From Thalassospira lucentensis (lineage in GTDB: Bacteria; Pseudomonadota; Alphaproteobacteria; Rhodospirillales; Thalassospiraceae): a stretch of 64,000 bases of DNA. The notes under the pieces were generated by a model. It did no database searches. It was given only the letters and a program-made list of their open reading frames with translations, and had not been told where the DNA came from. Both the position numbers and the translations under genes were made by a program. Each line of letters opens with the position of its first letter. Position 1 is the stretch's first letter. Shown here in pieces: positions 1 to 64,000 of this stretch. The stretch is taken from the NCBI RefSeq assembly GCF_032921865.1, contig NZ_CP136684.1:2453001-2517000 (forward strand). The letters run 5' to 3'.

Positions 1-141
1 GCCAAACAGGTCCGAAAACGCCTGATCAAGCTGCTGGCTTGCCGCGTCCGCACCATAGGGCAGGGCGGGATCGCTGGCCTCGGCAATCGCGGCAAGGATT
101 TCCGGGCAGATCGGCGACACGTTATCAGACGAAAAATTCAT
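1..141 (-). CDS. Low-specificity L-threonine aldolase, N-terminal fragment
   Basis: The first 47 codons of a gene that runs off the left edge. The translation begins MNFSSDNVSPICPEIL and continues PYGADAASQQLDQAF, which is the N-terminal style of PLP-dependent threonine aldolases (fold type I; Thr/allo-Thr to Gly plus acetaldehyde). The Asp/Asn pair SSDN early in the chain and the Y-G-x-D segment are what I recognise. The PLP lysine lies outside the window, so activity cannot be judged. The gene starts just upstream of the tldD terminator and is transcribed the same way, probably from its own promoter in the 95-base gap. Confidence 0.8.
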   Translation of the reverse strand, partial: MNFSSDNVSPICPEILAAIAEASDPALPYGADAASQQLDQAFSDLFG

Positions 142-176
142 CGGGGCCTCGTTATCAATGGTGGCGATGGGCAAAT

Positions 177-213
177 AAAAAGCCTGCTTACGGTTTAACG
201 CAAGCAGGCTTTG
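177..213 (-). terminator. Rho-independent terminator of tldD
   Basis: The inverted repeat AAGCCTGCTT/AAGCAGGCTT has a 12-base loop. Read on the minus strand it is followed by a T run (TTTTTA). It lies 23 bases beyond the tldD stop. Confidence 0.8.
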
Positions 214-235
214 AAATTAACATGATATCCGGCCT

Positions 236-1669
236 TTAAACGGCCGTGCCACCAACGGTCAGGCCATCAATGCGCAAGGTCGGCTGACCAACACCCACCG
301 GAACACCCTGGCCATCCTTGCCACACGTTCCGATCCCGTCATCAAGCTTCATGTCGTTGCCGATCATGGAAACCTTGGTCAGGCTGTCGGGGCCATTGCC
401 AATCAGGGTCGCCCCCTTGACCGGTGCGCCAAGCTTGCCGTTTTCGATCAGATAGGCCTCTGATGCGGAAAACACGAACTTGCCCGATGTGATATCGACC
501 TGCCCGCCACCGAAATTGACCGCATAAATGCCTTTCTTGACCGACGCCAGGATTTCGCCCGGGTCCTTGTCACCGCCCAGCATATAGGTATTGGTCATGC
601 GCGGCATCGGCGCATGGGCATAGGATTGACGCCGCCCGTTGCCGGTGGATTTCACCCCGGTCAGGCGCGCATTCAGGCGATCCTGCATGAAACCTTTCAG
701 GATGCCATCCTCGATCAGAACCGTGCGCTGGGTCGGGGTGCCTTCATCATCAATCGAAAGCGACCCGCGGCGATCATGGATCGTACCATCATCAACAACC
801 GTAACCCCCGGCGATGCAATCCGCTGGCCCAGCAAACCGGCAAAGGCCGATGTGCCCTTGCGGTTAAAGTCGCCCTCAAGCCCGTGACCGATGGCTTCAT
901 GCAGCAAAATCCCCGGCCAGCCCGGACCAAGCACCACGGTCATCTCGCCCGCAGGCGCCGCAACCGATTCAAGGTTCAGCGTCGCCTGACGCAATGCTTC
1001 GTCAACTGCCGATTTCCAGCTTTTTTCTTCAAAGAACCCGTCATAGCCAATGCGTCCGCCCTGGCCATGCGATCCGGTTTCCATGCGGTCGCCCTGCTTG
1101 ACGACGACGGAAACGTTAAACCGCACCAGCGGGCGGATATCGCCAATCCGCTGCCCGCCACTGCGCCAGATCTGCACGGCCTGCCAGTTACCCGAAATCG
1201 ATGCGGAAACCTGCACCACGCGCGGGTCCTTGGCGCGCGCATAGGCATCGATCTTGCCCAGCAGATCAACCTTCGCCTCAAACGTTGCCTCGCCCAGCGG
1301 ATTGACATCGGAATAAAGCGACACATTGGTGCCGATTGATCCCAGATCGACCTTGCCCGAACGGCCATTGCCAACCGCCTTGACGGTCTCGGCCGCTCGG
1401 CCAACCGCATCGTTGGAAAGCTCGTTGGAATGCGAAAAGGCGGTGGCTTCATCGGCAACCGCACGCAGGCCAAACCCCTGTGCGGTATCGAAATTGGCAC
1501 TGCGCAGGCGGCCATCATCCCAAGTCAGGCTTTCGGACTGCCGGTATTCAAGGAAAAGTTCCCCGTCTTCCGCCGTACCCAGCGCATCATTAACCTGCTT
1601 TTCAAGCCGGTCGCGATCAAGGTCGCCATTGGCGAAAAACAGGCTGTCGGTTTTGCTCAGATCGGTCAT
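236..1669 (-). CDS. tldD: Metalloprotease TldD
   Basis: 477 residues, the usual TldD length. TldD pairs with TldE/PmbA to form a heterodimeric zinc peptidase that trims unfolded peptides and matures some ribosomal natural products; TldE is not in the window. The HExxxH zinc motif is visible as HEAIGHGLEGDFNRKG near residue 260, and the C-terminal half has the typical GGGQVDITSGKFVFSASEAYLIENG segment in pieces. The start at 1669 was chosen because a perfect AAGGAGG lies six bases upstream; an in-frame ATG at 1732 has no such site and would add 21 unrelated residues. It is followed by a strong terminator, so it is probably monocistronic. Confidence 0.93.
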   Translation of the reverse strand: MTDLSKTDSLFFANGDLDRDRLEKQVNDALGTAEDGELFLEYRQSESLTWDDGRLRSANFDTAQGFGLRAVADEATAFSHSNELSNDAVGRAAETVKAVGNGRSGKVDLGSIGTNVSLYSDVNPLGEATFEAKVDLLGKIDAYARAKDPRVVQVSASISGNWQAVQIWRSGGQRIGDIRPLVRFNVSVVVKQGDRMETGSHGQGGRIGYDGFFEEKSWKSAVDEALRQATLNLESVAAPAGEMTVVLGPGWPGILLHEAIGHGLEGDFNRKGTSAFAGLLGQRIASPGVTVVDDGTIHDRRGSLSIDDEGTPTQRTVLIEDGILKGFMQDRLNARLTGVKSTGNGRRQSYAHAPMPRMTNTYMLGGDKDPGEILASVKKGIYAVNFGGGQVDITSGKFVFSASEAYLIENGKLGAPVKGATLIGNGPDSLTKVSMIGNDMKLDDGIGTCGKDGQGVPVGVGQPTLRIDGLTVGGTAV

Positions 1670-1888
1670 GAAACCTCCTTGCGGGCGTGCCGGATGGCAA
1701 CAGATGGGCGACGGGCGGCCAGTTTCGGCCATGCGGGCGATTTTCGCCTGTAAGTTAAAGCATTTGTGACAGTATTTTCCCTTACGTTTTCAGGGCTATC
1801 TGCCACCTTGGACTTTCGTCTATACAGAACGTGTCGGGGCGTGCCCCGAAGGCTCTATATAGACCGCAATGGCCAATTATGAAAGCCC

Positions 1889-3163
1889 GTGGCAATGTTT
1901 GTTGAACATCCCCAGCGTGTCGCCCTTCATAACGAAATCCATGCCCGCCCGTTTGGCGGGGTACAAAGCCCGGCCCGCTGCACCTGCATCGCCTTTCACG
2001 CGGGCGAGGAACTTGATACCGATGTCCGCGACCATTTTCAGGGCTTCTGTCAACGATACAGCCTGACACCCCCGGCATCCGATCAGAAATATTACGAAGC
2101 CCAGTGCGACGGCTTTTCCGTCATCTGGGAACGCCATGCGGAATTCACGGTCTATGTCTTCAAACGGCAGGCCGCCTTTGATCATCCGTTTGATGACCCG
2201 GTCATCAACCTGATCCCGCAGGACTGGCTTGAAGCCACGCCGGGGCAGCTTCTGGTGGGCTTGCACATCGCGATGGATCGCGATGAACGCTCGTCTGATG
2301 AAGTATCGCGCCTGTTTGATCATAACGGCCTGACCGGCAGCCGCGTTTTGGGGGGCACGGCGATGGTCTGGACCGATTTTCGCCTGCATGGCGATGGCTT
2401 TGGCCGCATCCTGATCCGCGATCAGGGGCTTGAGGTCCTGCAGGCCGGGCGTCTGATCCAGCGGCTCAAGGAAATCGAGGTCTATCGCATGATGGCCTTG
2501 CTGGCCTTTCCGCTGGCCCATTGCGCAACACCCAAGGTCTCGGAAATCGATACCCGGCTGTCCTCGATCACCGCCGAAATGGCCAGCAAATCGCACACCG
2601 ACGACGAAGGCACCCTGCAAAAACTGACCGACCTTGCCGCCCAGACCGAAGAAATGGCCGCATCGCTGAATTACCGTTTCAGTGCCGCGCGCGCCTATTA
2701 CCGCATCCTGCAGGCCCGCCTTGTCGAACTGCGCGAAGAACGCGTCGAAGGCCTGCAAACCATGACCGAATTCATGGAACGCCGTCTGGCACCCGCGATG
2801 CGCACATGCCAGAATATCGGTGACCGCCTCGAAGTCCTCTCGAAACGGGTGGCCCGTGCCAACAACCTGCTGCGCACCCGGGTCGATATCCTGCTCGAAG
2901 CCCAAAACCGCGACCTGCTGGCCAGCATGGACCGCCGCGTGAAACTGCAACTGCGCCTGCAACAAACCGTCGAAGGCCTGTCGGTGGCGGCGATCACCTA
3001 TTACGCCGTCGGGCTTCTGGGATATCTGTTCAAGGCGCTAAAGGATACCGGCCTTCCAATCAACGACCGCGTCGCCACCGGCATCGCCGTGCCGGTGGTC
3101 CTTGCCGCCATCTGGATATCGATGCGCCGGATCAGGAAGGTACTTCATCGCGAGGAGGGGTGA
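1889..3163 (+). CDS. DUF3422 family membrane-anchored protein
   Basis: 424 residues. The N-terminus EHPQRVALHNEIHARPF is the signature opening of the DUF3422 family, whose function is unknown. The middle (about residues 190-360) is charged and helical, likely coiled coil. Two hydrophobic segments near residues 370-390 (AITYYAVGLLGYLFKAL) and 397-415 (ATGIAVPVVLAAIWISM) end the chain, so the protein is probably tail-anchored in the inner membrane with most of it in the cytoplasm. The start is GTG at 1889, with ATG at 1895 as the alternative; no strong ribosome site separates them. It is divergent from tldD across 219 bases. Confidence 0.85.
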   Translation: MAMFVEHPQRVALHNEIHARPFGGVQSPARCTCIAFHAGEELDTDVRDHFQGFCQRYSLTPPASDQKYYEAQCDGFSVIWERHAEFTVYVFKRQAAFDHPFDDPVINLIPQDWLEATPGQLLVGLHIAMDRDERSSDEVSRLFDHNGLTGSRVLGGTAMVWTDFRLHGDGFGRILIRDQGLEVLQAGRLIQRLKEIEVYRMMALLAFPLAHCATPKVSEIDTRLSSITAEMASKSHTDDEGTLQKLTDLAAQTEEMAASLNYRFSAARAYYRILQARLVELREERVEGLQTMTEFMERRLAPAMRTCQNIGDRLEVLSKRVARANNLLRTRVDILLEAQNRDLLASMDRRVKLQLRLQQTVEGLSVAAITYYAVGLLGYLFKALKDTGLPINDRVATGIAVPVVLAAIWISMRRIRKVLHREEG

Positions 3164-3193
3164 GGTTGTTTGTAAAACCCCTTTTTATTGATG

Positions 3194-3234
3194 CCCGTCT
3201 GGCTCATAACCTCAAGATCGCTGGTTCAAACCCT
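3194..3234 (+). pseudogene. Decayed 3' part of an initiator (fMet) tRNA gene
   Basis: The segment GTCTGGCTCATAACC followed by AAGATCGCTGGTTCAAA reads like the anticodon arm (loop CTCATAA, anticodon CAT), variable loop and T arm of alphaproteobacterial tRNA-fMet. Both stems carry two mismatches each and the acceptor, D-arm and CCA parts are absent, so it cannot be a working tRNA. It sits between a conserved gene and a block of accessory genes, which suggests an old integration or recombination scar. Resemblance was judged from memory of fMet sequences. Confidence 0.55.
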
Positions 3235-3287
3235 ACGCATTGAATCTCTTGCTGCTTTTGGCGGCAAGCTTGAGAGGAATAGACTTC

Positions 3288-4190
3288 ATGACTACCGAAA
3301 CCGGTCCGAGCGCCCTGCAGATTGATGTTGCTCGGCAAATCCTGCTTCTTGCAAAGAAGGAGGGATGGCGCACGGGTCATTCAATCAATGAGAAGTCGCT
3401 GGCTACCAGGTTCGGTGTTTCCCGTTCCCCCATGCGGGCAGCACTGGAAATTCTGCAGGACAAGCAGCTCGTCCGGCTTATTCCGAACAAGGGGTTTGTG
3501 GTCGCGGTCGATCTGAACACCGAACAGTATCTGAATCTGTTAAGCGCCAGCGAGACGGAAAGCCTCAAACAGCAAATCCTCAGGGACCGTTCGGTGGGGC
3601 AAATATCACAGGAAGTTTCAGAAAACGAACTGACCGAGCGATACAAGGTGCCCAGGGGAACGATCCGCAAGGCGCTGGCGCAACTGTCTTCGCTTGGGCT
3701 CGTGCATCGGCAGCGCGGTCATGGCTGGGCTTTCGTGGATTCGCTCGACAGTTCCGAAAGTCTGGCGGAAAGCTATCGCTTCCGACTGGCGGTTGAGCTT
3801 GCCGGGCTGATGGAGCCCGGCTATCACGCCGAGCCGGATGAACTGGTCTCCCTCCTTGCTGCACACGAGAAAATTCTCGCACAGACAGAGGATGACAATG
3901 AAATCAGCAGACCAGACTGGCTGAACCTCAATTCTTCCTTCCATGAAGCGGTTGCCGCATGGTCCGGGAACCGCTTCATCCTGCAGGCGGTCAGAATGCA
4001 GAACGAATTGCGCTATCTTCGGGAGCTATCGGCATTTGATCGCCTGCAGCGCGCAAGGATCGAAAAATCGCTCAACGAACATATTCAGGTGCTGCGGCAC
4101 ATCCAGACGGGTGATCTGGACCTTGCCCATACTGTGCTGCGCCGTCATCTGGAACAAACGTTGAAGGCGTTCGAGCGAAAGGTGACCTAA
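3288..4190 (+). CDS. GntR-family regulator with two winged-helix domains and an FCD-like domain
   Basis: 300 residues. Residues 20-80 form a GntR winged helix (LATRFGVSRSPMRAALEILQ, then the wing NKGFVV). Residues 95-150 form a second one (ELTERYKVPRGTIRKALAQL, then RGHGWAF). The remainder (about 160-295) is helical and FCD-like, with the metal-type histidines in NSSFHEAV, NEHIQVL and LRRHLEQT. Ordinary FadR-type regulators have only one DNA-binding domain. The start at 3288 follows GAGAGGA at suitable spacing; an upstream in-frame TTG at 3240 only adds a hydrophobic stretch. It precedes the iron receptor genes on the same strand but is separated from them by 419 bases, so control of them is a guess. 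The ligand is unknown. Confidence 0.8.
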   Translation: MTTETGPSALQIDVARQILLLAKKEGWRTGHSINEKSLATRFGVSRSPMRAALEILQDKQLVRLIPNKGFVVAVDLNTEQYLNLLSASETESLKQQILRDRSVGQISQEVSENELTERYKVPRGTIRKALAQLSSLGLVHRQRGHGWAFVDSLDSSESLAESYRFRLAVELAGLMEPGYHAEPDELVSLLAAHEKILAQTEDDNEISRPDWLNLNSSFHEAVAAWSGNRFILQAVRMQNELRYLRELSAFDRLQRARIEKSLNEHIQVLRHIQTGDLDLAHTVLRRHLEQTLKAFERKVT

Positions 4191-4240
4191 GCCACTCTCA
4201 GGCCGTTCCGGGCGCGCGAATTACCCTTGCTATCAGGATT

Positions 4241-4257
4241 ATGCGTCTTATTCGCAT
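4241..4257. promoter_or_regulatory. Inverted repeat, possible Fur-type operator
   Basis: ATGCG and CGCAT flank TCTTATT. The inner AATAAGA on the other strand resembles half of the second site at 4531. It lies just after the GntR stop and upstream of the receptor gene. Confidence 0.3.
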
Positions 4258-4334
4258 TTTCTTATTGTTTTTTGTTTTCATAAAATGCAAATTCCCTGCG
4301 GCGGTGCATGCATGCTTCCAATCGGGGGAGTTCG

Positions 4335-4460
4335 ATGATCGGCCTGTCTGCGGGGAAATTTCTGGCCGAATGCTTTGCCTTGCAAGCAACCGGTCACTCC
4401 GACGGACAAGCCAAAGGGGGTACCATTGTTTTTCCGGGCGAGTTTATCGCGCCTGGATGA
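4335..4460 (+). CDS. Possible 41-residue leader peptide upstream of the TonB receptor
   Basis: A short open frame beginning MIGLSAGKFLAECF and ending FIAPG sits behind a strong GGGGGAG at four bases. It has no recognisable domain, no signal peptide and no known relative that I can name. An overlapping frame from 4241 (87 residues, hydrophobic start, seven cysteines) is the alternative reading of the same DNA. Either could be a relic of a displaced gene rather than an expressed protein. Confidence 0.2.
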   Translation: MIGLSAGKFLAECFALQATGHSDGQAKGGTIVFPGEFIAPG

Positions 4461-4530
4461 TTGGCGGCGTTGGATGTGGCACCTGTGCCTGTCCTGATTT
4501 GTGACATGGATGGTTTCACTACGTCCCTTG

Positions 4531-4552
4531 GATAAGAATGATACGCATTATC
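4531..4552. promoter_or_regulatory. Fur-box-like site in front of the TonB receptor gene
   Basis: GATAAGAATGATACGCATTATC keeps GATAA/ATTATC ends and an inner ATGAT/ATTAT resemblance to the classic GATAATGAT-ATCATTATC Fur operator, with imperfect symmetry. Its position 58 bases before the chosen start of an iron receptor gene supports the reading. Confidence 0.4.
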
Positions 4553-4609
4553 GCAATATGCAAAGAGACCACCGACCGGAATTTGTGTTTCAGGAGTTCA
4601 AAAACAGAT

Positions 4610-6751
4610 ATGTGGTCAAAGCGTATACTCGGAATGTCGAAGTCTTTTGGTGTGATGACGCTTCTGGGGGTGACAGTCATTTCCCCGGACCTGTCAGCAC
4701 AGGAAGAAAATATAGCGGAACAAACCGATAGCGACGCAGGCGAGATTCTGGCGCCGCTTACGGTAACCGGTGACTGGCTTGGCGATGCAGACGAGGAAAT
4801 CGTGCGTCGTCATCCGGGGGCACGGAATGCGATCCGGGAACAGGAAATCGAGGAATCCGGGGCGACCTCGATCCGGGAAATCATGCGACGCATGCCCGGT
4901 GTAATTGTTCCGGAAAACAATGGTACCGGCAGCGGTGATTTTGCCCTGAATATCGGCGTCCGCGGTCTTGGGTCCCGCCTGACACCAAGAACAACTGTCC
5001 TGCTTGATGGGGTGCCGCTTGCCAATGCGCCATACGGACAGCCGCAGCTTTCGCTGGCTCCGACCGCACTTGGCAATCTCAAGGCGATTGATCTGGTGCG
5101 CGGGGGCGGTTCCGTCCGTTTTGGTCCGCAGAATGTCGGCGGCGTTCTGAACTTTGTGACCAAGGACATTCCCGATGATTTCGGCGGGGAAATAACCACG
5201 CGCGGCGAATTCTGGGATGGTGCTGGCGGCACGGGGCAGGGACAGGCCGATTTTCTGGTCGGAGGTTCGACCGACAACGGTTCGGGGCTGGCATTTCTTG
5301 GCAGTGCCAATCATGGCAGCGGCTTCCGCGAAAATGATCAGAAGGATATCGACGATGCCATGGTCAAATACAGGTTGGCATTGACCGATAACCAGCGTCT
5401 TGAAGGCCGGGTTCATGCCTACCGTGCGGATGCCGATCTACCGGGGCCGCTGAGCCAGGCCGCGTTCTCCGAAGACCCGTTCCAGTCCACGCATTCCTAC
5501 GAAAAGTTCGACGGCAGCCGAGAGGAAGTTGTACTGGGCTATGTCAACGAGATAAGTGACGATCAGGAGCTTGAGGTCAAAGGATATTACACGCACAGCA
5601 CCCGGGAATTCCAGCTTTCGGCACTTGGCGACGACGCAACCATGACACGGCTGGAACGCTTGCCGCGCCGCTATGACGTTTACGGCTTCGAACCTCGTTA
5701 TTCCGCATGGGCCGAAACGGGGGTTCTGGATCATGAATGGACGGTCGGATATCGCTTCATTCATGAAAGTGCCCGGGAAAAACGCTATAGGCGCAATTTT
5801 GCCGCAGGAACCAATCCGTTTGCAGCGGCTGAAAGCCTTAATCGTGACACTGCCGGGCGGACCAATGCACATGCATTTTATGTCGATGACCGTATCGAAT
5901 ATGGAAACTGGTCGTTTACCCCGGGCATCCGGTTCGAGATGGTTGATATCGAACGCTATAACTATCTGAATGGTTTCAAGGACAAGGAAGACTACCGGGA
6001 GCCGTTGCCTTCGTTGCAGATTGCCTATCAGGCAACTCCCGACTGGATGATGTTTGGTAACTATGGCCGGTCTTTTGCCAGTGTCGAACATCTGTCACTG
6101 GGAACTTCTGCCGATAACCCGCTTGAACCGGAAAAGGCCGATACTTATGAAGTCGGTACGCGCTTCCAAACCGGTGGTTTCTCGACCGAGGGGACGCTGT
6201 TTCTGATCGATTTCCAAAACCAGATCGAATTTGATTCCACAGTCGGCATGAATGTGAACAAGGGCGAATCCCTGCATCGCGGTTTTGAAGGTGGCATTGC
6301 CTATGATTTTGCCAATTGGAACGGTGCAATCGCGGGCCTGAGCGTCTACGCGAACTATACCTATACAAAGGCAACGCGGGAATCCGGCGAAAATACTGGA
6401 AACGATCTTGGGCTTTATTCCGCCCATGTCGGTTCGGTCGGTGCGCGCTATGCGCTTGAAGAATGGGTTTTCAATCTTGATGGCTATGCCCAGTCCGAAC
6501 AATATTCCGATGATTCAAACATCCGCGAAGCCAGCGCAGATGGCAAAACCGGCATGATCCCGGGATTTGCATACTGGAATGTTAGGGTCGAACGTGATTT
6601 CAGTGACGACGATCTTAACCTTCGTCTCGCGGGCGGGATCAAGAACCTGTTTGATCGTCGTTACTATACGCGCGCCAGTGTGGAAAATAATGGCGGAATT
6701 TATGTCGGAGCACCCCGCACCTTCTTTGTCGAGGCAAGAATGGCTTTCTAG
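4610..6751 (+). CDS. FecA-like TonB-dependent outer-membrane receptor
   Basis: About 713 residues. After a signal peptide (hydrophobic MTLLGVTVISPDLSAQ), the plug domain has the FecA-style run of RGLGSRLTPRTTVLLDGVP, then YGQPQLSLAP and GGGSVRFGPQNVGGVLNF. The beta-barrel ends in a terminal phenylalanine (FFVEARMAF), as outer-membrane porin-type barrels do. FecA imports ferric dicitrate, but the substrate here cannot be read from sequence. No FecI/FecR sigma-factor genes and no obvious N-terminal signalling domain are present. The start is uncertain: ATG at 4610 has CAGGAG 13 bases upstream, ATG at 4634 is the alternative, and an ATG at 4538 would put non-signal residues first and overlap the Fur-like site. 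The next gene starts 14 bases later, so the two form an operon. Confidence 0.88.
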   Translation: MWSKRILGMSKSFGVMTLLGVTVISPDLSAQEENIAEQTDSDAGEILAPLTVTGDWLGDADEEIVRRHPGARNAIREQEIEESGATSIREIMRRMPGVIVPENNGTGSGDFALNIGVRGLGSRLTPRTTVLLDGVPLANAPYGQPQLSLAPTALGNLKAIDLVRGGGSVRFGPQNVGGVLNFVTKDIPDDFGGEITTRGEFWDGAGGTGQGQADFLVGGSTDNGSGLAFLGSANHGSGFRENDQKDIDDAMVKYRLALTDNQRLEGRVHAYRADADLPGPLSQAAFSEDPFQSTHSYEKFDGSREEVVLGYVNEISDDQELEVKGYYTHSTREFQLSALGDDATMTRLERLPRRYDVYGFEPRYSAWAETGVLDHEWTVGYRFIHESAREKRYRRNFAAGTNPFAAAESLNRDTAGRTNAHAFYVDDRIEYGNWSFTPGIRFEMVDIERYNYLNGFKDKEDYREPLPSLQIAYQATPDWMMFGNYGRSFASVEHLSLGTSADNPLEPEKADTYEVGTRFQTGGFSTEGTLFLIDFQNQIEFDSTVGMNVNKGESLHRGFEGGIAYDFANWNGAIAGLSVYANYTYTKATRESGENTGNDLGLYSAHVGSVGARYALEEWVFNLDGYAQSEQYSDDSNIREASADGKTGMIPGFAYWNVRVERDFSDDDLNLRLAGGIKNLFDRRYYTRASVENNGGIYVGAPRTFFVEARMAF

Positions 6752-6765
6752 AGGATAACTGAAAC

Positions 6766-7959
6766 ATGAAAGCTGATCCCAGACAGAAAGAAGTCGCGCG
6801 CCGGTTTCGGAAATTGACGGGGGCCTTTCTGGCCCTCGTCTTTACCGGTATTTCAGCATGGTCTGCACAGGCGGAAACCCGTACCTTCACGGACATTGCC
6901 GGGCGCAAGGTTGAATTTTCGCTGCCGGTTGAACGGGTGCTGATTGGCGAGGCCCGTCAAATGAGCGTTGTCGCGGCGCTGAAAGGAAAAGAGGCCTTCG
7001 ACAGGGTTGTCGGTTGGCGAAACGACCTGCTGCTAAAGGATGCGGATACATATGCGGCTTATCTGAAAGTATTTCCGCATATCGCCGGTCTGCCGCAGTT
7101 CGGATACATCCCGTCAGGCACATTTGACCTGGAAGCCGCCATTGCCCTGCGTCCCGATATTCTTACCCTCAATCTTGAAGCGTACCGCCCTGCCGTTGAA
7201 AACGGTCTGATCCAAAAGGCGGAAGCTGCCGGGATTGCGGTTGTCGTTCTTGATTTTCGGATTGATGCCGACCGGAACACAGAACCCAGCATTGCCTTGC
7301 TGGGGGACATTTTCGGCGCAGAAAAGAAAGCATCCGAATTCATTGCCTACCGCCGGGCTCAACTCGCCAGAGTTGAGGATACGCTGGCAAAGGCCAAGCC
7401 AGAAAAACCTTTGGTCTTTATCGAGCGCGCACCGGGTATTTCAGGTGACATAGAATGTTGCCGGACATTCGGGGCCGTCAATTTCGGCGAGATGATCGAA
7501 CGGGCCGGCGGGGAAAATCTCGGGAGCCAATATCTGGGGGAAAAATTCGGTTCGCTAAACCCCGAACTTCTGGTTGCGGCAAATCCGGACCATGTTGTTG
7601 TGACGGGCTCCAACTGGGCACAGGAATCTGACATCCATCGTTTTGTAAATGTTGGACCATCCGCCGATATGGCCGAAGCCCGCAAAAGCCTTGCGGCCTT
7701 GATGGATCGGCCTGCCTTCCGAAACCTGCAGGCCGTATCCCGGGGGCACGTTCATGCGATCTGGCACCAATTCTATGGCACACCATTCGACTTCGTCGCG
7801 ATCCAGAAATTTGCTGCCTGGTTTCATCCTGATCTTTTCCCTGATCTGGACGCAAATGCCACGTTCCGCGAAATGTACGAACGCTTCATGCCCTTTGCCT
7901 ACGAACCGGGCTATTTCATTTCACTGGATACCGTGATCGACCATGATGGACGTCAATAA
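6766..7959 (+). CDS. Periplasmic iron/siderophore-type substrate-binding protein
   Basis: 397 residues of the FhuD/BtuF (TroA-like) class: RTFTDIAGRKVEFSLPVERV, then SLNPELLVAANPDHVVVTGS and RGHVHAIWHQFYG are the family's recurring segments. The N-terminus has twin arginines (ARRFRKLTG) before a hydrophobic stretch ending SAQA, so it is exported, possibly by Tat as FhuD is. It follows the TonB receptor by 14 bases and is probably co-expressed. No permease or ATPase follows, so it must work with an inner-membrane transporter encoded elsewhere or only buffer ligand. It is rather long for the class. Confidence 0.82.
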   Translation: MKADPRQKEVARRFRKLTGAFLALVFTGISAWSAQAETRTFTDIAGRKVEFSLPVERVLIGEARQMSVVAALKGKEAFDRVVGWRNDLLLKDADTYAAYLKVFPHIAGLPQFGYIPSGTFDLEAAIALRPDILTLNLEAYRPAVENGLIQKAEAAGIAVVVLDFRIDADRNTEPSIALLGDIFGAEKKASEFIAYRRAQLARVEDTLAKAKPEKPLVFIERAPGISGDIECCRTFGAVNFGEMIERAGGENLGSQYLGEKFGSLNPELLVAANPDHVVVTGSNWAQESDIHRFVNVGPSADMAEARKSLAALMDRPAFRNLQAVSRGHVHAIWHQFYGTPFDFVAIQKFAAWFHPDLFPDLDANATFREMYERFMPFAYEPGYFISLDTVIDHDGRQ

Positions 7960-8008
7960 CAACGGCTAGTTTGCTGGAACGGGTTTTGATCGGCGGGGCA
8001 GACCCGGA

Positions 8009-9094
8009 TCAATCCCCGTTACCAGGGCATGTCTCCGTCAAGGTATAGACCGCATAAGTCATCGCCCCGACAAGCACAACCGCACCCGCCTGATGCGCCA
8101 CACCCAGCGGCAACCACACAACACTCAGCAGTGTTGAAATCCCCAATGTCACCTGAAGGCAAACCGCCGCCAGCACCAGATGGGTGGCAAGGCGTTGTTG
8201 TGGCGTCAGGTCCCATTTCCCGGCACGCCACCAGAACAGGATCACCATGACAAAGGTCAGTTTCGCGAGCCACCGGTGATCCCACTGCACCGTCATATGG
8301 TCCTCAAACGGTGCCAGCCATGCCGGGCTATAGACAAACAGCCCGTCGGGGATCAGTTGCCCGTCCATCAGCGGGAAGGTGTTATAGGTATGCCCGGCAT
8401 TGATCCCGGCAACAAAGCCGCCCGAAAGGGCGGCAAACACGATCAGCGCCAGAAGCTGCCAGCCGCGTTTCGAGGCATGGGTTGCCATCCCGCGCGGGGC
8501 ATATTGGTTAAACCCGACCCACATCAACGCGATGAAAATCACCAGCGCCAGACCGAAATGCGCGGTCAGGCGGTACTGGCTGACATCGGGGCGGTCGACA
8601 AGGCCGCTCATGACCATGTACCAGCCCATCGCACCCTGCAAACCGCCAAGGATGAACAGGCCCCAAAGCTTCCACTTGGTCGCGCCATCAATGGATTTTT
8701 TGGCAAGGAACCAGACGAAGGGCACAAAGAACACAACGCCAATCAACCGGCCCCAAAGCCGGTGAATGAATTCCAGCCAGAAGATCGATTTGAAATCCTC
8801 GACCGACATCCAGGCATTGATCTTCTGGAATTCGGGATACTGGCTGTATTGCTGATAAAGCGCCATCCAGTCCGCCTCGTTCATTGGCGGGATGATCCCG
8901 GTAAAGGGCCGCCATTCCACAATGGAGAGCCCGGACTCGGTCAGCCGCGTCAGGCCGCCAATCACCACCATGATGAACACCATGGCCGCCACAAAAAACA
9001 GCCACATCGCAACATTCCTGTGCGGGGTGGGGGCGACGGAACCGGTGGCAGGGGCGGGGGATGATACGCTGCTGGTTTGCTCAATCGAGGACAT
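8009..9094 (-). CDS. ctaA: Heme A synthase (CtaA/Cox15 type 2)
   Basis: 361 residues with about eight membrane helices. It converts heme O to heme A for aa3-type cytochrome oxidase in the inner membrane. The recognisable pieces are GGLTRLTESGLSIVEWRP, EFIHRLWGR and VQWDHRWLAK, which carry the heme-ligand histidines of the alphaproteobacterial/mitochondrial Cox15 type. An in-frame ATG at 9214 would add 40 non-conserved residues, so I use 9094, where the polar N-terminus followed by VAMWLFFVAAMVF fits. There are no cytochrome oxidase genes next to it in the window. Confidence 0.92.
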   Translation of the reverse strand: MSSIEQTSSVSSPAPATGSVAPTPHRNVAMWLFFVAAMVFIMVVIGGLTRLTESGLSIVEWRPFTGIIPPMNEADWMALYQQYSQYPEFQKINAWMSVEDFKSIFWLEFIHRLWGRLIGVVFFVPFVWFLAKKSIDGATKWKLWGLFILGGLQGAMGWYMVMSGLVDRPDVSQYRLTAHFGLALVIFIALMWVGFNQYAPRGMATHASKRGWQLLALIVFAALSGGFVAGINAGHTYNTFPLMDGQLIPDGLFVYSPAWLAPFEDHMTVQWDHRWLAKLTFVMVILFWWRAGKWDLTPQQRLATHLVLAAVCLQVTLGISTLLSVVWLPLGVAHQAGAVVLVGAMTYAVYTLTETCPGNGD

Positions 9095-9352
9095 CGGCGG
9101 GATCTCTTTGTCATGCGAAGCGCTTAATTTCGCGCCCAATATAGGGTGAAATTTCAAAAAGTGCAGGAAAAGCTTCACCGCAACGTTTCTGCGTCCGATT
9201 TCTACGTCCGGCATCGGGGCCGGATCATGGATTTATTAACGCAATAAATAGTGTTCTATAAATATAAAACACATAAAAAATGTATTGAATTATCCGATAT
9301 ACACACCCATAGTCTTAATCAACCAACAGAAACTTTCTTTTGAGGATCGACG

Positions 9353-9910
9353 ATGTTTCCCATCAATCTGGACCTTGCGCGGCTTTCGGTCGCGCTGGTG
9401 GGCAACGGTCAGGCAACCCTGAACCGTTTGCGCCAGCTTGACGGTGATGGGGCGAAATACGTCACCGTTTATGCCGAAGACCCGATTGCCGAACTGGTGG
9501 ACCAGGCCGGCGACCGGCTGCACCGCTATCTCCCGAATTCGGCCGATGTCAACGCGGCCGCGATCATGTTTATTGTTGATTTGCCGCATGAAAAGGCCGC
9601 CGAACTGGCCGCCATCGCCAAGGCCGTCGGCACGATCGCCAATGTCGAGGACGTCAAGGAATACTGTGATTTTTTCTCGCCGGCGCGGGTCACGCGCGGT
9701 GATCTGATGATTACGGTGTCGACCAACGGGCACAGCCCGCGACTGGCCGGCCGTATCCGCCATGCGATTGAAAACTGGCTGGTGCCCAAATGGGATCAGC
9801 GCCTGCGCGAGCTTTCCGATCAGCGTGAAAAATGGAAGGCCGACGGGGCGGATATGAAACAGCTTCTGAAAATGACGGACGATTATATCGACCGTCGGGG
9901 ATGGTTGTGA
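9353..9910 (+). CDS. Precorrin-2 dehydrogenase / sirohydrochlorin ferrochelatase-like protein (CysG N-terminal type)
   Basis: 185 residues. The opening MFPINLDLARLSVALVGNGQATLNR is the NAD-binding start of the CysG N-domain, and SPARVTRGDLMITVSTNGHSP is its conserved catalytic region. It lacks the C-terminal SUMT methyltransferase of full CysG, as is usual for the stand-alone form. Siroheme is the cofactor of sulfite and nitrite reductases, and the gene is translationally coupled to cysH: its TGA overlaps the next ATG by one base. The upstream 138 bases are A+T-rich, and GAGGA sits before the ATG. Confidence 0.88.
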   Translation: MFPINLDLARLSVALVGNGQATLNRLRQLDGDGAKYVTVYAEDPIAELVDQAGDRLHRYLPNSADVNAAAIMFIVDLPHEKAAELAAIAKAVGTIANVEDVKEYCDFFSPARVTRGDLMITVSTNGHSPRLAGRIRHAIENWLVPKWDQRLRELSDQREKWKADGADMKQLLKMTDDYIDRRGWL

Positions 9911-10653
9911 TGACAGTCATGCGCGAAGAAGACATTGTCACCGGCGGCTCGATGTCGGTCGAGGAGGCCGAAGTCCGCGCGGCTGATCTGCTGTCGCGAT
10001 ACGGCCACTTGCAGGGCATTTCCCTGATCGAGCCGATGGTGCACGAGGAATTCAATGGCAAAATCACCATGACCTCGTCCTTCGGGACAGAGGCCGCGGC
10101 ACTGCTCGCGCTTGTGTCCGAGGTCGACCCGAACCTGCCGGTGATCTTCCTTGATACCCGCAAGCTGTTTGGCGAAACCCATCGCTATCGTGAACAGCTC
10201 GTTGATCAGCTTGGCCTGACCAATATCCAGATCATGCGCCCGGATGAAACGCTTCTGGCGGCGGACGATCCCAACGGCATGCTGTTTGCCACGGATACCG
10301 CCAAATGCTGCTATCTGCGCAAGGTCGAACCGCTGCAACGTGCGCTTAAGGGCTATGACGCGTGGCTGACCGGGCGCAAGCGTTTCCATGGTGGCGAACG
10401 CGGGCAACTGCCCGTGATCGAAACCGCCGGAACCCGGATCAAGATCAATCCGCTGGCGGGCTATAACCGGTCTGACATCGAAGATATCTTTGACAACCGC
10501 GCCTTGCCACACCATCCGCTGGAAGCCGAAGGTTTCCTGTCCATCGGCTGCATGCCATGCACCGATCGCGTTGATCCCAATTCAACCGATGTCCGTGCCG
10601 GTCGCTGGGCCGGACAGGACAAGACCGAATGCGGCATCCACTACATCATCTGA
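9910..10653 (+). CDS. cysH: Assimilatory adenylyl-sulfate (APS) reductase CysH
   Basis: 247 residues. It reduces activated sulfate to sulfite with thioredoxin or glutathione. The iron-sulfur cysteines that mark the APS-type enzyme are present as the pair in AKCCYLRKVEPL and the CxxC in SIGCMPCT, and the catalytic C-terminal cysteine is in TECGIHYII. PAPS-type enzymes lack the first three motifs. The start is the ATG that overlaps the preceding TGA; the earlier GTG at 9907 or ATG at 9901 are possible. Together with the siroheme gene it forms a two-gene sulfur assimilation unit closed by a clear terminator. Confidence 0.93.
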   Translation: MTVMREEDIVTGGSMSVEEAEVRAADLLSRYGHLQGISLIEPMVHEEFNGKITMTSSFGTEAAALLALVSEVDPNLPVIFLDTRKLFGETHRYREQLVDQLGLTNIQIMRPDETLLAADDPNGMLFATDTAKCCYLRKVEPLQRALKGYDAWLTGRKRFHGGERGQLPVIETAGTRIKINPLAGYNRSDIEDIFDNRALPHHPLEAEGFLSIGCMPCTDRVDPNSTDVRAGRWAGQDKTECGIHYII

Positions 10654-10658
10654 AAATC

Positions 10659-10686
10659 AAAAGCCCGGTCCTTGTGCCGGGCTTTT
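10659..10686 (+). terminator. Terminator of the cysH operon
   Basis: AAAAGCCCGG/CCGGGCTTTT with an eight-base loop, starting five bases after the cysH stop. Confidence 0.85.
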
Positions 10687-10730
10687 CAGATTGCGGGCAA
10701 AACATTCCCAATCAGCATTCCCAAGCAGAT

Positions 10731-10814
10731 CGTCATTCCCGCGAAGGCGGGAATCCAGTCTCTTCCAATCGGGCATGGATTCCGGGTCTACGCTGCGCTT
10801 CGCCCGGAATGACG
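10731..10814. repeat. Palindromic dispersed repeat (REP/MITE-like)
   Basis: The unit opens with CGTCATTCCCGC and closes with GCCCGGAATGACG, so its ends are inverted repeats. A small inner hairpin (TTCCCGC-GAA-GGCGGGAA) is followed by GGATTCCGGGTC, giving a nested cruciform. This type of element is common in Rhodospirillales genomes. A partial relative lies at 18634-18656. Confidence 0.7.
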
Positions 10815-11442
10815 ATTTGATCAATCACCAGGCCAATCCAGCCACGCTGCCCCCGGCATCACCAAACGCCACCGACCGGACGGACCACGCCCCGGACGGT
10901 CCCCGCGGCCCCGAACGACGCTCGCTCTCGGTTGCCCCAAAACGCACCTCACCCCAAGGGCAACAACGTTGCCGCATGGCAGACACACAAATCCCGCCAT
11001 CGATCACCGGCCTGTCGGCATCTCCGAACGATCCATCGGCCCGCTGACAACCGATCCTGCTTGCCACCCCGGCAACCCGGCCAAACGATCCCGTGCCGAC
11101 CCAATCCGGGCGCAATTCGGGCCCGCTGATTCTCGGCATTGTCACGCTTCACCGACCGAACTGGCCCCGGACTTGGACTGAGCTGGACCTAACCAGCTTC
11201 GCCTCGCCCCGGCTCTCGCTGCCTCGTTCAAACACCCTTGCCCCAAGGGCACATTTCTCCCGTCATGATAAACACCCGTTTTCGTAAATTTTCCGCGGCC
11301 TCACGGCCCAAACGCACAACCGCCGTAATGACTTTTCCATGCGCCAATGGCGTCCCTTTGACGACGCCGCCCCCGCCATTTCATCCCGTCAGATCGCTGC
11401 CCCATCATCATCCCATTCCTGTTTTTGCCGCCCGAAACGCAA
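10815..11442. other. About 630 bases with no supported gene
   Basis: G+C-rich DNA between the repeat and the dgt terminator. Several open frames of 63-106 codons exist on both strands, but they overlap each other, are rich in Arg/Pro/Gly and lack ribosome sites or domains. I see no tRNA, promoter or hairpin of note. Confidence 0.5.
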
Positions 11443-11478
11443 AAAACCCACAAAAGCGAATCACGCTTTGCGGGTTTT
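11443..11478 (-). terminator. Terminator downstream of dgt
   Basis: AAAACCC...CGCTTTGCGGGTTTT forms a long stem that on the minus strand ends in six T residues. It lies about 170 bases beyond the dgt stop, leaving an A+T-rich 3' untranslated stretch (11479-11645). Confidence 0.7.
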
Positions 11479-11645
11479 GTCTCCGGACCCATTTGTCCTG
11501 TTGACTTTATCTTTATGCCACAAGAAAAAGAACAAATCAAGAACTATTTTCAAGAATGATGGAAAAAATTCCCATCAAAAGCTCCTGGCAGAAACTTATT
11601 TTGACAAATTTTATATGTTTCTCAATGCATTAGACGGTATTTCCG

Positions 11646-13085
11646 TTAAATCGTAATGCCCTGAAGTTTGCGAAACAGCGTCACCGCATAGCGGTCCGTC
11701 ATGCCGGAAATGTAATCCATCACCCGCATTATCCGGGCATAAAGCCCGTCGGCTTCCGAAAGCTTGCCCGACAGAAGCTTGTCGATCCGGTCGGCCTGCG
11801 GCGGCAGGCGTTTGCCATGTTTCTGATGTTCTTCAATGTCAATCGCGGCCCGGACAAAGCTGTCAAGCAGGCCATTGATGACCTCGAACCCGGCCATTTC
11901 AATCGGCAGGACATGCGGCGCATTATAAATCCGTTCAACCGCCAGCATCTTGCAGTTTTTGGCATCCTTGCCAAGCGGCGTATTGGCCAGCAGATCGCCT
12001 TCCAGCGTGCCCGAAAGCAACGCATCCTCATGCTCGATAAAGGCATCAACCGCCGCCTTCACCAGATTGCCAATCGCCTTGCCACGCAAAAAGCCGATCC
12101 GGTCATCTTCGGATTTTTCGGCATACCATGGCTCGGCCCGCAGATCGGCCCAGCGTTTTTCGGCGTCGCCTTCATATTTTTCCGGGTGGCGGGCAATCGG
12201 GGCAAGGGCGCGTTCGACCTGCTCGAAACTGACACAGTTAAGCTCCCAGCCATCTTCAAGATCGACCACCGAATAGCAAATATCATCGGCCGCCTCGACC
12301 AGATAGACCAGCGGATGGCGTCGCCACGCGCCGTCAAACCCGTCAAGCGGTGATAGTCCGCAGACATTGGCAATCGCATGGGCGATGTCGCGCTCTGCCT
12401 GATAATATCCGGGCTTTTTGAGGCCGGTATACTCGCGACGGCGCGCATCGGGGACCGATGTGCTGCGCGGATATTTGATGAAGCTGCCGAGCGTCCCGTA
12501 AGTCAGGTTAAGCCCGCCGTCAAACCGCTTCATCTCAAGCTGGCTGATGATGCGCAACCCCTGCGCATTCCCCTCGAAATGCCGTAAATCTTCAAGCTCC
12601 GGTCCGGTCAACCGCCCGGTCAGTTCTTCCTTGGCAAGGCGCGATGTGGTGAACCATTCATTGATCGCATCCTCGCCCGAATGGCCGAATGGCGGGTTGC
12701 CGATATCATGCGCAAGACACGCGGCCTGCACCATGTAACCGATATCGGCAATGGTGATCGGGCTTCCTTTGGGCAGATGCTTGACGATATGCGCACCGGC
12801 CATAAGCCCCAGCGACTGCCCGACCGATCCGACCTCGATCGTGTGGGTCAGGCGGGTATGCACATGGTCATTTTCCGAAAGTGGGTGGACCTGTGTCTTG
12901 TTCTGAAGACGGCGGAACGAGGATGAAAAAATGATCCGGTCGACATCGATCTGGAACGGGCTTCTGCCATCCGGGCTTGGATGCGGATCGCCATCGGGCA
13001 GGCGGATTTTGCCATCCCGAAAATCAAGCCGGTGTGGTGAAAGCAGATTTTCCCAGCGCATTTTGGCCGGTTGCATCGAACCCAT
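11646..13085 (-). CDS. dgt: Deoxyguanosinetriphosphate triphosphohydrolase-like protein
   Basis: 479 residues of the HD superfamily. It hydrolyses dGTP (or other dNTPs in paralogues) to the nucleoside plus triphosphate. The HD metal ligands are visible as HTHxxEV-type TRLTHTIEVGSVGQS, AACLAHDIGNPPFGHSGE and EAADDICYSVVDLEDG. The opening after the start is WENLLSPHRL, the usual N-terminus. ATG at 13085 is preceded by AGGGAG at ten bases and by SMQPAKMRWE; the in-frame ATG at 13160 is unlikely. It lies downstream of a small membrane-protein gene transcribed the same way. Confidence 0.93.
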   Translation of the reverse strand: MGSMQPAKMRWENLLSPHRLDFRDGKIRLPDGDPHPSPDGRSPFQIDVDRIIFSSSFRRLQNKTQVHPLSENDHVHTRLTHTIEVGSVGQSLGLMAGAHIVKHLPKGSPITIADIGYMVQAACLAHDIGNPPFGHSGEDAINEWFTTSRLAKEELTGRLTGPELEDLRHFEGNAQGLRIISQLEMKRFDGGLNLTYGTLGSFIKYPRSTSVPDARRREYTGLKKPGYYQAERDIAHAIANVCGLSPLDGFDGAWRRHPLVYLVEAADDICYSVVDLEDGWELNCVSFEQVERALAPIARHPEKYEGDAEKRWADLRAEPWYAEKSEDDRIGFLRGKAIGNLVKAAVDAFIEHEDALLSGTLEGDLLANTPLGKDAKNCKMLAVERIYNAPHVLPIEMAGFEVINGLLDSFVRAAIDIEEHQKHGKRLPPQADRIDKLLSGKLSEADGLYARIMRVMDYISGMTDRYAVTLFRKLQGITI

Positions 13086-13195
13086 GGCGATGCGACTCCC
13101 TGTCCGTGTCGTGTGTGCGTCCGCAAACCCGACTTTAACGGGGGTGGGAGTCGGGCGCAATCGGGCAAAACCGATTGCGCCAAATCAGTGTGATC

Positions 13196-13615
13196 TTATC
13201 CGAAGAACCAGCTTTTCGGATTATCAATCGGGCTGCCGTTAAGGGCGCGCAAAACGCCAATCACGTTGCGTCCGATAAACCACGCGGTGGTATAAAGCGC
13301 CATCAGCCCGACAATCGCCCAGCCCAGAAGTGGCACCCATCCGATCACGAAGGTGAAGAAGCCCAGAATGATCGCATAAAGGATGCTGATCCAGAATGTG
13401 CGGATGATGAATGTGTAATGGCTGTTGGCCCAGTGATCATCATCCTCGCGCGCGACATAGGCAATAATCAGCGCGATCAAACCGGTGGCAAAGACGGTAA
13501 ACAGGGTCGCGATCATCAGGCCGTAGCAGACGACAGCCGTATTGCCGCCGCGCGTATCTGCATATTGCGGGGCATTGTCAAACGATGCGTCCTGACCTGT
13601 CATCCGGTCACTCAT
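13196..13615 (-). CDS. Small membrane protein, DUF4870-like
   Basis: 139 residues. A polar N-terminus of about 30 residues is followed by three hydrophobic helices (CYGLMIATLFTVFATGLIALI, then TFWISILYAIILGFFTFVIG, then VPLLGWAIVGLMALYTTAWF). The stretch WANSHYTFIIRTFWI resembles DUF4870/Tic20-like small membrane proteins, whose function is unknown. AGGAA lies seven bases before ATG 13615. It precedes dgt on the same strand with 110 bases between. Confidence 0.75.
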   Translation of the reverse strand: MSDRMTGQDASFDNAPQYADTRGGNTAVVCYGLMIATLFTVFATGLIALIIAYVAREDDDHWANSHYTFIIRTFWISILYAIILGFFTFVIGWVPLLGWAIVGLMALYTTAWFIGRNVIGVLRALNGSPIDNPKSWFFG

Positions 13616-13728
13616 GGGCGTTGTTCCTGTGTTGTGTGTCGTGCAGGTTTACTTGCGCGATCATTCTTCTGCATATAGCGACAAAGTTGCAATTCGCAAA
13701 GGCCCTTACCCGGTTGAGCGTGCTGATC

Positions 13729-14391
13729 CTATGGCCGCAATCCATCGGTAATCAACCGCAGGCCAAGCGCGCCAAGCACCAGCCCCGCAAAGCGGTCAAT
13801 CCATGTTTTCCCTCCAAGATAGGCACGTTTGGCATGCCGCCCCGAAAACACAATGGCGACAATGGCATACCATCCGGCCTCGATCATGAAAATCAGCGGC
13901 GGCAGGATCATCAACATCCAAAGCGGCGGATTGGCAGGCAAAAGGCTTGCAAAAATACTGGCATAGACAATTGCGGTTTTCGGATTGCTGATCTGGGTCA
14001 GCATCGCCAGCCCGAATGATTTCCTGAATGATTTATGTGCCGGTCGCGGGGGTATTTCCTGTGGTCCGGCATTCATCGCCGCCGTATCCATGATCAGGGG
14101 TTCTGACGCATGGCGCCATATCTTGATGCCCAGAAACACCAGATACGACCCGCCGGCAATTTTAAACACCAGATAAAGCCAGCTTACCTGCGATAAAAGC
14201 GCCGTCAGGCCAAGCACAGCAAGGCTGGCAAATAATGCCCCGCCAACCCCCATGCCAAGGCTTGCCGCCAGTCCATCACGGCGCGATGACGTCACCGCAA
14301 TCCGGCTGACCATCACAAAGCTCGGTCCCGGACTGACTGCCCCGATCAAAAGGGCGCTTAGGATTCCAAACAGAACAAGACCGTCATGCAT
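13729..14391 (-). CDS. LysE/RhtB-family amino acid exporter (first copy)
   Basis: 220 residues with about six helices. The family's N-terminal signature is clear: LLIGAVSPGPSFVMV and SSRRDGLAASLGMGVGG. A second conserved block is AMLTQISNPKTAIVYASIF. Such proteins export amino acids or their analogues by proton antiport. The start follows AAGAGG; the in-frame ATG at 14448 would overlap the divergent promoter region. It is divergent from gor. A second, distant paralogue is at 35003-35692. Confidence 0.9.
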   Translation of the reverse strand: MHDGLVLFGILSALLIGAVSPGPSFVMVSRIAVTSSRRDGLAASLGMGVGGALFASLAVLGLTALLSQVSWLYLVFKIAGGSYLVFLGIKIWRHASEPLIMDTAAMNAGPQEIPPRPAHKSFRKSFGLAMLTQISNPKTAIVYASIFASLLPANPPLWMLMILPPLIFMIEAGWYAIVAIVFSGRHAKRAYLGGKTWIDRFAGLVLGALGLRLITDGLRP

Positions 14392-14553
14392 GGCAACCTC
14401 TTGTGCCTTGGAGGGGAAGGACCGCCAGATTGCCAACAATGATATCACAGTCCGGTGAAAACGGAATTTTTCTCGGCTTTTGCCTCGACTCTTGTGAATT
14501 CCGCCTTACATTTGGCGCCATATTACCAAATGACCAAGAATAAGGAATTCCGC

Positions 14554-15915
14554 ATGTCGGACTATGATTTTGACCTGTTTGTCATCGGTGCCGGATCGGG
14601 CGGCGTGCGGGCCGCGCGCGTTGCATCTGGCTATGGCGCAAAGGTCGCGATTGCCGAGGAAAGCCGCGTTGGCGGCACCTGTGTCATTCGTGGCTGTGTG
14701 CCCAAAAAGCTTCTGGTTTACGGCGCACATTTTGCCGAGGATTTCGAAGACGCGGCGGCCTATGGCTGGACCCTTCCGGGCGAGCCCAGCTTTAGCTGGA
14801 AAAAGCTGATCGCCAACAAGGATGCGGAAATTGATCGCCTGAATGGCATCTATCACAAGCTTCTGGCCGGTTCGAACGTCAAGCTGTTCGAACATCGCGC
14901 AACCTTCAAGGACGCCCATACCGTTGTTGTGGGGGGCGAGGAAGTCACCGCCGAACGCATCCTGATCGCGGTTGGCGGTCATCCTACGCTGCCCGACATT
15001 CCGGGCATCGAACATGCGATTTCCTCGAACGAGGCCTTTCACCTCGAAGACCTGCCAAAACGCATTGTCGTGGTTGGCGGTGGTTATATCGCGGTTGAAT
15101 TTGCCGGGATTTTTGCCGGGCTCGGGTCGCGCGTCACACAGCTTTATCGCGGTGATCAGATTCTGCGTGGTTTTGATCACGATATCCGCAACCATCTGGC
15201 CGAGGAAATCGTCAAAAAGGGTGTCGATCTGCGCTTCAACACCAATGTCACCGCGATTGAAAAGCAGTCCGATGGCAGCCTGAAACTGACCCTGACGGGC
15301 GGGGGCGACATGGAAGTCGACGCCGTGATGTTCGCCACCGGTCGTGCCCCCAATACCAAGGGCCTTGGGCTTGAGGCTGTCGGGATCGAAACCAACGATA
15401 ACGGTGCGGTCAAAATCAACAAGGGCCTGCAAACCAGTGTTCCGAACGTCTATGCGGTTGGTGATGTGACCGACCATGTGCAACTGACCCCGGTCGCGAT
15501 CAAGGAAGGCATGGCCTTTGCCGATACCGTCTTTGGCGGCAAGCCGTGGTCGATGTCCTATGCCGCGATCCCGACCGCCGTCTTCAGCCAGCCCCCGGTC
15601 GGGACTGTTGGTCTGAGCGAGGAAGAGGCACGCGCAAAGGGCGGACCGGTTGAAATCTACAAATCAACCTTCAAACCGATGCGCCATACCCTTTCGGGTC
15701 GGGATGAAAAAACGCTGATGAAACTCGTCGTCGATAAAACCACCGACGTCGTCCTTGGTGCGCACATGGTCGGCCCCGACGCTGCCGAAATCATTCAGGG
15801 CATCGGCATCGCGGTGCGCCTTGGCGCAACCAAGGCCCAGTTCGACCAGACCGTCGCGGTGCATCCGTCGGCAGCGGAAGAATTCGTTACCATGCGCTTC
15901 CCGGTAGCGGATTAA
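14554..15915 (+). CDS. gor: Glutathione-disulfide reductase
   Basis: 453 residues, a FAD/NADPH pyridine-disulfide oxidoreductase in the cytoplasm. Visible features are the FAD-binding VIGAGSGGVRAARVA, the redox disulfide GGTCVIRGCVPKK, the NADPH site VVGGGYIAVEFAGIFAGLGS, a second FAD site YAVGDVTDHVQLTP and the catalytic His-Glu in AVHPSAAEEFVTM. The single-spaced GGTCVIRGCVPKKL is the glutathione-reductase rather than dihydrolipoamide type. AAGGA lies seven bases before the start at 14554; the longer frame from 14455 overlaps the upstream promoter. Confidence 0.95.
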   Translation: MSDYDFDLFVIGAGSGGVRAARVASGYGAKVAIAEESRVGGTCVIRGCVPKKLLVYGAHFAEDFEDAAAYGWTLPGEPSFSWKKLIANKDAEIDRLNGIYHKLLAGSNVKLFEHRATFKDAHTVVVGGEEVTAERILIAVGGHPTLPDIPGIEHAISSNEAFHLEDLPKRIVVVGGGYIAVEFAGIFAGLGSRVTQLYRGDQILRGFDHDIRNHLAEEIVKKGVDLRFNTNVTAIEKQSDGSLKLTLTGGGDMEVDAVMFATGRAPNTKGLGLEAVGIETNDNGAVKINKGLQTSVPNVYAVGDVTDHVQLTPVAIKEGMAFADTVFGGKPWSMSYAAIPTAVFSQPPVGTVGLSEEEARAKGGPVEIYKSTFKPMRHTLSGRDEKTLMKLVVDKTTDVVLGAHMVGPDAAEIIQGIGIAVRLGATKAQFDQTVAVHPSAAEEFVTMRFPVAD

Positions 15916-15957
15916 ACATAGAGCATAACTACCTGCACCCTGTCAGATGCAATCATG

Positions 15958-15985
15958 AAGGCAGTGTCATTTTGGCACTGCCTTT
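15958..15985 (+). terminator. Terminator of gor
   Basis: AAGGCAGTGTC/TTGGCACTGCCTTTT stem followed by GTTTTG, 43 bases after the stop. Confidence 0.85.
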
Positions 15986-16105
15986 TGTTTTGTTTGGACT
16001 TCTCACAAGAAATTCCGGGTTCCGTCTTCATTAGGCGTGTCGCAGGCAAGTTTAACAAAAATGTTGGCTTGTCGTTGTGCCGCTTACAACTCTATGAGGA
16101 TTGTA

Positions 16106-16576
16106 ATGATCTCTAAATTCGGAATGAAGAAGGCCTTCGTCGCAGTTTGGATGTTGCTGGCAGCAATAGCCACTGTTTCTCAGCCAGCATTTGCCTACTA
16201 CGGCCCGAATGACTTTGCAGGGATTAATTGCAGCAATGCAATTGATCCCGACGAGGTGCGTTTCAGTCAGGATAGTATCTCGCGGAACTTCTCAGACGGC
16301 CAGACAGTTCAAAGTCTGATTGATGGTCTCAACAACGGCACCGTAACAGCAGCAGATGTTCCACCAATTCGTTTGGTGAAGGTTGATCCGTCACAGGCTG
16401 TTCGCAATGGTGGTCATGTCGTTGCCGCGGGCGTTTATACGCTTGATAATCGTCGACTGTATGCCTTCAAACAGGCTGGGGTGAATATCCGCTGCACCAA
16501 AGTAGATCCAATTCCTAATGATCAGCGGTTCAAATTCACGACGGATAATGATGGTACGGCAATTGTCGTCCGCTAA
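16106..16576 (+). CDS. Small secreted protein with a ParB-like fold, candidate toxin
   Basis: 156 residues. A signal peptide (KKAFVAVWMLLAAIATVS...PAFA) is followed by about 130 residues. The mature part reads VRFSQDSISRNFSDG, then DVPPIRLVKVD and VYTLDNRRLYAFKQAGV. This order resembles the ParB/sulfiredoxin-type nuclease domains that occur as C-terminal tips of polymorphic toxins, where DNRRLYAFKQAG stands in the place of GxRRLxAAKxAG. Here the domain is almost the whole secreted protein. The start at 16106 has GAGGA five bases upstream; a GTG at 16037 in frame lacks one. The next gene, 68 bases on, looks like an immunity gene. Base composition is lower in G+C than in the neighbours. Export by a dedicated system was not seen. 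Confidence 0.65.
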   Translation: MISKFGMKKAFVAVWMLLAAIATVSQPAFAYYGPNDFAGINCSNAIDPDEVRFSQDSISRNFSDGQTVQSLIDGLNNGTVTAADVPPIRLVKVDPSQAVRNGGHVVAAGVYTLDNRRLYAFKQAGVNIRCTKVDPIPNDQRFKFTTDNDGTAIVVR

Positions 16577-16644
16577 TGCTATCCTGCGCAGGAGTAATTG
16601 CACTCTTGCGCAGGTTTCAGTTTACCTAAAATCAGGAGAAGAAA

Positions 16645-16905
16645 TTGTCTGATGATGAACTAATTGATCTAGCTCATAGGGTGCGAACCAAAAAAGATTT
16701 TTTGAGCTTTATGTTGGAGCTGCAAAAAAACTATGGCGTCCAGGACGGCACTTGGGAAAACGATAACCTACGTGCTTATCTGGAAGGCTTCCATGGATAT
16801 GCTGTTGATACCGTCGATATAACGATTCTGTCTAATGAAGGTCATGAGTTGCTAAGCTGGCAGCGGCTTGCCGAGATGATGCTGGCGGCTCGGGTATACG
16901 AGTAA
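16645..16905 (+). CDS. DUF7660-like small protein, candidate immunity gene
   Basis: 86 residues with a TTG start, chosen because AGGAG lies seven bases upstream and MSDDELIDLAHRVRTKKDFLSFM is the family-type opening. The pattern of a helical F..F...L, then GTWENDNLRAYLEGF and SWQRLAEMMLAARVYE resembles the DUF7660 family, which I know from polymorphic-toxin neighbourhoods. No signal peptide, so it acts in the cytoplasm. It ends eight bases before the convergent lrp-type gene. Assignment is by recall and is not certain. Confidence 0.6.
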   Translation: MSDDELIDLAHRVRTKKDFLSFMLELQKNYGVQDGTWENDNLRAYLEGFHGYAVDTVDITILSNEGHELLSWQRLAEMMLAARVYE

Positions 16906-16913
16906 CCTGTTAA

Positions 16914-17402
16914 CTAAAACGCCAGCGGCGCATTATCGACGACCTCTTTCATCACGAAAAATGTTCGCGTTTGCCGGACACCGGGAAGCGCGATCAGTTG
17001 GTCACCATGCAGGTGATTGAAGTCCGCCATGTCGCGGACCCGGATTTTCAGGAAGTAATCGAAATCCCCCGCCACCAGATGGCAATCAAGGATGAAGGGC
17101 AGTTTGCGGCACGCGGTTTCGAACGCGGCGAAGCTGTCTGGCGTTGATCGGTCCAGCACCACGCCAACCATCACCAGTGCGGCGCGATCCACCTTGTCCG
17201 GGGCGATCTGGGCGCGGATGGAGGTGATATATCCTTCCTCGAACAGGCGTTGCATCCGGCGGTGGCAGGTGGCCGGGCTGACATTGACCCGTTTGGCGAT
17301 ATCGGCATTACCCATCCGCCCGTCAGTTTGCAGCAGGCGCAGAATCTTTTGATCAATGCGGTCTATCGGGGCGGCATTCGCGGGGCTGGCAGGCTGCGTC
17401 AT
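16914..17402 (-). CDS. Lrp/AsnC-family regulator, AcdR-like
   Basis: 162 residues. An N-terminal helix-turn-helix (DQKILRLLQTDGRMGNADIAKRVNVSPATCHRRM) precedes the RAM ligand domain (GVRQTRTFFVMKEVV at its end). GGAAGG sits seven bases before ATG 17402; the earlier ATG at 17447 lacks one. It is divergent from the ACC deaminase gene across 179 bases, the arrangement in which Lrp-type AcdR controls acdS in other proteobacteria. Regulation by ACC is an inference from that arrangement. Confidence 0.85.
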   Translation of the reverse strand: MTQPASPANAAPIDRIDQKILRLLQTDGRMGNADIAKRVNVSPATCHRRMQRLFEEGYITSIRAQIAPDKVDRAALVMVGVVLDRSTPDSFAAFETACRKLPFILDCHLVAGDFDYFLKIRVRDMADFNHLHGDQLIALPGVRQTRTFFVMKEVVDNAPLAF

Positions 17403-17581
17403 GAAAGAACCTTCCGGAATTCTGTAAGTTTTCGAAATTCTAGGCACATTTTTTCATATGATGAAAGCTTCGCGTGAAAAATTGGCACGAAGTTCGAGCG
17501 CACCTTTCACGCGCTTGGCGCTAGCATTTCCCCTTCATGAGGTTCGTTTCCCATGTCGTTCTGCAAATCAGGGAGTGCGCG

Positions 17582-18598
17582 ATGCGCCTGGATAAATTTG
17601 AAAAATACAAACTGACCTTTGGCCCGACCCCGATCGAGGCCCTGCCGCGTCTTTCCGCCCATCTTGGCGGCGATGTCGAACTTTATGCCAAGCGCGAAGA
17701 TTGCAATTCCGGTCTTGCCTTTGGCGGCAATAAAGTCCGCAAGATGGAATATATCATCCCCGATGCGATCAAATCCGGGGCAGATACCCTTGTCACCATC
17801 GGTGGTGTGCAATCCAACCACACAAGGCAGGTCGCGGCCATCGCCGCCAAGATCGGCATGAAATGCCGTCTGGTGCAGGAAAGCTGGGTGCCGTTCAATG
17901 ACGCGGTTTATGACCGGGTCGGCAACATATTGATGAGCCGCGTCATGGGGGCGGAGATCGAACTGGTCGACGAGGGTTTTGATATAGGTATCCGCGAAAG
18001 CTGGGAAGCCGCCCTTGAGGATGTGAAGGCCAAGGGTGGGGTGCCTTACCCGATCCCCGCCGGGGCATCGGTGCATAAATATGGCGGGCTTGGCTTTGTC
18101 GGCTTTGCCGAGGAAGTCCGCGCCCAGGAAGCCGAACTTGGCTTTAAATTCGATTATGTCGTGGTCTGCACCGTGACCGGTTCCACCCATGCTGGCATGG
18201 CGGTCGGTTTTGCCGCCGATGGTCGGGCCGATAAGGTGGTCGGCATTGATGCATCCGGCACGCCCGAACAGACCCGCGCACAGGTTCTGGCGATTGCCCA
18301 GAAAACAGCTGATCTGGTCGAACTTGAAGGCGGTATTTCTGATCGGGACCTTACCCTGATCGAAGATTACGCCTATCCGGCTTATGGCGTACCGTCCGAT
18401 GAAACCAACGAGGCGATCCGCCTGTGTGGCCGTCTCGAAGGCATGATGACCGACCCGGTTTACGAAGGCAAATCGATGCAGGGCATGATCGATCTGGTCA
18501 AAAAGGGCTATTTCCCCAAGGGGTCGAAAGTCCTTTACGCCCATCTTGGCGGTGTGCCTGCGATCAATGCTTATAGCTATCTGTATCGCAACGGCTGA
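17582..18598 (+). CDS. acdS: 1-Aminocyclopropane-1-carboxylate deaminase
   Basis: 338 residues, exactly the length of the classical enzyme. It is a PLP enzyme that cleaves ACC, the precursor of plant ethylene, to 2-oxobutanoate and ammonia. Positions that separate true ACC deaminases from D-cysteine desulfhydrase relatives are all present: Lys51 (FGGNKVRK), Ser78 (GVQSNHTRQ), Tyr294 and Glu295 (DPVYEGKSM) and Leu322 (HLGGVP). The diagnostic run [17 protein letters not shown] is also seen. The in-frame ATG at 17537 is rejected because 17582 gives the family N-terminus and follows GGGAG. Marine bacteria also carry it, perhaps to use ACC or related amino acids as nitrogen. Confidence 0.94.
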
Positions 18599-18633
18599 TT
18601 GCTGCTGCGCAAAGCCTGCACCCGCACCACGCC

Positions 18634-18656
18634 GTCATTCCCGTTCTGGCGGGAAT
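18634..18656. repeat. Short copy of the GTCATTCCCG repeat
   Basis: GTCATTCCCG-TTCT-GGCGGGAAT matches the first hairpin of the 10731-10814 element; the second half is missing. Confidence 0.6.
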
Positions 18657-18701
18657 TTGGTCTCCCACAGCTCTCCCTAGAGGACGGGGTGGTGCAAACG
18701 C

Positions 18702-18730
18702 AAAGGGGAAGCCGTTATGGCTTCCCCTTT
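18702..18730. terminator. Bidirectional terminator between acdS and the TRAP genes
   Basis: AAAGGGGAAG/CTTCCCCTTT with a nine-base loop between two convergent operons. Confidence 0.75.
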
Positions 18731-18761
18731 GTCGTTTCTGTTTCTATCGGCTTTGGTGATC

Positions 18762-20069
18762 CTACCGTCCGGTAATCCCCGGGAAGATGATCAGAAGGGC
18801 CACGGCCAGCACCTGCAGGCAGATGAACGGCACCAGCGCCTTGAAGATCGTGCCAAGCGTTATATCCGGTGGTGCCACCGATTTCAGATAGAACGCGGCG
18901 GGCCCGAATGGCGGGGAAAGGAAGCTGACTTGCATGTTCATCGCAAACAGAACCCCGAACCACACCGGGTCATAGCCAAGCTGTTTGATGATCGGCACAA
19001 AGATCGGCATGGTCAGAAGCGCGATCCCGACCCAGTCCAGGAACATGCCGAGCACAAACAGGATCAGCATCATGAACAGGATGATGATCGTCGGATCATC
19101 GGAAATGCCGGTGATCAGGGCCGATACGAACTTAATACCGCCCATCAGGTTGAACACCCCGACAAGGGCCGATGCGCCAATCCCGATCCAGACGATCATG
19201 CCGCAGGTCGACAGCGTCTGAAGCGATGCGGCCTTAAGCATCGAGAGCGAAAACTCGCGCCGAACGATGGTCGATGCAACCACACCGGCAACGCCAACGG
19301 CGGAGGCTTCGGTGACCGATGCAATCCCGCCATAGATCGAGCCCAGAACGCAGATCACAACAAGGATCGGCAGGAACAGACCCTTGAGAAGGCGTATTTT
19401 TTCCTCGGTCGGGATTTTTTCGGTGCGCGGCGGCGGGGCGATGTTATCGCCGGTGTAGCTTCGGAACAGCACATAGGCGACATAGAAACCCGCCAGCATG
19501 AAACCCGGAATGAAGGATGCGGTAAACAGATCGCCGATTGATACGTTCGCGGTCAGGCCATAGATGATCAGAACGATCGAGGGTGGCACCATCGTGCCCA
19601 GCGACCCGCCGGCACAAACCACACCGATGGCAAGGTTTTTGTCATATCCCTGACGGAGCATCTGCGGCAGGGCCAGCAGGCCCAGCAGCACGATTTCGCC
19701 GCCGATGATGCCACTCATGGCGGCCAGGATCACGGCGACAAAAATCGTCTGGACCGCGACCCCGCCCTTAAGCCGCCCGCCAAACAGGCGCATGGCTTCG
19801 AACAGGTCCCTGGCGATGCCGGATCGATCAAGGATCGCCGCCATCATCACGAACATCGGGACCGAGACAAAGACAAAGGATGACACAAACGAATAGACCC
19901 GGCTGGTGATCAGCGGCACCGCCATCGGCCCGAACCAGCCAAGGGTGAATATCAGGGCAATCAACAGGGTCACAAATGCCAGCGGCATGCCGGTTATCAA
20001 AAAACCAAGCAGCAGCACGAACATCGCAAGCGTGCCATATTCAATGCCAAGGGACTGCAAATCAAACAT
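18762..20069 (-). CDS. TRAP transporter large permease (DctM type)
   Basis: 435 residues, about twelve membrane helices, the ion-coupled transport subunit of a tripartite TRAP system. Signature stretches include FVSVPMFVMMAAILDRSG, GIIGGEIVLLGLLALP, VVCAGGSLGTMVPPSIVLIIYG and SVTEASAVGVAGV. It is the last gene of gntK-dctP-dctQ-dctM. Unusually, 149 bases separate it from dctQ, where TRAP permease genes normally abut or overlap, and I see no gene in that gap. Confidence 0.93.
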   Translation of the reverse strand: MFDLQSLGIEYGTLAMFVLLLGFLITGMPLAFVTLLIALIFTLGWFGPMAVPLITSRVYSFVSSFVFVSVPMFVMMAAILDRSGIARDLFEAMRLFGGRLKGGVAVQTIFVAVILAAMSGIIGGEIVLLGLLALPQMLRQGYDKNLAIGVVCAGGSLGTMVPPSIVLIIYGLTANVSIGDLFTASFIPGFMLAGFYVAYVLFRSYTGDNIAPPPRTEKIPTEEKIRLLKGLFLPILVVICVLGSIYGGIASVTEASAVGVAGVVASTIVRREFSLSMLKAASLQTLSTCGMIVWIGIGASALVGVFNLMGGIKFVSALITGISDDPTIIILFMMLILFVLGMFLDWVGIALLTMPIFVPIIKQLGYDPVWFGVLFAMNMQVSFLSPPFGPAAFYLKSVAPPDITLGTIFKALVPFICLQVLAVALLIIFPGITGR

Positions 20070-20218
20070 CGGGATTTATCCTGTTACGCCGGATATAATT
20101 GTTTCCATGCCGTGCATGAGCGGACCCGTTCATCGGTGATGCTGCCGGGCAGAATGACGGGGCCAAATTCACACGTAATATGATGTGGCTTTTAAGGTGT
20201 TCCGGGATGTTTCGCAGG

Positions 20219-20854
20219 TCAGTCATGGCCTGTTCCCGTACCGGAATTTGCACCTGCATAATCAGGTTTTGCGCGCATATAATTGATCGTCAGAATGACA
20301 AACTGGATCGTCAGGGCGATCAGAACGAACAGCATGAAAATCTTGAGCAACCCCGGATAGGGCGCATTGAACGCGCTGCCGGTGGTTTCCAGATGGATAT
20401 CCCCACCCGGTTTGAATGCCGCGCGTTTGACCATCAACCATGCCGCCCAGGCAAAGAAGCCTGACGAGATCGCGCAAACGACTGAAATGCCGATATCAAG
20501 TGCGCGCCGGAACCGCGGACCGGCGATGTCATAGATGATGACAACCCGGATATGCTTGTTGCGCGATGCGCAGTAAAGCCCGCCAAACACAAAGCCGACG
20601 GCTGATAAAAACGTCGTTGTTTCATGGGCCCAAAGGGTCGGGCTGTTGAAGACATGACGCATGAAAATTTCGAAAATCAGGATGCCCATCGCCAACAGGA
20701 AACCGAGCGCGAAGATCGAACTGATTTTGTCGACAGCCCTGCCAAACAGGCCGGAAACAGTCGGGACCGGTTCGGGGGTGCCATCGGGCTCTATCGCCAG
20801 ATCCGGGGTGGGCGGGATGTCGCTATGTGCCGGTTTTTCCGGTGTCGGGGCCAT
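20219..20854 (-). CDS. TRAP transporter small permease (DctQ type)
   Basis: 211 residues. An unusually long, Pro-rich cytoplasmic N-terminus (about 45 residues) precedes four helices: SIFALGFLLAMGILIFEIFM, TTTFLSAVGFVFGGLYCA, ISVVCAISSGFFAWAAWLM and IFMLFVLIALTIQFVILTI. ATG 20854 is preceded by AAGGA at eight bases; the frame is open to an ATG at 20917 but that region is non-conserved. It scaffolds the DctM subunit. Confidence 0.85.
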   Translation of the reverse strand: MAPTPEKPAHSDIPPTPDLAIEPDGTPEPVPTVSGLFGRAVDKISSIFALGFLLAMGILIFEIFMRHVFNSPTLWAHETTTFLSAVGFVFGGLYCASRNKHIRVVIIYDIAGPRFRRALDIGISVVCAISSGFFAWAAWLMVKRAAFKPGGDIHLETTGSAFNAPYPGLLKIFMLFVLIALTIQFVILTINYMRAKPDYAGANSGTGTGHD

Positions 20855-20963
20855 TTTCGCAATCCTTGCAGGGACAGGGAATACAATCCGGCAACGGGGA
20901 GGACCGCATCGCCCCATATCGTCTCTTATATCGGGCTTGGCCGGATTGTATCAGCTTGTCACC

Positions 20964-20990
20964 GGCGGGCCCGAAAGGCCGGGCACCGCC
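20964..20990 (-). other. Stem-loop between dctP and dctQ
   Basis: GGCGG...CCGCC with an inner GGCC/GGCC stem in the 183-base gap after dctP. Such hairpins often stabilise the binding-protein message and dampen permease expression. There is no T run. Confidence 0.35.
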
Positions 20991-21037
20991 GATGACAGGG
21001 TTTATTTTGCCGTGATCCTATGACCGTGCGGTCACAA

Positions 21038-22066
21038 TCAGATCATGCCTTGCGCGGTCAGATACTTGATCAGTGTATCATAAACCTTCTGGGCATTTTC
21101 CGAACGACCGGCGACTTTTTCCCACTGGCTGGTGGCGATTTTACGGAATTTGTTGCGCTCCTCGGCCGACCAGTTGTGGATGGTCACACCGCCCTCGGCA
21201 CGTGCCTTGGCAACGGCTTCCATGTCTTTCATCGCAAGCTGTGCGTCCATGTCGCGCGCCATATCGCGGACCGAAACCTCAAGGATGGTCTGAAGGTCTT
21301 CGGGCATGGAATCCCATTTCGCCTTGTTCACCGAAACTTCAAGCATCGGCATGGAATGGAAGCCCGGATAGACCGGATGTTTCGCAACGTCATGCAGGCC
21401 CATTGCCTGGTTGGTCGAGAACACGGTCGCATCCGCGGCATCAATCACCTTTTTATCAAGGGATGTGAAAACTTCGGACTGCGGAATGTTCACCGGCGAC
21501 GCACCGGCCGCGGCAAAGACTTCCTGCACCATGCCTTCGGGTGCGCGCATTTTAAGGCCTTTAAGATCGGCAACACCGTCAAGCGGCTTGGACGAAACGA
21601 ATGCTTCCAGACCCGGGGTTACAGCCCCGATGAAATGCAGGCCATAGGGTTCAAGCATTTCATTCATCAGTTCCTTGCCGCCGCCATATTCGACGAAACG
21701 CAGCATTTCGGACGGTGCCGACCATGCCCCAACCGGGTTGGCGATCAGGCCGAATGCCGGGTCCTTGCCGGTGAAATAGCTGGTGTCGGTGATGTGACCA
21801 TCGATGATGCCTGCAGCAATCGCGTCCTGGGTTTCGGCATGTTCGACGACCGAGTTGACCGGAAGCATTTCAACAGCAATGCGTCCGCCCGACATTTTGC
21901 CAACGCGTGCGGCCCATTCCTGTTCGATGACGAAGTTCGGCACACCGGCCGCATCGCTTGACTGGACTTTAAGGGTGAATTCCTGTGCATTTGCGGCCAG
22001 CGGCGATGCCATCATCAGGCTGGCGGCAAGTGCGGTTCCGGCGAGTGTCTTGAACGATAGGGTCAT
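21038..22066 (-). CDS. TRAP transporter solute-binding protein (DctP type)
   Basis: 342 residues with a signal peptide ending SPLAANAQ^E. The segment GLKMRAPEGMVQEVFAAAGASPVNIPQSEVF in its parts (LKMRAPEG, the carboxylate-binding Arg, and ASPVNIPQSEV) is the DctP hallmark, so the ligand is likely an organic acid. Its ATG overlaps the gluconokinase stop by four bases (ATGA), which argues for a sugar acid such as gluconate as cargo. That is an inference from the partner gene. Confidence 0.9.
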   Translation of the reverse strand: MTLSFKTLAGTALAASLMMASPLAANAQEFTLKVQSSDAAGVPNFVIEQEWAARVGKMSGGRIAVEMLPVNSVVEHAETQDAIAAGIIDGHITDTSYFTGKDPAFGLIANPVGAWSAPSEMLRFVEYGGGKELMNEMLEPYGLHFIGAVTPGLEAFVSSKPLDGVADLKGLKMRAPEGMVQEVFAAAGASPVNIPQSEVFTSLDKKVIDAADATVFSTNQAMGLHDVAKHPVYPGFHSMPMLEVSVNKAKWDSMPEDLQTILEVSVRDMARDMDAQLAMKDMEAVAKARAEGGVTIHNWSAEERNKFRKIATSQWEKVAGRSENAQKVYDTLIKYLTAQGMI

Positions 22067-22674
22067 TTGTCTTCTCCCTGGGTTACCGGTTTTCCGGCGG
22101 TCTTATGCGTTTTGGTGGATGGACTGTCGATTTCGCCTGCTGCAAGACGCGCAGCAATGGCCGAAACCACGGCTTCAATCGGGGCGTCGATGGAAACAGT
22201 CACGCTGATCTCGTCCGGCCCCAGCGGTTCGAGATCGGCCAACTGACTGTCAAGCAATCCGGGCGGCATGAAATGGCCGACCCGGCGATCCAGCCGGGAC
22301 CGGATCACTTCGCGCGAACCGTCCAGAAAAACGAATGTTGCAGGTTCCATATGGTCCCGCAGAAAATCGCGATAACGCCGTTTCAGTGCCGAGCAGGCGA
22401 TAAAGATTTTCGGCGTGACGGAACCGGTATCAATTCCAAGTGCGGCCTGTTTGGCCGCCGCACTGAGCGACGCCAGCCAAGGCCAGCGCATCTCGTCATT
22501 TAGCGGCATGCCGTTACGCATGTTTTCGACATTTTGCGGAGGATGATAATCGTCGGCGTCAAGCCACACACCATTACAGGCGTTGGCAAGGCGTTGCGCG
22601 ACCTCGGTTTTGCCCGATCCGCTGACACCCATCACGATGAGAAATTCGGCTTTGATGGCTGTTCCTCCCGCCAC
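22063..22674 (-). CDS. gntK: Gluconokinase
   Basis: Up to 203 residues. It phosphorylates gluconate to 6-phosphogluconate. The P-loop GVSGSGKTE, the conserved LDADDYHPPQNVENMRNGMPLND (in parts) and CSALKRRYRDFLR identify the family. It is the first gene of the TRAP operon. The start is odd: the only canonical in-frame codon before the P-loop is GTG at 22674, which has no ribosome site, while a perfect GGGAGGA stands six bases before an ATC codon at 22656 that would give the normal family N-terminus (xKAEFLIVMGVSGSGK). A C-terminal tail of about 25 residues (SPSTKTHKTAGKPVTQGEDK) extends past the usual end. Confidence 0.92.
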   Translation of the reverse strand: MAGGTAIKAEFLIVMGVSGSGKTEVAQRLANACNGVWLDADDYHPPQNVENMRNGMPLNDEMRWPWLASLSAAAKQAALGIDTGSVTPKIFIACSALKRRYRDFLRDHMEPATFVFLDGSREVIRSRLDRRVGHFMPPGLLDSQLADLEPLGPDEISVTVSIDAPIEAVVSAIAARLAAGEIDSPSTKTHKTAGKPVTQGEDK

Positions 22675-22718
22675 TTCATTTTCGACTTTTCTTTATGCGG
22701 GTCTTGCCCGTCATTGTT

Positions 22719-22732
22719 TGTTAGCGCTAACA
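22719..22732. promoter_or_regulatory. LacI-family operator 1
   Basis: The perfect 14-base palindrome TGTTAGCGCTAACA with the central CG of LacI/GntR operators, in the intergenic region between gntK and the LacI-type regulator. Confidence 0.85.
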
Positions 22733-22735
22733 TAA

Positions 22736-22749
22736 TGATAGCGCTAACA
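22736..22749. promoter_or_regulatory. LacI-family operator 2
   Basis: TGATAGCGCTAACA, one mismatch from operator 1, centres 17 bases apart. The pair covers the divergent promoter region. Confidence 0.8.
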
Positions 22750-22816
22750 TCGAGTCAACAGATATTGTGAAACCTGCGGATCGCGGATATGAGGAAGAAG
22801 GTATGAGAAGGGAAAC

Positions 22817-23842
22817 ATGAGAAAACGCAGAGGGGCCGGACGGCCGACCATCGCTGATGTGGCCGACAGGGCCGGTGTCAGCACGATCACCGTTTCACGG
22901 GCCTTGCGTGATCCGGCCAAGGTTTCCGAAGCATTGCGTGAACGTATTGATGCCGCGGTTCGCAAGCTTGATTACGTTCCCCATTCCCATGCCAGTGCGC
23001 TGGCATCCTCGCGTTCCAACATTGTTGGCGTGATCGTGCCGTCGCTGACCAACAACGTGTTTGCCGATACCCTGCGTGCGATTTATGACGAGCTCGAACA
23101 GGGACCGCTTCAGGTACAGCTTGGCAATTCGCGTTATGTCGCCGCCGAGGAAGAACGCCTGATCCGTATATTCCTGAGCCAGCGTCCGGCTGCTCTGATC
23201 GTTGCCGGTGGCGATCAGACCAAAGCAGCGCGCGCCTTGCTTGAAAAGGCAGATTGCCCGGTGGTCCAGATCATGGAAGTCGATCCGGACCCCATTGATA
23301 TGATGGTTGGCTTTTCGCATTTCGAAGGCGGGCGGGCGGCTGGCCTTCACCTGTTGCAGCGCGGCTATCGCAGGATCGGTTTCATCGGCGCACGGATGGA
23401 TCCGCGGTCACGTCGCCGTATGGAAGGTTTTGCCGAAGCATTGCGATCATCGGGGCGGTATGACTCGGAACTTTTCATGACAACAACCCGGTCATCAAGC
23501 ACGTCGCTGGGTGCGGAGCTGATCGGGGCGTTACGCGAAAAAAGGCCCGATATAGAAGCGGTTTTCTGCAACAACGATGACATGGCGCTGGGTGTTCTGT
23601 TCGGCTGCCAGCATGCCAGGCTGCGCGTGCCCGAAGATCTCGGCATCATCGGTTTCAACGATCTTGAAATGATGGCGGCGGCCTGTCCGTCACTGACCAG
23701 CATCCGGACAAACCGCTACGGGATCGGCAAAACGGCAGTTGATATGATCAGCGCAAGACTGGATGGGGAAGGTCCGGAAAGCTGCGTTGTCGATCTTGGT
23801 TTCCAGTTGCAGGAACGTCAAAGCACCGCACGGCGGGCCTGA
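22817..23842 (+). CDS. LacI-family regulator (GntR/GntH-like) of the gluconate-type operon
   Basis: 341 residues. The DNA-binding head RPTIADVADRAGVSTITVSRALRDP is followed by the hinge helix YVPHSHASALAS and a periplasmic-binding-like sensor domain (NIVGVIVPSLTNNVFADTLRAI, then IGFNDLEMMAAACPSLTSIRTNRYGIG). It is divergent from gntK-dctPQM and two matching operators lie between, so it very likely represses both. By analogy with gluconate repressors the inducer would be gluconate or a phosphorylated product. AAGGGAAAC precedes the ATG. Confidence 0.9.
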   Translation: MRKRRGAGRPTIADVADRAGVSTITVSRALRDPAKVSEALRERIDAAVRKLDYVPHSHASALASSRSNIVGVIVPSLTNNVFADTLRAIYDELEQGPLQVQLGNSRYVAAEEERLIRIFLSQRPAALIVAGGDQTKAARALLEKADCPVVQIMEVDPDPIDMMVGFSHFEGGRAAGLHLLQRGYRRIGFIGARMDPRSRRRMEGFAEALRSSGRYDSELFMTTTRSSSTSLGAELIGALREKRPDIEAVFCNNDDMALGVLFGCQHARLRVPEDLGIIGFNDLEMMAAACPSLTSIRTNRYGIGKTAVDMISARLDGEGPESCVVDLGFQLQERQSTARRA

Positions 23843-23867
23843 TATCCTGTTCTGATCGCGCCAGTTG

Positions 23868-24437
23868 CTAATTCCGATGGATCGGGAAACGCCCGGCAAG
23901 CTCGGCCACGAGTTCCTTTGGTCCCGAAATCCGCATACATGTGCCTTCGGCATCGAACTGTCGGTCCAGAACGGTGATGCCATCCTGTGCGCAGGCCTGC
24001 TCCAGCGTTCCGGCATCGGAAAAACCGGCAAACAGGTCTGCTTCACCCTGCGGGACATAATCGATGACGTCGGCAACGCTGCAAACCGCATTGGCAGCAC
24101 CGCTATAAGCCCGCACCAACCCGCCGGTGCCAAGTTTTACACCGCCAAAATAACGGGTGACGATCACCGCGACATTAATCAGGTCGCGCCCCTGAAGAAC
24201 CTTAAGGCACGGAACACCGGATGTGCCCGATGGCTCCCCGTCATCCTTGCCATGCTCGATCAACTGGTTTTCGTCATTCAGATACCGATAGGCCGTGACA
24301 TGGTGATTGGCCTTGGGGTGGGCGACGCGCAATTCTGCAAGCCTTGTCGCGAGATGGTCATAAGGGACCAGTTCGGCCAGAAAGCGCGATTTCTTTTCTT
24401 CGGTTTCGGCAAATGCGGGGCGGGTGACGGTTTTCAT
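23868..24437 (-). CDS. YigZ/IMPACT-family protein (UPF0029)
   Basis: 189 residues. The family core is seen as KSRFLAELVPYD, HHVTAYRYLNDENQ, DDGEPSGTSGVPCLKVLQG and VTRYFGGVKLGTGGLVRAYSGAA. The C-terminal ferredoxin-like half is DUF1949-type. The molecular role is not established; relatives modulate translation or bind nucleic acid. ATG 24437 is used since MKTVTRPAFAETEEKKSRF is the normal start. It lies 48 bases after the TauE-type gene on the same strand. Confidence 0.9.
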   Translation of the reverse strand: MKTVTRPAFAETEEKKSRFLAELVPYDHLATRLAELRVAHPKANHHVTAYRYLNDENQLIEHGKDDGEPSGTSGVPCLKVLQGRDLINVAVIVTRYFGGVKLGTGGLVRAYSGAANAVCSVADVIDYVPQGEADLFAGFSDAGTLEQACAQDGITVLDRQFDAEGTCMRISGPKELVAELAGRFPIHRN

Positions 24438-24485
24438 CACGACTGGATAGCAAAGGCAGGCGCATTGCACCAGCGTGCTAAAGTT

Positions 24486-25235
24486 TTACGACGGAGACAG
24501 CGCGAATTTGCCGATCAATATCGCCCCGAAAATAATCAGCATGACCAGAACCACCTTGCGGAAGGTTTCGGCATCCATGCGGTTGCGCACCGCACTGCCA
24601 AGTTTGGTGCCAGCATAAACCGGAACCAGACCAGCCAAGGATATCCAGACGGTTTCAAGTGTCATCAACCCCATCCGCGTCAGGCCAAATGCCATCACGA
24701 TGCTTGAAAGGCTAAACGAGATATTGATGGCTTGGATAAAGCGTTTGGGATCAAGCCGCAATGACAGCAAAAAGGGCAGGACGGGCATGACTTGCGAGCC
24801 GGTAATGCCATTCACCAGCCCCGTGGCAAAACCGGAAACCGGTGCCAGATAGCGCGCGACTTTATCCGATAAAGGTTTGCCATGACGAAACAGCGTGATG
24901 GCCCCGTAATTCATTAAAACCAGTCCGAGCACCGCACCGGCCAGTATGCTGTCGACCATGCCAAGCACGGCAAGTCCGATCAAAAGCCCCGGGATGGTTG
25001 CCACAAACATCGGCCAGAACCGGTTGACGGTTTCGCGGAAATGCCCGGCCTGGGCCATGATGATCGAATTGCTGACAAGCGACGGAATGATCACAAGCGG
25101 CATCCCGGCCTTGAGCCCAAGTCCAAGGGCCAGGATCGGCAGGGCGGATGTCGAAAACCCCAGGCCGGTTGCGCCCTTTACAAAGGCTGCCACAAAATAG
25201 GCGCAGGCAATAATCGAAATTGTTTCAATGGACAT
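24486..25235 (-). CDS. TauE/SafE-family membrane permease
   Basis: 249 residues, about eight helices. KGATGLGFSTSALPILAL near the N-terminus and the later repeat SGFATGLVNGITGSQVMPVLPFLLS are the two halves of the TauE/SafE (DUF81) fold, used to export sulfite, sulfoacetate or other small anions. The substrate cannot be told; it is not beside sulfur genes here. The ATG at 25235 begins MSIETISIIACAYFVAAFVKG with no cleavable signal. Confidence 0.88.
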   Translation of the reverse strand: MSIETISIIACAYFVAAFVKGATGLGFSTSALPILALGLGLKAGMPLVIIPSLVSNSIIMAQAGHFRETVNRFWPMFVATIPGLLIGLAVLGMVDSILAGAVLGLVLMNYGAITLFRHGKPLSDKVARYLAPVSGFATGLVNGITGSQVMPVLPFLLSLRLDPKRFIQAINISFSLSSIVMAFGLTRMGLMTLETVWISLAGLVPVYAGTKLGSAVRNRMDAETFRKVVLVMLIIFGAILIGKFALSPS

Positions 25236-25644
25236 GGGGCTTCCGCAATGAGGTGTGGCGCGCGCAGTGTGCCGCGATATGGGGGATCGCGCAATTGAAT
25301 GCTGATGACTATTTGTTCTGACAGTATTGGGCGTGCCTGCTGTGTCGTTTGACGGGATGTCCGGATTCGAAGGATTTCCATCGTCCTTGCGGGAACGGGC
25401 TACTCCTCAAATCCATCTGCAATTGGTAATTTGGGGTGGAACTTTGCGTGTTGTTTGCGGCTATTGGCAAAAAATTGCGGGTTTTTCTTTGCGAATTGCA
25501 CGGAAGGGGTGGAAATGCGGTTGCAAAACCCGTATCAAGTTTGGCCCGGTTGACAGCGCCGGTTGAATGGGCGGAAATCCGCTGTGACGCTGATTATATG
25601 GTATAGTAACGGCATGATGAACATGCCGGATTGAGAGGAAGCAA
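25236..25644. other. Intergenic 409 bases upstream of the DAHP synthase gene
   Basis: Divergent promoter region. A frame of 79 codons starting with GTG at 25327 has no ribosome site or family resemblance and was not accepted. A TATAGT hexamer at about 25601 may be the -10 of the DAHP synthase promoter. No attenuator-like hairpin plus leader peptide was found. Confidence 0.5.
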
Positions 25645-27030
25645 ATGAGCAAGAGCTGGAGCATTGATAGCTGGCGCAACCTGCCTGTGAAGCAGATGCC
25701 GACTTATCCGGATGCACAGGCCCTCAAGGCCGTAGAGCAAGAGCTCGGCAGCTATCCTCCTTTGGTATTTGCTGGCGAAGCGCGCGCATTGAAAGAAAAG
25801 CTTGGCGAAGTTGCCGAAGGCAACGCATTCCTGCTGCAGGGCGGGGACTGTGCCGAAAGCTTTAAGGAATTTCACCCGAACAATATCCGCGACACCTTTA
25901 AGGTCATGTTGCAGATGGCGGTTGTTCTGACCTATGGCGCGGCATGCCCCGTGGTCAAAGTTGGCCGTATGGCGGGGCAGTTCGCCAAGCCGCGTTCGTC
26001 GGATACGGAAACCATCGATGGCGTCGAACTGCCGAGCTATCGCGGAGACAATATCAACGGCATCGAGTTTACGTCCGAAGCCCGTGTTCCGGACCCGCAA
26101 CGTCAGATTCGCGCCTATAACCAGTCGGCATCGACCTTGAACCTGCTACGTGCTTTCGCGCAGGGTGGCTTTGCCGATCTGAGCAAAATTCATCGCTGGA
26201 ACCTGTCATTTGTCGATAACAGCCCCGCGGGTGAACGATATCGCAAGATGACGACCCAGATTGATGAGGCCGTTGCCTTCATGCAGGCATGTGGCATTAC
26301 CGCCGAAACCGCACCGCAGATGCGCGAGACGGATTTCTATACCTCGCACGAGGCGCTTTTGCTGGGTTACGAGCAGGCCCTGACCCGTCAGGACAGTCTG
26401 ACCGGCGACTGGTATGACTGCTCAGCGCATATGTTGTGGATTGGCGACCGTACCCGTCAGCTTGACGGGGCGCATGTTGAATTCATGCGCGGTGTGAACA
26501 ACCCGATTGGCATGAAATGTGGTCCGACTACTGAAGAAGACGACCTGATCCGTCTGATCGATGCCCTGAACCCGAAAAACGAAGCCGGTCGTCTGACCCT
26601 GATCGCACGCATGGGCGCAGGTAAGGTCGAGGATCACCTGCCCCGTCTGGTGCAGCGGGTCAAGGCAGAGGGCCGCAAGGTTGTCTGGTCCTGCGATCCG
26701 ATGCATGGCAACACGATCAAGGCGGCGAACGGGTATAAAACCCGTCCGTTCGATGCGATCCTGTCGGAAGTCAAATCGTTCTTTGACGTGCACAAGGCCG
26801 AAGGTACCCATGCCGGTGGCGTTCATTTTGAAATGACCGGCACGGATGTGACCGAATGCATTGGCGGCGCACGTGAAGTGACCGTCGATAGCCTCTCGGA
26901 TCGTTACCACACCCATTGCGATCCGCGCCTGAATGGCGGGCAGGCGCTTGAACTTGCGTTCCTGATGGCCGAAATGATCAAAAAAGAACGTGACAGCGTT
27001 CGTGCAGAACAGCTTGCTGCGTCGGCATAA
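25645..27030 (+). CDS. 3-Deoxy-7-phosphoheptulonate synthase, class II
   Basis: 461 residues. It condenses erythrose 4-phosphate with phosphoenolpyruvate, the first step of the shikimate pathway. The plant/actinobacterial class II type is shown by [67 protein letters not shown] and [18 protein letters not shown]. The Cys in QGGDCAES and the C-terminal [12 protein letters not shown] are metal and substrate ligands. GAGAGGA lies six bases from the start. It has its own terminator. Confidence 0.95.
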
Positions 27031-27056
27031 TTGACCATCTGAATGCGTGAACTGAT

Positions 27057-27084
27057 AAAGGCGTCCGGGCAACCGGGCGCCTTT
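27057..27084 (+). terminator. Terminator of the DAHP synthase gene
   Basis: AAAGGCG-CCGG/CCGG-CGCCTTT hairpin 26 bases after the stop. Confidence 0.85.
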
Positions 27085-27291
27085 ATTTATAGGGGATGCG
27101 TCCTTTGAGGGTTGAATATAAGAGTTGCTCTATTTAAAGGGAGCGCATTCGGGGACTGTTTCGTTAATTCTGTCCCGATGTATGCATTTTGCCCCTACAC
27201 TGATGCGGGCAACATCCTTAAGTATAGAGAATCGCGCGGCATTACTGTGCGCTGACAAGACATGATGTGAAACAATGAGGTCGCACAGAAC

Positions 27292-27777
27292 ATGGTGGAT
27301 GAGGCGGATTTCGCCGAATGGCAGAAGAAAGTGGAGGGAACAAACATTTCCTCGACGACACTGCTTGCGACCGATTACCTGAACCATTTCAACGAAATCG
27401 TGATGCTTCTGGAGATGGTTCCGGACATGCCCGACATGCTTGAGGACTGCAAGGAATGGGCACCTAAAAGCTATCAGGACCATTTCCGCGACAGTGCGTT
27501 TTCCGACAAGGAACTGGCGATAGAGGCTTATGACCATGTGCCCGAACGGTTCCGCCGTCCGTTCGAGGAAACCATCGAACATATGAATGCCATCGTGTTT
27601 CGTGCCAACGAGCAGCTTGAAGTGCTGATTGCCGAGGGTAACGAGGGGCTTCTGCGTGAAACAGCAGGTACGGTGACGTTGTCATTGCAGCGTTTCATGG
27701 ATGTCGCCAGCGGCATTATCCATGGATCGGCCAAAACCATGAGCCAGGACGAAATCGACGCGGCCCTTGCCCTGTGA
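27292..27777 (+). CDS. Conserved hypothetical acidic helical protein
   Basis: 161 residues, no signal peptide or membrane segment, acidic and predicted mostly helical (NHFNEIVMLLEMVPDMPDMLEDCKEW; then FEETIEHMNAIVFRANEQLEVLI). I do not recognise a family. The DMPDML and HMNAIV segments and the C-terminal KTMSQDEIDAALAL are well formed, codon use matches the surroundings, and the whole looks like a genuine cytoplasmic gene. The last motif, SQDEIDALL-like, is also the N-terminal or docking motif of FliM-type and chemotaxis proteins, where it binds CheY, so a chemotaxis link is possible. Confidence 0.7.
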   Translation: MVDEADFAEWQKKVEGTNISSTTLLATDYLNHFNEIVMLLEMVPDMPDMLEDCKEWAPKSYQDHFRDSAFSDKELAIEAYDHVPERFRRPFEETIEHMNAIVFRANEQLEVLIAEGNEGLLRETAGTVTLSLQRFMDVASGIIHGSAKTMSQDEIDAALAL

Positions 27778-27879
27778 TATGGGATAAAATGATGTTCCGG
27801 TCTGTTGTATCGATGTGGTTTGCCCTGCTTTGCGCATTCGGCAATTGACACCAAACCGGACGCCTCCTATTCCAACATC

Positions 27880-29556
27880 ATGACAAATATGCTTGCCATC
27901 GCAATTGCCCAGCTTAACCCCATTGTCGGCGACGTTGCCGGGAATGCCGAGAAAGTTGTGGCTGCCTGGGAAACTGCGGCTGATCAGGGCGCGGATATTG
28001 TCCTTTATTCCGAACTGGTTCTGTCCGGCTATCCGCCCGAGGATCTGGTAATGAAGCCTGCCTTCATGCGCCATCTGCGCCATGCGGTCGATGATATCTG
28101 CGAACGCACCAAGGCCCTCAAAAACGGCCCGGCCCTGTTGCTGACGACACCGTGGGATATTGACGGGGAACGCTTTAACGCGGTCCTTCTGATTGATCAG
28201 GGCAAGATCGAAACGGTGCGGGCGAAAAACGACCTGCCGAATTATGGCGTGTTTGATGAAAAGCGCGTCTTTAGCGCCGGACCGATGCCCGATGTCGTGT
28301 CCTTCCGCGGGGTGAAACTTGGTGTGCCGATCTGCGAGGATGTCTGGACGCCAAAGGTTATCGCCCATCTGAAAGATCGCGGGGCGGAAATTTTCCTGGT
28401 GCCGAACGGATCACCGTTCGAGGCCGACAAGGGTGATCTGCGTCGTAACCTGATTGCGGACCGGGTACGTGAATCCGGCGTTCCGATGATTTACTGCAAC
28501 GAGGTTGGTGGCCAGGACGAACTGGTGTTTGACGGCGGTTCGTTTGGCCTTAACGGTGACGGTTCCTTGGCCGTGGCCCTGCCGGGCTTTGCCGAGGATG
28601 TCGTCACCAGCACATGGTCGCGCGGTGAAGACGGCGGGTGGCGGTGCGATGCAAATGCACCAAAGGCCGAATATCCAAGCGGGCTTGATGCAATTTACCA
28701 GACACTGGTTCTGGGGCTTCGGGATTATGTGAATAAAAACCGGTTCCCCGGTGTTGTGATTGGCATGTCGGGCGGGATCGATAGCGCGCTTTCGGCGGCC
28801 ATTGCTGTTGATGCGCTGGGGGCGGATCGGGTGCGGCTGGTGATGATGCCGTCGCCCTATACGTCCAAGGAAAGCCTTGAGGATGCCGAACAATGCGCCG
28901 GGATGCTAAAAACCGGCATTGAAAGCATCAATATCGGGCCTGCCATGGGTGCATTCGAACAGATGCTTGGCCCGGCATTCGAAGGCCGTGACCCGGACAT
29001 TACCGAAGAAAACATTCAGGCCCGTTCACGCGGGATCATCCTGATGGGGCTTTCAAACAAGTTCGGCCATATGGTTCTGACGACGGGTAACAAGTCAGAA
29101 ATGTCGGTCGGCTACGCCACGCTGTATGGTGACATGTGCGGTGGCTATTCGGTTTTGAAGGACCTTTACAAAACGACTGTGTTTGCGCTTTGCCATTGGC
29201 GTAATGCCCATCATCCGGCGGGCGCGCTTGGCCCGGATGGTATGGTGATCCCGGAACGGATCATTACCAAGCCGCCATCGGCCGAACTGCGCCCGGATCA
29301 GAAAGACGAAGATAGCCTGCCGCCTTATGACGTTCTTGATGATATCCTTCATCAGATGATTGAAGGCGAACGGTCTGTTTCCGAGATTGTCGAAAGCGGC
29401 CATGACGAGGCCACGGTGCGCCGGGTCTGGCGGTTGCTTGACCGGGCGGAATATAAACGCCGACAGGCACCACCTGGGGTCAAGATCACCCCGCGTGCCT
29501 TTGGCCGCGACCGCCGCTATCCGATTACCAACGGTTTCACGAATTTAGTGACCTGA
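27880..29556 (+). CDS. nadE: Glutamine-dependent NAD+ synthetase
   Basis: 558 residues, two domains. Residues 1-260 are a nitrilase-type glutaminase with Glu (LYSELVLSGYPPED), Lys (KNDLPNYGVFDEKR) and Cys (VPICEDVW). Residues 285-558 are the NAD synthase with the ATP-pyrophosphatase loop GMSGGIDSALSAAI. It amidates nicotinic acid adenine dinucleotide. The start at 27880 (or 27889) gives the usual MxAIAIAQLNPIVGDVAGN; upstream in-frame residues are not conserved. It is 12 bases ahead of gltX and probably co-transcribed. Confidence 0.95.
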   Translation: MTNMLAIAIAQLNPIVGDVAGNAEKVVAAWETAADQGADIVLYSELVLSGYPPEDLVMKPAFMRHLRHAVDDICERTKALKNGPALLLTTPWDIDGERFNAVLLIDQGKIETVRAKNDLPNYGVFDEKRVFSAGPMPDVVSFRGVKLGVPICEDVWTPKVIAHLKDRGAEIFLVPNGSPFEADKGDLRRNLIADRVRESGVPMIYCNEVGGQDELVFDGGSFGLNGDGSLAVALPGFAEDVVTSTWSRGEDGGWRCDANAPKAEYPSGLDAIYQTLVLGLRDYVNKNRFPGVVIGMSGGIDSALSAAIAVDALGADRVRLVMMPSPYTSKESLEDAEQCAGMLKTGIESINIGPAMGAFEQMLGPAFEGRDPDITEENIQARSRGIILMGLSNKFGHMVLTTGNKSEMSVGYATLYGDMCGGYSVLKDLYKTTVFALCHWRNAHHPAGALGPDGMVIPERIITKPPSAELRPDQKDEDSLPPYDVLDDILHQMIEGERSVSEIVESGHDEATVRRVWRLLDRAEYKRRQAPPGVKITPRAFGRDRRYPITNGFTNLVT

Positions 29557-29568
29557 AAAAAGTTTGAA

Positions 29569-30921
29569 ATGACAAAACCTGTCCTGCGATTTGCACCCAG
29601 CCCGACCGGGCTTCTTCACGTCGGTAATGCCCGTGTTGCCATGATGAACTGGCTTTATGCCCGTAAACATGGCGGCGAGTTTATCCTGCGCTTTGACGAT
29701 ACCGATCCGGTCCGTTCCAAAGACGAATATGTCGATGCGATCCGTGAAGACCTGAAATGGCTTGGTATCGACTGGGACCGCGAAGAACGTCAAAGCCTGC
29801 GTCAGGATAAATATGACGCGGCGATTGACGACCTGAAATCGCGCAACATGCTTTATCCGTGCTATGAAACCGAAGGCGAACTGAACTGGAAACGCAAGGC
29901 CGCCCGCCAGCGTCATCAGCCCTTCATCTATGACCGCAAGGCATTGACGCTTTCGGATGATGAAATCGCCCATCTTGAAGCGGAAGGGCGCAAACCGCAT
30001 TGGCGCTTCCTTCTGACCGATGGCGTGGTTGAATGGGATGACCTGACGCGCGGAATTTGCACGTTCGATACCGAACATGTGTCCGATCCGGTTCTAATCC
30101 GCGAAGACGGATCGCTGCTGTATATGCTTGGCTCCGTGGTTGATGACCTTGAAATGGGTGTTACCCATATTATCCGCGGCGAGGACCATGTGACCAATAC
30201 GGTGTCGCAAATCCTGCTTTATATGGCGATGGGTGGTAAGCCCGGTGCGCTTGAATTTGCCCATATGCCGCTTTTGGCGGGGCCGGGTGGTTCGCAGTTG
30301 TCGAAACGTCTGGGCAGCCTTTCGCTGCGTGAATTGCGCAATGACGGGTTCGAGGTCGCATCACTTGTCGGGCTTCTGACCGGGCTTGGTGCATCGGACA
30401 AGATCGAACCGGCGACCCTGACCGAGGTTCTGGGCAAATTCGATCTGTCGCATTATGGCCGTTCGACCCCGAAATTTGATCCGGCGGAACTTGCCAGCCT
30501 GAACGAAAAAGTCATTCATGACATGTCGTTTGAAACGGCAAAGCCAAAGCTTGAGGCCCTTGGCCTGGGCGACGCATCCGAAGAATTCTGGAATGCGGTG
30601 CGCGGTAATTGCTGGCGCGTGGCAGAAGCGGTTGAATGGTGGGATGTGATCACCAAACAGGTCATCCCGCAGATTGACGACGCCGATGCAGAATTTTTAA
30701 AGCAGGCGGCCGATATGCTGCCCGAAGGCGACCTTGACACAACCAGCTGGAAAGCATGGACCGGTGCGATCAAGGATGCGACCGGCCGCAAGGGCAAGGA
30801 TCTTTTCATGCCGCTGCGTAAGGCGTTGACGGGGCGTGAACATGGCCCGGAAATGTCAGCGATGCTGGTTCTGATCGGACGTGAAAAGGCGTGTGAGCGG
30901 CTTTGTGGAAAGGCGGTCTAA
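29569..30921 (+). CDS. gltX: Glutamyl-tRNA synthetase
   Basis: 450 residues, class I synthetase. The HIGH motif appears as SPTGLLHVGNAR, and the KMSKS region is GGSQLSKRLGS, with Gln where Lys is usual before LSKR. The alphaproteobacterial short form often occurs in two copies, one of which may charge tRNA-Gln for transamidation; which one this is cannot be told. Tightly placed after nadE. The next synthetase gene, cysS, follows on the same strand. Confidence 0.93.
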   Translation: MTKPVLRFAPSPTGLLHVGNARVAMMNWLYARKHGGEFILRFDDTDPVRSKDEYVDAIREDLKWLGIDWDREERQSLRQDKYDAAIDDLKSRNMLYPCYETEGELNWKRKAARQRHQPFIYDRKALTLSDDEIAHLEAEGRKPHWRFLLTDGVVEWDDLTRGICTFDTEHVSDPVLIREDGSLLYMLGSVVDDLEMGVTHIIRGEDHVTNTVSQILLYMAMGGKPGALEFAHMPLLAGPGGSQLSKRLGSLSLRELRNDGFEVASLVGLLTGLGASDKIEPATLTEVLGKFDLSHYGRSTPKFDPAELASLNEKVIHDMSFETAKPKLEALGLGDASEEFWNAVRGNCWRVAEAVEWWDVITKQVIPQIDDADAEFLKQAADMLPEGDLDTTSWKAWTGAIKDATGRKGKDLFMPLRKALTGREHGPEMSAMLVLIGREKACERLCGKAV

Positions 30922-30988
30922 AGCAAACAGCTTTGACCGCCGGAAATATCCCGCAAACCCGAAAACACAAGCCATATGGACCGAAAAC

Positions 30989-32368
30989 ATGACCAAGACG
31001 ACATTGCGTATCTATGACACATTAAGCCGCGAAAAGCAGGTGTTCGAGCCGATCGATGCCAACCATGTCCGGCTTTATGTCTGCGGCCCGACGGTTTACG
31101 ACTATGCCCATGTCGGTAATGCTCGGCCTGTTGTGGTGTTTGATACGCTGGTGCGTGTATTGCGCCATATCTATCCAAACGTGACCTATGTGCGCAACGT
31201 GACCGACGTTGATGACAAGATCAACGAACGTGCCCGCCAAAGTGGCGAGCCCATTTCGGAAATCACCAAACGTACCCATCAGGCATATCTGGATGATATG
31301 GGCGCGCTTAATGCCGCCAAGCCCGATATCGAACCGCGCGCGACCGAACATATCGCAGAAATGATCGCGATGTGCGAAAGCCTGATCGAACAGGGCTTTG
31401 CCTATGCCGCCGAAGGGCACGTACTGTTTTCCGTTGGCCAGTATGAAGAATACGGCAAACTGTCGCGTCGCGACCGCAAGGAAATGATCGCCGGTGCCCG
31501 GGTTGAAGTCGCCCCCTATAAAAAGGACCCGGCGGACTTTGTGCTTTGGAAACCATCCGATGACGAGACGCCGGGCTGGGAAAGCCCATGGGGCCGCGGA
31601 CGTCCGGGCTGGCATATTGAGTGCTCTGCCATGTCGACGCGCTATCTGGGCGCGAATTTCGACATTCATGGCGGCGGATCGGATCTGGTTTTCCCGCATC
31701 ATGAAAACGAAATCGCGCAAAGCTGCTGCGCGAACAAGGGTTCTAGTTACGCCAAATACTGGATGCATAACGGCCATCTGATGGTCGAAGGTGAAAAGAT
31801 GTCCAAGTCGCTTGGCAACTTTGTCACCGTGCATGAATTGCTCGAAAGCTGGCCGGGCGAGGCGATCCGTCTGGCGATGCTGGGAACCCACTATCATCAG
31901 CCGATCAACTGGACCGAAGAAAACCTGCGTCAGGCCAAAGAGGCGCTGGATCGGTTCTATACTGCCCTTCGCCAGACCACCGATATCGAACCGGAAAACA
32001 CTCCGGTGCCGGAATCTGTTCTGAATGCGCTGTGTGATGATCTTAATACGCCGCTGGCGATTTCGGAATTCCATGAACTGGTGACCGAACTTAACAAGGC
32101 GACGAAGAAGTATGATAAGGCCGAAGCCAAGGGCCGTGTTCTGGCGGCGGCAAAGTTGCTGGGGATTCTGGAAAATGATCCGGAAGCCTGGTTCACCGGT
32201 TCTGCCGATGAAGATGAAGCTGCCGAGATTGACAGTCTGATCCAGCAGCGTGCCGAAGCGAAGAAAAACCGCGACTTTGCCACCGCCGATCAGATCAGAA
32301 ACGATCTTTTGGCGCGTGGTATCCTGCTTGAAGACTTCAAGGACGGTACGAGCTGGAAGCGCGTTTGA
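30989..32368 (+). CDS. cysS: Cysteinyl-tRNA synthetase
   Basis: 459 residues, class I. YVCGPTVYDYAHVGNARPVVVFD holds the first zinc Cys and the HIGH motif, PGWHIECSAMS the second zinc Cys, HHENEIAQS the zinc His/Glu and GEKMSKSLGNF the KMSKS loop. The C-terminal anticodon-binding part ends RADQIRNDLLARGI-like. An in-frame ATG at 30881 overlaps gltX and is rejected; MTKTTLRIYDTLSREKQ is the normal start. Confidence 0.95.
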   Translation: MTKTTLRIYDTLSREKQVFEPIDANHVRLYVCGPTVYDYAHVGNARPVVVFDTLVRVLRHIYPNVTYVRNVTDVDDKINERARQSGEPISEITKRTHQAYLDDMGALNAAKPDIEPRATEHIAEMIAMCESLIEQGFAYAAEGHVLFSVGQYEEYGKLSRRDRKEMIAGARVEVAPYKKDPADFVLWKPSDDETPGWESPWGRGRPGWHIECSAMSTRYLGANFDIHGGGSDLVFPHHENEIAQSCCANKGSSYAKYWMHNGHLMVEGEKMSKSLGNFVTVHELLESWPGEAIRLAMLGTHYHQPINWTEENLRQAKEALDRFYTALRQTTDIEPENTPVPESVLNALCDDLNTPLAISEFHELVTELNKATKKYDKAEAKGRVLAAAKLLGILENDPEAWFTGSADEDEAAEIDSLIQQRAEAKKNRDFATADQIRNDLLARGILLEDFKDGTSWKRV

Positions 32369-32387
32369 TCCGTCGGATTTGAATTGG

Positions 32388-32422
32388 AAAAGGCACCGCA
32401 GGGAGACCTGCGGTGCCTTTTT
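32388..32422. terminator. Bidirectional terminator after cysS
   Basis: AAAAGGCACCGCA/TGCGGTGCCTTTTT, between two convergent units. Confidence 0.9.
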
Positions 32423-32425
32423 GCT

Positions 32426-32821
32426 TTAATTGGCGGTGGCGTCCAGTTCGTCAAACAGTTCCTGTGCGGCATTCAGGCCGTTGATCGCGGCGGGAAGACC
32501 GCCATAAACCGCCATCTGCCAGATCGCTTCGATGATTTCTTCGCGTGTCGCCCCGGCAGCAAGAGAATGTCTGATATTGACCTTAAGCTGCGGTGCGGTT
32601 TGCCCGCCCAGAACCGTCAGGGCGGAAATCGTGCAGAGCTGACGGGTTTTCAGATCAAGGTTGGGCCGGGCGTAATGACGGCCATAGGCCCATTCAACAA
32701 GACTTTCGGCAAATCCGGGCACCAGGGTATCGTATTTTTCGGCCAAGGCACCTTCAAGCGGCGGGTTCAGACGTGCGACAACATCGCGCCCGGCGTCGAG
32801 CGCGCTTTTATGTTCAGTCAT
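32426..32821 (-). CDS. Carboxymuconolactone decarboxylase family protein
   Basis: 131 residues of the AhpD-like alpha-helical family. The segment DLKTRQLCTISALTVLGGQTAPQLKVNIRHSLAAGATREEIIEAIWQMAVYGG in its parts (RQLCTISAL, HxxxAxxxGAT, EAIWQM) places it there. It lacks the CxxC of AhpD, keeping a single Cys, so a peroxidase role is unlikely; relatives beside MerR/AdhR-type regulators are tied to aldehyde stress. AGGAG is six bases upstream. It follows the MerR gene by 28 bases as an operon. Confidence 0.88.
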   Translation of the reverse strand: MTEHKSALDAGRDVVARLNPPLEGALAEKYDTLVPGFAESLVEWAYGRHYARPNLDLKTRQLCTISALTVLGGQTAPQLKVNIRHSLAAGATREEIIEAIWQMAVYGGLPAAINGLNAAQELFDELDATAN

Positions 32822-32849
32822 AAGGGGCTCCTGTAAGGTATTTTTGAGG

Positions 32850-33215
32850 TCAGGCCGTTTTCTTGCGGCCGATTTCGTCGTAATTGGCGATTTTGTAATC
32901 GAGCACTTCGAGGGTTTCGGTCAGTTCGGCGATTTTCTGGGCCAACCCGGTCCGATAGATTTCAAGAAGTTCGCGCCGTTCGCCAACCGTTTGTTCGCCT
33001 TCGCTGCGCAGACGGGCAAACCGGACCCGGTCGCGGATCGGCATGCCAAGATCCTTAAGCCGGCTTATGAAAGTCAGCCAATCGAGAATTTCCGGGTCAT
33101 AGTACCGTCGGCCGCCCGCATCGCGGGATGGTTTGGGCACAAGACCGATTTTTTCGTAATAGCGCAGCGTATGAATGGGCAAACCGCTTTTGGCCGAGAC
33201 TTCACCAATCATCAT
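32850..33215 (-). CDS. MerR-family regulator, AdhR/NmlR-like
   Basis: 121 residues. MIGEVSAKSGLPIHTLRYYEKIGLVPKPSRDAGGRRYYD, read in its parts, is the MerR DNA-binding head, followed by the dimer coiled coil. No cysteine is present in the chain, so it does not sense metals through thiols like MerR or CueR. The start is ATG 33215 after AAAGGTG; a GTG at 33224 overlaps that site. Its own promoter has the MerR 19-base spacer and an AGT-AC-ACT operator, so it is probably autoregulated with the decarboxylase-like gene. Confidence 0.88.
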   Translation of the reverse strand: MMIGEVSAKSGLPIHTLRYYEKIGLVPKPSRDAGGRRYYDPEILDWLTFISRLKDLGMPIRDRVRFARLRSEGEQTVGERRELLEIYRTGLAQKIAELTETLEVLDYKIANYDEIGRKKTA

Positions 33216-33248
33216 GTCGGTCACCTTTCAGCTTGGGGAACTTTCAAA

Positions 33249-33279
33249 AGGCTAGCTGCTGGAGTGTACTTTAGGTCAA
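33249..33279 (-). promoter_or_regulatory. MerR-type promoter with 19-base spacer and operator
   Basis: On the minus strand TTGACC and TAGCCT are separated by 19 bases, two longer than normal, as in promoters that MerR proteins activate by DNA twisting. The spacer holds CTAAAGT-AC-ACTCCAG, close to the CTTGGAGT-ACTCCAAG operators of the AdhR/NmlR group. Confidence 0.7.
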
Positions 33280-33386
33280 GCGTAAATTTTTTGCCAGTTT
33301 GTGCAACAGCTTGCAGTTGCGCAGACATGACATTCTGACCACCTTCTATCCTGTGACCGGTTCGAAACGACAATGTTGGGATTGCG

Positions 33387-34325
33387 ATGTTTTTACTGGG
33401 TCGACGGAATTTCCTGCGCGGTGCGACGGCAATTGGCGCAACAGCGGGCCTTGGCGCGATCAAACCGCTTTGGGCGCAAACGCTTGATAATCGTGCGGTT
33501 CTTGATGTGATCAAAAAGCCGATCCCGTCAACGGGTGAAATGATCCCGGCGGTTGGTCTGGGTAGCTGGATCACGTTTAATGTCGGCAATGATCCGGTTT
33601 TGCGCGACCAGTGCGCCAATGTCATGCAGGCCTTTTTTGACGGAGGCGGACGGATGATCGACAGTTCGCCGATGTATGGATCGTCCCAGGATGTGATTGG
33701 TTACGGGCTTGATAAACTGGGAGCGCGTGATCGGGTATTTTCAACCGACAAGGTCTGGACGTCGGATGACGGTGCAGAACAGATCGCCGAAACATCTGAT
33801 TACTGGAACATCGAAAAGTTTGACCTGTTGCAGGTCCATAATCTGGTGGGGATCAACGACAATCTGCCGCTTCTGTTCGATATGAAGGATGCCGGACGAC
33901 TGCGTTATGTCGGCGTGACGACGTCGCATGGCAGACGCACCGATGATCTGATCGCGGTGATGAAAAACACGCCGCTTGATTTCGTACAGGTCACCTATAA
34001 CCCGGTGGATCGCAAGGTCGAGGATTACCTGCTGCCGCTGGCTTCGGAACGCGGAATTGCCGTGATCGTCAACCGACCGTTTCAGGGCGGCCATCTGATT
34101 GATCGGCTTGAAGGTGAAAAACTGCCGGACTTTGCCGCCGAGATCGAAGTGCGAAGCTGGGCGCAGTTGATTCTGAAGTATCTGATTTCCCATCCGGCGG
34201 TGACCTGTCCGATCCCGGCAACGACACAGCCGATGCACGCCATGGAAAACATGCAGGCGGCCACCGGCCCAATGCCCGATGACGACATGCGCCAACGTAT
34301 TGCTGCCGTGATCGGGGTTCTGTGA
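33387..34325 (+). CDS. Tat-exported aldo/keto reductase
   Basis: 312 residues. The N-terminus GRRNFLRGATAIGATAGLG...PLWA is a twin-arginine signal with a hydrophobic core, so export as a folded, cofactor-bearing protein is predicted. The rest is an aldo/keto reductase barrel with the catalytic tetrad in order: Asp and Tyr in MIDSSPMYGSSQ, Lys in FSTDKVW, His in LLQVHNLV. AKRs use NADPH, which is not normally free in the periplasm. Its stop overlaps the ATG of the following DUF6064 gene by one base, so the two are translated together. It diverges from the MerR unit. Confidence 0.85.
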   Translation: MFLLGRRNFLRGATAIGATAGLGAIKPLWAQTLDNRAVLDVIKKPIPSTGEMIPAVGLGSWITFNVGNDPVLRDQCANVMQAFFDGGGRMIDSSPMYGSSQDVIGYGLDKLGARDRVFSTDKVWTSDDGAEQIAETSDYWNIEKFDLLQVHNLVGINDNLPLLFDMKDAGRLRYVGVTTSHGRRTDDLIAVMKNTPLDFVQVTYNPVDRKVEDYLLPLASERGIAVIVNRPFQGGHLIDRLEGEKLPDFAAEIEVRSWAQLILKYLISHPAVTCPIPATTQPMHAMENMQAATGPMPDDDMRQRIAAVIGVL

Positions 34326-35032
34326 TGAGCGAGTGGTGGAGCTACAGTCTGGCAGATTTTCTGCTGTTTTCGCCGCGCGTTTATTACCGGCTGTTTGAAA
34401 CGCTGAATACCACATGGTGGCTGGCGGTTACCGCCGCATTGGTAGCAGGGATCATCACCTTTGGCCTTTCCATCCGGTACGGCAATCGCGGCAACCGGTT
34501 GGCGCTTGTGCTGTTGGCGATGATCTGGGGCTGGGTGACTGCGGGCTTCCTTTGGTATTATTACCAGCCGATCAACTGGATAATCCCTTATTTCATTCCG
34601 GCATTTATCACAGAGGCATTGTTGATGGTGATGTTTGCCGCGCGCCGGATGCCGTTGCGATTTGGCTGGCGCGGTGATTTTTCCAGCATTGCCGGGGTGG
34701 TGATGATCGCGATTGCGATTTTCGTCTATCCCTTTGTCGGTCTGATCGAAGGGCGTGACCTGATACAGGCGGAACTGTTTGGTAGTGCCGCCGATCCGAC
34801 GGCAATCGGAACACTTGGCTTTATCCTGCTGGCGCGCGGGTCGTGGCGCTGGGTCCTGTTGCCTGTGCCGTTGGTGTGGTGTGTACTGTCCAGCGGGACA
34901 TTATGGGTGATGGACCAGAATATCGCGCTGCTGCCCCTGATTGCTGTCTGGTTGACGGTGCTTGGCGGCTGGATGGATCAGAAAAGCGGTGTCACCCGCC
35001 GGTCATTGCTTGATACCGGCGGGGATGACTAG
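34325..35032 (+). CDS. DUF6064 family integral membrane protein
   Basis: 235 residues, about seven helices. The opening SEWWSYSLADFLLFSPRVYYRLFE is the DUF6064 signature; the function is unknown. ATG 34325 overlaps the preceding TGA. The 3' end runs 30 bases into the convergent lysE-type gene. Coupling to an exported oxidoreductase hints at an electron donor or substrate channel, but no heme or quinone ligands are obvious. Confidence 0.82.
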   Translation: MSEWWSYSLADFLLFSPRVYYRLFETLNTTWWLAVTAALVAGIITFGLSIRYGNRGNRLALVLLAMIWGWVTAGFLWYYYQPINWIIPYFIPAFITEALLMVMFAARRMPLRFGWRGDFSSIAGVVMIAIAIFVYPFVGLIEGRDLIQAELFGSAADPTAIGTLGFILLARGSWRWVLLPVPLVWCVLSSGTLWVMDQNIALLPLIAVWLTVLGGWMDQKSGVTRRSLLDTGGDD

Positions 35033-35692
35033 AGTTCGTGCCGCGCGATTTAACGCCCGGCAAGCAGGCGAATACCAGAACACACCCAGCAAACCATTGA
35101 TCCAGCGTGCCGCCCGACGATACAGCGAAATCGCCGGGGCGGTGGAAAAGGCGGTGGCATAGGCGAAATGTACCACGGTTGAAATCGTGCCACAGCCAAT
35201 CACGATCACCCATCCTACCCAAAGTGGCGTGCCATCGGCAAAGCCGATGGAGATGATGGCAATCCATGTCAGGATTGCCTTGGGATTTGTCAGGTGAAGG
35301 CTCAGTCCACGACTGAAATACCCGACCGGCGAGATGGTTTTATTGTCGCGCGCAATGGCATCGCCAGCCGGTTGGGCGGGCCGGAAAGCGGAACGAAATG
35401 CCTTGAAAGCCATCCATAAAAGATAAATCCCGCCGGCAATGCGAATGATGGTCATGGCATCAGCCCAGCTTGCCAGAAGGGCGGACAGACCCGTCAGGGT
35501 CAGAATGCCAATGCAAAGCGAACCTGTTCCGATCCCGATGGCAAAGCAATGACCGGCACGGCGACCGCGTTCAAGCGAGACACCCATCAGACCCAACAAG
35601 GCAGGGCCGGGGCTGATCAAGCCCATCAGAAGGGCGGCATAGGCAAGAAATATTCCCGGCAAATAGGGGGCGATATCGGCAAAGTCGATCAT
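35003..35692 (-). CDS. LysE/RhtB-family exporter (second copy)
   Basis: 229 residues. LLMGLISPGPALLGLMGVSLERGRRAG is the family signature and SLHLTNPKAILTWIAIIS the second conserved block. AAAGGA precedes ATG 35692; the frame is open further up to 35824 but without conservation. Its C-terminus overlaps the end of the DUF6064 gene by 30 bases, tail to tail. It diverges little from ordinary members except for a lengthened tail (RALNRAARTLVIPAG). Confidence 0.88.
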   Translation of the reverse strand: MIDFADIAPYLPGIFLAYAALLMGLISPGPALLGLMGVSLERGRRAGHCFAIGIGTGSLCIGILTLTGLSALLASWADAMTIIRIAGGIYLLWMAFKAFRSAFRPAQPAGDAIARDNKTISPVGYFSRGLSLHLTNPKAILTWIAIISIGFADGTPLWVGWVIVIGCGTISTVVHFAYATAFSTAPAISLYRRAARWINGLLGVFWYSPACRALNRAARTLVIPAGIKQ

Positions 35693-35781
35693 GGGGCGAT
35701 CCTTTGTCAAACATGGTGGCAAACATGCCGTGGTGGCGGTATGAAAACTGTACGCCCCGGCTGTAGTTCTGTCGAGAATGC

Positions 35782-35815
35782 AAAAGCCCCGGTGCAAAAG
35801 GCAACCGGGGCTTTT
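35782..35815 (-). terminator. Terminator of the DsbA-like gene
   Basis: AAAAGCCCCGGT/ACCGGGGCTTTT with a nine-base loop, 24 bases beyond the stop. Confidence 0.85.
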
Positions 35816-35838
35816 GATGATCATATCCGATGACGGTA

Positions 35839-36525
35839 TCAGTCTTCAAAAATGACTTCGTCGTCGGCAACCTCGACCTGACGGGCGATTTCGGACAATG
35901 CCTGTTCGAAAACTTCGGGCGGATGGCCGCCGGAAATGGCGTATTTGCCGTTCACGACATAGGTCGGAACCGATGAAATACCGGCATTGCGGAATTCTTC
36001 CTCTTCGGCGCGGACTTCCTTGGCGAACATGTCGCTACCAAGAATTTCGTCTGCCTTTTCCGGTGACAGACCAACCTCCTCGGCGGCGCGTTTGATCACG
36101 CCGTGATCGCCGGGATTTTCGCCTTCCTGGAAATAGGCGCGGAACAGGGCCAGTTTCAATTCGGTCTGTTTGCCTTCCTTGCCCGCCCAATAAAGCATTC
36201 GGTGCGCATCAAAGGTATTGTAGATGCGGCTGTCCGAGCTAAAGCGGATGTCAAAGCCGACATTTTCACCCATCATCGAAATACGGTCGCGATTTTCCGC
36301 ACTTTGATCCGGGGTCAGGCCGTATTTTTCCTTGATATGTTCCGACAGGTTCTGGCCTTCGGGACCCATATCCGGGTTCAGTTCGAACGGGTGCCAGCGC
36401 AGTTTGATGTCGACCTGACCGTCCAGACGCTCAATCGCCTGTTCAAGGTTTTTGTAGCCGATGATGCACCAGGGGCAGACAACGTCGGAGACGATATCGA
36501 TCTGCATCGGGATGCCGTTGCTCAT
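35839..36525 (-). CDS. DsbA-family oxidoreductase, FrnE-like
   Basis: 228 residues, thioredoxin fold with a helical insert. The redox motif CPWC is at residues 17-20 (VSDVVCPWCIIGYKNLE). The cis-proline loop is GISSVPTYVVNG. There is no signal peptide, so unlike DsbA it acts in the cytoplasm, as FrnE-type disulfide isomerases do. The start ATG 36525 has AAGG upstream. The gene is monocistronic. Confidence 0.88.
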   Translation of the reverse strand: MSNGIPMQIDIVSDVVCPWCIIGYKNLEQAIERLDGQVDIKLRWHPFELNPDMGPEGQNLSEHIKEKYGLTPDQSAENRDRISMMGENVGFDIRFSSDSRIYNTFDAHRMLYWAGKEGKQTELKLALFRAYFQEGENPGDHGVIKRAAEEVGLSPEKADEILGSDMFAKEVRAEEEEFRNAGISSVPTYVVNGKYAISGGHPPEVFEQALSEIARQVEVADDEVIFED

Positions 36526-36611
36526 GAATTGTGCCTTGTCTTATGAATATCTGGATGGGTCACACATAAGCGGTATGAAGCCAAACGCAAGGACAGAAAT
36601 GCGCGGGCTTA

Positions 36612-36644
36612 AAAGAAACGGCCTGTCCGGGGGAGACAGGCCGT
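36612..36644 (-). terminator. Terminator of the small gene at 36756
   Basis: ACGGCCTGTC/GACAGGCCGT hairpin whose minus-strand exit reads TTTCTTTT. Confidence 0.7.
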
Positions 36645-36755
36645 CATATGTGCAACAACTCGGCGGGGGGAGGTAGATTAATCATCTAATCCGAGTTTCG
36701 GGGTGTGCACGTGGGACGCTTCTGATGGCAGCGCGGCCAACAGGGGAGGCGAATT

Positions 36756-37016
36756 TCAATCCATGCCGTCGATATTCTGGCGACGGGCGTTGTCGACCAT
36801 ATATTCGGCAAAGGTTTCAAGGGTAGGACAGGACCAGTCCGCCGCCGTTTTTTCGCCGTCACGTTCCCATTGACCGTACCAGCGGTCATCAGGTTCGAGA
36901 AAGATCGTGTAAGCGGCGAAACGGTCGGACGCCGTCCAGCTGTTTTTGCCGGCACGGTGCCAAGTCAGACCCGCAAGCAGCATAACGTCAAAATCTTCGG
37001 CGGCTTTCAATGCCAT
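36756..37016 (-). CDS. Small hypothetical protein, 86 residues
   Basis: It begins MALKAAEDFDVMLLAGLTWHRAG and ends DNARRQNIDGMD. No domain recognised, no signal peptide. AGGGA seven bases before ATG 37016 decides that start over ATG 37034. Tryptophans are frequent (five, including RWYGQWERD). A terminator follows, which supports it being a real gene. Confidence 0.6.
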   Translation of the reverse strand: MALKAAEDFDVMLLAGLTWHRAGKNSWTASDRFAAYTIFLEPDDRWYGQWERDGEKTAADWSCPTLETFAEYMVDNARRQNIDGMD

Positions 37017-37291
37017 CTTGGTGTCCCTATCCATGCGAAGCCCGAAGAAATGGGGGGTGTATTCCCAGTCACTTCACAATGTATGGTAGAGTTAATCATT
37101 ACTACCATGCCTTTACAACCATTCAGGGGGACAGGTTTGCTATCCTAAAGGTGGGCAATTAGGCGATTTTGGGCAAAAAGCAGCGCATAATTGGCATGTC
37201 TTGTAATGCGGTTGCGTAAATGACGGTTTTGCGGCAATTTGCCAGACCGTCCGGCACATGCCGGAACAAGAGAAGATCGATCAGTTTTGGA

Positions 37292-38911
37292 ATGAATATG
37301 TCAGACAAGCGCGTCTATCTATACGACAGTACCTTGCGCGACGGGCAGCAGACCCAGGGCGTGGATTTTTCGGCAGCGGACAAAACCGCAATTGCCAAGG
37401 CACTGGACGAGCTGTCGATTGACTATATTGAAGGCGGTTGGCCAGGTGCAAACCCCACCGATGACGCATTCTTTGCCAATCCACCGAAACTTAAAAATTC
37501 GAAACTGACGGCATTTGGCATGACGCGGCGCGCGGGGCGTTCGGCATCAAACGATCCGGGATTGACGACGCTTGCACAAAGCGCGGCGATTGTTTGCATG
37601 GTCGGTAAAAGCTGGGATTTTCAGGTGACCGAGGCGCTCGGGATCGAGCTTTCGGAGAACCTTGCGATGATTTCGGAATCCATCGCACATCTCAAAAGCC
37701 AGGTTTCCGAAGTCATGTTCGATGCGGAACATTTCTTTGATGGCTACAAGGCCAACCGCGACTATGCTCTTGCCGCAATCAAGGCGGCCTACGAGGCCGG
37801 TGCGCGCTGGGTTGTCCTGTGCGATACCAATGGTGGCACTCTGCCCGATGAGATTTTCGACATTGTCACCGATGTTTGTTCCCATGTTCCGGGCGAGAAT
37901 GTCGGCATTCACTGCCATAACGATACCGAGAATGCGGTGGCGAACTCTTTGGCGGCGGTTCGTGCCGGGGCACGGCAGGTGCAGGGTACGTTGAATGGTC
38001 TGGGTGAGCGGTGCGGCAATGCCAACCTGATTTCGATCATCCCGACATTGATGCTGAAGATGGGCTATGACGTTGGCATTTCACACGAACAGCTAGCCCA
38101 TCTCCGCCGGATTTCGCACATCCTTGATGAACGGCTTAACCGCGAGCCTACCCGTCAGGCGGCCTATGTCGGGGATAGTGCATTCGCGCATAAGGGCGGA
38201 TTGCATGTGTCCGCCGTGGAAAAGAATCCGGCCTGTTACGAGCATATCGAGCCGGAGCTTGTCGGAAACCAGCGTCATATCCTTGTGTCGGATCAGGCGG
38301 GGCGTTCAAACATTCTGGCCCGGTTCCGTGAAATCGGGGTCGAGGTCGATCCGAAATCTGATGCGGTTGGCAAGCTTGTCGAAGCGGTCAAGCAACGCGA
38401 ATTTGATGGTTATGCCTATGACGGTGCCGAAGCAAGTTTCGAACTTCTGGCGCGCAAGGCACTGGGCGAGCTTGACCGCTATTTCCGTGTGACATCGTTC
38501 CGCGTGATTGACGAACGCCGCTGGGTGGATGAGCAGGACGAACAGGTCATCACCATGTCCGAAGCGACAGTCAAGGTCGTGGTTGGTGACGGGCAGTTCA
38601 TGTCCGTGGCCGAGGGTAATGGCCCGGTCAACGCGCTTGACGCGGCATTGCGCAAGGTGCTTCTGACCGTGCCGGAATATGTCGAAGCCGTGCAGCAGAT
38701 CGAACTGATCGACTATAAGGTCCGCATCATAACACGTGGTGATGGCACGCGCGCAGTCACCCGCGTCATGATCGAAAGCCGCGATGCCGAGGGCAATAGT
38801 TGGTCAACAGTTGGTGTTTCAACCAACATTATCGAGGCGTCCTATAACGCGCTTCGGGATTCGATCACCTATAAACTGTTCAAGTCCGGCGTGCGTAGCC
38901 AGCATGCGTGA
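37292..38911 (+). CDS. cimA: (R)-Citramalate synthase
   Basis: 539 residues. It joins pyruvate and acetyl-CoA, the threonine-independent entry to isoleucine and a source of 2-oxobutanoate. The DRE-TIM barrel starts LYDSTLRDGQQTQGVDFS (catalytic Arg-Asp), has HCHNDTENAVANSLAA as metal site and GTLNGLGERCGN; the C-terminal LeuA dimer domain ends with the allosteric region. The two-ORF length and the RDGQQTQG form separate it from 2-isopropylmalate synthase. The start could be 37292 or 37298. Upstream, 255 bases hold no gene. Confidence 0.92.
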   Translation: MNMSDKRVYLYDSTLRDGQQTQGVDFSAADKTAIAKALDELSIDYIEGGWPGANPTDDAFFANPPKLKNSKLTAFGMTRRAGRSASNDPGLTTLAQSAAIVCMVGKSWDFQVTEALGIELSENLAMISESIAHLKSQVSEVMFDAEHFFDGYKANRDYALAAIKAAYEAGARWVVLCDTNGGTLPDEIFDIVTDVCSHVPGENVGIHCHNDTENAVANSLAAVRAGARQVQGTLNGLGERCGNANLISIIPTLMLKMGYDVGISHEQLAHLRRISHILDERLNREPTRQAAYVGDSAFAHKGGLHVSAVEKNPACYEHIEPELVGNQRHILVSDQAGRSNILARFREIGVEVDPKSDAVGKLVEAVKQREFDGYAYDGAEASFELLARKALGELDRYFRVTSFRVIDERRWVDEQDEQVITMSEATVKVVVGDGQFMSVAEGNGPVNALDAALRKVLLTVPEYVEAVQQIELIDYKVRIITRGDGTRAVTRVMIESRDAEGNSWSTVGVSTNIIEASYNALRDSITYKLFKSGVRSQHA

Positions 38912-38936
38912 CTGTTGGTTTAGGCGATAAAATTGC

Positions 38937-38966
38937 AAAAGGGCGCGGTTTGATCCGCGCCCTTTT
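38937..38966. terminator. Bidirectional terminator between cimA and the guanidine operon
   Basis: AAAAGGGCGCGG/CCGCGCCCTTTTT; it ends three bases before the stop of the convergent His-rich gene. Confidence 0.9.
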
Positions 38967-38969
38967 TGT

Positions 38970-39494
38970 TTAGCTGTGATGGTGATGCAGGTGGTCATGA
39001 TTGTGCGCATGTCCGAAGCGTTCGGCCGTGAAGCTTAGCAAATCGATATCGGAGCGTTCGGTCATCGACACATAGGTGAATGTCATGGTTTCGCGTTCCT
39101 CGATCATGCTGCCGGGAAACGGCAGATAGGCCAGTTCGCGGGTGGCAAAGGCCGGGCAGGCGGTGCCGATTTGCCAGTGCGTGGTGATTCTGGCATCGAC
39201 CAGATGCATGGTCAGGCCGTCCTTGCCGGTCTTTTGAAACGGGATGTCGGCAAGGCGAAGGTAGCTTGCCTTGTCATCGGCCTTGCGGAAGCCTTCGACG
39301 AAGCTTGAGGACAGGACCTGTAATTCTTCGGCATGGTCGGCGTCGCTTTGGCCGTGGACATGCGAATGCAGGTGATCGTGGTCCGGGGCGTGATTATGCC
39401 CCGGTCCGTGTGAGTGGTTTTGCCCGACATCATGATGATGGTGGTCGTGATCATGTTGATGATGCGTGTGGGTGTGGGGATGATCATGGGGCAT
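38970..39494 (-). CDS. Histidine-rich protein, candidate nickel accessory protein of the guanidine hydrolase
   Basis: 174 residues. The first 54 residues hold about 22 histidines alternating with Asp, Pro, Asn and Ser (for example HTHTHHQHDHDHHHH), and the last 14 hold eight more (HNHDHLHHHH). The middle 100 residues form a compact, non-repetitive domain (LQVLSSSFVEGFRKADD, then ARITTHWQIGTACPAFATREL and GSMIEERETMTFTYVSM) that I do not recognise. No signal peptide, so it is cytoplasmic. It starts four bases after the gdmH-like stop with GGAG seven bases before its ATG, so it is the last gene of that operon. Poly-His tails bind Ni or Zn, as in HypB, UreE and SlyD, and the neighbour needs nickel. 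The chaperone role is my inference. Confidence 0.75.
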   Translation of the reverse strand: MPHDHPHTHTHHQHDHDHHHHDVGQNHSHGPGHNHAPDHDHLHSHVHGQSDADHAEELQVLSSSFVEGFRKADDKASYLRLADIPFQKTGKDGLTMHLVDARITTHWQIGTACPAFATRELAYLPFPGSMIEERETMTFTYVSMTERSDIDLLSFTAERFGHAHNHDHLHHHHS

Positions 39495-39498
39495 CGGG

Positions 39499-40737
39499 TT
39501 ACTCCACATCCGGGCCGGCGGGGATGCTTACCGGTTTGTCGATGATGCCGCGATGCGATCCCATTTTGCCGTGCGACACCAGTGTGCCCAGCACATCGAC
39601 AATCACGCGCGTTGCCAGAAGGGCGGTAATGTCCGAGCAGTCATAGGGCGGGGAAACCTCAACGACCTCAAGCCCGCAAATGCCTTCGGCGGCGACGAGC
39701 GATACAAGTTCCAGTGCCTCGCGCGGCAGGAAGCCGCCAGGTTCCGGCCAGCCGGTGCCCGGAACGAACCCGCAATCGACACTGTCTATATCAAACGAGA
39801 TATAGACAGCATCAGCATCCTTCCATGCCAGTTCAAGCGCGCGTGCCGCGGTTTCGGCAAGTCCGAGTTCCTCGACATCGCGCATGGTGAAGATGTTGGT
39901 ATTGCGATTGCGCGCAACTTCGACCCCTTCGCGCGGGACCTGCCAGCCACCAATGCCGACCTGCACAAGGTTCACCGCCGGAACATTGACCAGATCGGTG
40001 GCATGGAACCACGGCGTGGTATGCATCCGTTCATCAAGGTCCTTTTCCTGAATGTCGATATGACGGTCGAAATGCACGATACCGATGCGTTTGGATGTGC
40101 ATTGCGCAATGCCGCGCACGCACGGGAAGCCGATGGAATGATCGCCACCGATCATGATCGGCAGCGCGCCGCTGGATGCGACGTGACTGACCGCGCGCGT
40201 GATCTGGTCAAAGGTCTTTTCGATATTGGCCGGGATGGTGAAAACATCGCCCACATCGCACAGCGTCATCTGTTCGCGAAGATCGACCCCCATTTCATAG
40301 TTATAGGGCGTGTAAAGGGCGGATATCTTGCGAACCCCCTGCGGGCCGAAACGCGTGCCGGGCCGGTATGTCGTGCCACCGTCAAACGGGATACCGATCA
40401 CGGCTGCATCATAGGCGCCGACCTTGGTAACGTCTTCGATATAGGGCGCTTTCAGAAAGGTATTGATCCCGGCATAATGGGGCAGTTCACCCCGGGCAAA
40501 GGTCGGAATTGATTTATCAGTCAGGCAATCGGACCCGGTCAGACCCATGCGAAGCGCCCACTGCTTTTCCTTTTCCCAGGCGGCTGATGGCAGCAGGGCT
40601 TCTTTTTCCGCCGATTTCCATCCGCGCAATTGCAGCTTGTCGAAATTCGGGTGGTGATGGCGGGTTGCATTGGGGGCGGGCAATGTTCCGGCCACGCGAT
40701 GTCGGCGGACATTTTGGGGGGCAAAGAAATCGCGCAT
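39499..40737 (-). CDS. gdmH: Arginase-fold ureohydrolase, guanidine hydrolase (GdmH) type
   Basis: 412 residues. The binuclear metal ligands of the arginase/agmatinase fold are present: IMIGGDHSIG, VHFDRHIDIQE and YISFDIDSVD. It differs from agmatinase in an extra N-terminal segment of about 90 residues (PNFDKLQLRGWKSAEKEALLP, ALRMGLTGSDCL), in FDRHID where agmatinases have FDAHTD, and in DERMHTTPWFHAT and TGWPEPGGF. These are features I associate with the Ni-dependent guanidine hydrolases described in cyanobacteria, which split guanidine to urea and ammonia. The operon context (guanidine-I riboswitch, NitT/TauT ABC transporter) supports this strongly. Agmatinase or guanidinobutyrase activity is the alternative. 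AAGGA precedes the ATG. Confidence 0.8.
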   Translation of the reverse strand: MRDFFAPQNVRRHRVAGTLPAPNATRHHHPNFDKLQLRGWKSAEKEALLPSAAWEKEKQWALRMGLTGSDCLTDKSIPTFARGELPHYAGINTFLKAPYIEDVTKVGAYDAAVIGIPFDGGTTYRPGTRFGPQGVRKISALYTPYNYEMGVDLREQMTLCDVGDVFTIPANIEKTFDQITRAVSHVASSGALPIMIGGDHSIGFPCVRGIAQCTSKRIGIVHFDRHIDIQEKDLDERMHTTPWFHATDLVNVPAVNLVQVGIGGWQVPREGVEVARNRNTNIFTMRDVEELGLAETAARALELAWKDADAVYISFDIDSVDCGFVPGTGWPEPGGFLPREALELVSLVAAEGICGLEVVEVSPPYDCSDITALLATRVIVDVLGTLVSHGKMGSHRGIIDKPVSIPAGPDVE

Positions 40738-40792
40738 GGTTGTTTCCTTCGGGTTGCGTCAGTCTTTGTTGGGTTGGCTTTCGGGTTCGAGA

Positions 40793-41611
40793 TCAGGGAA
40801 CGGGTGTGGTCGCCATCAGGGCGGCCGAGAAATTCATGCCGTCGGTTTCATCGGTTTCGCCATTGGCACCGGGAACCGGTGCCGCAGACAGATCAATCGG
40901 CAGGTCATATGTGATGGTCGCGCCATAGGCTTCGGGTGTGACCGGATCGTCGCGCAGCTTGTCAAACACCAGCATCCTTGTGCCGAGTTTGAAGGCCTCG
41001 TGGATGTCGTGCGTGACCATGAAAATCGTCATGTCATGCGCCTTCCAAAGGCCCAGCAGCAATTCATGCATGTCATTGCGAATACCCGGATCAAGCGCGC
41101 CAAACGGCTCGTCGAGCAGCAGCACGCCGGGCTTCATCGTCAGGGCCTGCGCAATGGCAAGGCGTTGCTGCATGCCACCCGAAAGCTGGCTGGGATATTT
41201 GTTGGCCGCCGGTGACAGGCCGATTGTTTCAAGCAATTCGGCAACGTCGTCGCGGGCCTTTTTGCGGGCACGGCCAAACAGGCGGCCGGTCAATTTGCGT
41301 GCGGCAAATTCCGCCCCGATCATCAGGTTTTCGGCAACGGTCAGATGCGGAAAAACCGAATAACGCTGAAATACGATGCCGCGATCAGGTGTCGGTTGTT
41401 GCGGCAATGGGGCGCCATCCATCAGGATATCACCGCCACTTGGCAGTTCCTGGGACAGCAGCATGCGCAAAAAGGTCGATTTGCCACAGCCCGATGCCCC
41501 GACCAGCGTGCAAAACGCCCCGGCTTCGATATCCAGATTGATGCGTTCAAGTACCGGATATTCGCCGTAAGACTTGCTCAGGTTGCGGATCATGAATTTC
41601 GGGTCGCGCAT
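40793..41611 (-). CDS. ABC transporter ATPase, NitT/TauT type (guanidine uptake)
   Basis: 272 residues. Walker A GASGCGKST, Q-loop VFQRYSVFPHLT, signature LSGGMQQR, Walker B LLLDEPFGALD and the switch His in MVTHD are intact. A tail of about 55 residues (EAYGATITYDLPIDL...) extends the usual length. ATG 41611 overlaps the permease stop by one base; GTG 41614 is the alternative. It energises the permease of the same operon. Confidence 0.9.
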   Translation of the reverse strand: MRDPKFMIRNLSKSYGEYPVLERINLDIEAGAFCTLVGASGCGKSTFLRMLLSQELPSGGDILMDGAPLPQQPTPDRGIVFQRYSVFPHLTVAENLMIGAEFAARKLTGRLFGRARKKARDDVAELLETIGLSPAANKYPSQLSGGMQQRLAIAQALTMKPGVLLLDEPFGALDPGIRNDMHELLLGLWKAHDMTIFMVTHDIHEAFKLGTRMLVFDKLRDDPVTPEAYGATITYDLPIDLSAAPVPGANGETDETDGMNFSAALMATTPVP

Positions 41612-42432
41612 CACAGACTATCCCCCGAAAGGTGGTTCCACGGAAAAGCCCTGCGCGATGCCATCAGCAGCAGGCGATCAAGAATAAAGGCCAGAAGCGT
41701 GATCCAGGCTACATAAGGCAGGATCACATCCATCGCCAGGTAACGGCGGACCAGAAAGATGCGATAGCCAAGGCCGCTCGTGGATGCGATGGCCTCGGCC
41801 GAAATCAGGAATATCCACGCCGGGACAAGGCCAAGCCGGATGGCGGTGATCAGTTTGGGCATGACTTGCGGCAAGACCACGCGCGTGATCATTTGCCATG
41901 TTGATGCGCCCAGCGTTTCTGCCTTGATGATCAGTTCGCGCGGGATTTCCATCACCGCCTGCGACACGCAACGGATCATGACGGGGGCGGTGCCGATCAT
42001 AATCAACATCACCTTGGATGTTTCGCCCAATCCGAAAATGATGAACAGGATTGGCAGAATGGTAATCGGTGGGATCAGTGACAGGGTGGCGACAAACGGT
42101 GCCAGCCCGCGCCTGATATGCGGAATGAAGCCGATGGAAATGCCAAGCCCGACGGCAAGCAGGGTGGAAATGAAAATACCAACCGTAAGGCGCGACAGGC
42201 TATCGACCGTATCAAGCCACAGCAGATAATCGCCCGACCGTTTGTCGGCCTCGAACCCCATGCGCCAGATCGCATCCCCCATGCTGCTTAGTGACGGCAG
42301 CAGTTTGTCCGCCGGATTATCGATCCGTCGCAGATGGCTTGCGATGGCATAGGCCCCGATCAAAAGCGCAAACGGGGTCGAACCCAGCAATATGGCCGCG
42401 CGTCTTGAAAGAGTGCGGTTGATGATACGCAT
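41611..42432 (-). CDS. ABC transporter permease, NitT/TauT type (guanidine uptake)
   Basis: 273 residues with about six helices. The ATPase-contact loop AETLGASTWQMITRVVLPQ-MPKL is clear. ATG 42432 follows AAGGTG at seven bases; the GTG at 42441 overlaps that site. A 174-base gap separates it from the binding-protein gene and contains no obvious terminator. Confidence 0.88.
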   Translation of the reverse strand: MRIINRTLSRRAAILLGSTPFALLIGAYAIASHLRRIDNPADKLLPSLSSMGDAIWRMGFEADKRSGDYLLWLDTVDSLSRLTVGIFISTLLAVGLGISIGFIPHIRRGLAPFVATLSLIPPITILPILFIIFGLGETSKVMLIMIGTAPVMIRCVSQAVMEIPRELIIKAETLGASTWQMITRVVLPQVMPKLITAIRLGLVPAWIFLISAEAIASTSGLGYRIFLVRRYLAMDVILPYVAWITLLAFILDRLLLMASRRAFPWNHLSGDSL

Positions 42433-42606
42433 GGCCGTCACCTTGCAATTGCAAAAACGGTATAGGTGTCAAAACGGGGCAAAGTTCACAAAGGTCGGCC
42501 ATCCGAACCCGAAGCAACCGGTGCAATGAATGTTACCGGGCCGGATGGCCGACAGAGTTAAACAGCATTAATCAGCAAAGCGCGTGGTGACGCGAACACG
42601 CTGCGC

Positions 42607-43677
42607 TCAAAGTTCGCCCTTGGCGGCCATTTCCATATAGGTCGTGTCGAATTTCAGTTTCACATTGGCGCTGTCGCCATAGATGCTGCCGTCCGGGAAG
42701 CTGACGCCGACAAATTCCGGGCTTGGTGCGCCTTCGCCAAGGATGCCCTTGTCGAACAGGAATTCGGCGACGAATTTCATGGTTTCGGGAAGCTCGGCTG
42801 ATTTGGTGAATTCAACGGCCTTGTCCGGGGTAAAGAACATCGCCGTGCTGGCAAGCTGGGCGTCATATCCGGCAAGATCGGTTCCAGATGCTTCGGCCAT
42901 TGCAGTGCGTGCGGCAATGCCTTCGTCCGTGTCGGATGCCATGATGCCCATCAGTTCATACCATGCACCGACCAGTGCCTTGCCAAATGCCGGATTGTTG
43001 GCAAGGGTTTCGGTGTTGACCATCATGATATCGATGATTTCGCCGGGAATGCCCGCACTGTCAAAGACAAGCGTTGCATTATCGTTGGCGGCGATTTCCG
43101 ATAGAAGCGGGTTCCACGTCACGACAGATGTTACATCATCGGTGGCATAGGTCGCGATCATGTCGGCATCGGATGTATTGACGACGGTGACGTCCTGTTC
43201 AGACAGACCTACTTTCTCAAGGGCGCGTGCCAGTAGATAATGGGAAACGGAAAGTTCGACCAGATTGACATTCTGCCCCTTGATGGCGGCAAGGTCGGTT
43301 GCGTCTTTCAGGATGATACCGTCATTGCCGTTGGAATAATCGCCAACAATCAGGGCGGTGGTATCAACCCCGCCACCGGCCGGGATCGAAAGCGCGTCCA
43401 TATTGGTCATGGAGCAGCCGTCATATTCGCCGGCGGTATATTGGTTGATTGATTTAACGTAATCATTGATCTGCACGATATCGACCGAGATGTCGTATTT
43501 GTCGGCCCATTTTTTCATGATGCCGCTGTCTTGCAGATAGCCCCACGGCATCCAGCCGACATAGATCGACCAGCAGACTTTGAATTCGGATTTTTCTTCG
43601 GCGTGGGCGGGCAGGGAAGCCAGAGAGGCAGAAAGGACGGCGGCAAACGAAAGTGTTTTAAAAAACGTCTTTAACAT
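42607..43677 (-). CDS. Periplasmic binding protein of the guanidine-type ABC transporter
   Basis: 356 residues. A signal peptide (LKTFFKTLSFAAVLSASLASLPAHA) precedes VCWSIYVGWMPWGYLQDSG and YTAGEYDGCSMTNMDALSIPAGGGVDTTAL. Relatives are often labelled urea-carboxylase-region binding proteins because they neighbour urea/guanidine carboxylase genes; many are now thought to bind guanidine. AGGAG lies eight bases before the ATG. It is the first gene behind the riboswitch, and an mRNA segment complementary to its start region lies in the leader. Confidence 0.88.
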   Translation of the reverse strand: MLKTFFKTLSFAAVLSASLASLPAHAEEKSEFKVCWSIYVGWMPWGYLQDSGIMKKWADKYDISVDIVQINDYVKSINQYTAGEYDGCSMTNMDALSIPAGGGVDTTALIVGDYSNGNDGIILKDATDLAAIKGQNVNLVELSVSHYLLARALEKVGLSEQDVTVVNTSDADMIATYATDDVTSVVTWNPLLSEIAANDNATLVFDSAGIPGEIIDIMMVNTETLANNPAFGKALVGAWYELMGIMASDTDEGIAARTAMAEASGTDLAGYDAQLASTAMFFTPDKAVEFTKSAELPETMKFVAEFLFDKGILGEGAPSPEFVGVSFPDGSIYGDSANVKLKFDTTYMEMAAKGEL

Positions 43678-43774
43678 GTGTGCGCTCCTGCTTGTTTTGC
43701 GGATCACTTCGGATCAGTCAATTCAAGAAAGGCTCTTGCACACAAACCGGGAGAAGGCTTGTGCGCGACAAACC

Positions 43775-43892
43775 TGTGCAGTTGTCTCCCGGGATTTTGG
43801 CCCGCCGTGTCACCGGTCTATGAAACGTCGACCGGCTTGCGCCTCTCGGACCAGCATCCCTTTCGGAACCGGAACCCTAGGCGCGCTGCACA
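43775..43892 (-). promoter_or_regulatory. Guanidine-I (ykkC) riboswitch aptamer
   Basis: Read on the minus strand, the conserved blocks follow in the right order: CTAGGGTTCCG, CTGGTCCGAGAG, ACGGCGGG, AAAA and CCCGGGAGA. They are enclosed by a seven-pair P1 helix, TGTGCAG (43892-43886) with CTGCACA (43781-43775). A variable arm (ACCGGTC...GACCGGT-like) sits between. About 97 bases of leader follow up to the ATG. In that leader TCTCCCGG (43754-43747) is a perfect complement of the aptamer's CCGGGAGA (43792-43785), and TGTGTGC (43744-43738) can pair with GCACACA over the start codon. Guanidine binding would therefore free translation or transcription of the transporter and hydrolase genes. Confidence 0.93.
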
Positions 43893-43902
43893 ATCAAACA
43901 GA

Positions 43903-43918
43903 AGCAATGCATATGCCA
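43903..43918 (-). promoter_or_regulatory. Sigma-54 (-24/-12) promoter of the guanidine operon
   Basis: TGGCATATGCATTGCT has the invariant GG and GC exactly ten bases apart. Counting 12 bases from the GC puts transcription start at 43892, the first base of riboswitch helix P1. Sigma-54 with NtrC is the usual route for nitrogen-scavenging operons. Confidence 0.75.
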
Positions 43919-43997
43919 GTCACCTGAAATGTATCTTCGGATGATGGTAGTGTTATGGAAATAAAGGATAATACTGGTGTTGGTGGGGCTGCCCCTC

Positions 43998-44024
43998 GTG
44001 CGAAATGCATATATGCACCGCACA
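43998..44024. promoter_or_regulatory. Palindromic site upstream of the sigma-54 promoter
   Basis: TGCATATATGCA lies inside GTGCG...CGCAC, about 106-132 bases upstream of the predicted start, a usual distance for an enhancer-binding activator. The exact match to NtrC is poor. Confidence 0.3.
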
Positions 44025-44093
44025 ATTTATGATTAAAAAATCACCATAAAAATAAAAATGTTTAAAATGTATGCATTATTCGTGTGTGTAATG

Positions 44094-44110
44094 TGTACTG
44101 GCATCGTGCA
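44094..44110. promoter_or_regulatory. NtrC-like enhancer site
   Basis: TGTAC-N7-GTGCA is one base away from the TGCAC-N7-GTGCA NtrC consensus, about 200 bases upstream of the predicted sigma-54 start. Confidence 0.4.
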
Positions 44111-44189
44111 TTGGCTTTTGGTAAAGAAGCGCCAATATTGACGGGCATGCCCGCACTTCACCCCACGCAAAGACCGGAGAATTCAAGCG

Positions 44190-44981
44190 ATGAGCGACGT
44201 CGCAGACGCGGCTATGCCGGATGGCGCAAGACCCGAAACCGGCGGTATCGCCAATCCGCCTGTCATCATCCTGATTGAACCGCAGCTTGGCGATAATATC
44301 GGCAAGGCGGCGCGCGCCATGCTTAATTGCGGATTGGTTGACCTGCGTCTGGTGCGGCCGCGTGATGGTTGGCCCAATGAACGGGCGACGGCCAATGCAT
44401 CAGGGGCTGATATTGTCATCGACAATACCAAGGTGTTCGAGCGCGAAGAAGATGCGCTGGCGGATCTGAACCGGGTTTATGTGACGACCGCGCGGACGCG
44501 CGACGCGATCAAGCCGGTCTTTACCCCAAAGGGGCTGGCGCCTGAAATGCGTGCCAATGTCTCGCGTGGGGAAAAGATCGGGGTCATGTTCGGTCCGGAA
44601 CGCACCGGTGTGCGCAACGAACATATTTCGATGGCCGATGCGGTTGTAACCGTACCGCTTAACCCCGGTTTCACGTCGCTTAATCTGGCGCAGGCGGTGT
44701 TGCTGATCGGGTATGAATGGTGGCAGGCCGGTGTTGATGTGCCCGACTACCAGATGATGATGAACGATACCTTTCCGGCCACCCGGGACGAACTTGACCG
44801 TCTGTTCGAACATCTTGAGGCGGAACTGGACAATTCCGGCTTCTTCCGGGTGGAGGCAAAACGCCCGAATATGGCACGCAATATCCGCAATATTTTCAAC
44901 CGCGCCAACCTGACGCATCAGGAAGTTCAGACACTTCGCGGCATGATCGTTGCTATGCGGGGTGGCAAATTCAAAGCGTGA
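44190..44981 (+). CDS. trmJ: SpoU/TrmH-type RNA 2'-O-methyltransferase, TrmJ family
   Basis: 263 residues. The knotted SPOUT fold is shown by PVIILIEPQLGDNIGKAARAMLNCGL (in parts, N-I-G-x-x-A-R-A-M), GVMFGPERTGVRNEHI and VTVPLNPGFTSLNLAQAVLLIGYE. TrmJ methylates position 32 of tRNAs using S-adenosylmethionine. The C-terminal helical part is typical. GGAGA sits nine bases upstream. It reads away from the guanidine operon. Confidence 0.88.
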   Translation: MSDVADAAMPDGARPETGGIANPPVIILIEPQLGDNIGKAARAMLNCGLVDLRLVRPRDGWPNERATANASGADIVIDNTKVFEREEDALADLNRVYVTTARTRDAIKPVFTPKGLAPEMRANVSRGEKIGVMFGPERTGVRNEHISMADAVVTVPLNPGFTSLNLAQAVLLIGYEWWQAGVDVPDYQMMMNDTFPATRDELDRLFEHLEAELDNSGFFRVEAKRPNMARNIRNIFNRANLTHQEVQTLRGMIVAMRGGKFKA

Positions 44982-45029
44982 CGGTCGTGGACATGGCGGC
45001 AAGGCTGGTGTTTGGGTGATTCTTTTCGT

Positions 45030-45057
45030 TTGACTCTGCGGTCTTGATCTCTATATT
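45030..45057 (+). promoter_or_regulatory. Sigma-70-type promoter of rpsD
   Basis: TTGACT and TATATT with a 16-base spacer, giving a start near 45064 and a leader of about 113 bases. Confidence 0.65.
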
Positions 45058-45060
45058 GCG

Positions 45061-45131
45061 CCTCACTTCCGAGAAAGTGGGGCGAAACGGGTGTTTTCGT
45101 CCCCGTTCCTGTTTAGGGTAACCGAAACAGG
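45061..45131 (+). promoter_or_regulatory. Structured rpsD leader, possible S4 autoregulatory site
   Basis: Three consecutive hairpins: CCTCACTT/AAGTGGGG (45061-45082), AACGGG/CCCGTT (45086-45107) and CCTGTTT/AAACAGG (45108-45131). No T run follows. Ribosomal protein S4 is a known translational repressor in other bacteria, so this leader may bind it. Confidence 0.4.
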
Positions 45132-45176
45132 AAACTATCGGGACAATAAAGTGATCTTAAAAAAGAGAGTTACAAA

Positions 45177-45794
45177 ATGTCGAAACGTATTGCTGCAAAG
45201 CATAAGATTGACCGCCGCCTTGGCGTGAACCTTTGGGGCCGTGCAAAATCGCCGCTGAACAAGCGCGAATATGCACCGGGCATGCACGGCGCGACCCGCC
45301 GTAAAAAGCCGACCGATTACGGCACCCAGCTGTTCGCCAAACAGCAGCTTAAAGGCTACTACGGCTCCATCTCCGAAAAACAGTTCCTGCGTTACTACAA
45401 AGAAGCATCGCGTCGTCCGGGCGATACTTCCGAAACGCTGGTCGGTATTCTCGAGACCCGTCTTGATGCCGTTATCTACCGCATGAAATTCGTTCCGACC
45501 GTGTTCGCAGCGCGTCAGTTCGTTAACCACGGCCACATTCTTGTCAACGGCAAGAAAGTCACCATTCCTTCTTACCTTGTTAAAGAAGGTGATGTTGTTG
45601 AAGTCAAACAGGCTTCGCGCGAAATCCCGATGGTTATGGAAGCTGCCAACCTGAACGAACGCGACGTTCCGGAATATCTCGACGTTGATGCGAAGGCCTT
45701 CAAAGGCACCTTCGTTCGCGTTCCGAAATTCGCAGAAATTCCGTACCCGGTTCAGATGCAGCCGAACCTGGTCGTCGAATTCTACTCGCGTTAA
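45177..45794 (+). CDS. rpsD: 30S ribosomal protein S4
   Basis: 205 residues, the normal alphaproteobacterial length. [25 protein letters not shown] opens the zinc-free S4 form, and the S4 RNA-binding domain is seen as [37 protein letters not shown] (in parts). Codon use is strongly biased, as expected for a highly expressed gene. It is a single gene with its own promoter and terminator rather than part of the alpha operon, which is normal in this class. Confidence 0.97.
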
Positions 45795-45826
45795 TCCTTT
45801 ATCGGATTTCGCGAAGACGAACACAG

Positions 45827-45854
45827 AACGCCCGCTGGAAACAGCGGGCGTTTT
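45827..45854 (+). terminator. Terminator of rpsD
   Basis: AACGCCCGCT/AGCGGGCGTTTT with a six-base loop. Confidence 0.9.
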
Positions 45855-45872
45855 GCTTTGTTAGCCCTCATC

Positions 45873-45908
45873 AAAAAGCCCCGCACGGTTTGCTGTGCGG
45901 GGCTTTTG
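45873..45908 (-). terminator. Terminator of the MscS-type gene
   Basis: AAAAGCCCCGCAC/GTGCGGGGCTTTT; on the minus strand it exits in five T residues, 30 bases beyond the stop. Confidence 0.85.
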
Positions 45909-45938
45909 ATTTCGGATCGTGCGACGGGCCTTGGGTTA

Positions 45939-48155
45939 CTAGCCCTTTGGCGGGGCGATCTGTTCGGATGCCTGCTGTGCGGCTGCGGCAATCGCTTCTT
46001 TTTTCTGTTCCGGTGTCGCGTCGTCGGGCACATCGACCTTCACATTGCGGGATGCCATGTGGATGCCGTTTTCCTTGAACATCGCCAGAACGCTTTGATA
46101 GACGGTTTTGCGGATGGTGAATTGTTCGCCGGGCTTGGAGGTATATTTAAGCCCGATCACCATGTTGAATTCTTCCATCCGGCGAACGCCCTGCGATTTC
46201 AGCGGTTCGATAAAGCTGTCACCGATCAGCGGATCTTCCAGCAGTTCGGCAGACAGCTTTTTGACCAGTTTCTTGATCTTGTTGACGTCGGTTTCGAACG
46301 GTACGCGGAATTCAAGTTTGACGATCACCCAGTCGCGGCTGTGGTTGATGATCGATTTGATTTCGCCAAAGGGCACGGTTTGGAGGGGGCCGCGGTGATG
46401 GCGCAGTTGCATTGACCGGATCGAGATATTTTCGACCCGGCCGCGCAGGTTATCGACCTCGATATATTCACCAAGCCGGAAGGCATCATCAAGCAGGAAG
46501 AAAACCCCGGCGACCACGTCACGTACCAGTGCCTGGCTGCCAAAGCCGATGGCAAGGCCAACAACCCCGGCACCGGCGATCAACGGGCCGATATCAACGC
46601 CGAGTGCTGACAATGTCACCATCACCACCATGATGACGATGACGGTAAGCGCGAAGTTTTTCAGAAGCGGCAAAAGGGTTTCAATCCGCGATAACCCGGT
46701 ACCGCCACCTTCGCCGTCGCCATGTCCATCTCCAGCACCGCTTTGGCTCATGCGTTCGTCAAGGAATGCCTTGATCAGGGACCAGACCAGGTCGGCAATC
46801 AGCAGGATCATGATGATTTCTGTCGAGGCATCAAGCGCACGCGCAATGATCCCGGCATCCTCGGCCAGCGCAAGGCGATCAAATCCCCAGATGCGCCAGA
46901 AACTGGCAAGGACAAAGACAATTGCCAGAAGCCGCACACCGCGTTTCAGAACCGGGGTAAAGACCGGAAGGTCCGGCTGAACAGGTTTGAATTCTTCCTC
47001 GGCCTCCATCGCGGCGGCTTCGGCACGGGCATTGATCGCATCTGCTTCAGCTTCGGCCAGTCGGGCTTTTTTGCGATGCTGGCTTTCGATGATGTTGCGG
47101 AAAATCGCATCAAACAGGCAGGCTATGCCAATTGCCAGCAGGCACTTCATGAAGCGGTCTGCCGCCAGAATGGTCGTCGCGCCGAGTGCAATCAGATAGG
47201 CGCAGACAAAGACGGGCCATAAACGGGCAAGCGATACGGGCAGGGCAATCTTTTCAACTGCGCCCGTGAGCTGGTGAGTGGCGAAATAACGTGCCAGCGA
47301 AACCGTTGCGAAGCAAAAGGCCAGAACACTGATCACGACCGCGATATCAAAAAGGATGATGTCGCCATTTACCATTGCCGGTGATTGCCGAAAAACCCCG
47401 GCCAGCGCAAAGGCAGATAACGAGACGCCACTTGCGATGGTGATGGTGCGCGTCAGTGTTGCTGCAGTCTGTGGATCCACATTGATCATCCGAAGGCCTT
47501 CGGCCTGTGGCGCAAACAGGAATTGCAGCACGATCATGACGAGACGCAGGACAAAGAACGCGGCGAGCAGTGACAGGAGTGCTTCCTTCATCAGGGGGGG
47601 CCAGTCAAAGATCATGAAGGCACCGATCGAGCCGATGGCAAAGACCGTCAAAGACAGCAGCGACAGGACGGATAAAAGCGCCATTTGACGCAGCCGGTCG
47701 AAAAACCGGGTGGGGTGCTGTGCTTCAAGATAGCTGCAAAGCGGGGCCGCAGCGCGGCGATACAGGAATTCGACGATCAATCCGACACCGACAAAGATCA
47801 CGGTAAACAGCGCAAGGCGCATCAGTCCCCTGCGGCCGATATCCGATGCCAGGAAATCACCGGTTCGTGCCATTTCATCGGGAAAGGTTTCAAGACCGGT
47901 AAAGGTATCTGCGATCTGTTCGCGGGTTCGTGCAACCCCGGCATCAAGAAAGTCGTAATAGCTGAAGGTCGTTTCAGCCGTCTCGGACAAGGCATCATCG
48001 GACGGATCGGTTGTTTCCGTGGTCTGTACTTCGTTTTGGGCGGCGATTGTAGCCAAGGCAGCCTGTGCATGTGCCCTGTCTGCCATAGCCGACACAGTGC
48101 CGGCCACCAGCAGCCAGAGCCCGAGGCACATCAGGATTTTTGTTGTGATTTTCAT
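45939..48155 (-). CDS. Large MscS-family mechanosensitive channel
   Basis: 738 residues. A signal peptide (KILMCLGLWLLVAGTVSAMA...HAQ) precedes an acidic periplasmic segment and about ten helices. The last pore helix and beta domain are classical: GPLIAGAGVVGLAIGFGSQALVRDVVAGVFFLLDDAFRLGEYIEV (in parts, G/A-rich pore then LGEYIEVD), followed by GxVE-type GRVENISIRSMQLRHHRGPLQTVPFGEI. It releases solutes on osmotic down-shock. ATG 48155 gives the signal peptide; an in-frame ATG at 48230 is less likely. The C-terminus has an Ala/Gln-rich tail. Confidence 0.9.
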   Translation of the reverse strand: MKITTKILMCLGLWLLVAGTVSAMADRAHAQAALATIAAQNEVQTTETTDPSDDALSETAETTFSYYDFLDAGVARTREQIADTFTGLETFPDEMARTGDFLASDIGRRGLMRLALFTVIFVGVGLIVEFLYRRAAAPLCSYLEAQHPTRFFDRLRQMALLSVLSLLSLTVFAIGSIGAFMIFDWPPLMKEALLSLLAAFFVLRLVMIVLQFLFAPQAEGLRMINVDPQTAATLTRTITIASGVSLSAFALAGVFRQSPAMVNGDIILFDIAVVISVLAFCFATVSLARYFATHQLTGAVEKIALPVSLARLWPVFVCAYLIALGATTILAADRFMKCLLAIGIACLFDAIFRNIIESQHRKKARLAEAEADAINARAEAAAMEAEEEFKPVQPDLPVFTPVLKRGVRLLAIVFVLASFWRIWGFDRLALAEDAGIIARALDASTEIIMILLIADLVWSLIKAFLDERMSQSGAGDGHGDGEGGGTGLSRIETLLPLLKNFALTVIVIMVVMVTLSALGVDIGPLIAGAGVVGLAIGFGSQALVRDVVAGVFFLLDDAFRLGEYIEVDNLRGRVENISIRSMQLRHHRGPLQTVPFGEIKSIINHSRDWVIVKLEFRVPFETDVNKIKKLVKKLSAELLEDPLIGDSFIEPLKSQGVRRMEEFNMVIGLKYTSKPGEQFTIRKTVYQSVLAMFKENGIHMASRNVKVDVPDDATPEQKKEAIAAAAQQASEQIAPPKG

Positions 48156-48300
48156 AATGTCCCGCCCAACGTCCTGTTCGTAAAAACGAATTCCCATCTG
48201 GAAGATGGTACAGGCAAACAGGGCCTTCAAGGAATAGTTTTACGACGTCGGCCCATATGCACGCAGGGCTTGAGGTGATGGAAATCGCAGCAGGGCAATA

Positions 48301-48332
48301 AAAAACGCGCCGGGCATCCGCACGGCGCGTTT
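48301..48332 (-). terminator. Terminator of grxD
   Basis: AAACGCGCCG/CGGCGCGTTTTTTA on the minus strand, 48 bases past the stop. Confidence 0.8.
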
Positions 48333-48379
48333 CATCTCTTCGGCTGTCAGGCCGGATCGGGTCTGTGTCATCCGCCTTT

Positions 48380-48715
48380 TCAGGCAGCGACAGCAACGCC
48401 CTTGTCTTTCAGGTGCTGGGCCAGTTCGCCCGAGGCATACATTTCACGAACGATGTCGCAACCGCCAACGAATTCGCCTTTGACGTAAAGCTGCGGAATG
48501 GTCGGCCAGTTCGAGAAGTCCTTGATGCCCTGGCGGATTGCCGGGTCGACCAGAACGTTGATGTCCTTGAACGGCGCGCCGAGTTCGGCAAGGACCTGCA
48601 CGACGGCGGCCGAGAAACCGCATTGCGGGAACATCGAGGTGCCCTTCATGAACAGAACGACGTCGTTATCGTTGATGTCTTTCTGGATGCGATCAAAAAC
48701 CGGATTGTCGGTCAT
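48380..48715 (-). CDS. grxD: Monothiol glutaredoxin, Grx4 family
   Basis: 111 residues. The CGFS active site ([16 protein letters not shown]) and the glutathione-binding [20 protein letters not shown] mark the Grx4/Grx5 type that carries and delivers 2Fe-2S clusters, usually with BolA. bolA is 1.2 kb upstream, separated by a rarD gene. GGA lies ahead of ATG 48715; the longer frame to 48736 adds unconserved residues. Confidence 0.94.
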
Positions 48716-48812
48716 GTTGGTTGTCCTTGGCTGCAAAGGCGGCGATCTCTCTGCCGCGATATTTCAGGTTATGGTTTTATGGCCGAAGATATGGCTGGAA
48801 GGGGCGGTTCTG

Positions 48813-49721
48813 TCAACTCTTGCGGCGCAATTGCCGTGCGGTCCGCAGATTATCCCATGTAAAAATGCCAAGTCCGATCCACACCAGCGCATAGGTTATC
48901 ATATGTGCCCCGGTAAAGGTTTCGCCAAGCAGCAACACCGCGACGAAGAACTGGATCGTCGGGTTGAGATATTGCATCAGGCCAAGAGCGGAAAACTTCA
49001 TGTTCCGGGCAGCAAAGGCAAACAGCACCAGCGGAATTGTCGTTACCGCGCCAAGCGATATCAGCAAAATATCATTGCCGATTCCCAGATTGCCGAAGGC
49101 CATATTGCCCGACATGCCGAGCCAGACCAGATAGCCAAATGCCATTGGGGATAGCAGCAGACATTCGATAAAAAGCCCGGCAATCGGGTCAGCCGGGACA
49201 AATTTGCGGATCACCCCGTAAAAGCCGAACAGCAAAGACAGGCTAAGCGCGATCCAGGGCAGGGAGCCGAAAAACACCAGAAGATTCAGAACCCCGGCAA
49301 AGCAGACCAGTACGGAGACGATCTGTATGCGATTGAGTTTTTCGCCAAAGAAGATGCGGCCAAGGATCAGCATAATCAGCGGCATGATATAATAGCCAAG
49401 GCTGGCCTCAAGCGCATGCCCGATATGAACCGACCAGATATAAATTACCCAGTTCCCGGCAATCAGCAGGCTGCTCAGAAACAAAAGCCCCATGGTGCGC
49501 CTGGATGACAGCAGTTCCCACAACCGGGCGCGACGTTTCAGAACAAAAACCAGCGTTAATGTCAGGATCGCGGACCATAGAATGCGATGGGCGAGAATTT
49601 CAAACGGGCTCGCGAAATCGATGATTTTGAAATAGAAGCCCAGAAAGCCCCAGATGACAAAGGCACCAAGCCCGGCCAGTGGTCCGGCACCGATCAAAGC
49701 CGGTTTTTGGGATGATGTCAT
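48813..49721 (-). CDS. rarD: RarD/EamA-family permease
   Basis: 302 residues, ten helices of the DMT superfamily. LGAFVIWGFLGFYFKIIDFASPFEILAHRILWS is read as the RarD N-terminal block, with NWVIYIWSVHIGHALEASLGYYI and GLMQYLNPTIQFFVAV later. The substrate is not established; chloramphenicol export was reported for the founder. It interrupts the usual bolA-grxD neighbourhood. ATG 49721 is chosen over 49829 because the preceding residues are non-conserved. Confidence 0.9.
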   Translation of the reverse strand: MTSSQKPALIGAGPLAGLGAFVIWGFLGFYFKIIDFASPFEILAHRILWSAILTLTLVFVLKRRARLWELLSSRRTMGLLFLSSLLIAGNWVIYIWSVHIGHALEASLGYYIMPLIMLILGRIFFGEKLNRIQIVSVLVCFAGVLNLLVFFGSLPWIALSLSLLFGFYGVIRKFVPADPIAGLFIECLLLSPMAFGYLVWLGMSGNMAFGNLGIGNDILLISLGAVTTIPLVLFAFAARNMKFSALGLMQYLNPTIQFFVAVLLLGETFTGAHMITYALVWIGLGIFTWDNLRTARQLRRKS

Positions 49722-49832
49722 CGTTATTGAACCATGGTCATTTTGTGGGGCCAAATGGCATGTGCCGGTACTGGCAAAACAATTGTTAGTTGGCAGGGCC
49801 GACCGGAAGTCGCGGGAAGATCGGAACATCTG

Positions 49833-49856
49833 GGGCGCCGAAGGTCATCGGCGCCC
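49833..49856. other. Perfect 8-bp stem-loop between rarD and bolA
   Basis: GGGCGCCG/CGGCGCCC with an eight-base loop, no T run on either side. It may still end bolA transcripts or shield the 3' end. Confidence 0.35.
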
Positions 49857-49919
49857 GTCATGCTTCTGGCCGGATGCGATCAGGGGTGGCGTTCGCAAGC
49901 GGTCATTTCCAGCCGGAAC

Positions 49920-50153
49920 TTATTCCGGTGCAGATGTCTGCAGTGCAAGGGCGTGCAGTTCGCCGCCCATTTTGCCCTTGAGTGCGGAATAGATCATCTG
50001 GTGCTGCATCACGCGGGTTTTGCCGCGGAAGGATTCGGATACAACGATTGCAGCATAATGGTCGCCATCACCGCGCAGATCCTCGATGCGGACCTGTGCA
50101 TCGGGAAGGGCTTCCTTGATCATCGTTTCGATTTCGTGGGCTTCCATCGCCAT
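49920..50153 (-). CDS. bolA: BolA-family protein
   Basis: 77 residues. EAHEIETMIKEALPDAQVRIEDLRGDGDHYAAIVVSESFRGKTRVMQHQMIYSALKGKMGGELHALALQT, read in parts, is the BolA/YrbA fold with the invariant His in RVMQHQMIY and ELHALAL. It partners CGFS glutaredoxins in iron-sulfur trafficking. It is the upstream-most gene of the minus-strand bolA-rarD-grxD group. Confidence 0.92.
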   Translation of the reverse strand: MAMEAHEIETMIKEALPDAQVRIEDLRGDGDHYAAIVVSESFRGKTRVMQHQMIYSALKGKMGGELHALALQTSAPE

Positions 50154-50481
50154 GGCGTTAATTCCTTATAATTGGTCGGACACCCTTGCGCCCTGTTTTG
50201 CGCATCCATCCGGGTGCCCGGCGATATTTGTTAATTCTGGTATATGTTGTCCCTGTGGGGGCTGTCAATTTCTGCAAGTCGCGAAGTGCTTCACAAGGTC
50301 AAAGATGCGGCGATGCTTGTGTTTCGCGGCACATTGCGCTAGGAAAATCGCGGTTGCTCACACCGGCCGTCCGCCGGGCATCTGCCCATGGTAAAGTGAT
50401 GCAGACGATTTTATCGGTTCCCCGTTTTCTTTGACGCCGGACCGGCAATGCGGACACCCGGCCTCCTGTCAGGAGACGAAA
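50154..50481. other. Divergent promoter region, 328 bases
   Basis: Between bolA and the glyoxalase-related gene. Small frames on both strands lack ribosome sites and domains. Nothing else seen. Confidence 0.5.
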
Positions 50482-50988
50482 ATGAGCCAAACTTCTCAAA
50501 ACCTGTCCGTAAAACCGGAGCAGACATCAGCCGATTTAGCGAAAATTGGATCGGGTGATCTCGCCGGTATGCTCAAGGCACAGGCGAAACGCCTGCGCAA
50601 CGCACTTGCCAGCCGTAACCTGACGGTTTCCCGCGCCGGCAGCCTTGAACTTCTGGCGCAAAGCCACGGTTTTCGTGACTGGAACACTGCGATTGCAATG
50701 ACGCGCAAACGCGAACCGGTTCGGATCGCCGATCTTGGTATCGGTAAACGGTTTGCCGGGTCCTATCTGGGGCACGCAGTGTGCGGGCAAATTCGTGGTG
50801 TCACCAAAACCCCGGTCGGCGGTGTCTACCGGATCGAAGTCCATCTGGATCGACCGGTTGATGTCGTGACATCGGAACGTTTCAGCGCCCTGCGACAACG
50901 CATTGCTTCGCGGATCAACGAGGATTGCGAACCCGTACTTGCCAATGGTACGCGCGGCCCCGGTCTTTCGGTTGATTTGCTGCTGTGA
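50482..50988 (+). CDS. Glyoxalase-related protein (PF20066-like N-terminal motif)
   Basis: 168 residues. Residues 30-80 carry AKRLRNALASRNLTVSRAGSLELLAQSHGFRDWNTAIA in parts; the HGFRDWNT motif marks a small alphaproteobacterial family named after its occurrence beside glyoxalase folds. The second half is all-beta-like (YLGHAVCGQIRGVTKTPVGG). Function unknown. AGGAG is six bases before ATG 50482. It has its own terminator. Confidence 0.75.
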   Translation: MSQTSQNLSVKPEQTSADLAKIGSGDLAGMLKAQAKRLRNALASRNLTVSRAGSLELLAQSHGFRDWNTAIAMTRKREPVRIADLGIGKRFAGSYLGHAVCGQIRGVTKTPVGGVYRIEVHLDRPVDVVTSERFSALRQRIASRINEDCEPVLANGTRGPGLSVDLLL

Positions 50989-51024
50989 CAGTGACTGAGC
51001 TTCTTGCGGACATAAATCCCGAAA

Positions 51025-51056
51025 CCCTCCGGCAGCTTCCCAAGGTTGCCGGAGGG
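51025..51056 (+). terminator. Terminator of the glyoxalase-related gene
   Basis: CCCTCCGGCA/TGCCGGAGGG with a 12-base loop, 36 bases after the stop. Confidence 0.8.
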
Positions 51057-51257
51057 CTTATGTATTTTAGCAGGTCTTGAGTTCGATGATGTTACGAAAG
51101 TTGATCGGACAAGTAAATCTACCTGCGTAAATTGGATGCACTATTTAGTATTGGGATGATATTAGTTGTTTCTATTTTTAGTTTTGGTCATCGTAGTGCA
51201 CAAGATAGCTTTGGGTTGGGAGGATCGATATTCCTCCATGTGCCGACGGGGGATTTA

Positions 51258-52727
51258 ATGCGGCATCTATATCAAGGATATTACCAACCAACTGACGCAG
51301 ATTTGAATATCCTACGTCGAGAGGGGCTGATCGTTTTTGATGCAAATGTCTTACTGAATCTTTACCGATACAGGCTCTCTACAAGAGAGAAACTGTTTAA
51401 AGAAATAGAAAAGAACAATGATAGAGTGTGGATTCCGTATCATGTTGGATTGGAATTTCATCGAAATAGATTGAAAGTAATATTTGAGCAAAATGATAAA
51501 TCACCAAGATTTAGAGAAATAGTAGATGAAAATATATCAAGAATTGAAGGTAGTGTAGGAAATTTAAATTTAAAGAAAAAACATAGTTTTCTCGACCCTG
51601 ATGGGCTAATTACTGGCCTTAAAAAGGTGAGAGATGAGTTTTTTGAGGGTATTGAAAAGGAAGAGGGACGGCACAATCCTGTGCAGTCCGGTGCCGCAGA
51701 CGTCGTTTTAGATCAAGTAGGAAAGTTGTTCGAGGGTCGGATCGGCAATTCACCCGAGAGCCAAGATTCACTGAATGAAATTTACAAGGAGGGAGAAAAG
51801 CGCTACGCCGCAAAAATACCACCTGGTTATGAGGACTCACGAAAAGGAGATGAAAACGATAATTTCCATTTTGGAGGCTTGGAATACAGTAGAAAATTCG
51901 GGGACCTCATTATTTGGAAGCAAATAATTGATTATGTGAAATCTAAGAACATAAAAAATATTATATTCGTGACTGAGGATGAAAAGAAAGATTGGTGGTG
52001 GTTTGCGGAATGGGGAAAAAAGGAATTAATTGGTGCTCGACCTGAGCTCGTTGAGGAGATCTGCAGGGAAGGTGGTGCATCTAGATTTTATCTCTGCAAT
52101 ACGGCGAGGTTCTTAAAGTTGGTAGACGATGCATCTAATTCTGACGAAATCAAAGAAGCAATACAAGATGTAGAGACAGTTGCCGCTAAACGGTTGGCTC
52201 ATGAGGCGGCTAAATATTACTCTCAACCTGCATTATTTTCAGATAACTATCGCCACAATAGATCGTCGTCTTTCGGGTATATGGAAAGAGGCTCGCGTAG
52301 TGAAATTTACGATATTATTGCTCGGCACATATCATTTCGGTTTGGCGAGATCATTCCATACGACAAAAAGTTTCCAATGTTCGTTTCAACGAAATTGGAG
52401 GAAAAGTATGGGTATACCATCGTCTCTATGAGAACTACGCGTGCGGCTGTAATGCGTGTTAGGGAAATTCTTTACCGAGCTTATCATGCGTTGATGGAAG
52501 ATGATTTTTCCGTCATCAGCATATATGTGTGCGTCCTAGAAGGCCTCGGGGATTACACAAATTTCCGCTCGGAGCTGGCTTATCTCCAGAAAAGCCTGAA
52601 CAATGTCGGCAGCAATATAATTGTGGTGGTCGGTGAGATGGTTTCGGACGAAAACGAACAGGGAAGTAGTCCCGAATTTGCTGAGCGTATAGTTTTATCA
52701 AGCATGACTGGTAATGTTTTTGATTGA
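51258..52727 (+). CDS. PIN_8-like nuclease-domain protein of low G+C content
   Basis: 489 residues. GLIVFDANVLLNLYRYRLSTREKL opens a PIN-like domain; VWIPYHVGLEFHRNRLKVI, FGDLIIWKQIIDYVKS and IFVTEDEKKDWWW supply the remaining acidic residues and the DWW signature of the PIN_8 family. The C-terminal 180 residues are not recognised. The gene is clearly A+T-richer than both neighbours and uses codons rare in the rest of the window (AGA, ATA, TTA), so it was acquired. Such proteins are thought to be RNases of defence or toxin type. GGGGGA precedes ATG 51258; the longer frame to 51132 gives only a hydrophobic preface. It ends four bases before the convergent moaA stop. Confidence 0.8.
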   Translation: MRHLYQGYYQPTDADLNILRREGLIVFDANVLLNLYRYRLSTREKLFKEIEKNNDRVWIPYHVGLEFHRNRLKVIFEQNDKSPRFREIVDENISRIEGSVGNLNLKKKHSFLDPDGLITGLKKVRDEFFEGIEKEEGRHNPVQSGAADVVLDQVGKLFEGRIGNSPESQDSLNEIYKEGEKRYAAKIPPGYEDSRKGDENDNFHFGGLEYSRKFGDLIIWKQIIDYVKSKNIKNIIFVTEDEKKDWWWFAEWGKKELIGARPELVEEICREGGASRFYLCNTARFLKLVDDASNSDEIKEAIQDVETVAAKRLAHEAAKYYSQPALFSDNYRHNRSSSFGYMERGSRSEIYDIIARHISFRFGEIIPYDKKFPMFVSTKLEEKYGYTIVSMRTTRAAVMRVREILYRAYHALMEDDFSVISIYVCVLEGLGDYTNFRSELAYLQKSLNNVGSNIIVVVGEMVSDENEQGSSPEFAERIVLSSMTGNVFD

Positions 52728-52731
52728 TTAA

Positions 52732-53730
52732 CTAGCCGCCGGTCATGCTCATATGGCGGCCGACTGCCGGTTTCTGACCTTTGCGGTCGATGACGAAATC
52801 ATGCCCCTTGGGTTTAAGCAGCATGGCTTCGTCAAGCAGCCGGTCAAGGGCTTCTGCCTCGCCCGAACGCAGGGCTGCGCGCAGATCAACGTGGTCTTCC
52901 TGCCCAAGGCACATGTAAAGTGTGCCGGTGCAGGTCACGCGCACGCGGTTGCAGCCTTCGCAGAAATTATGGGTAAGCGGCGTGATGAAACCAAGACGCC
53001 CGCCGGTTTCCGCCACCGTGACATAGCGTGCCGGGCCGGGGGTGACATGGTTGCTGGGCACCAGAGTATATTCCTGTTCCAGCCGTTCACGAACAGCGGT
53101 CAGTGGCAGATACTGATCGGTGCGATCCCCGTCGATATCGCCAAGCGGCATGGTTTCAATCAGGCAAAGATCAAAGCCTTCCTTGCCACACCAGGCGACA
53201 AGACGGGAAATTTCGTCTTCGTTGAAATTGCGAAGGGCGACCGTGTTGATCTTGATCTTGAGCCCCGCCTGTTTGGCGGCTTCAAGCCCGCTTAACACCT
53301 GTTCAAGGCGGCCGCGGCGGGTGATTTCGGCGAATTTCTGATGATCAAGGCTATCAAGCGAGATGTTGAGCCGTTTGACACCAAGGCGCGCCAGATCATC
53401 GGCATAGGTGGCAAGCTGGCTGCCATTCGTCGTCATGGTCAGTTCGTCAAGCGCACCGGATTTAAGATGGCGCGACAAATCCCTGATCAGGTCCATGATG
53501 CCACGGCGCACCAGCGGTTCGCCACCGGTCAGGCGCAATTTGCGCACTCCGCGCGCGATGAAGGCCGAACAGAGCTGATCGAGTTCCTCAAGTGTCAGGA
53601 CTTCGGATTTTGGCAGAAAGATCATGCTTTCGGCCATGCAATAGGTGCAGCGGAAGTCACAACGGTCCGTCACCGATACCCGTAGGTAGGATACGTGACG
53701 GCCATATTTGTCGATCAGCGGTCTGGTCAT
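52732..53730 (-). CDS. moaA: GTP 3',8-cyclase MoaA
   Basis: 332 residues, radical SAM enzyme of molybdenum cofactor synthesis. The N-terminal 4Fe-4S cluster cysteines are C24, C28 and C31 ([12 protein letters not shown]), the SAM site is TGGEPLVR, and the second cluster is [14 protein letters not shown]. The chain ends MSMTGG, the GG tail needed for activity with MoaC. It is alone; moaC is not adjacent. Confidence 0.96.
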
Positions 53731-53862
53731 GGCGATGGCGCTTGTTTCTGTTTTGCGGGTCCGGAAACGCTATGTAGTGCGCAAGTTCGACTTTTGCACA
53801 GGGGGGATCGATTTGGCCACCCCGATTTGCGATGAAATCATCACCTTTCCGTCAGATAGGAC

Positions 53863-53897
53863 AAAAAACCGCGGGGAATATCCACCGCGGTTTTTTT
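53863..53897 (-). terminator. Terminator of the helical protein gene at 53923
   Basis: AAAAAACCGCGG/CCGCGGTTTTTTT, 25 bases beyond the stop on the minus strand. Confidence 0.85.
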
Positions 53898-53922
53898 GGG
53901 TTGTCGGGGAATGACCGGTTGC

Positions 53923-54756
53923 CTATTTCCAGTTATCGGCTTCGCGGATATGAAGGGCTGCGATATCGCGATCAAGGGCTGCCATGACATTGCGCAGGGT
54001 TTCGACATTCTCGCTGCCAAGCTTGGCCACCAGTTCGGCCGAACGTTCCGGCTTGGACAGGGCAGCGCGAACATCGCGAAACAGCGAGCGCAGCAGACGC
54101 GCGCAGTGCTCTTCGGTAAAGACCCAGGCATGATCGCCATGCGGCAGATTGTCGTTAATAAGCTGGATCATCCACTGTTTACGGCGTTCGTAATCCTTGA
54201 AATGCAGCGCCATGCGCGCAAATACCAGATTAAGCCGGTTGGCGACCTGTGGTTCTTCTGCCAGATGATCCCAGTAATCAGTTGGATCACGAAGTTCGTC
54301 ATCCTCGTCGGCATGCTGGTCGATGATGGTCTGGATTTCGCCGTCGATTTCCTGAAGCATATCCATGCCGACCATCATGCGGATGACCTTGAAGAAAGGC
54401 TGCAGGATTTCGCGTGACAGTGCGCCATGTTCAAGATCGCCTGCTTCGCGGCCTTCAAGCTGATGGGCAAAGCGACTGACCAGAAGGCGGCCCAGTGGAT
54501 CGTGGCGCACAGCCGCATTCTGACGGGCCTTGACGGTATCGACATCGGTTTCAAGTGTCATCCATGCCGCATCAAACAGCTTGTCCTGTCCGCGCAGGGT
54601 TTCAAGCGCGCTTGAAATCTGATCAGTGCTAACGGTTCCACCGTGGGCCTTGGCTTGTTCCATGAGGCTGGCGGCAAATTGTTCGAGCACAGAGAATGCA
54701 GCGGTGTAGTGACGCTGTTTGAAGCTGTCCCGCGGTGGTTTGACGATTGCAATCAT
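53923..54756 (-). CDS. Conserved hypothetical helical protein
   Basis: 277 residues (ATG 54756; ATG 54780 is equally possible as neither has a clear ribosome site). Predicted almost wholly helical, cytoplasmic, no membrane segment: ILQPFFKVIRMMVGMDMLQEIDGEIQTIID and FARMALHFKDYERRKQWMIQLINDNLP are representative. I do not recognise the family. The closing CARLLRSLFRDVRAALSKPERSAELVAKLG is the most conserved-looking part. It stands just upstream of the che/ctrA region on the opposite strand. Confidence 0.7.
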   Translation of the reverse strand: MIAIVKPPRDSFKQRHYTAAFSVLEQFAASLMEQAKAHGGTVSTDQISSALETLRGQDKLFDAAWMTLETDVDTVKARQNAAVRHDPLGRLLVSRFAHQLEGREAGDLEHGALSREILQPFFKVIRMMVGMDMLQEIDGEIQTIIDQHADEDDELRDPTDYWDHLAEEPQVANRLNLVFARMALHFKDYERRKQWMIQLINDNLPHGDHAWVFTEEHCARLLRSLFRDVRAALSKPERSAELVAKLGSENVETLRNVMAALDRDIAALHIREADNWK

Positions 54757-54918
54757 TTCCCGTTCCGACCCTGTTATCATTGAAGCCAGTGCGCCCGGGG
54801 GGGCTGCCCGGTAGCCTGATGCATGCGACCTTGCGTATCAAATTTCGTTTAATACGCCGAAATGTTTAACATTTTCGTTTCAGCAAGTTCCATGCCATGC
54901 GCAAGCATGATGGTGAAC

Positions 54919-55104
54919 CTATTCATAGCCGACCGCAGCCTCGACAATTTCAAGCACGACATGGCGCGGACGGATGATCTGGCGCCCGGCTTCTTCGAAA
55001 TTCACCGCGATCCTGTCGCCGTCGACTGCCTGAATACGCCCGAGGCCCCAATCGGGTTGACCGGGATGGCGGACAATGGTGCCAGGGGTCAGCAGGAAAT
55101 CCAT
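54919..55104 (-). CDS. DUF3553 family protein
   Basis: 61 residues. LTPGTIVRHPGQPDWGLGRIQAV then RIAVNFEEAGRQII is the DUF3553 signature, a small SH3-like beta barrel also found as a tail on helicases. The start is ATG 55104 or 55110. The function of the stand-alone form is unknown; DNA or RNA binding is likely by fold. Confidence 0.8.
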   Translation of the reverse strand: MDFLLTPGTIVRHPGQPDWGLGRIQAVDGDRIAVNFEEAGRQIIRPRHVVLEIVEAAVGYE

Positions 55105-55407
55105 GATCATGCTCTTTTGTCTGATGTTGGTATCTTCAATATAGTCAGGCAATACGCCGGGAACAAATGCTGTGCAATGATGGCAATCACATATTTTGGA
55201 ACTGGGTAAAATTTGCCGGTTTGCAAATGCGGCAAAAATCCGGGGGCTAAAGAAGGTTTTAACACATCTGGCTGCAATCTGGGCGCGGATTGCAGTTGCC
55301 CGGTCCGGTTCGTCCCGAATATCGCCGGAAGGTACTGTGCAAATCGCGCATTGCTTTGGGGAAGCGGTGCGGACCTGTTGAACAGAATTCTTGGAGATAC
55401 CCGTTAT
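55105..55407. other. Divergent gap between the DUF3553 gene and chpT
   Basis: The frame upstream of DUF3553 stays open but has no plausible start or domain. The chpT frame is also open to 55213 without conservation. No GTTAAC or GANTC cluster was seen here. Confidence 0.45.
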
Positions 55408-56016
55408 ATGGAACAGGACAGAGCAGTGGAACTGATCCTGATCGAGCTGATCAGCTCGCGCATTTGCCACGACCTTGTCGGGCCGGTGGGGGCTGTGAAT
55501 GCCGGTGCCGAACTGATGGGGGAAGCTGGTGTTGCCGATGACGAGGCGCTTGCGCTGATGCGCAAAAGCGGGCTTGAGGCCGCGCGTCGTTTACAATTGT
55601 TCCGGCTGGCATTCGGTCGCGCGGGCAACAGTGTTGATACAAAATCGATGCGTGATGCGGTTGCCCAGAGTTTCGAGGCCGAAGGCAAGGTGACCTTGCA
55701 ATGGGACGAGATTGGAATTGATCCAGCTCATGGACGGCTTGTGCTTAATATGGTGATGTTGGCCCGTGAAGCCCTGCCGTTTGGCGGGGATATCCGTGTG
55801 ATGCGCGAATCCGAAGGCAGAATTACGGTTAATGCGGCGGGTAAACGGGCGGCATTCCGGCCGGATATCGAAAATGTCATGAAAAACGAAGTGTCGCCGG
55901 AAGAGCTTGATCCCCGGACCGTGCATGGCTTTTTCCTGCGAAATCTTGCGCATCGGACCGGTGGTGCGCTTTCGGTCTTGCAAGACGACGGAAATGTTGC
56001 ATTGATCTATGATTAA
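55408..56016 (+). CDS. chpT: Histidine phosphotransferase ChpT
   Basis: 202 residues. SSRICHDLVGPVGAVNAGAELM contains the phosphorylatable His21 of the ChpT family; the C-terminal half is the degenerate ATPase-like domain (RTVHGFFLRNLAHRTGGALSV). In Caulobacter it relays phosphate from CckA to CtrA and CpdR. Here it directly precedes the che operon, and ctrA lies at its far end. GGAG is 12 bases upstream, a weak site, so an earlier start cannot be excluded. Confidence 0.9.
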   Translation: MEQDRAVELILIELISSRICHDLVGPVGAVNAGAELMGEAGVADDEALALMRKSGLEAARRLQLFRLAFGRAGNSVDTKSMRDAVAQSFEAEGKVTLQWDEIGIDPAHGRLVLNMVMLAREALPFGGDIRVMRESEGRITVNAAGKRAAFRPDIENVMKNEVSPEELDPRTVHGFFLRNLAHRTGGALSVLQDDGNVALIYD

Positions 56017-56157
56017 AAAAAAGACCTGCGGGTCTGGTAATACCGTGTGCTAGGTTCTACGTAAGTAACGGATTGAACGTGTGTTTCGCGCACTGGTCGT
56101 AGGGATGGGCGTTCCTGTTCCGGCAGCGTCTGACTGTCGGAGATGTGGAGGGGGTAT

Positions 56158-58848
56158 ATGGACGATCTTTTAAGTGAATTCCTGACAGAGACTTCGGAAA
56201 GCCTGTCGACGCTTGACGTCGAACTGGTGAAACTGGAGCAAAATCCGAATGATCCGGATATTCTGTCGAATATTTTCCGCCTGGTGCACACCATTAAAGG
56301 GACTTGCGGGTTCCTTGGTTTGCCACGACTGGAAGCTGTTGCGCATGCCGGTGAAAACGTGCTCGGCAAAATTCGCGACGGTGAACTGGTCGTAACGCCG
56401 GATGCGGTGACGCTCGTTCTTGAGTCCATCGACACCATCAAATATCTGTTGAGCGAGCTTGAGCAGAACGAAACAGAACCGGACGGCAACGATGCCGATC
56501 TGATCGCGCGGCTTAACCATTTTGCCGATACCGGCACGATCATGGGAGGCAGCGCCGCACCGGCAGCAGCCGCCCCGCTCGAGGAAGCACCCGCTGAAGA
56601 AGTGCCGATGACTGACGACGAACGGTTGCAGGCGATTTTCGATGCGACCGAAGTCGATCCCGATATTCAGGAACCGGAGCCAGAGCCGGAGAAACCCGCA
56701 CCGGCGGCAGCCCCGCCAGCAGCGGCGAAGTCGCAGGCCGTTGCACCGGCAAAGGCAGCAGCATCCGAGGGACCAAAGGCCGAAGCGCCACGTGGCGAGG
56801 CCAAGGAAAGTTCCGTCGCAGCCCAGACGATCCGCGTCAACGTTGAATTGCTTGAAAACCTGATGACACTGGTTTCCGAGCTTGTCCTGACCCGTAACCA
56901 GCTTCTGCAGATGGTTCGTGGCAAGGATGACAGCGAATTTACCGTTCCTTTGCAGCGTCTGTCGCACATCACTACCGACCTTCAGGAAGGTGTGATGAAG
57001 ACCCGTATGCAGCCGATCGGCAATGCCTGGGCGAAGCTGCCGCGTATTGTTCGTGACCTCGCGCTCGAGATGAACAAGAAAATCGATCTGCAGATGATCG
57101 GTGCCGATACGGAACTTGACCGTCAGGTGCTTGAACTCATCAAGGATCCGCTGACCCACATGGTTCGCAACTCTGCCGACCACGGTCTGGAAGATATTCC
57201 GGGGCGCCGGGAAGCAGGCAAGCCGGAAACCGGTACTGTCACGCTGAACGCCTATCACGAAGGTGGTCACATCATCATCGAGATTTCCGATGATGGTCGC
57301 GGGCTTAATATCGAACGGATCAAGGCCAAGGCGATTGCCAACGGTCTCGCAAGCGAGAGCGATCTTGACGGTATGGCGGACTCGCAGATTCACCAGTTCA
57401 TTTTCAAGGCCGGTTTCTCGACCGCCGAAAAGGTGACTTCGGTTTCGGGACGTGGCGTCGGTATGGACGTTGTCCGTACCAACATTGAAAAGATTGGTGG
57501 TACGGTCGAACTGAAATCGGTCGAAGGCCGCGGGTCGACCTTCATCATCAAGATTCCGCTGACCCTTGCCATCGTTTCGGCACTGATCGTTGAAAGTGGC
57601 GGCGAACGCTTTGCCATTCCGCAGATCAGCGTTCTGGAGCTGGTTCGTGCTTCAAGCAATTCCGATCATTCGATCGAACGTATTCACGATACGCCGGTCC
57701 TGCGCTTGCGCAACCGTCTGCTGCCACTGGTCACGCTCAAGAAAATTCTTGGCCTTGATGATGGTGAAACGACGGTCGATGACGTGGATGAAGAAGCCTT
57801 CATCGTCGTCACGCAGGTGGGTACCTATTCTTTCGGTATCATCGTTGACCGCGTGTTCGACACCGAGGAAATCGTGGTCAAGCCGGTTGCACCGATCCTG
57901 CGCGATCTGTCGCTGTTCTCGGGGAATACCATCCTTGGCGACGGCAGCGTGATCATGATCCTTGATCCGAACGGCATTGCTACCCGGACCGGCGAAATCA
58001 CCGTTGGCGGTTCGCAGGGTGTCGAAAGCAAGGCGCGTTCTGATACCGGTGATCGCGAAACGACTTCCATGCTGGTCTTCCGGGCTGGCGGGTCCGAAAT
58101 TCGTGCAGTGCCGCTTGCACTTGTCGCCCGTCTCGAGGAAATCGATGTCGAAAATATCGAATACTCGAACGGTCGCCCGCTGGTGCAGTATCGTGGCAAG
58201 CTGATGCCGCTGGTCTTTATCGATGGTTCCTATCAGATGAAGAGCGAAGGTCGTCAGCCGACCTTGGTATTCCAGGACCGCGAACGGACCATGGGTCTTG
58301 TGGTGGACGAGATCGTCGACATTGTCGATGACGTCCTGAACGTTGAACTGACAGCCGATCAGGATGGTCTGGTTGGTTCGGCGGTGATTGATGGCAAGGC
58401 AACCGATCTGATTGATGCCGGTTACTATCTGGAACTGGCGTTCTCGGACTGGTTCGGCCACGAGGATACTGGCGGCGAGAAGAAGCGTGTTCTTCTGATC
58501 GATGACAGCCCGTTCTTCCGCAACCTTCTTACGCCGATGTTATCGGTGTCCGGTTTCCGTGTCATTGCGGTCGAGAATGCCGAACAGGCGCTTGATCTTA
58601 AAAATCGCGGGGAAATTTTCGACGCGATCATCAGTGATATCGAAATGCCGGGCATGAACGGTTTCGAATTTGCCGAAAGCCTGCAGAATGATGAACATTG
58701 GGGCGATACCCCGATCATCGCGCTGTCTTCGCACACCAGCGAGGAAGACTTCGAACGGGGTCGTCAGGTTGGCTTTAGCGACTATGTCGCGAAATTCGAT
58801 CGAGATGCGCTGGTATCGACGCTGATCCAGACGCTGAGCGCAGTGTAA
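56158..58848 (+). CDS. cheA: Hybrid chemotaxis kinase CheA with two CheW-like modules and a receiver
   Basis: 896 residues. Hpt domain 1-110 with phospho-His44 (FRLVHTIKGTCGFLG); an Ala/Pro/Glu-rich linker (about 125-220); dimerisation helices (VELLENLMTLVSELVLTRNQLLQ); kinase domain with HMVRNSADHGLED and DDGRGLN; first CheW-like domain (ALIVESGGERFAIPQISVLELV); a second CheW-like domain (MLVFRAGGSEIRAVPLALVARLEEI); and a C-terminal receiver with VLLIDDSPFFRNLL and the acceptor Asp in IISDIEMPG. The doubled CheW domain plus receiver is typical of spirillum chemotaxis operons. The start follows a GGAGGGGG at 56147; a GTG-like ATG at 56143 would sit inside that site. Confidence 0.95.
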   Translation: MDDLLSEFLTETSESLSTLDVELVKLEQNPNDPDILSNIFRLVHTIKGTCGFLGLPRLEAVAHAGENVLGKIRDGELVVTPDAVTLVLESIDTIKYLLSELEQNETEPDGNDADLIARLNHFADTGTIMGGSAAPAAAAPLEEAPAEEVPMTDDERLQAIFDATEVDPDIQEPEPEPEKPAPAAAPPAAAKSQAVAPAKAAASEGPKAEAPRGEAKESSVAAQTIRVNVELLENLMTLVSELVLTRNQLLQMVRGKDDSEFTVPLQRLSHITTDLQEGVMKTRMQPIGNAWAKLPRIVRDLALEMNKKIDLQMIGADTELDRQVLELIKDPLTHMVRNSADHGLEDIPGRREAGKPETGTVTLNAYHEGGHIIIEISDDGRGLNIERIKAKAIANGLASESDLDGMADSQIHQFIFKAGFSTAEKVTSVSGRGVGMDVVRTNIEKIGGTVELKSVEGRGSTFIIKIPLTLAIVSALIVESGGERFAIPQISVLELVRASSNSDHSIERIHDTPVLRLRNRLLPLVTLKKILGLDDGETTVDDVDEEAFIVVTQVGTYSFGIIVDRVFDTEEIVVKPVAPILRDLSLFSGNTILGDGSVIMILDPNGIATRTGEITVGGSQGVESKARSDTGDRETTSMLVFRAGGSEIRAVPLALVARLEEIDVENIEYSNGRPLVQYRGKLMPLVFIDGSYQMKSEGRQPTLVFQDRERTMGLVVDEIVDIVDDVLNVELTADQDGLVGSAVIDGKATDLIDAGYYLELAFSDWFGHEDTGGEKKRVLLIDDSPFFRNLLTPMLSVSGFRVIAVENAEQALDLKNRGEIFDAIISDIEMPGMNGFEFAESLQNDEHWGDTPIIALSSHTSEEDFERGRQVGFSDYVAKFDRDALVSTLIQTLSAV

Positions 58849-58864
58849 ATCGGGGAAAAGTCCA

Positions 58865-59371
58865 ATGAGCGATAAAAAGGCACTCGTCCCGAGCAAAGAA
58901 CAGAGCACGGCCCTTGACCTTGGCGGGGCAACGAAGGATTTCGTTACCGCCTATATCGGCAAGCAGTTGTTCGGTATTCCGGTTCTGACGGTTCAGGATG
59001 TTCTTGGTCCGCAGCGTATCACCCGCATTCCGCTGGCTCCGCCAGAGGTGGCAGGGTCGCTGAACCTGCGCGGTCGTATCGTGACGGCAATCGATGTTCG
59101 CAAACGTCTTGGTCTTCGTGAACGCGAAGATGATGTACCGGGCATGAGCATTGTGGTCGATCAGGGTGGCGAACTTTACAGCCTGATGGTCGATCAGGTT
59201 GGCGAGGTTCTGAGCGTTCCGCAAAAGGCATTCGAACAGAATCCGGCGACGCTTGATCCGCGCTGGCGCGAATTTTCCGATGGCATTTTCCGCCTCGACA
59301 AGAAGCTTCTTGTCATTCTGGACGTAACCCGTCTGCTTGATTTTACCGTTTCGGTAAAACAGGCGGGCTAG
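58865..59371 (+). CDS. cheW: Chemotaxis coupling protein CheW
   Basis: 168 residues. FVTAYIGKQLFGIPVLTVQDVLGPQRITRIPLAPPEVAGSLNLRGRIVTAIDVRKRL in parts is the CheW beta-barrel core. It bridges receptors and CheA. It follows cheA by 16 bases. Confidence 0.95.
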   Translation: MSDKKALVPSKEQSTALDLGGATKDFVTAYIGKQLFGIPVLTVQDVLGPQRITRIPLAPPEVAGSLNLRGRIVTAIDVRKRLGLREREDDVPGMSIVVDQGGELYSLMVDQVGEVLSVPQKAFEQNPATLDPRWREFSDGIFRLDKKLLVILDVTRLLDFTVSVKQAG

Positions 59372-59455
59372 GTATGATAGTATGTGCCGGGTGCAAAATG
59401 CATCCGGTACAATGCCGGTATTGGCTTAACGATCTAATTTGCGAGAAGGAAGTCG

Positions 59456-59821
59456 ATGAAGAGTTGTCTCGTCGTCGATGATTCGAAAGTCATCAGAATG
59501 GTGGCACGCCGTATCCTTGAAGAAATGGGATTTGCGGTCATTGAGGCTGTGGATGGGCAGGAGGCAATTGATCGATGCCTTGAAGCCATGCCAGACGCGG
59601 TGTTGCTTGATTGGAACATGCCGGTGAAAAGCGGGATTGATTTCCTGCGGGAACTGCGCGCAGCACCTGGTGGCGATGAGCCCGTCGTCGTGTTCTGCAC
59701 CACAGAAAACGATCTCGAGCACATTCAGGAGGCCATTACGGCCGGTGCGAACGAGTATATTATGAAGCCGTTCGACAGCGAGATCATCCAGGCAAAATTT
59801 GAGCAGGTGGGTCTGATTTAA
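59456..59821 (+). CDS. cheY: Chemotaxis response regulator CheY
   Basis: 121 residues, a lone receiver. SCLVVDDSKVIRMVARRILEEMGF, acceptor Asp in VLLDWNMPVKSG, Thr in VFCTTEN and Lys in YIMKPFD are all present. It controls the flagellar motor switch. Confidence 0.95.
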   Translation: MKSCLVVDDSKVIRMVARRILEEMGFAVIEAVDGQEAIDRCLEAMPDAVLLDWNMPVKSGIDFLRELRAAPGGDEPVVVFCTTENDLEHIQEAITAGANEYIMKPFDSEIIQAKFEQVGLI

Positions 59822-59890
59822 GGTTCCTGTCAGCGTCGCTGTGCATTTGCCTTGGTTTTGGTCCGGTTGCTCTAACGGGAACGTCGGTAC

Positions 59891-61609
59891 GTGGAAGACA
59901 CGCCAATCCATCCGCCCTATAAAGTCCTGATTGTCGACGATTCCGCAATCGTGCGTGGTCTGGTAACCCGTATGTTGCAGGAAGACGACGATATCGAGGT
60001 CGTCGGTTCCGTCGCCAATGGCGAGGATGCCCTTGTGGTTATGCGCAAGGAAATCGGGATCGAGGCTGTTGTTCTTGATATCGAAATGCCGGTCATGGAT
60101 GGCCTGACGGCATTACCCAAACTTCTTGAAATTGATCCGACGGTCCGGGTGATCATGGCATCAACCCTGACCAAGCGAAATGCCGATATCAGTTTCCAGG
60201 CGATGACGCTTGGTGCGGTGGACTACATTCCCAAGCCCTCATCGGCCAAGGACCTTAATGTTGGCGAAGGCTTCCGGGCCGAGCTGCTGGACAAGGTCAA
60301 GGCATGGGCCGAACAGCGTCGCAAGATGCTTGGCGCTGAGCAGGGCCGTTACGAGGATCAGGCCGAGAATGTCGTGCCGGTTCCCGAAAACCCGGATGCC
60401 GCGCCGGAACACGATGTTCCACCAGCCAGCGATGAAGATGATCATGGCAATGCAAAGCCGGATGGGACGGATGCCCCTGCGCCGTTCCGGGCCGAGCTTT
60501 CGGTCGAACATCAGACTTTGCATAAACCGGGACGGGTACAGCGAAAGCGTTTCACCGCCGAACTGCGCCCGCGACCGACGCATCAGCCCGGTCGTCACGG
60601 ACCGATGTCGACCCGCCCGATACCCCAGCCACAGCATCAGCCGCCGCAACATCCGCAACCGGCTCCAGCAAATACCGATGCCAAGGCTGCCGGTGCAGCG
60701 GCTTTGACGCGTGATGCTGCCCCGTCTGCAGCCGCGACGCAGCCGCGTGATCCGGGTCGGCTGATCCGTGAGGCAGCCATTGCTGCAGGCGATACCAAGG
60801 CCGTTAATGCTGGTATCAAGCCATCTCGTCCGGCAGGCAGCACCATTGTTTCCAGCGGGGCGACCGCACGTAATGCACCGGTTAAACCGGCTCCCCAGCG
60901 TGCCGCTCCGGCCGCACGCAGTCCAGCAGCTGCGGCTGCTGCGCGTGCCAAGGCACCTGCCGGTGCCGCGGCACCCGCGCCAGCACGACGCGCGATGACA
61001 ACGGGGCAGATCAGTCTTCTTCCGGAAAAACGCATCAATGTCGAAGTGATTGCGATCGGCAGTTCGACCGGTGGTCCGCAGGCTTTGTTTGAAGTGCTAC
61101 GCGGGCTTGCCGGTGTGCGGCAACCGATTTTCATCACCCAGCATATGCCTGCGACCTTTACCACAATCCTTGCAGAACACATCACGCGTCTGACGGGGCT
61201 TAAATGCCAAGAAGGCCAGACCGGCATGCCAATTCAGGGTGGGCAGGTTTACCTTGCCCCTGGGGATTACCACATGGTGGTAGAGGGCCGCGGTAACAGC
61301 AGGAAAATTGTTCTGAACCAGAACCCGCCTGAAAATTTCTGTCGTCCGTCGGTTGACCCGATGCTGCGCAGCCTTGTTGAAAGCTATGGTGGTAATATAC
61401 TGACGGCTATCCTTACAGGTATGGGGCAGGATGGTATGTTGGGCGGGCGTGCTGTTGTGGGTGCCGGGGGAATGGTTGTTGCGCAGGACGAGCAGACAAG
61501 CGTTGTGTGGGGAATGCCGGGTGCCGCAGCGCATGCAGGCATTTGTTCAGCGGTTCTCCCCGTGGGTGGCATCGCGGCCTATATCAAAAAATTTGCAGGG
61601 GGTCGTTAA
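59891..61609 (+). CDS. cheB: Chemotaxis protein-glutamate methylesterase CheB with very long linker
   Basis: 572 residues against the usual 350. The receiver (13-125; VLDIEMPVMDG) is followed by about 240 residues rich in Ala, Pro, Gln and Arg, then the esterase domain (about 375-570) with catalytic Ser (AIGSSTGGPQAL), His (ITQHMPATF) and Asp (GMGQDGMLGG). It deamidates and demethylates receptors. The start is GTG 59891, 70 bases after cheY. It overlaps none of its neighbours. Confidence 0.93.
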   Translation: MEDTPIHPPYKVLIVDDSAIVRGLVTRMLQEDDDIEVVGSVANGEDALVVMRKEIGIEAVVLDIEMPVMDGLTALPKLLEIDPTVRVIMASTLTKRNADISFQAMTLGAVDYIPKPSSAKDLNVGEGFRAELLDKVKAWAEQRRKMLGAEQGRYEDQAENVVPVPENPDAAPEHDVPPASDEDDHGNAKPDGTDAPAPFRAELSVEHQTLHKPGRVQRKRFTAELRPRPTHQPGRHGPMSTRPIPQPQHQPPQHPQPAPANTDAKAAGAAALTRDAAPSAAATQPRDPGRLIREAAIAAGDTKAVNAGIKPSRPAGSTIVSSGATARNAPVKPAPQRAAPAARSPAAAAAARAKAPAGAAAPAPARRAMTTGQISLLPEKRINVEVIAIGSSTGGPQALFEVLRGLAGVRQPIFITQHMPATFTTILAEHITRLTGLKCQEGQTGMPIQGGQVYLAPGDYHMVVEGRGNSRKIVLNQNPPENFCRPSVDPMLRSLVESYGGNILTAILTGMGQDGMLGGRAVVGAGGMVVAQDEQTSVVWGMPGAAAHAGICSAVLPVGGIAAYIKKFAGGR

Positions 61610-61615
61610 GCCGAG

Positions 61616-62926
61616 ATGATGAGGCCGGAAGACTTCGATTTCGTTAGCAGACTGATAAAGTCAAAATCCGGGCTCGTTCTGAGCCAGGACAAGACGTATC
61701 TGCTCGAAAGCCGGCTGATGCCGATTGCGCGCAAGCGCGGGCTCAAGGACCTGACTGAACTGATTGCGGCGTTGCGCGGTGGTGACCGTGTCCTTGTCGA
61801 GGAAGTCGTTGATGCGATGACGACCAACGAGAGCTTCTTCTTCCGAGATACCAAGCCGTTCGACCAGTTTCGCCATGTCGTTCTGCCGCACATGATCAAG
61901 GAACGTGCTTCCAAACGTCATCTGCGGATCTGGTGTGCAGCTGCGTCCTCGGGGCAGGAACCCTATTCGCTGGCGATGATCCTTGATGAATTTAAAACCC
62001 AGCTTTCAGGCTGGCGGGTTGAAATTATCGGGACAGATATTTCGCGCGAAATCCTGACCAAGGCTCGTGCGGGTCTTTATTCCCAGTTCGAAGTCCAAAG
62101 GGGCCTTCCGATCCAGCTTCTGGTCAAGTATTTCCAGAAGAAAGAGGACCAGTGGCAAATCTCGCAGGAAATCCGGTCCAAGGTTCAATACAAGGAATTC
62201 AACCTGCTCGATGATTTCCGTCCTTTGGGGCAGTTTGACATCGTCTATTGCCGCAACGTGCTGATTTATTTTGATCAACCGACCAAGACCGATGTACTGG
62301 CGCGTATTTCGGCATTGATGCCCGATGACGGTTTCCTGTTCCTTGGCGGAGCAGAGACGGTTCTGGGCATTTCCGACAAATTCAAACCGCTGGCACGCCA
62401 GCGCGGCATTTATCAGCTGAACCGTCCGGGAGCCCCGGATGTGGATGTTTCTGCGCTGGAAAAAATTCAGGCAGGCGGCGCTGCTGCGACGGCCGGGGCG
62501 GGTGTTGCGACGGGAGGCTTTGCCTTTCCGAAACCAAAGCATATGCAGAATGCAGCGGGTGGTACGACTGCCGGTGCCGGAACCGCAACGCAGCCGCGTC
62601 CGGGGCTTTCGACCGGAACCGCCGCGCGCCCGGCAACCACCACGGGCACCGGTTCAACCGGGACAGCGACCCGACCGTTGACAACAGGAACAACCGGTAC
62701 TGCAGGCAGCACATATTCGCGCCCATCTTCGACCGGGACCAGCAGCACCGGTTCCGCCGGCACAGCCGGATCAACGTATCGTCGTCCATTGGGAACGACC
62801 GGTTCGACGGGAAGCACACCGCCTGCACGACCATCCAGCGGAACAGGCAGTACGGGGACCGGTACAACGCGCCCGTCGACCACGTTTGATCGTTCGCGTT
62901 TCGGTAAACCCGAAGACAAGAAATAG
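61616..62926 (+). CDS. cheR: Chemotaxis methyltransferase CheR with a Gly/Thr/Ser-rich tail
   Basis: 436 residues; the enzyme proper ends near residue 272. MTTNESFFFRDTKPFDQF, RIWCAAASSGQEPYSLAMIL (SAM site), IIGTDISREILTKARAG and FDIVYCRNVLIYFDQPTK are classical CheR. The remaining about 160 residues are low-complexity: GGAAATAGAGVATGG, then repeats such as TGTGSTGTAT, SSTGTSSTGSAGTAG and a basic end (FDRSRFGKPEDKK). Many CheR enzymes end in a short receptor-tethering motif or TPR domain; this tail is neither. Six bases separate it from cheB. Confidence 0.93.
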   Translation: MMRPEDFDFVSRLIKSKSGLVLSQDKTYLLESRLMPIARKRGLKDLTELIAALRGGDRVLVEEVVDAMTTNESFFFRDTKPFDQFRHVVLPHMIKERASKRHLRIWCAAASSGQEPYSLAMILDEFKTQLSGWRVEIIGTDISREILTKARAGLYSQFEVQRGLPIQLLVKYFQKKEDQWQISQEIRSKVQYKEFNLLDDFRPLGQFDIVYCRNVLIYFDQPTKTDVLARISALMPDDGFLFLGGAETVLGISDKFKPLARQRGIYQLNRPGAPDVDVSALEKIQAGGAAATAGAGVATGGFAFPKPKHMQNAAGGTTAGAGTATQPRPGLSTGTAARPATTTGTGSTGTATRPLTTGTTGTAGSTYSRPSSTGTSSTGSAGTAGSTYRRPLGTTGSTGSTPPARPSSGTGSTGTGTTRPSTTFDRSRFGKPEDKK

Positions 62927-62964
62927 AAAACCGGTACTTCTCGGTAAGCCATAAAGTACAAAGC

Positions 62965-62996
62965 AAAACGCCCCGATGAAGCATCGGGGCGTTTTT
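62965..62996. terminator. Bidirectional terminator between cheR and ctrA
   Basis: AAAACGCCCCGAT/ATCGGGGCGTTTTT between convergent genes. Confidence 0.9.
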
Positions 62997-63037
62997 GACT
63001 TTGGGCACAGCGGAACGCGACGGCAGATGCGTTGCGA

Positions 63038-63736
63038 TCAGGCGGCTGCGCTACTGTTGACGTCCGGGTCGCGCAGGACATAGCCCCGGCCCCAAACCGT
63101 ATGGATGTAGTTGTCACCCTTGGTGGCTGACTGGATTTTCTTGCGCAGTTTGCACACGAAAACGTCGATGATCTTGAGTTCCGGCTCGTCCATCCCGCCA
63201 TAGAGATGGTTCAGGAACATTTCCTTGGTCAATGTCGTGCCCTTGCGCAGCGACAGCAATTCAAGGATGCCATATTCCTTGCCGGTCAGATGCAGCGGCG
63301 ATCCGTCAACATCAACGGTGCGTGCATCAAGGTTCACATTGAGCCTGCCGGTGGCAATCATCGATTGGGCATGGCCGCGCGACCGGCGAACGATCGCCTG
63401 AATACGTGCCAGCAATTCGACCTTGTCAAACGGCTTGGTCAGATAGTCATCCGCACCGAAACCAAGTCCTTTGACCTTGTCTTCGGTTTCGGTCAACCCC
63501 GACAGGATAAGCACCGGAGTTTCAACGCGTGCGTCGCGTAACCGTCTGAGAACTTCATAACCGTCGATATCCGGCAGCATGAGGTCCAGAAGAATAATAT
63601 CGTAATCATAAAGTTTACCGATCTCGAGGCCATCCTCCCCAAGATCCGTGGTATCGACAACCATGCCTTCTGATTTCAACATCAACTCGATGCTGTCAGC
63701 AGTGGCATTGTCGTCTTCGACAAGCAGCACCCGCAT
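63038..63736 (-). CDS. ctrA: Cell-cycle response regulator CtrA
   Basis: 232 residues. [24 protein letters not shown] and the acceptor Asp51 in [14 protein letters not shown] match Caulobacter CtrA position for position. The OmpR-type DNA-binding domain has [39 protein letters not shown] in parts. The chain ends SSAAA, the hydrophobic Ala-Ala end that ClpXP recognises. ATG 63736 is the family start. In Rhodospirillales CtrA mostly controls flagella and chemotaxis rather than replication, which suits its neighbours. Confidence 0.97.
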
Positions 63737-63835
63737 GTTCCGCTCCGTTACCGTGTTCCGCAAAAATTCCGTGTTGATCCGGCTTATTCCGACAAGCGCC
63801 CCAACGATTGCCGTGTGGAAATTTTATTCCATTCC

Positions 63836-63959
63836 GTTAACGATACGTTGCTTTGCGACTCGTGGCAAGCAGGCGAGTCGCATCTTGTTAACTTTTTTTC
63901 ACCGATAAAGGCGACTCGGTTCCGGAATGTGAAGTTTCCCAACGGTTTGCGCCGTTAAC
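63836..63959 (-). promoter_or_regulatory. ctrA control region with GANTC and GTTAAC sites
   Basis: GANTC methylation sites at 63857, 63875 and 63913; the first two lie in a perfect inverted repeat, TGCGACTCG (63854-63862) and CGAGTCGCA (63874-63882). GTTAAC at 63836, 63887 and 63954 are CtrA-type half sites. No full TTAA-N7-TTAA was found. Confidence 0.5.
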
Positions 63960-64000
63960 GACCATGCATGCCGATACCGGATTTTTAATGCCGATTTGGC

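Follow-up and report, generated by a model that had tools for sequence, protein, structure and literature searches.

How a nickel-dependent guanidine hydrolase (GdmH) is supplied with its metal outside the cyanobacteria is an open question, and a short histidine-rich gene directly behind gdmH in the stretch of Thalassospira lucentensis DNA analyzed here (64,000 nucleotides, hereafter the window) bears on it. Characterized GdmH is nickel-dependent and its activation requires GhaAB (PMC11271267), activation of MefH/DmgH depended on co-expression of HypA/HypB (PMC11399263), and the nickel-loading mechanism of the comammox guanidinase was called unclear (PMC11410670). A reading of the window from its letters alone (the sequence-only reading) had proposed that the histidine-rich protein is a nickel accessory factor for the hydrolase. 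Our analysis supports this proposal as far as computation reaches. The protein is likely to be a GdmH-specific nickel accessory protein composed of a docking core and a nickel-binding tail; nickel binding, docking, transfer and activation of the enzyme are inferred.

The gene belongs to a minus-strand unit (Table 1) that runs from a riboswitch through the genes for a substrate-binding protein (SBP), a permease, an ATPase and GdmH to the histidine-rich gene and a terminator-like hairpin. Shuffling of the hairpin region yielded 0.3 such sites on average, and since the hairpin lies directly 3′ of the histidine-rich gene, we take this gene to be the last of the unit. Its ATG, with GGAG close 5′, follows the gdmH stop after a 4-base gap, as the sequence-only reading had it. 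That reading's estimate of about 30 histidines in 174 residues, placed in two tails around a central domain, was borne out by a count of 32, with 22 in residues 1 to 55, 2 in residues 55 to 160 and 8 in residues 160 to 174. The resulting histidine fraction of 0.18 was the highest among the 132 ATG-started open reading frames of at least 100 aa in the window (mean, 0.03; runner-up, 0.09). The core gave dN/dS values of ∼0.1 to 0.35 against eight relatives, with dS above 1 in five of the eight and hence near saturation; judged by this sequence measure, it is under purifying selection. Because of these values, and because many relatives share the MPHD start, we regard the reading frame as a real gene.

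Table 1. Features of the gdmH unit, with positions in the window
Feature	Position	Strand	Basis
Guanidine-I riboswitch aptamer (RF00442), operon head	43784..43891	-	cmscan 76.3 bits, E 8.5e-12
ABC transporter substrate-binding protein	42607..43707	-	TIGR03427 545 bits, cut-off 334
ABC transporter permease	41611..42441	-	PF00528
ABC transporter ATPase	40793..41614	-	PF00005
gdmH, Ni-type guanidine hydrolase (guanidinase)	39499..40737	-	PF00491 and PDB matches
Histidine-rich accessory protein (putative)	38970..39494	-	174 aa; N-tail 1-55, core ~55-160, C-tail 160-174
Terminator-like hairpin directly 3′ of the histidine-rich gene	38937..38966	-	12-pair stem, then T-rich tail

The SBP scored far above the cut-off of TIGR03427, a family named 'putative urea ABC transporter substrate-binding protein'. 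The position of its gene, downstream of a Guanidine-I riboswitch, points to guanidine as the ligand and to a misleading family name, which is probably the case but is an inference.

The best PDB matches of the partner enzyme were 7esr/7oi1 (E 2.8e-160) and 9fek (E 4.9e-157). It keeps T123, H200, D224, H226, D228, H239, D316, D318, W330 and E360, the counterparts of the metal and specificity residues listed in PMC11410670, and it meets the guanidinase criteria of that paper, with T123, H239 and W330 at the positions of Nitrospira inopinata T105, H222 and W313. Residues were mapped by motif positions and alignment, and 9fek was taken as the N. inopinata enzyme, an inference from a constant two-residue shift. 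On these residues, the partner is predicted to be a guanidinase of the GdmH type.

We examined the linkage of the two genes in the best 80 of at least 580 gdmH relatives (73 to 100% identity). The core was encoded downstream of gdmH on the same strand in 80/80 of these loci, and its match always started within ∼350 bases after the gdmH match. Taken from the gdmH stop to the closest ATG, the spacing ranged from a 30-base overlap to a 20-base gap in 70 loci and from −599 to 221 in the other ten. One locus, L040, is labeled an Anaerolineae metagenome-assembled genome, yet it has the gdmH pair (80% identity), which otherwise came from Alphaproteobacteria; it is possibly mis-binned or transferred.

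Genome samples gave the same picture. Among 385 genomes of the class, the core was found in 13 and gdmH at 73% identity or more in 11, with pairing in 11/11; a 14th candidate from the single-sequence search (G014; E 4.4e-4, 27% identity) was dropped when the core profile did not confirm it. The phylum samples contained the core in 7/398 and gdmH in 6/388 genomes, paired in 6/6, and gdmH adjoined the core in the seventh carrier (G738) too. With the own genome and G107 present in both the class and phylum samples, the combined samples held 18 core carriers, of which 16 were paired with gdmH, and a general histidine-rich protein occurring anywhere was thus ruled out. Conversely, all 15 genomes found by the gdmH search (identity of at least 73%), the own genome included, carried the core, and on plasmids gdmH adjoined the core in all seven carriers, five of them from Sinorhizobium fredii. 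In the unpaired G365, 142 residues of an operon SBP (72% identical) precede the core; this is a collapsed operon copy, by deletion or by assembly collapse. The other unpaired genome, G125, holds a broken core copy with an internal stop (L126 7079-7360); the gene immediately before it encodes an FtsX-like ABC permease, and no gdmH was found within the 16 kb taken around this fragment.

More distant gdmH-like genes lacked the partner. No core match accompanied those at 54 to 62% identity in three genomes, in two of which (G007 and G064) the gene is cut by the contig end and in the third of which (G079) another gene follows, or the four actinobacterial genes of this kind on plasmids (53 to 62%). 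The two of these four with annotated surroundings, an annotation that is incomplete, had no HypA/HypB gene named nearby. Both the core gene and gdmH were missing from three further genomes of the genus to which the window belongs. The G079 gene (L129 7247-8437, 56% identity) has an internal histidine-rich stretch, THHDHSHMHD, after an MHTTPWF motif and no histidine-rich neighbor, as if the tail had moved into the enzyme.

We scanned 22 of the 80 loci for the riboswitch, picked to take in all eight loci without the operon's importer genes. Guanidine-I riboswitches scored above the gathering score in 20 (all but L049 and L036). They preceded importer genes in 13 of the 20 and stood only 80 to 152 bases before gdmH in the other seven (L057, L064, L066, L081, L085, L086 and L089), a distance that leaves no room for an importer gene. 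Since the riboswitch in these seven directly precedes gdmH and the histidine-rich gene, the latter is tied to gdmH and not to guanidine import. In five loci (L026, L030, L034, L050 and L088) the best SBP match ended 1.1 to 1.9 kb before the permease; the operon may contain an additional gene or another SBP at that point.

The sequence-only reading had left the central domain unrecognized and had thought it distinct from those of HypB and UreE. No Pfam or NCBIfam family matched the protein at E up to 1. With the cores taken from 72 aligned sequences, only chance matches arose, in one or two members each (best E 0.037), and a profile search of the PDB with the core returned no chain at E up to 10, so that a known-family reading of the core found no credible match. 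In particular, HypA (PF01155) and CobW/HypB/UreG were not matched by the protein at E up to 1 or among the 72 cores. HypA has a four-Cys zinc site and an N-terminal Met-His-Glu; here there is a single cysteine, C113, and the start is MPHDH. HypB is a GTPase, and neither the HypB/UreG GTPase domain (PF02492, TIGR00073) nor any other NTPase family was matched at E up to 1. UreE_N and UreE_C (PF02814 and PF05194) were absent from the protein and the 72 cores, while the own genome's UreE scored on both; hhalign of the histidine-rich protein against that UreE gave a probability of 1.5%.

The predicted structure was equally unfamiliar. Models of the core of each of two subtypes reached a mean pLDDT of 89.2 (type A, residues 46 to 165) and 88.7 (type B); in both, two helices are followed by six strands and a final helix. 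Since the two underlying alignments share most rows, the models do not count as independent of each other. A Foldseek search with either core gave no PDB match at E up to 0.001 (best E 0.42 for type A and 0.64 for type B). With VIA-align, the best Z for the type A core was 2.8, and similarities to COMM and tudor domains were weak and far below the tool's 'common' level. No HypA, HypB, UreG or UreE entry was named in the structure search rows shown, which does not exclude the UreE fold or another. As modeled, then, the fold of the core is unrecognized, which does not prove it novel. The domain thus remained without a known family or a convincing PDB fold, and because it also occurs mostly beside gdmH, both computable grounds on which the sequence-only reading would have been refuted, membership of a known unrelated family and occurrence mostly away from gdmH, failed.

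Three positions are invariant across the 72 core rows (D74, P114 and P127, numbered as in the window protein), and six more, F65, L79, P85, L98, Y123 and R134, are conserved in 95% of the rows or more. Since neither His nor Cys reaches half of the rows in any core column, metal binding is expected in the tails. These proved histidine-rich but more variable than the sequence-only reading had assumed, the conserved part being the core. The N-terminal tail contained at least 20% His in 76 of the 80 relatives, at varying length, with GHN in 71 and HSH in 74. QWQ precedes the core in 19/80, mostly Hyphomicrobiales by genus name, and this group is a diverged subtype with ∼24 to 30% identity to the window core. 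The two-tailed arrangement proposed earlier holds for the window protein but is unusual, since only 5/80 relatives have at least three histidines at the C terminus. Among these five is L015, whose protein hardly differs from that of the window. The tail is usually N-terminal, C-terminal in L046 and at both ends in the window protein, as expected of a tethered metal-binding arm. A long tail is not universal: the apparently intact L011 (genome G126) contains a single histidine over the full length of its reading frame, and the N-terminal tails of L007, L008 and L040 have no more than 3 to 4.

Support specific to nickel came from neighboring genes. A homologue of HupE/UreJ, a nickel permease family, lies near the pair in 9/80 loci of the same set (the query matched PF04955 at E 4e-57). 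In five (L053, L060, L075, L084 and L088) it is just behind the histidine-rich gene, within ∼50 bases on the same strand, distances that depend on the start codon we chose; in four (L057, L064, L066 and L089) it is upstream, 0.1 to 0.85 kb before the riboswitch. The two S. fredii plasmids examined have the order gdmH, histidine-rich gene, hupE. HupE/UreJ was not found in the own genome, so this argument rests on relatives.

The sequence-only reading had also held that HypA/HypB-like helpers are absent. HypA had no match in the whole own genome (completeness 100), and HypB had none over the cut-off of 121.2 bits; its best match, at 77.8 bits, belongs to a urease cluster, in which it is the UreG-like gene, and two weaker ones scored 25 and 22.6 bits. 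That cluster also encodes UreE, UreF and UreD. The own genome's UreE (L131 10127-10789) has a long histidine-rich C-terminal tail like those of the histidine-rich protein. The HypA/HypB route thus looks absent from this organism, and UreG/UreE could help to supply nickel. HypA is lacking in 12 of the 17 other carriers (in 10 if only the 15 whose pair is intact are counted), and in the remaining five it lies on a contig different from that of gdmH.

Taken together, these data suggest the following model. The core (∼105 residues), which looks like a docking domain because it is conserved without His or Cys and is constant beside gdmH, would dock on apo-GdmH, and the flexible histidine tail, usually N-terminal, would gather Ni2+ and keep it close to the two-metal site, which would allow the enzyme to be filled when nickel is scarce. 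The role would be the one that GhaA/GhaB (HypA/HypB-like) have for GdmH in cyanobacteria, here taken by a protein that itself lacks an NTPase domain. Gene linkage, the common riboswitch, the absence of HypA and of any HypB over the cut-off from the own genome, some HupE/UreJ neighbors and core conservation were observed; against the model stand the lack of nickel or activity data, the members with few histidines, the more distant gdmH-like genes (53 to 62%) without a histidine-rich gene, and the own genome's UreE and UreG as a possible other source of nickel. A metAB (chaperone) knockout did not grow on metformin, yet E. coli extracts with the metformin hydrolase MetCaCb but no MetAB showed activity (PMC11271267), and the comammox guanidinase produced in E. 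coli was active without known Ni chaperones and was thought to be incompletely loaded (PMC11410670). Such an enzyme may therefore need no helper when nickel is plentiful. That this one protein, with its unrecognized and possibly new fold and tethered tail, forms a complete NTPase-free nickel-loading system of the whole guanidine hydrolase clade, replacing the HypA/HypB pair, is no more than a tentative idea and on present evidence doubtful.

Several of these observations could be read otherwise. The prevalence of histidine in tails of varied length is what a buffer would also show, and the protein might be mainly an Hpn-like nickel store, a local reserve or protection for the cell, without loading GdmH specifically. 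We consider this unlikely, because the relatives conserve a folded core, which remains beside gdmH in loci that lack the importer genes, and a store should also adjoin other nickel genes, whereas 16 of 18 carriers have it beside gdmH, one beside an operon remnant and one as a broken fragment elsewhere. The same strict pairing, with overlap or close spacing in 70/80 loci, would suit a structural or stabilizing GdmH subunit whose tail is secondary. Over 73 loci, gdmH distances correlated with those of the core at r 0.89 and with those of the ATPase at 0.86 (partial, 0.64 versus 0.53), a difference that may come from shared descent. The almost histidine-free L011 fits a subunit as well, and metformin hydrolase needs a second, interchangeable subunit (PMC11399263). 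A structural role, however, leaves the long tails and the nearby HupE/UreJ genes unexplained, and we think it improbable.

Histidine tails bind several metals, and delivery or buffering of Zn, Co or Mn is conceivable. After expression in E. coli, the N. inopinata guanidinase contained one Ni and one Mn (PMC11410670). The nickel dependence of characterized GdmH and the permease genes near the pair in nine loci speak against another metal, and we give this explanation very little weight. The preferred reading remains a nickel accessory protein for GdmH.

Histidine-rich nickel accessory proteins are a known kind, and the core of this one is undescribed in the libraries searched. GhaA/GhaB, which serve Synechocystis GdmH, and the HypA/HypB pair of metformin hydrolase are likewise encoded in an operon with a Ni-dependent ureohydrolase, and nickel supply is here inferred; those systems use a HypA-like and a HypB-like protein, whereas the window has one histidine-tailed protein that matched neither family. 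In metformin hydrolase operons, hypA, hypB and hupE surround the Ni ureohydrolase genes (PMC11399263), and in the window the histidine-rich gene occupies the place where hypA/hypB would be expected. By analogy, without a sequence comparison, the nearest functional parallel is CooJ of Rhodospirillum rubrum CO dehydrogenase, a small protein with 16 histidines in its C-terminal domain that is encoded in a nickel-enzyme operon and whose mutants need added nickel (PMC6006190). CooJ works beside the ATPase CooC, while the only ATPase of the window operon is the importer's, and the histidine-rich protein has a conserved core that its models show as largely beta. UreE shares the histidine-rich tail, but its domains were not matched. 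Hpn and Hpn-like of Helicobacter are small histidine-rich nickel-binding proteins as well; they are not known to have a folded core that accompanies a single enzyme. A literature search found no description of a histidine-rich protein with guanidine hydrolase, but a mention in the primary GdmH paper (Funck et al. 2022) is not excluded.

Several known nickel insertion systems have NTP hydrolysis in common (PMC6006190), and a single NTPase-free helper, if confirmed, would depart from that rule. Two annotated relatives on plasmids are named 'hypothetical protein', so the family offers a defined target for functional testing, and the gene may help in expressing active guanidinases. In many Alphaproteobacteria, gdmH is followed by this undescribed histidine-rich gene, which probably aids nickel supply where the known helpers are missing.
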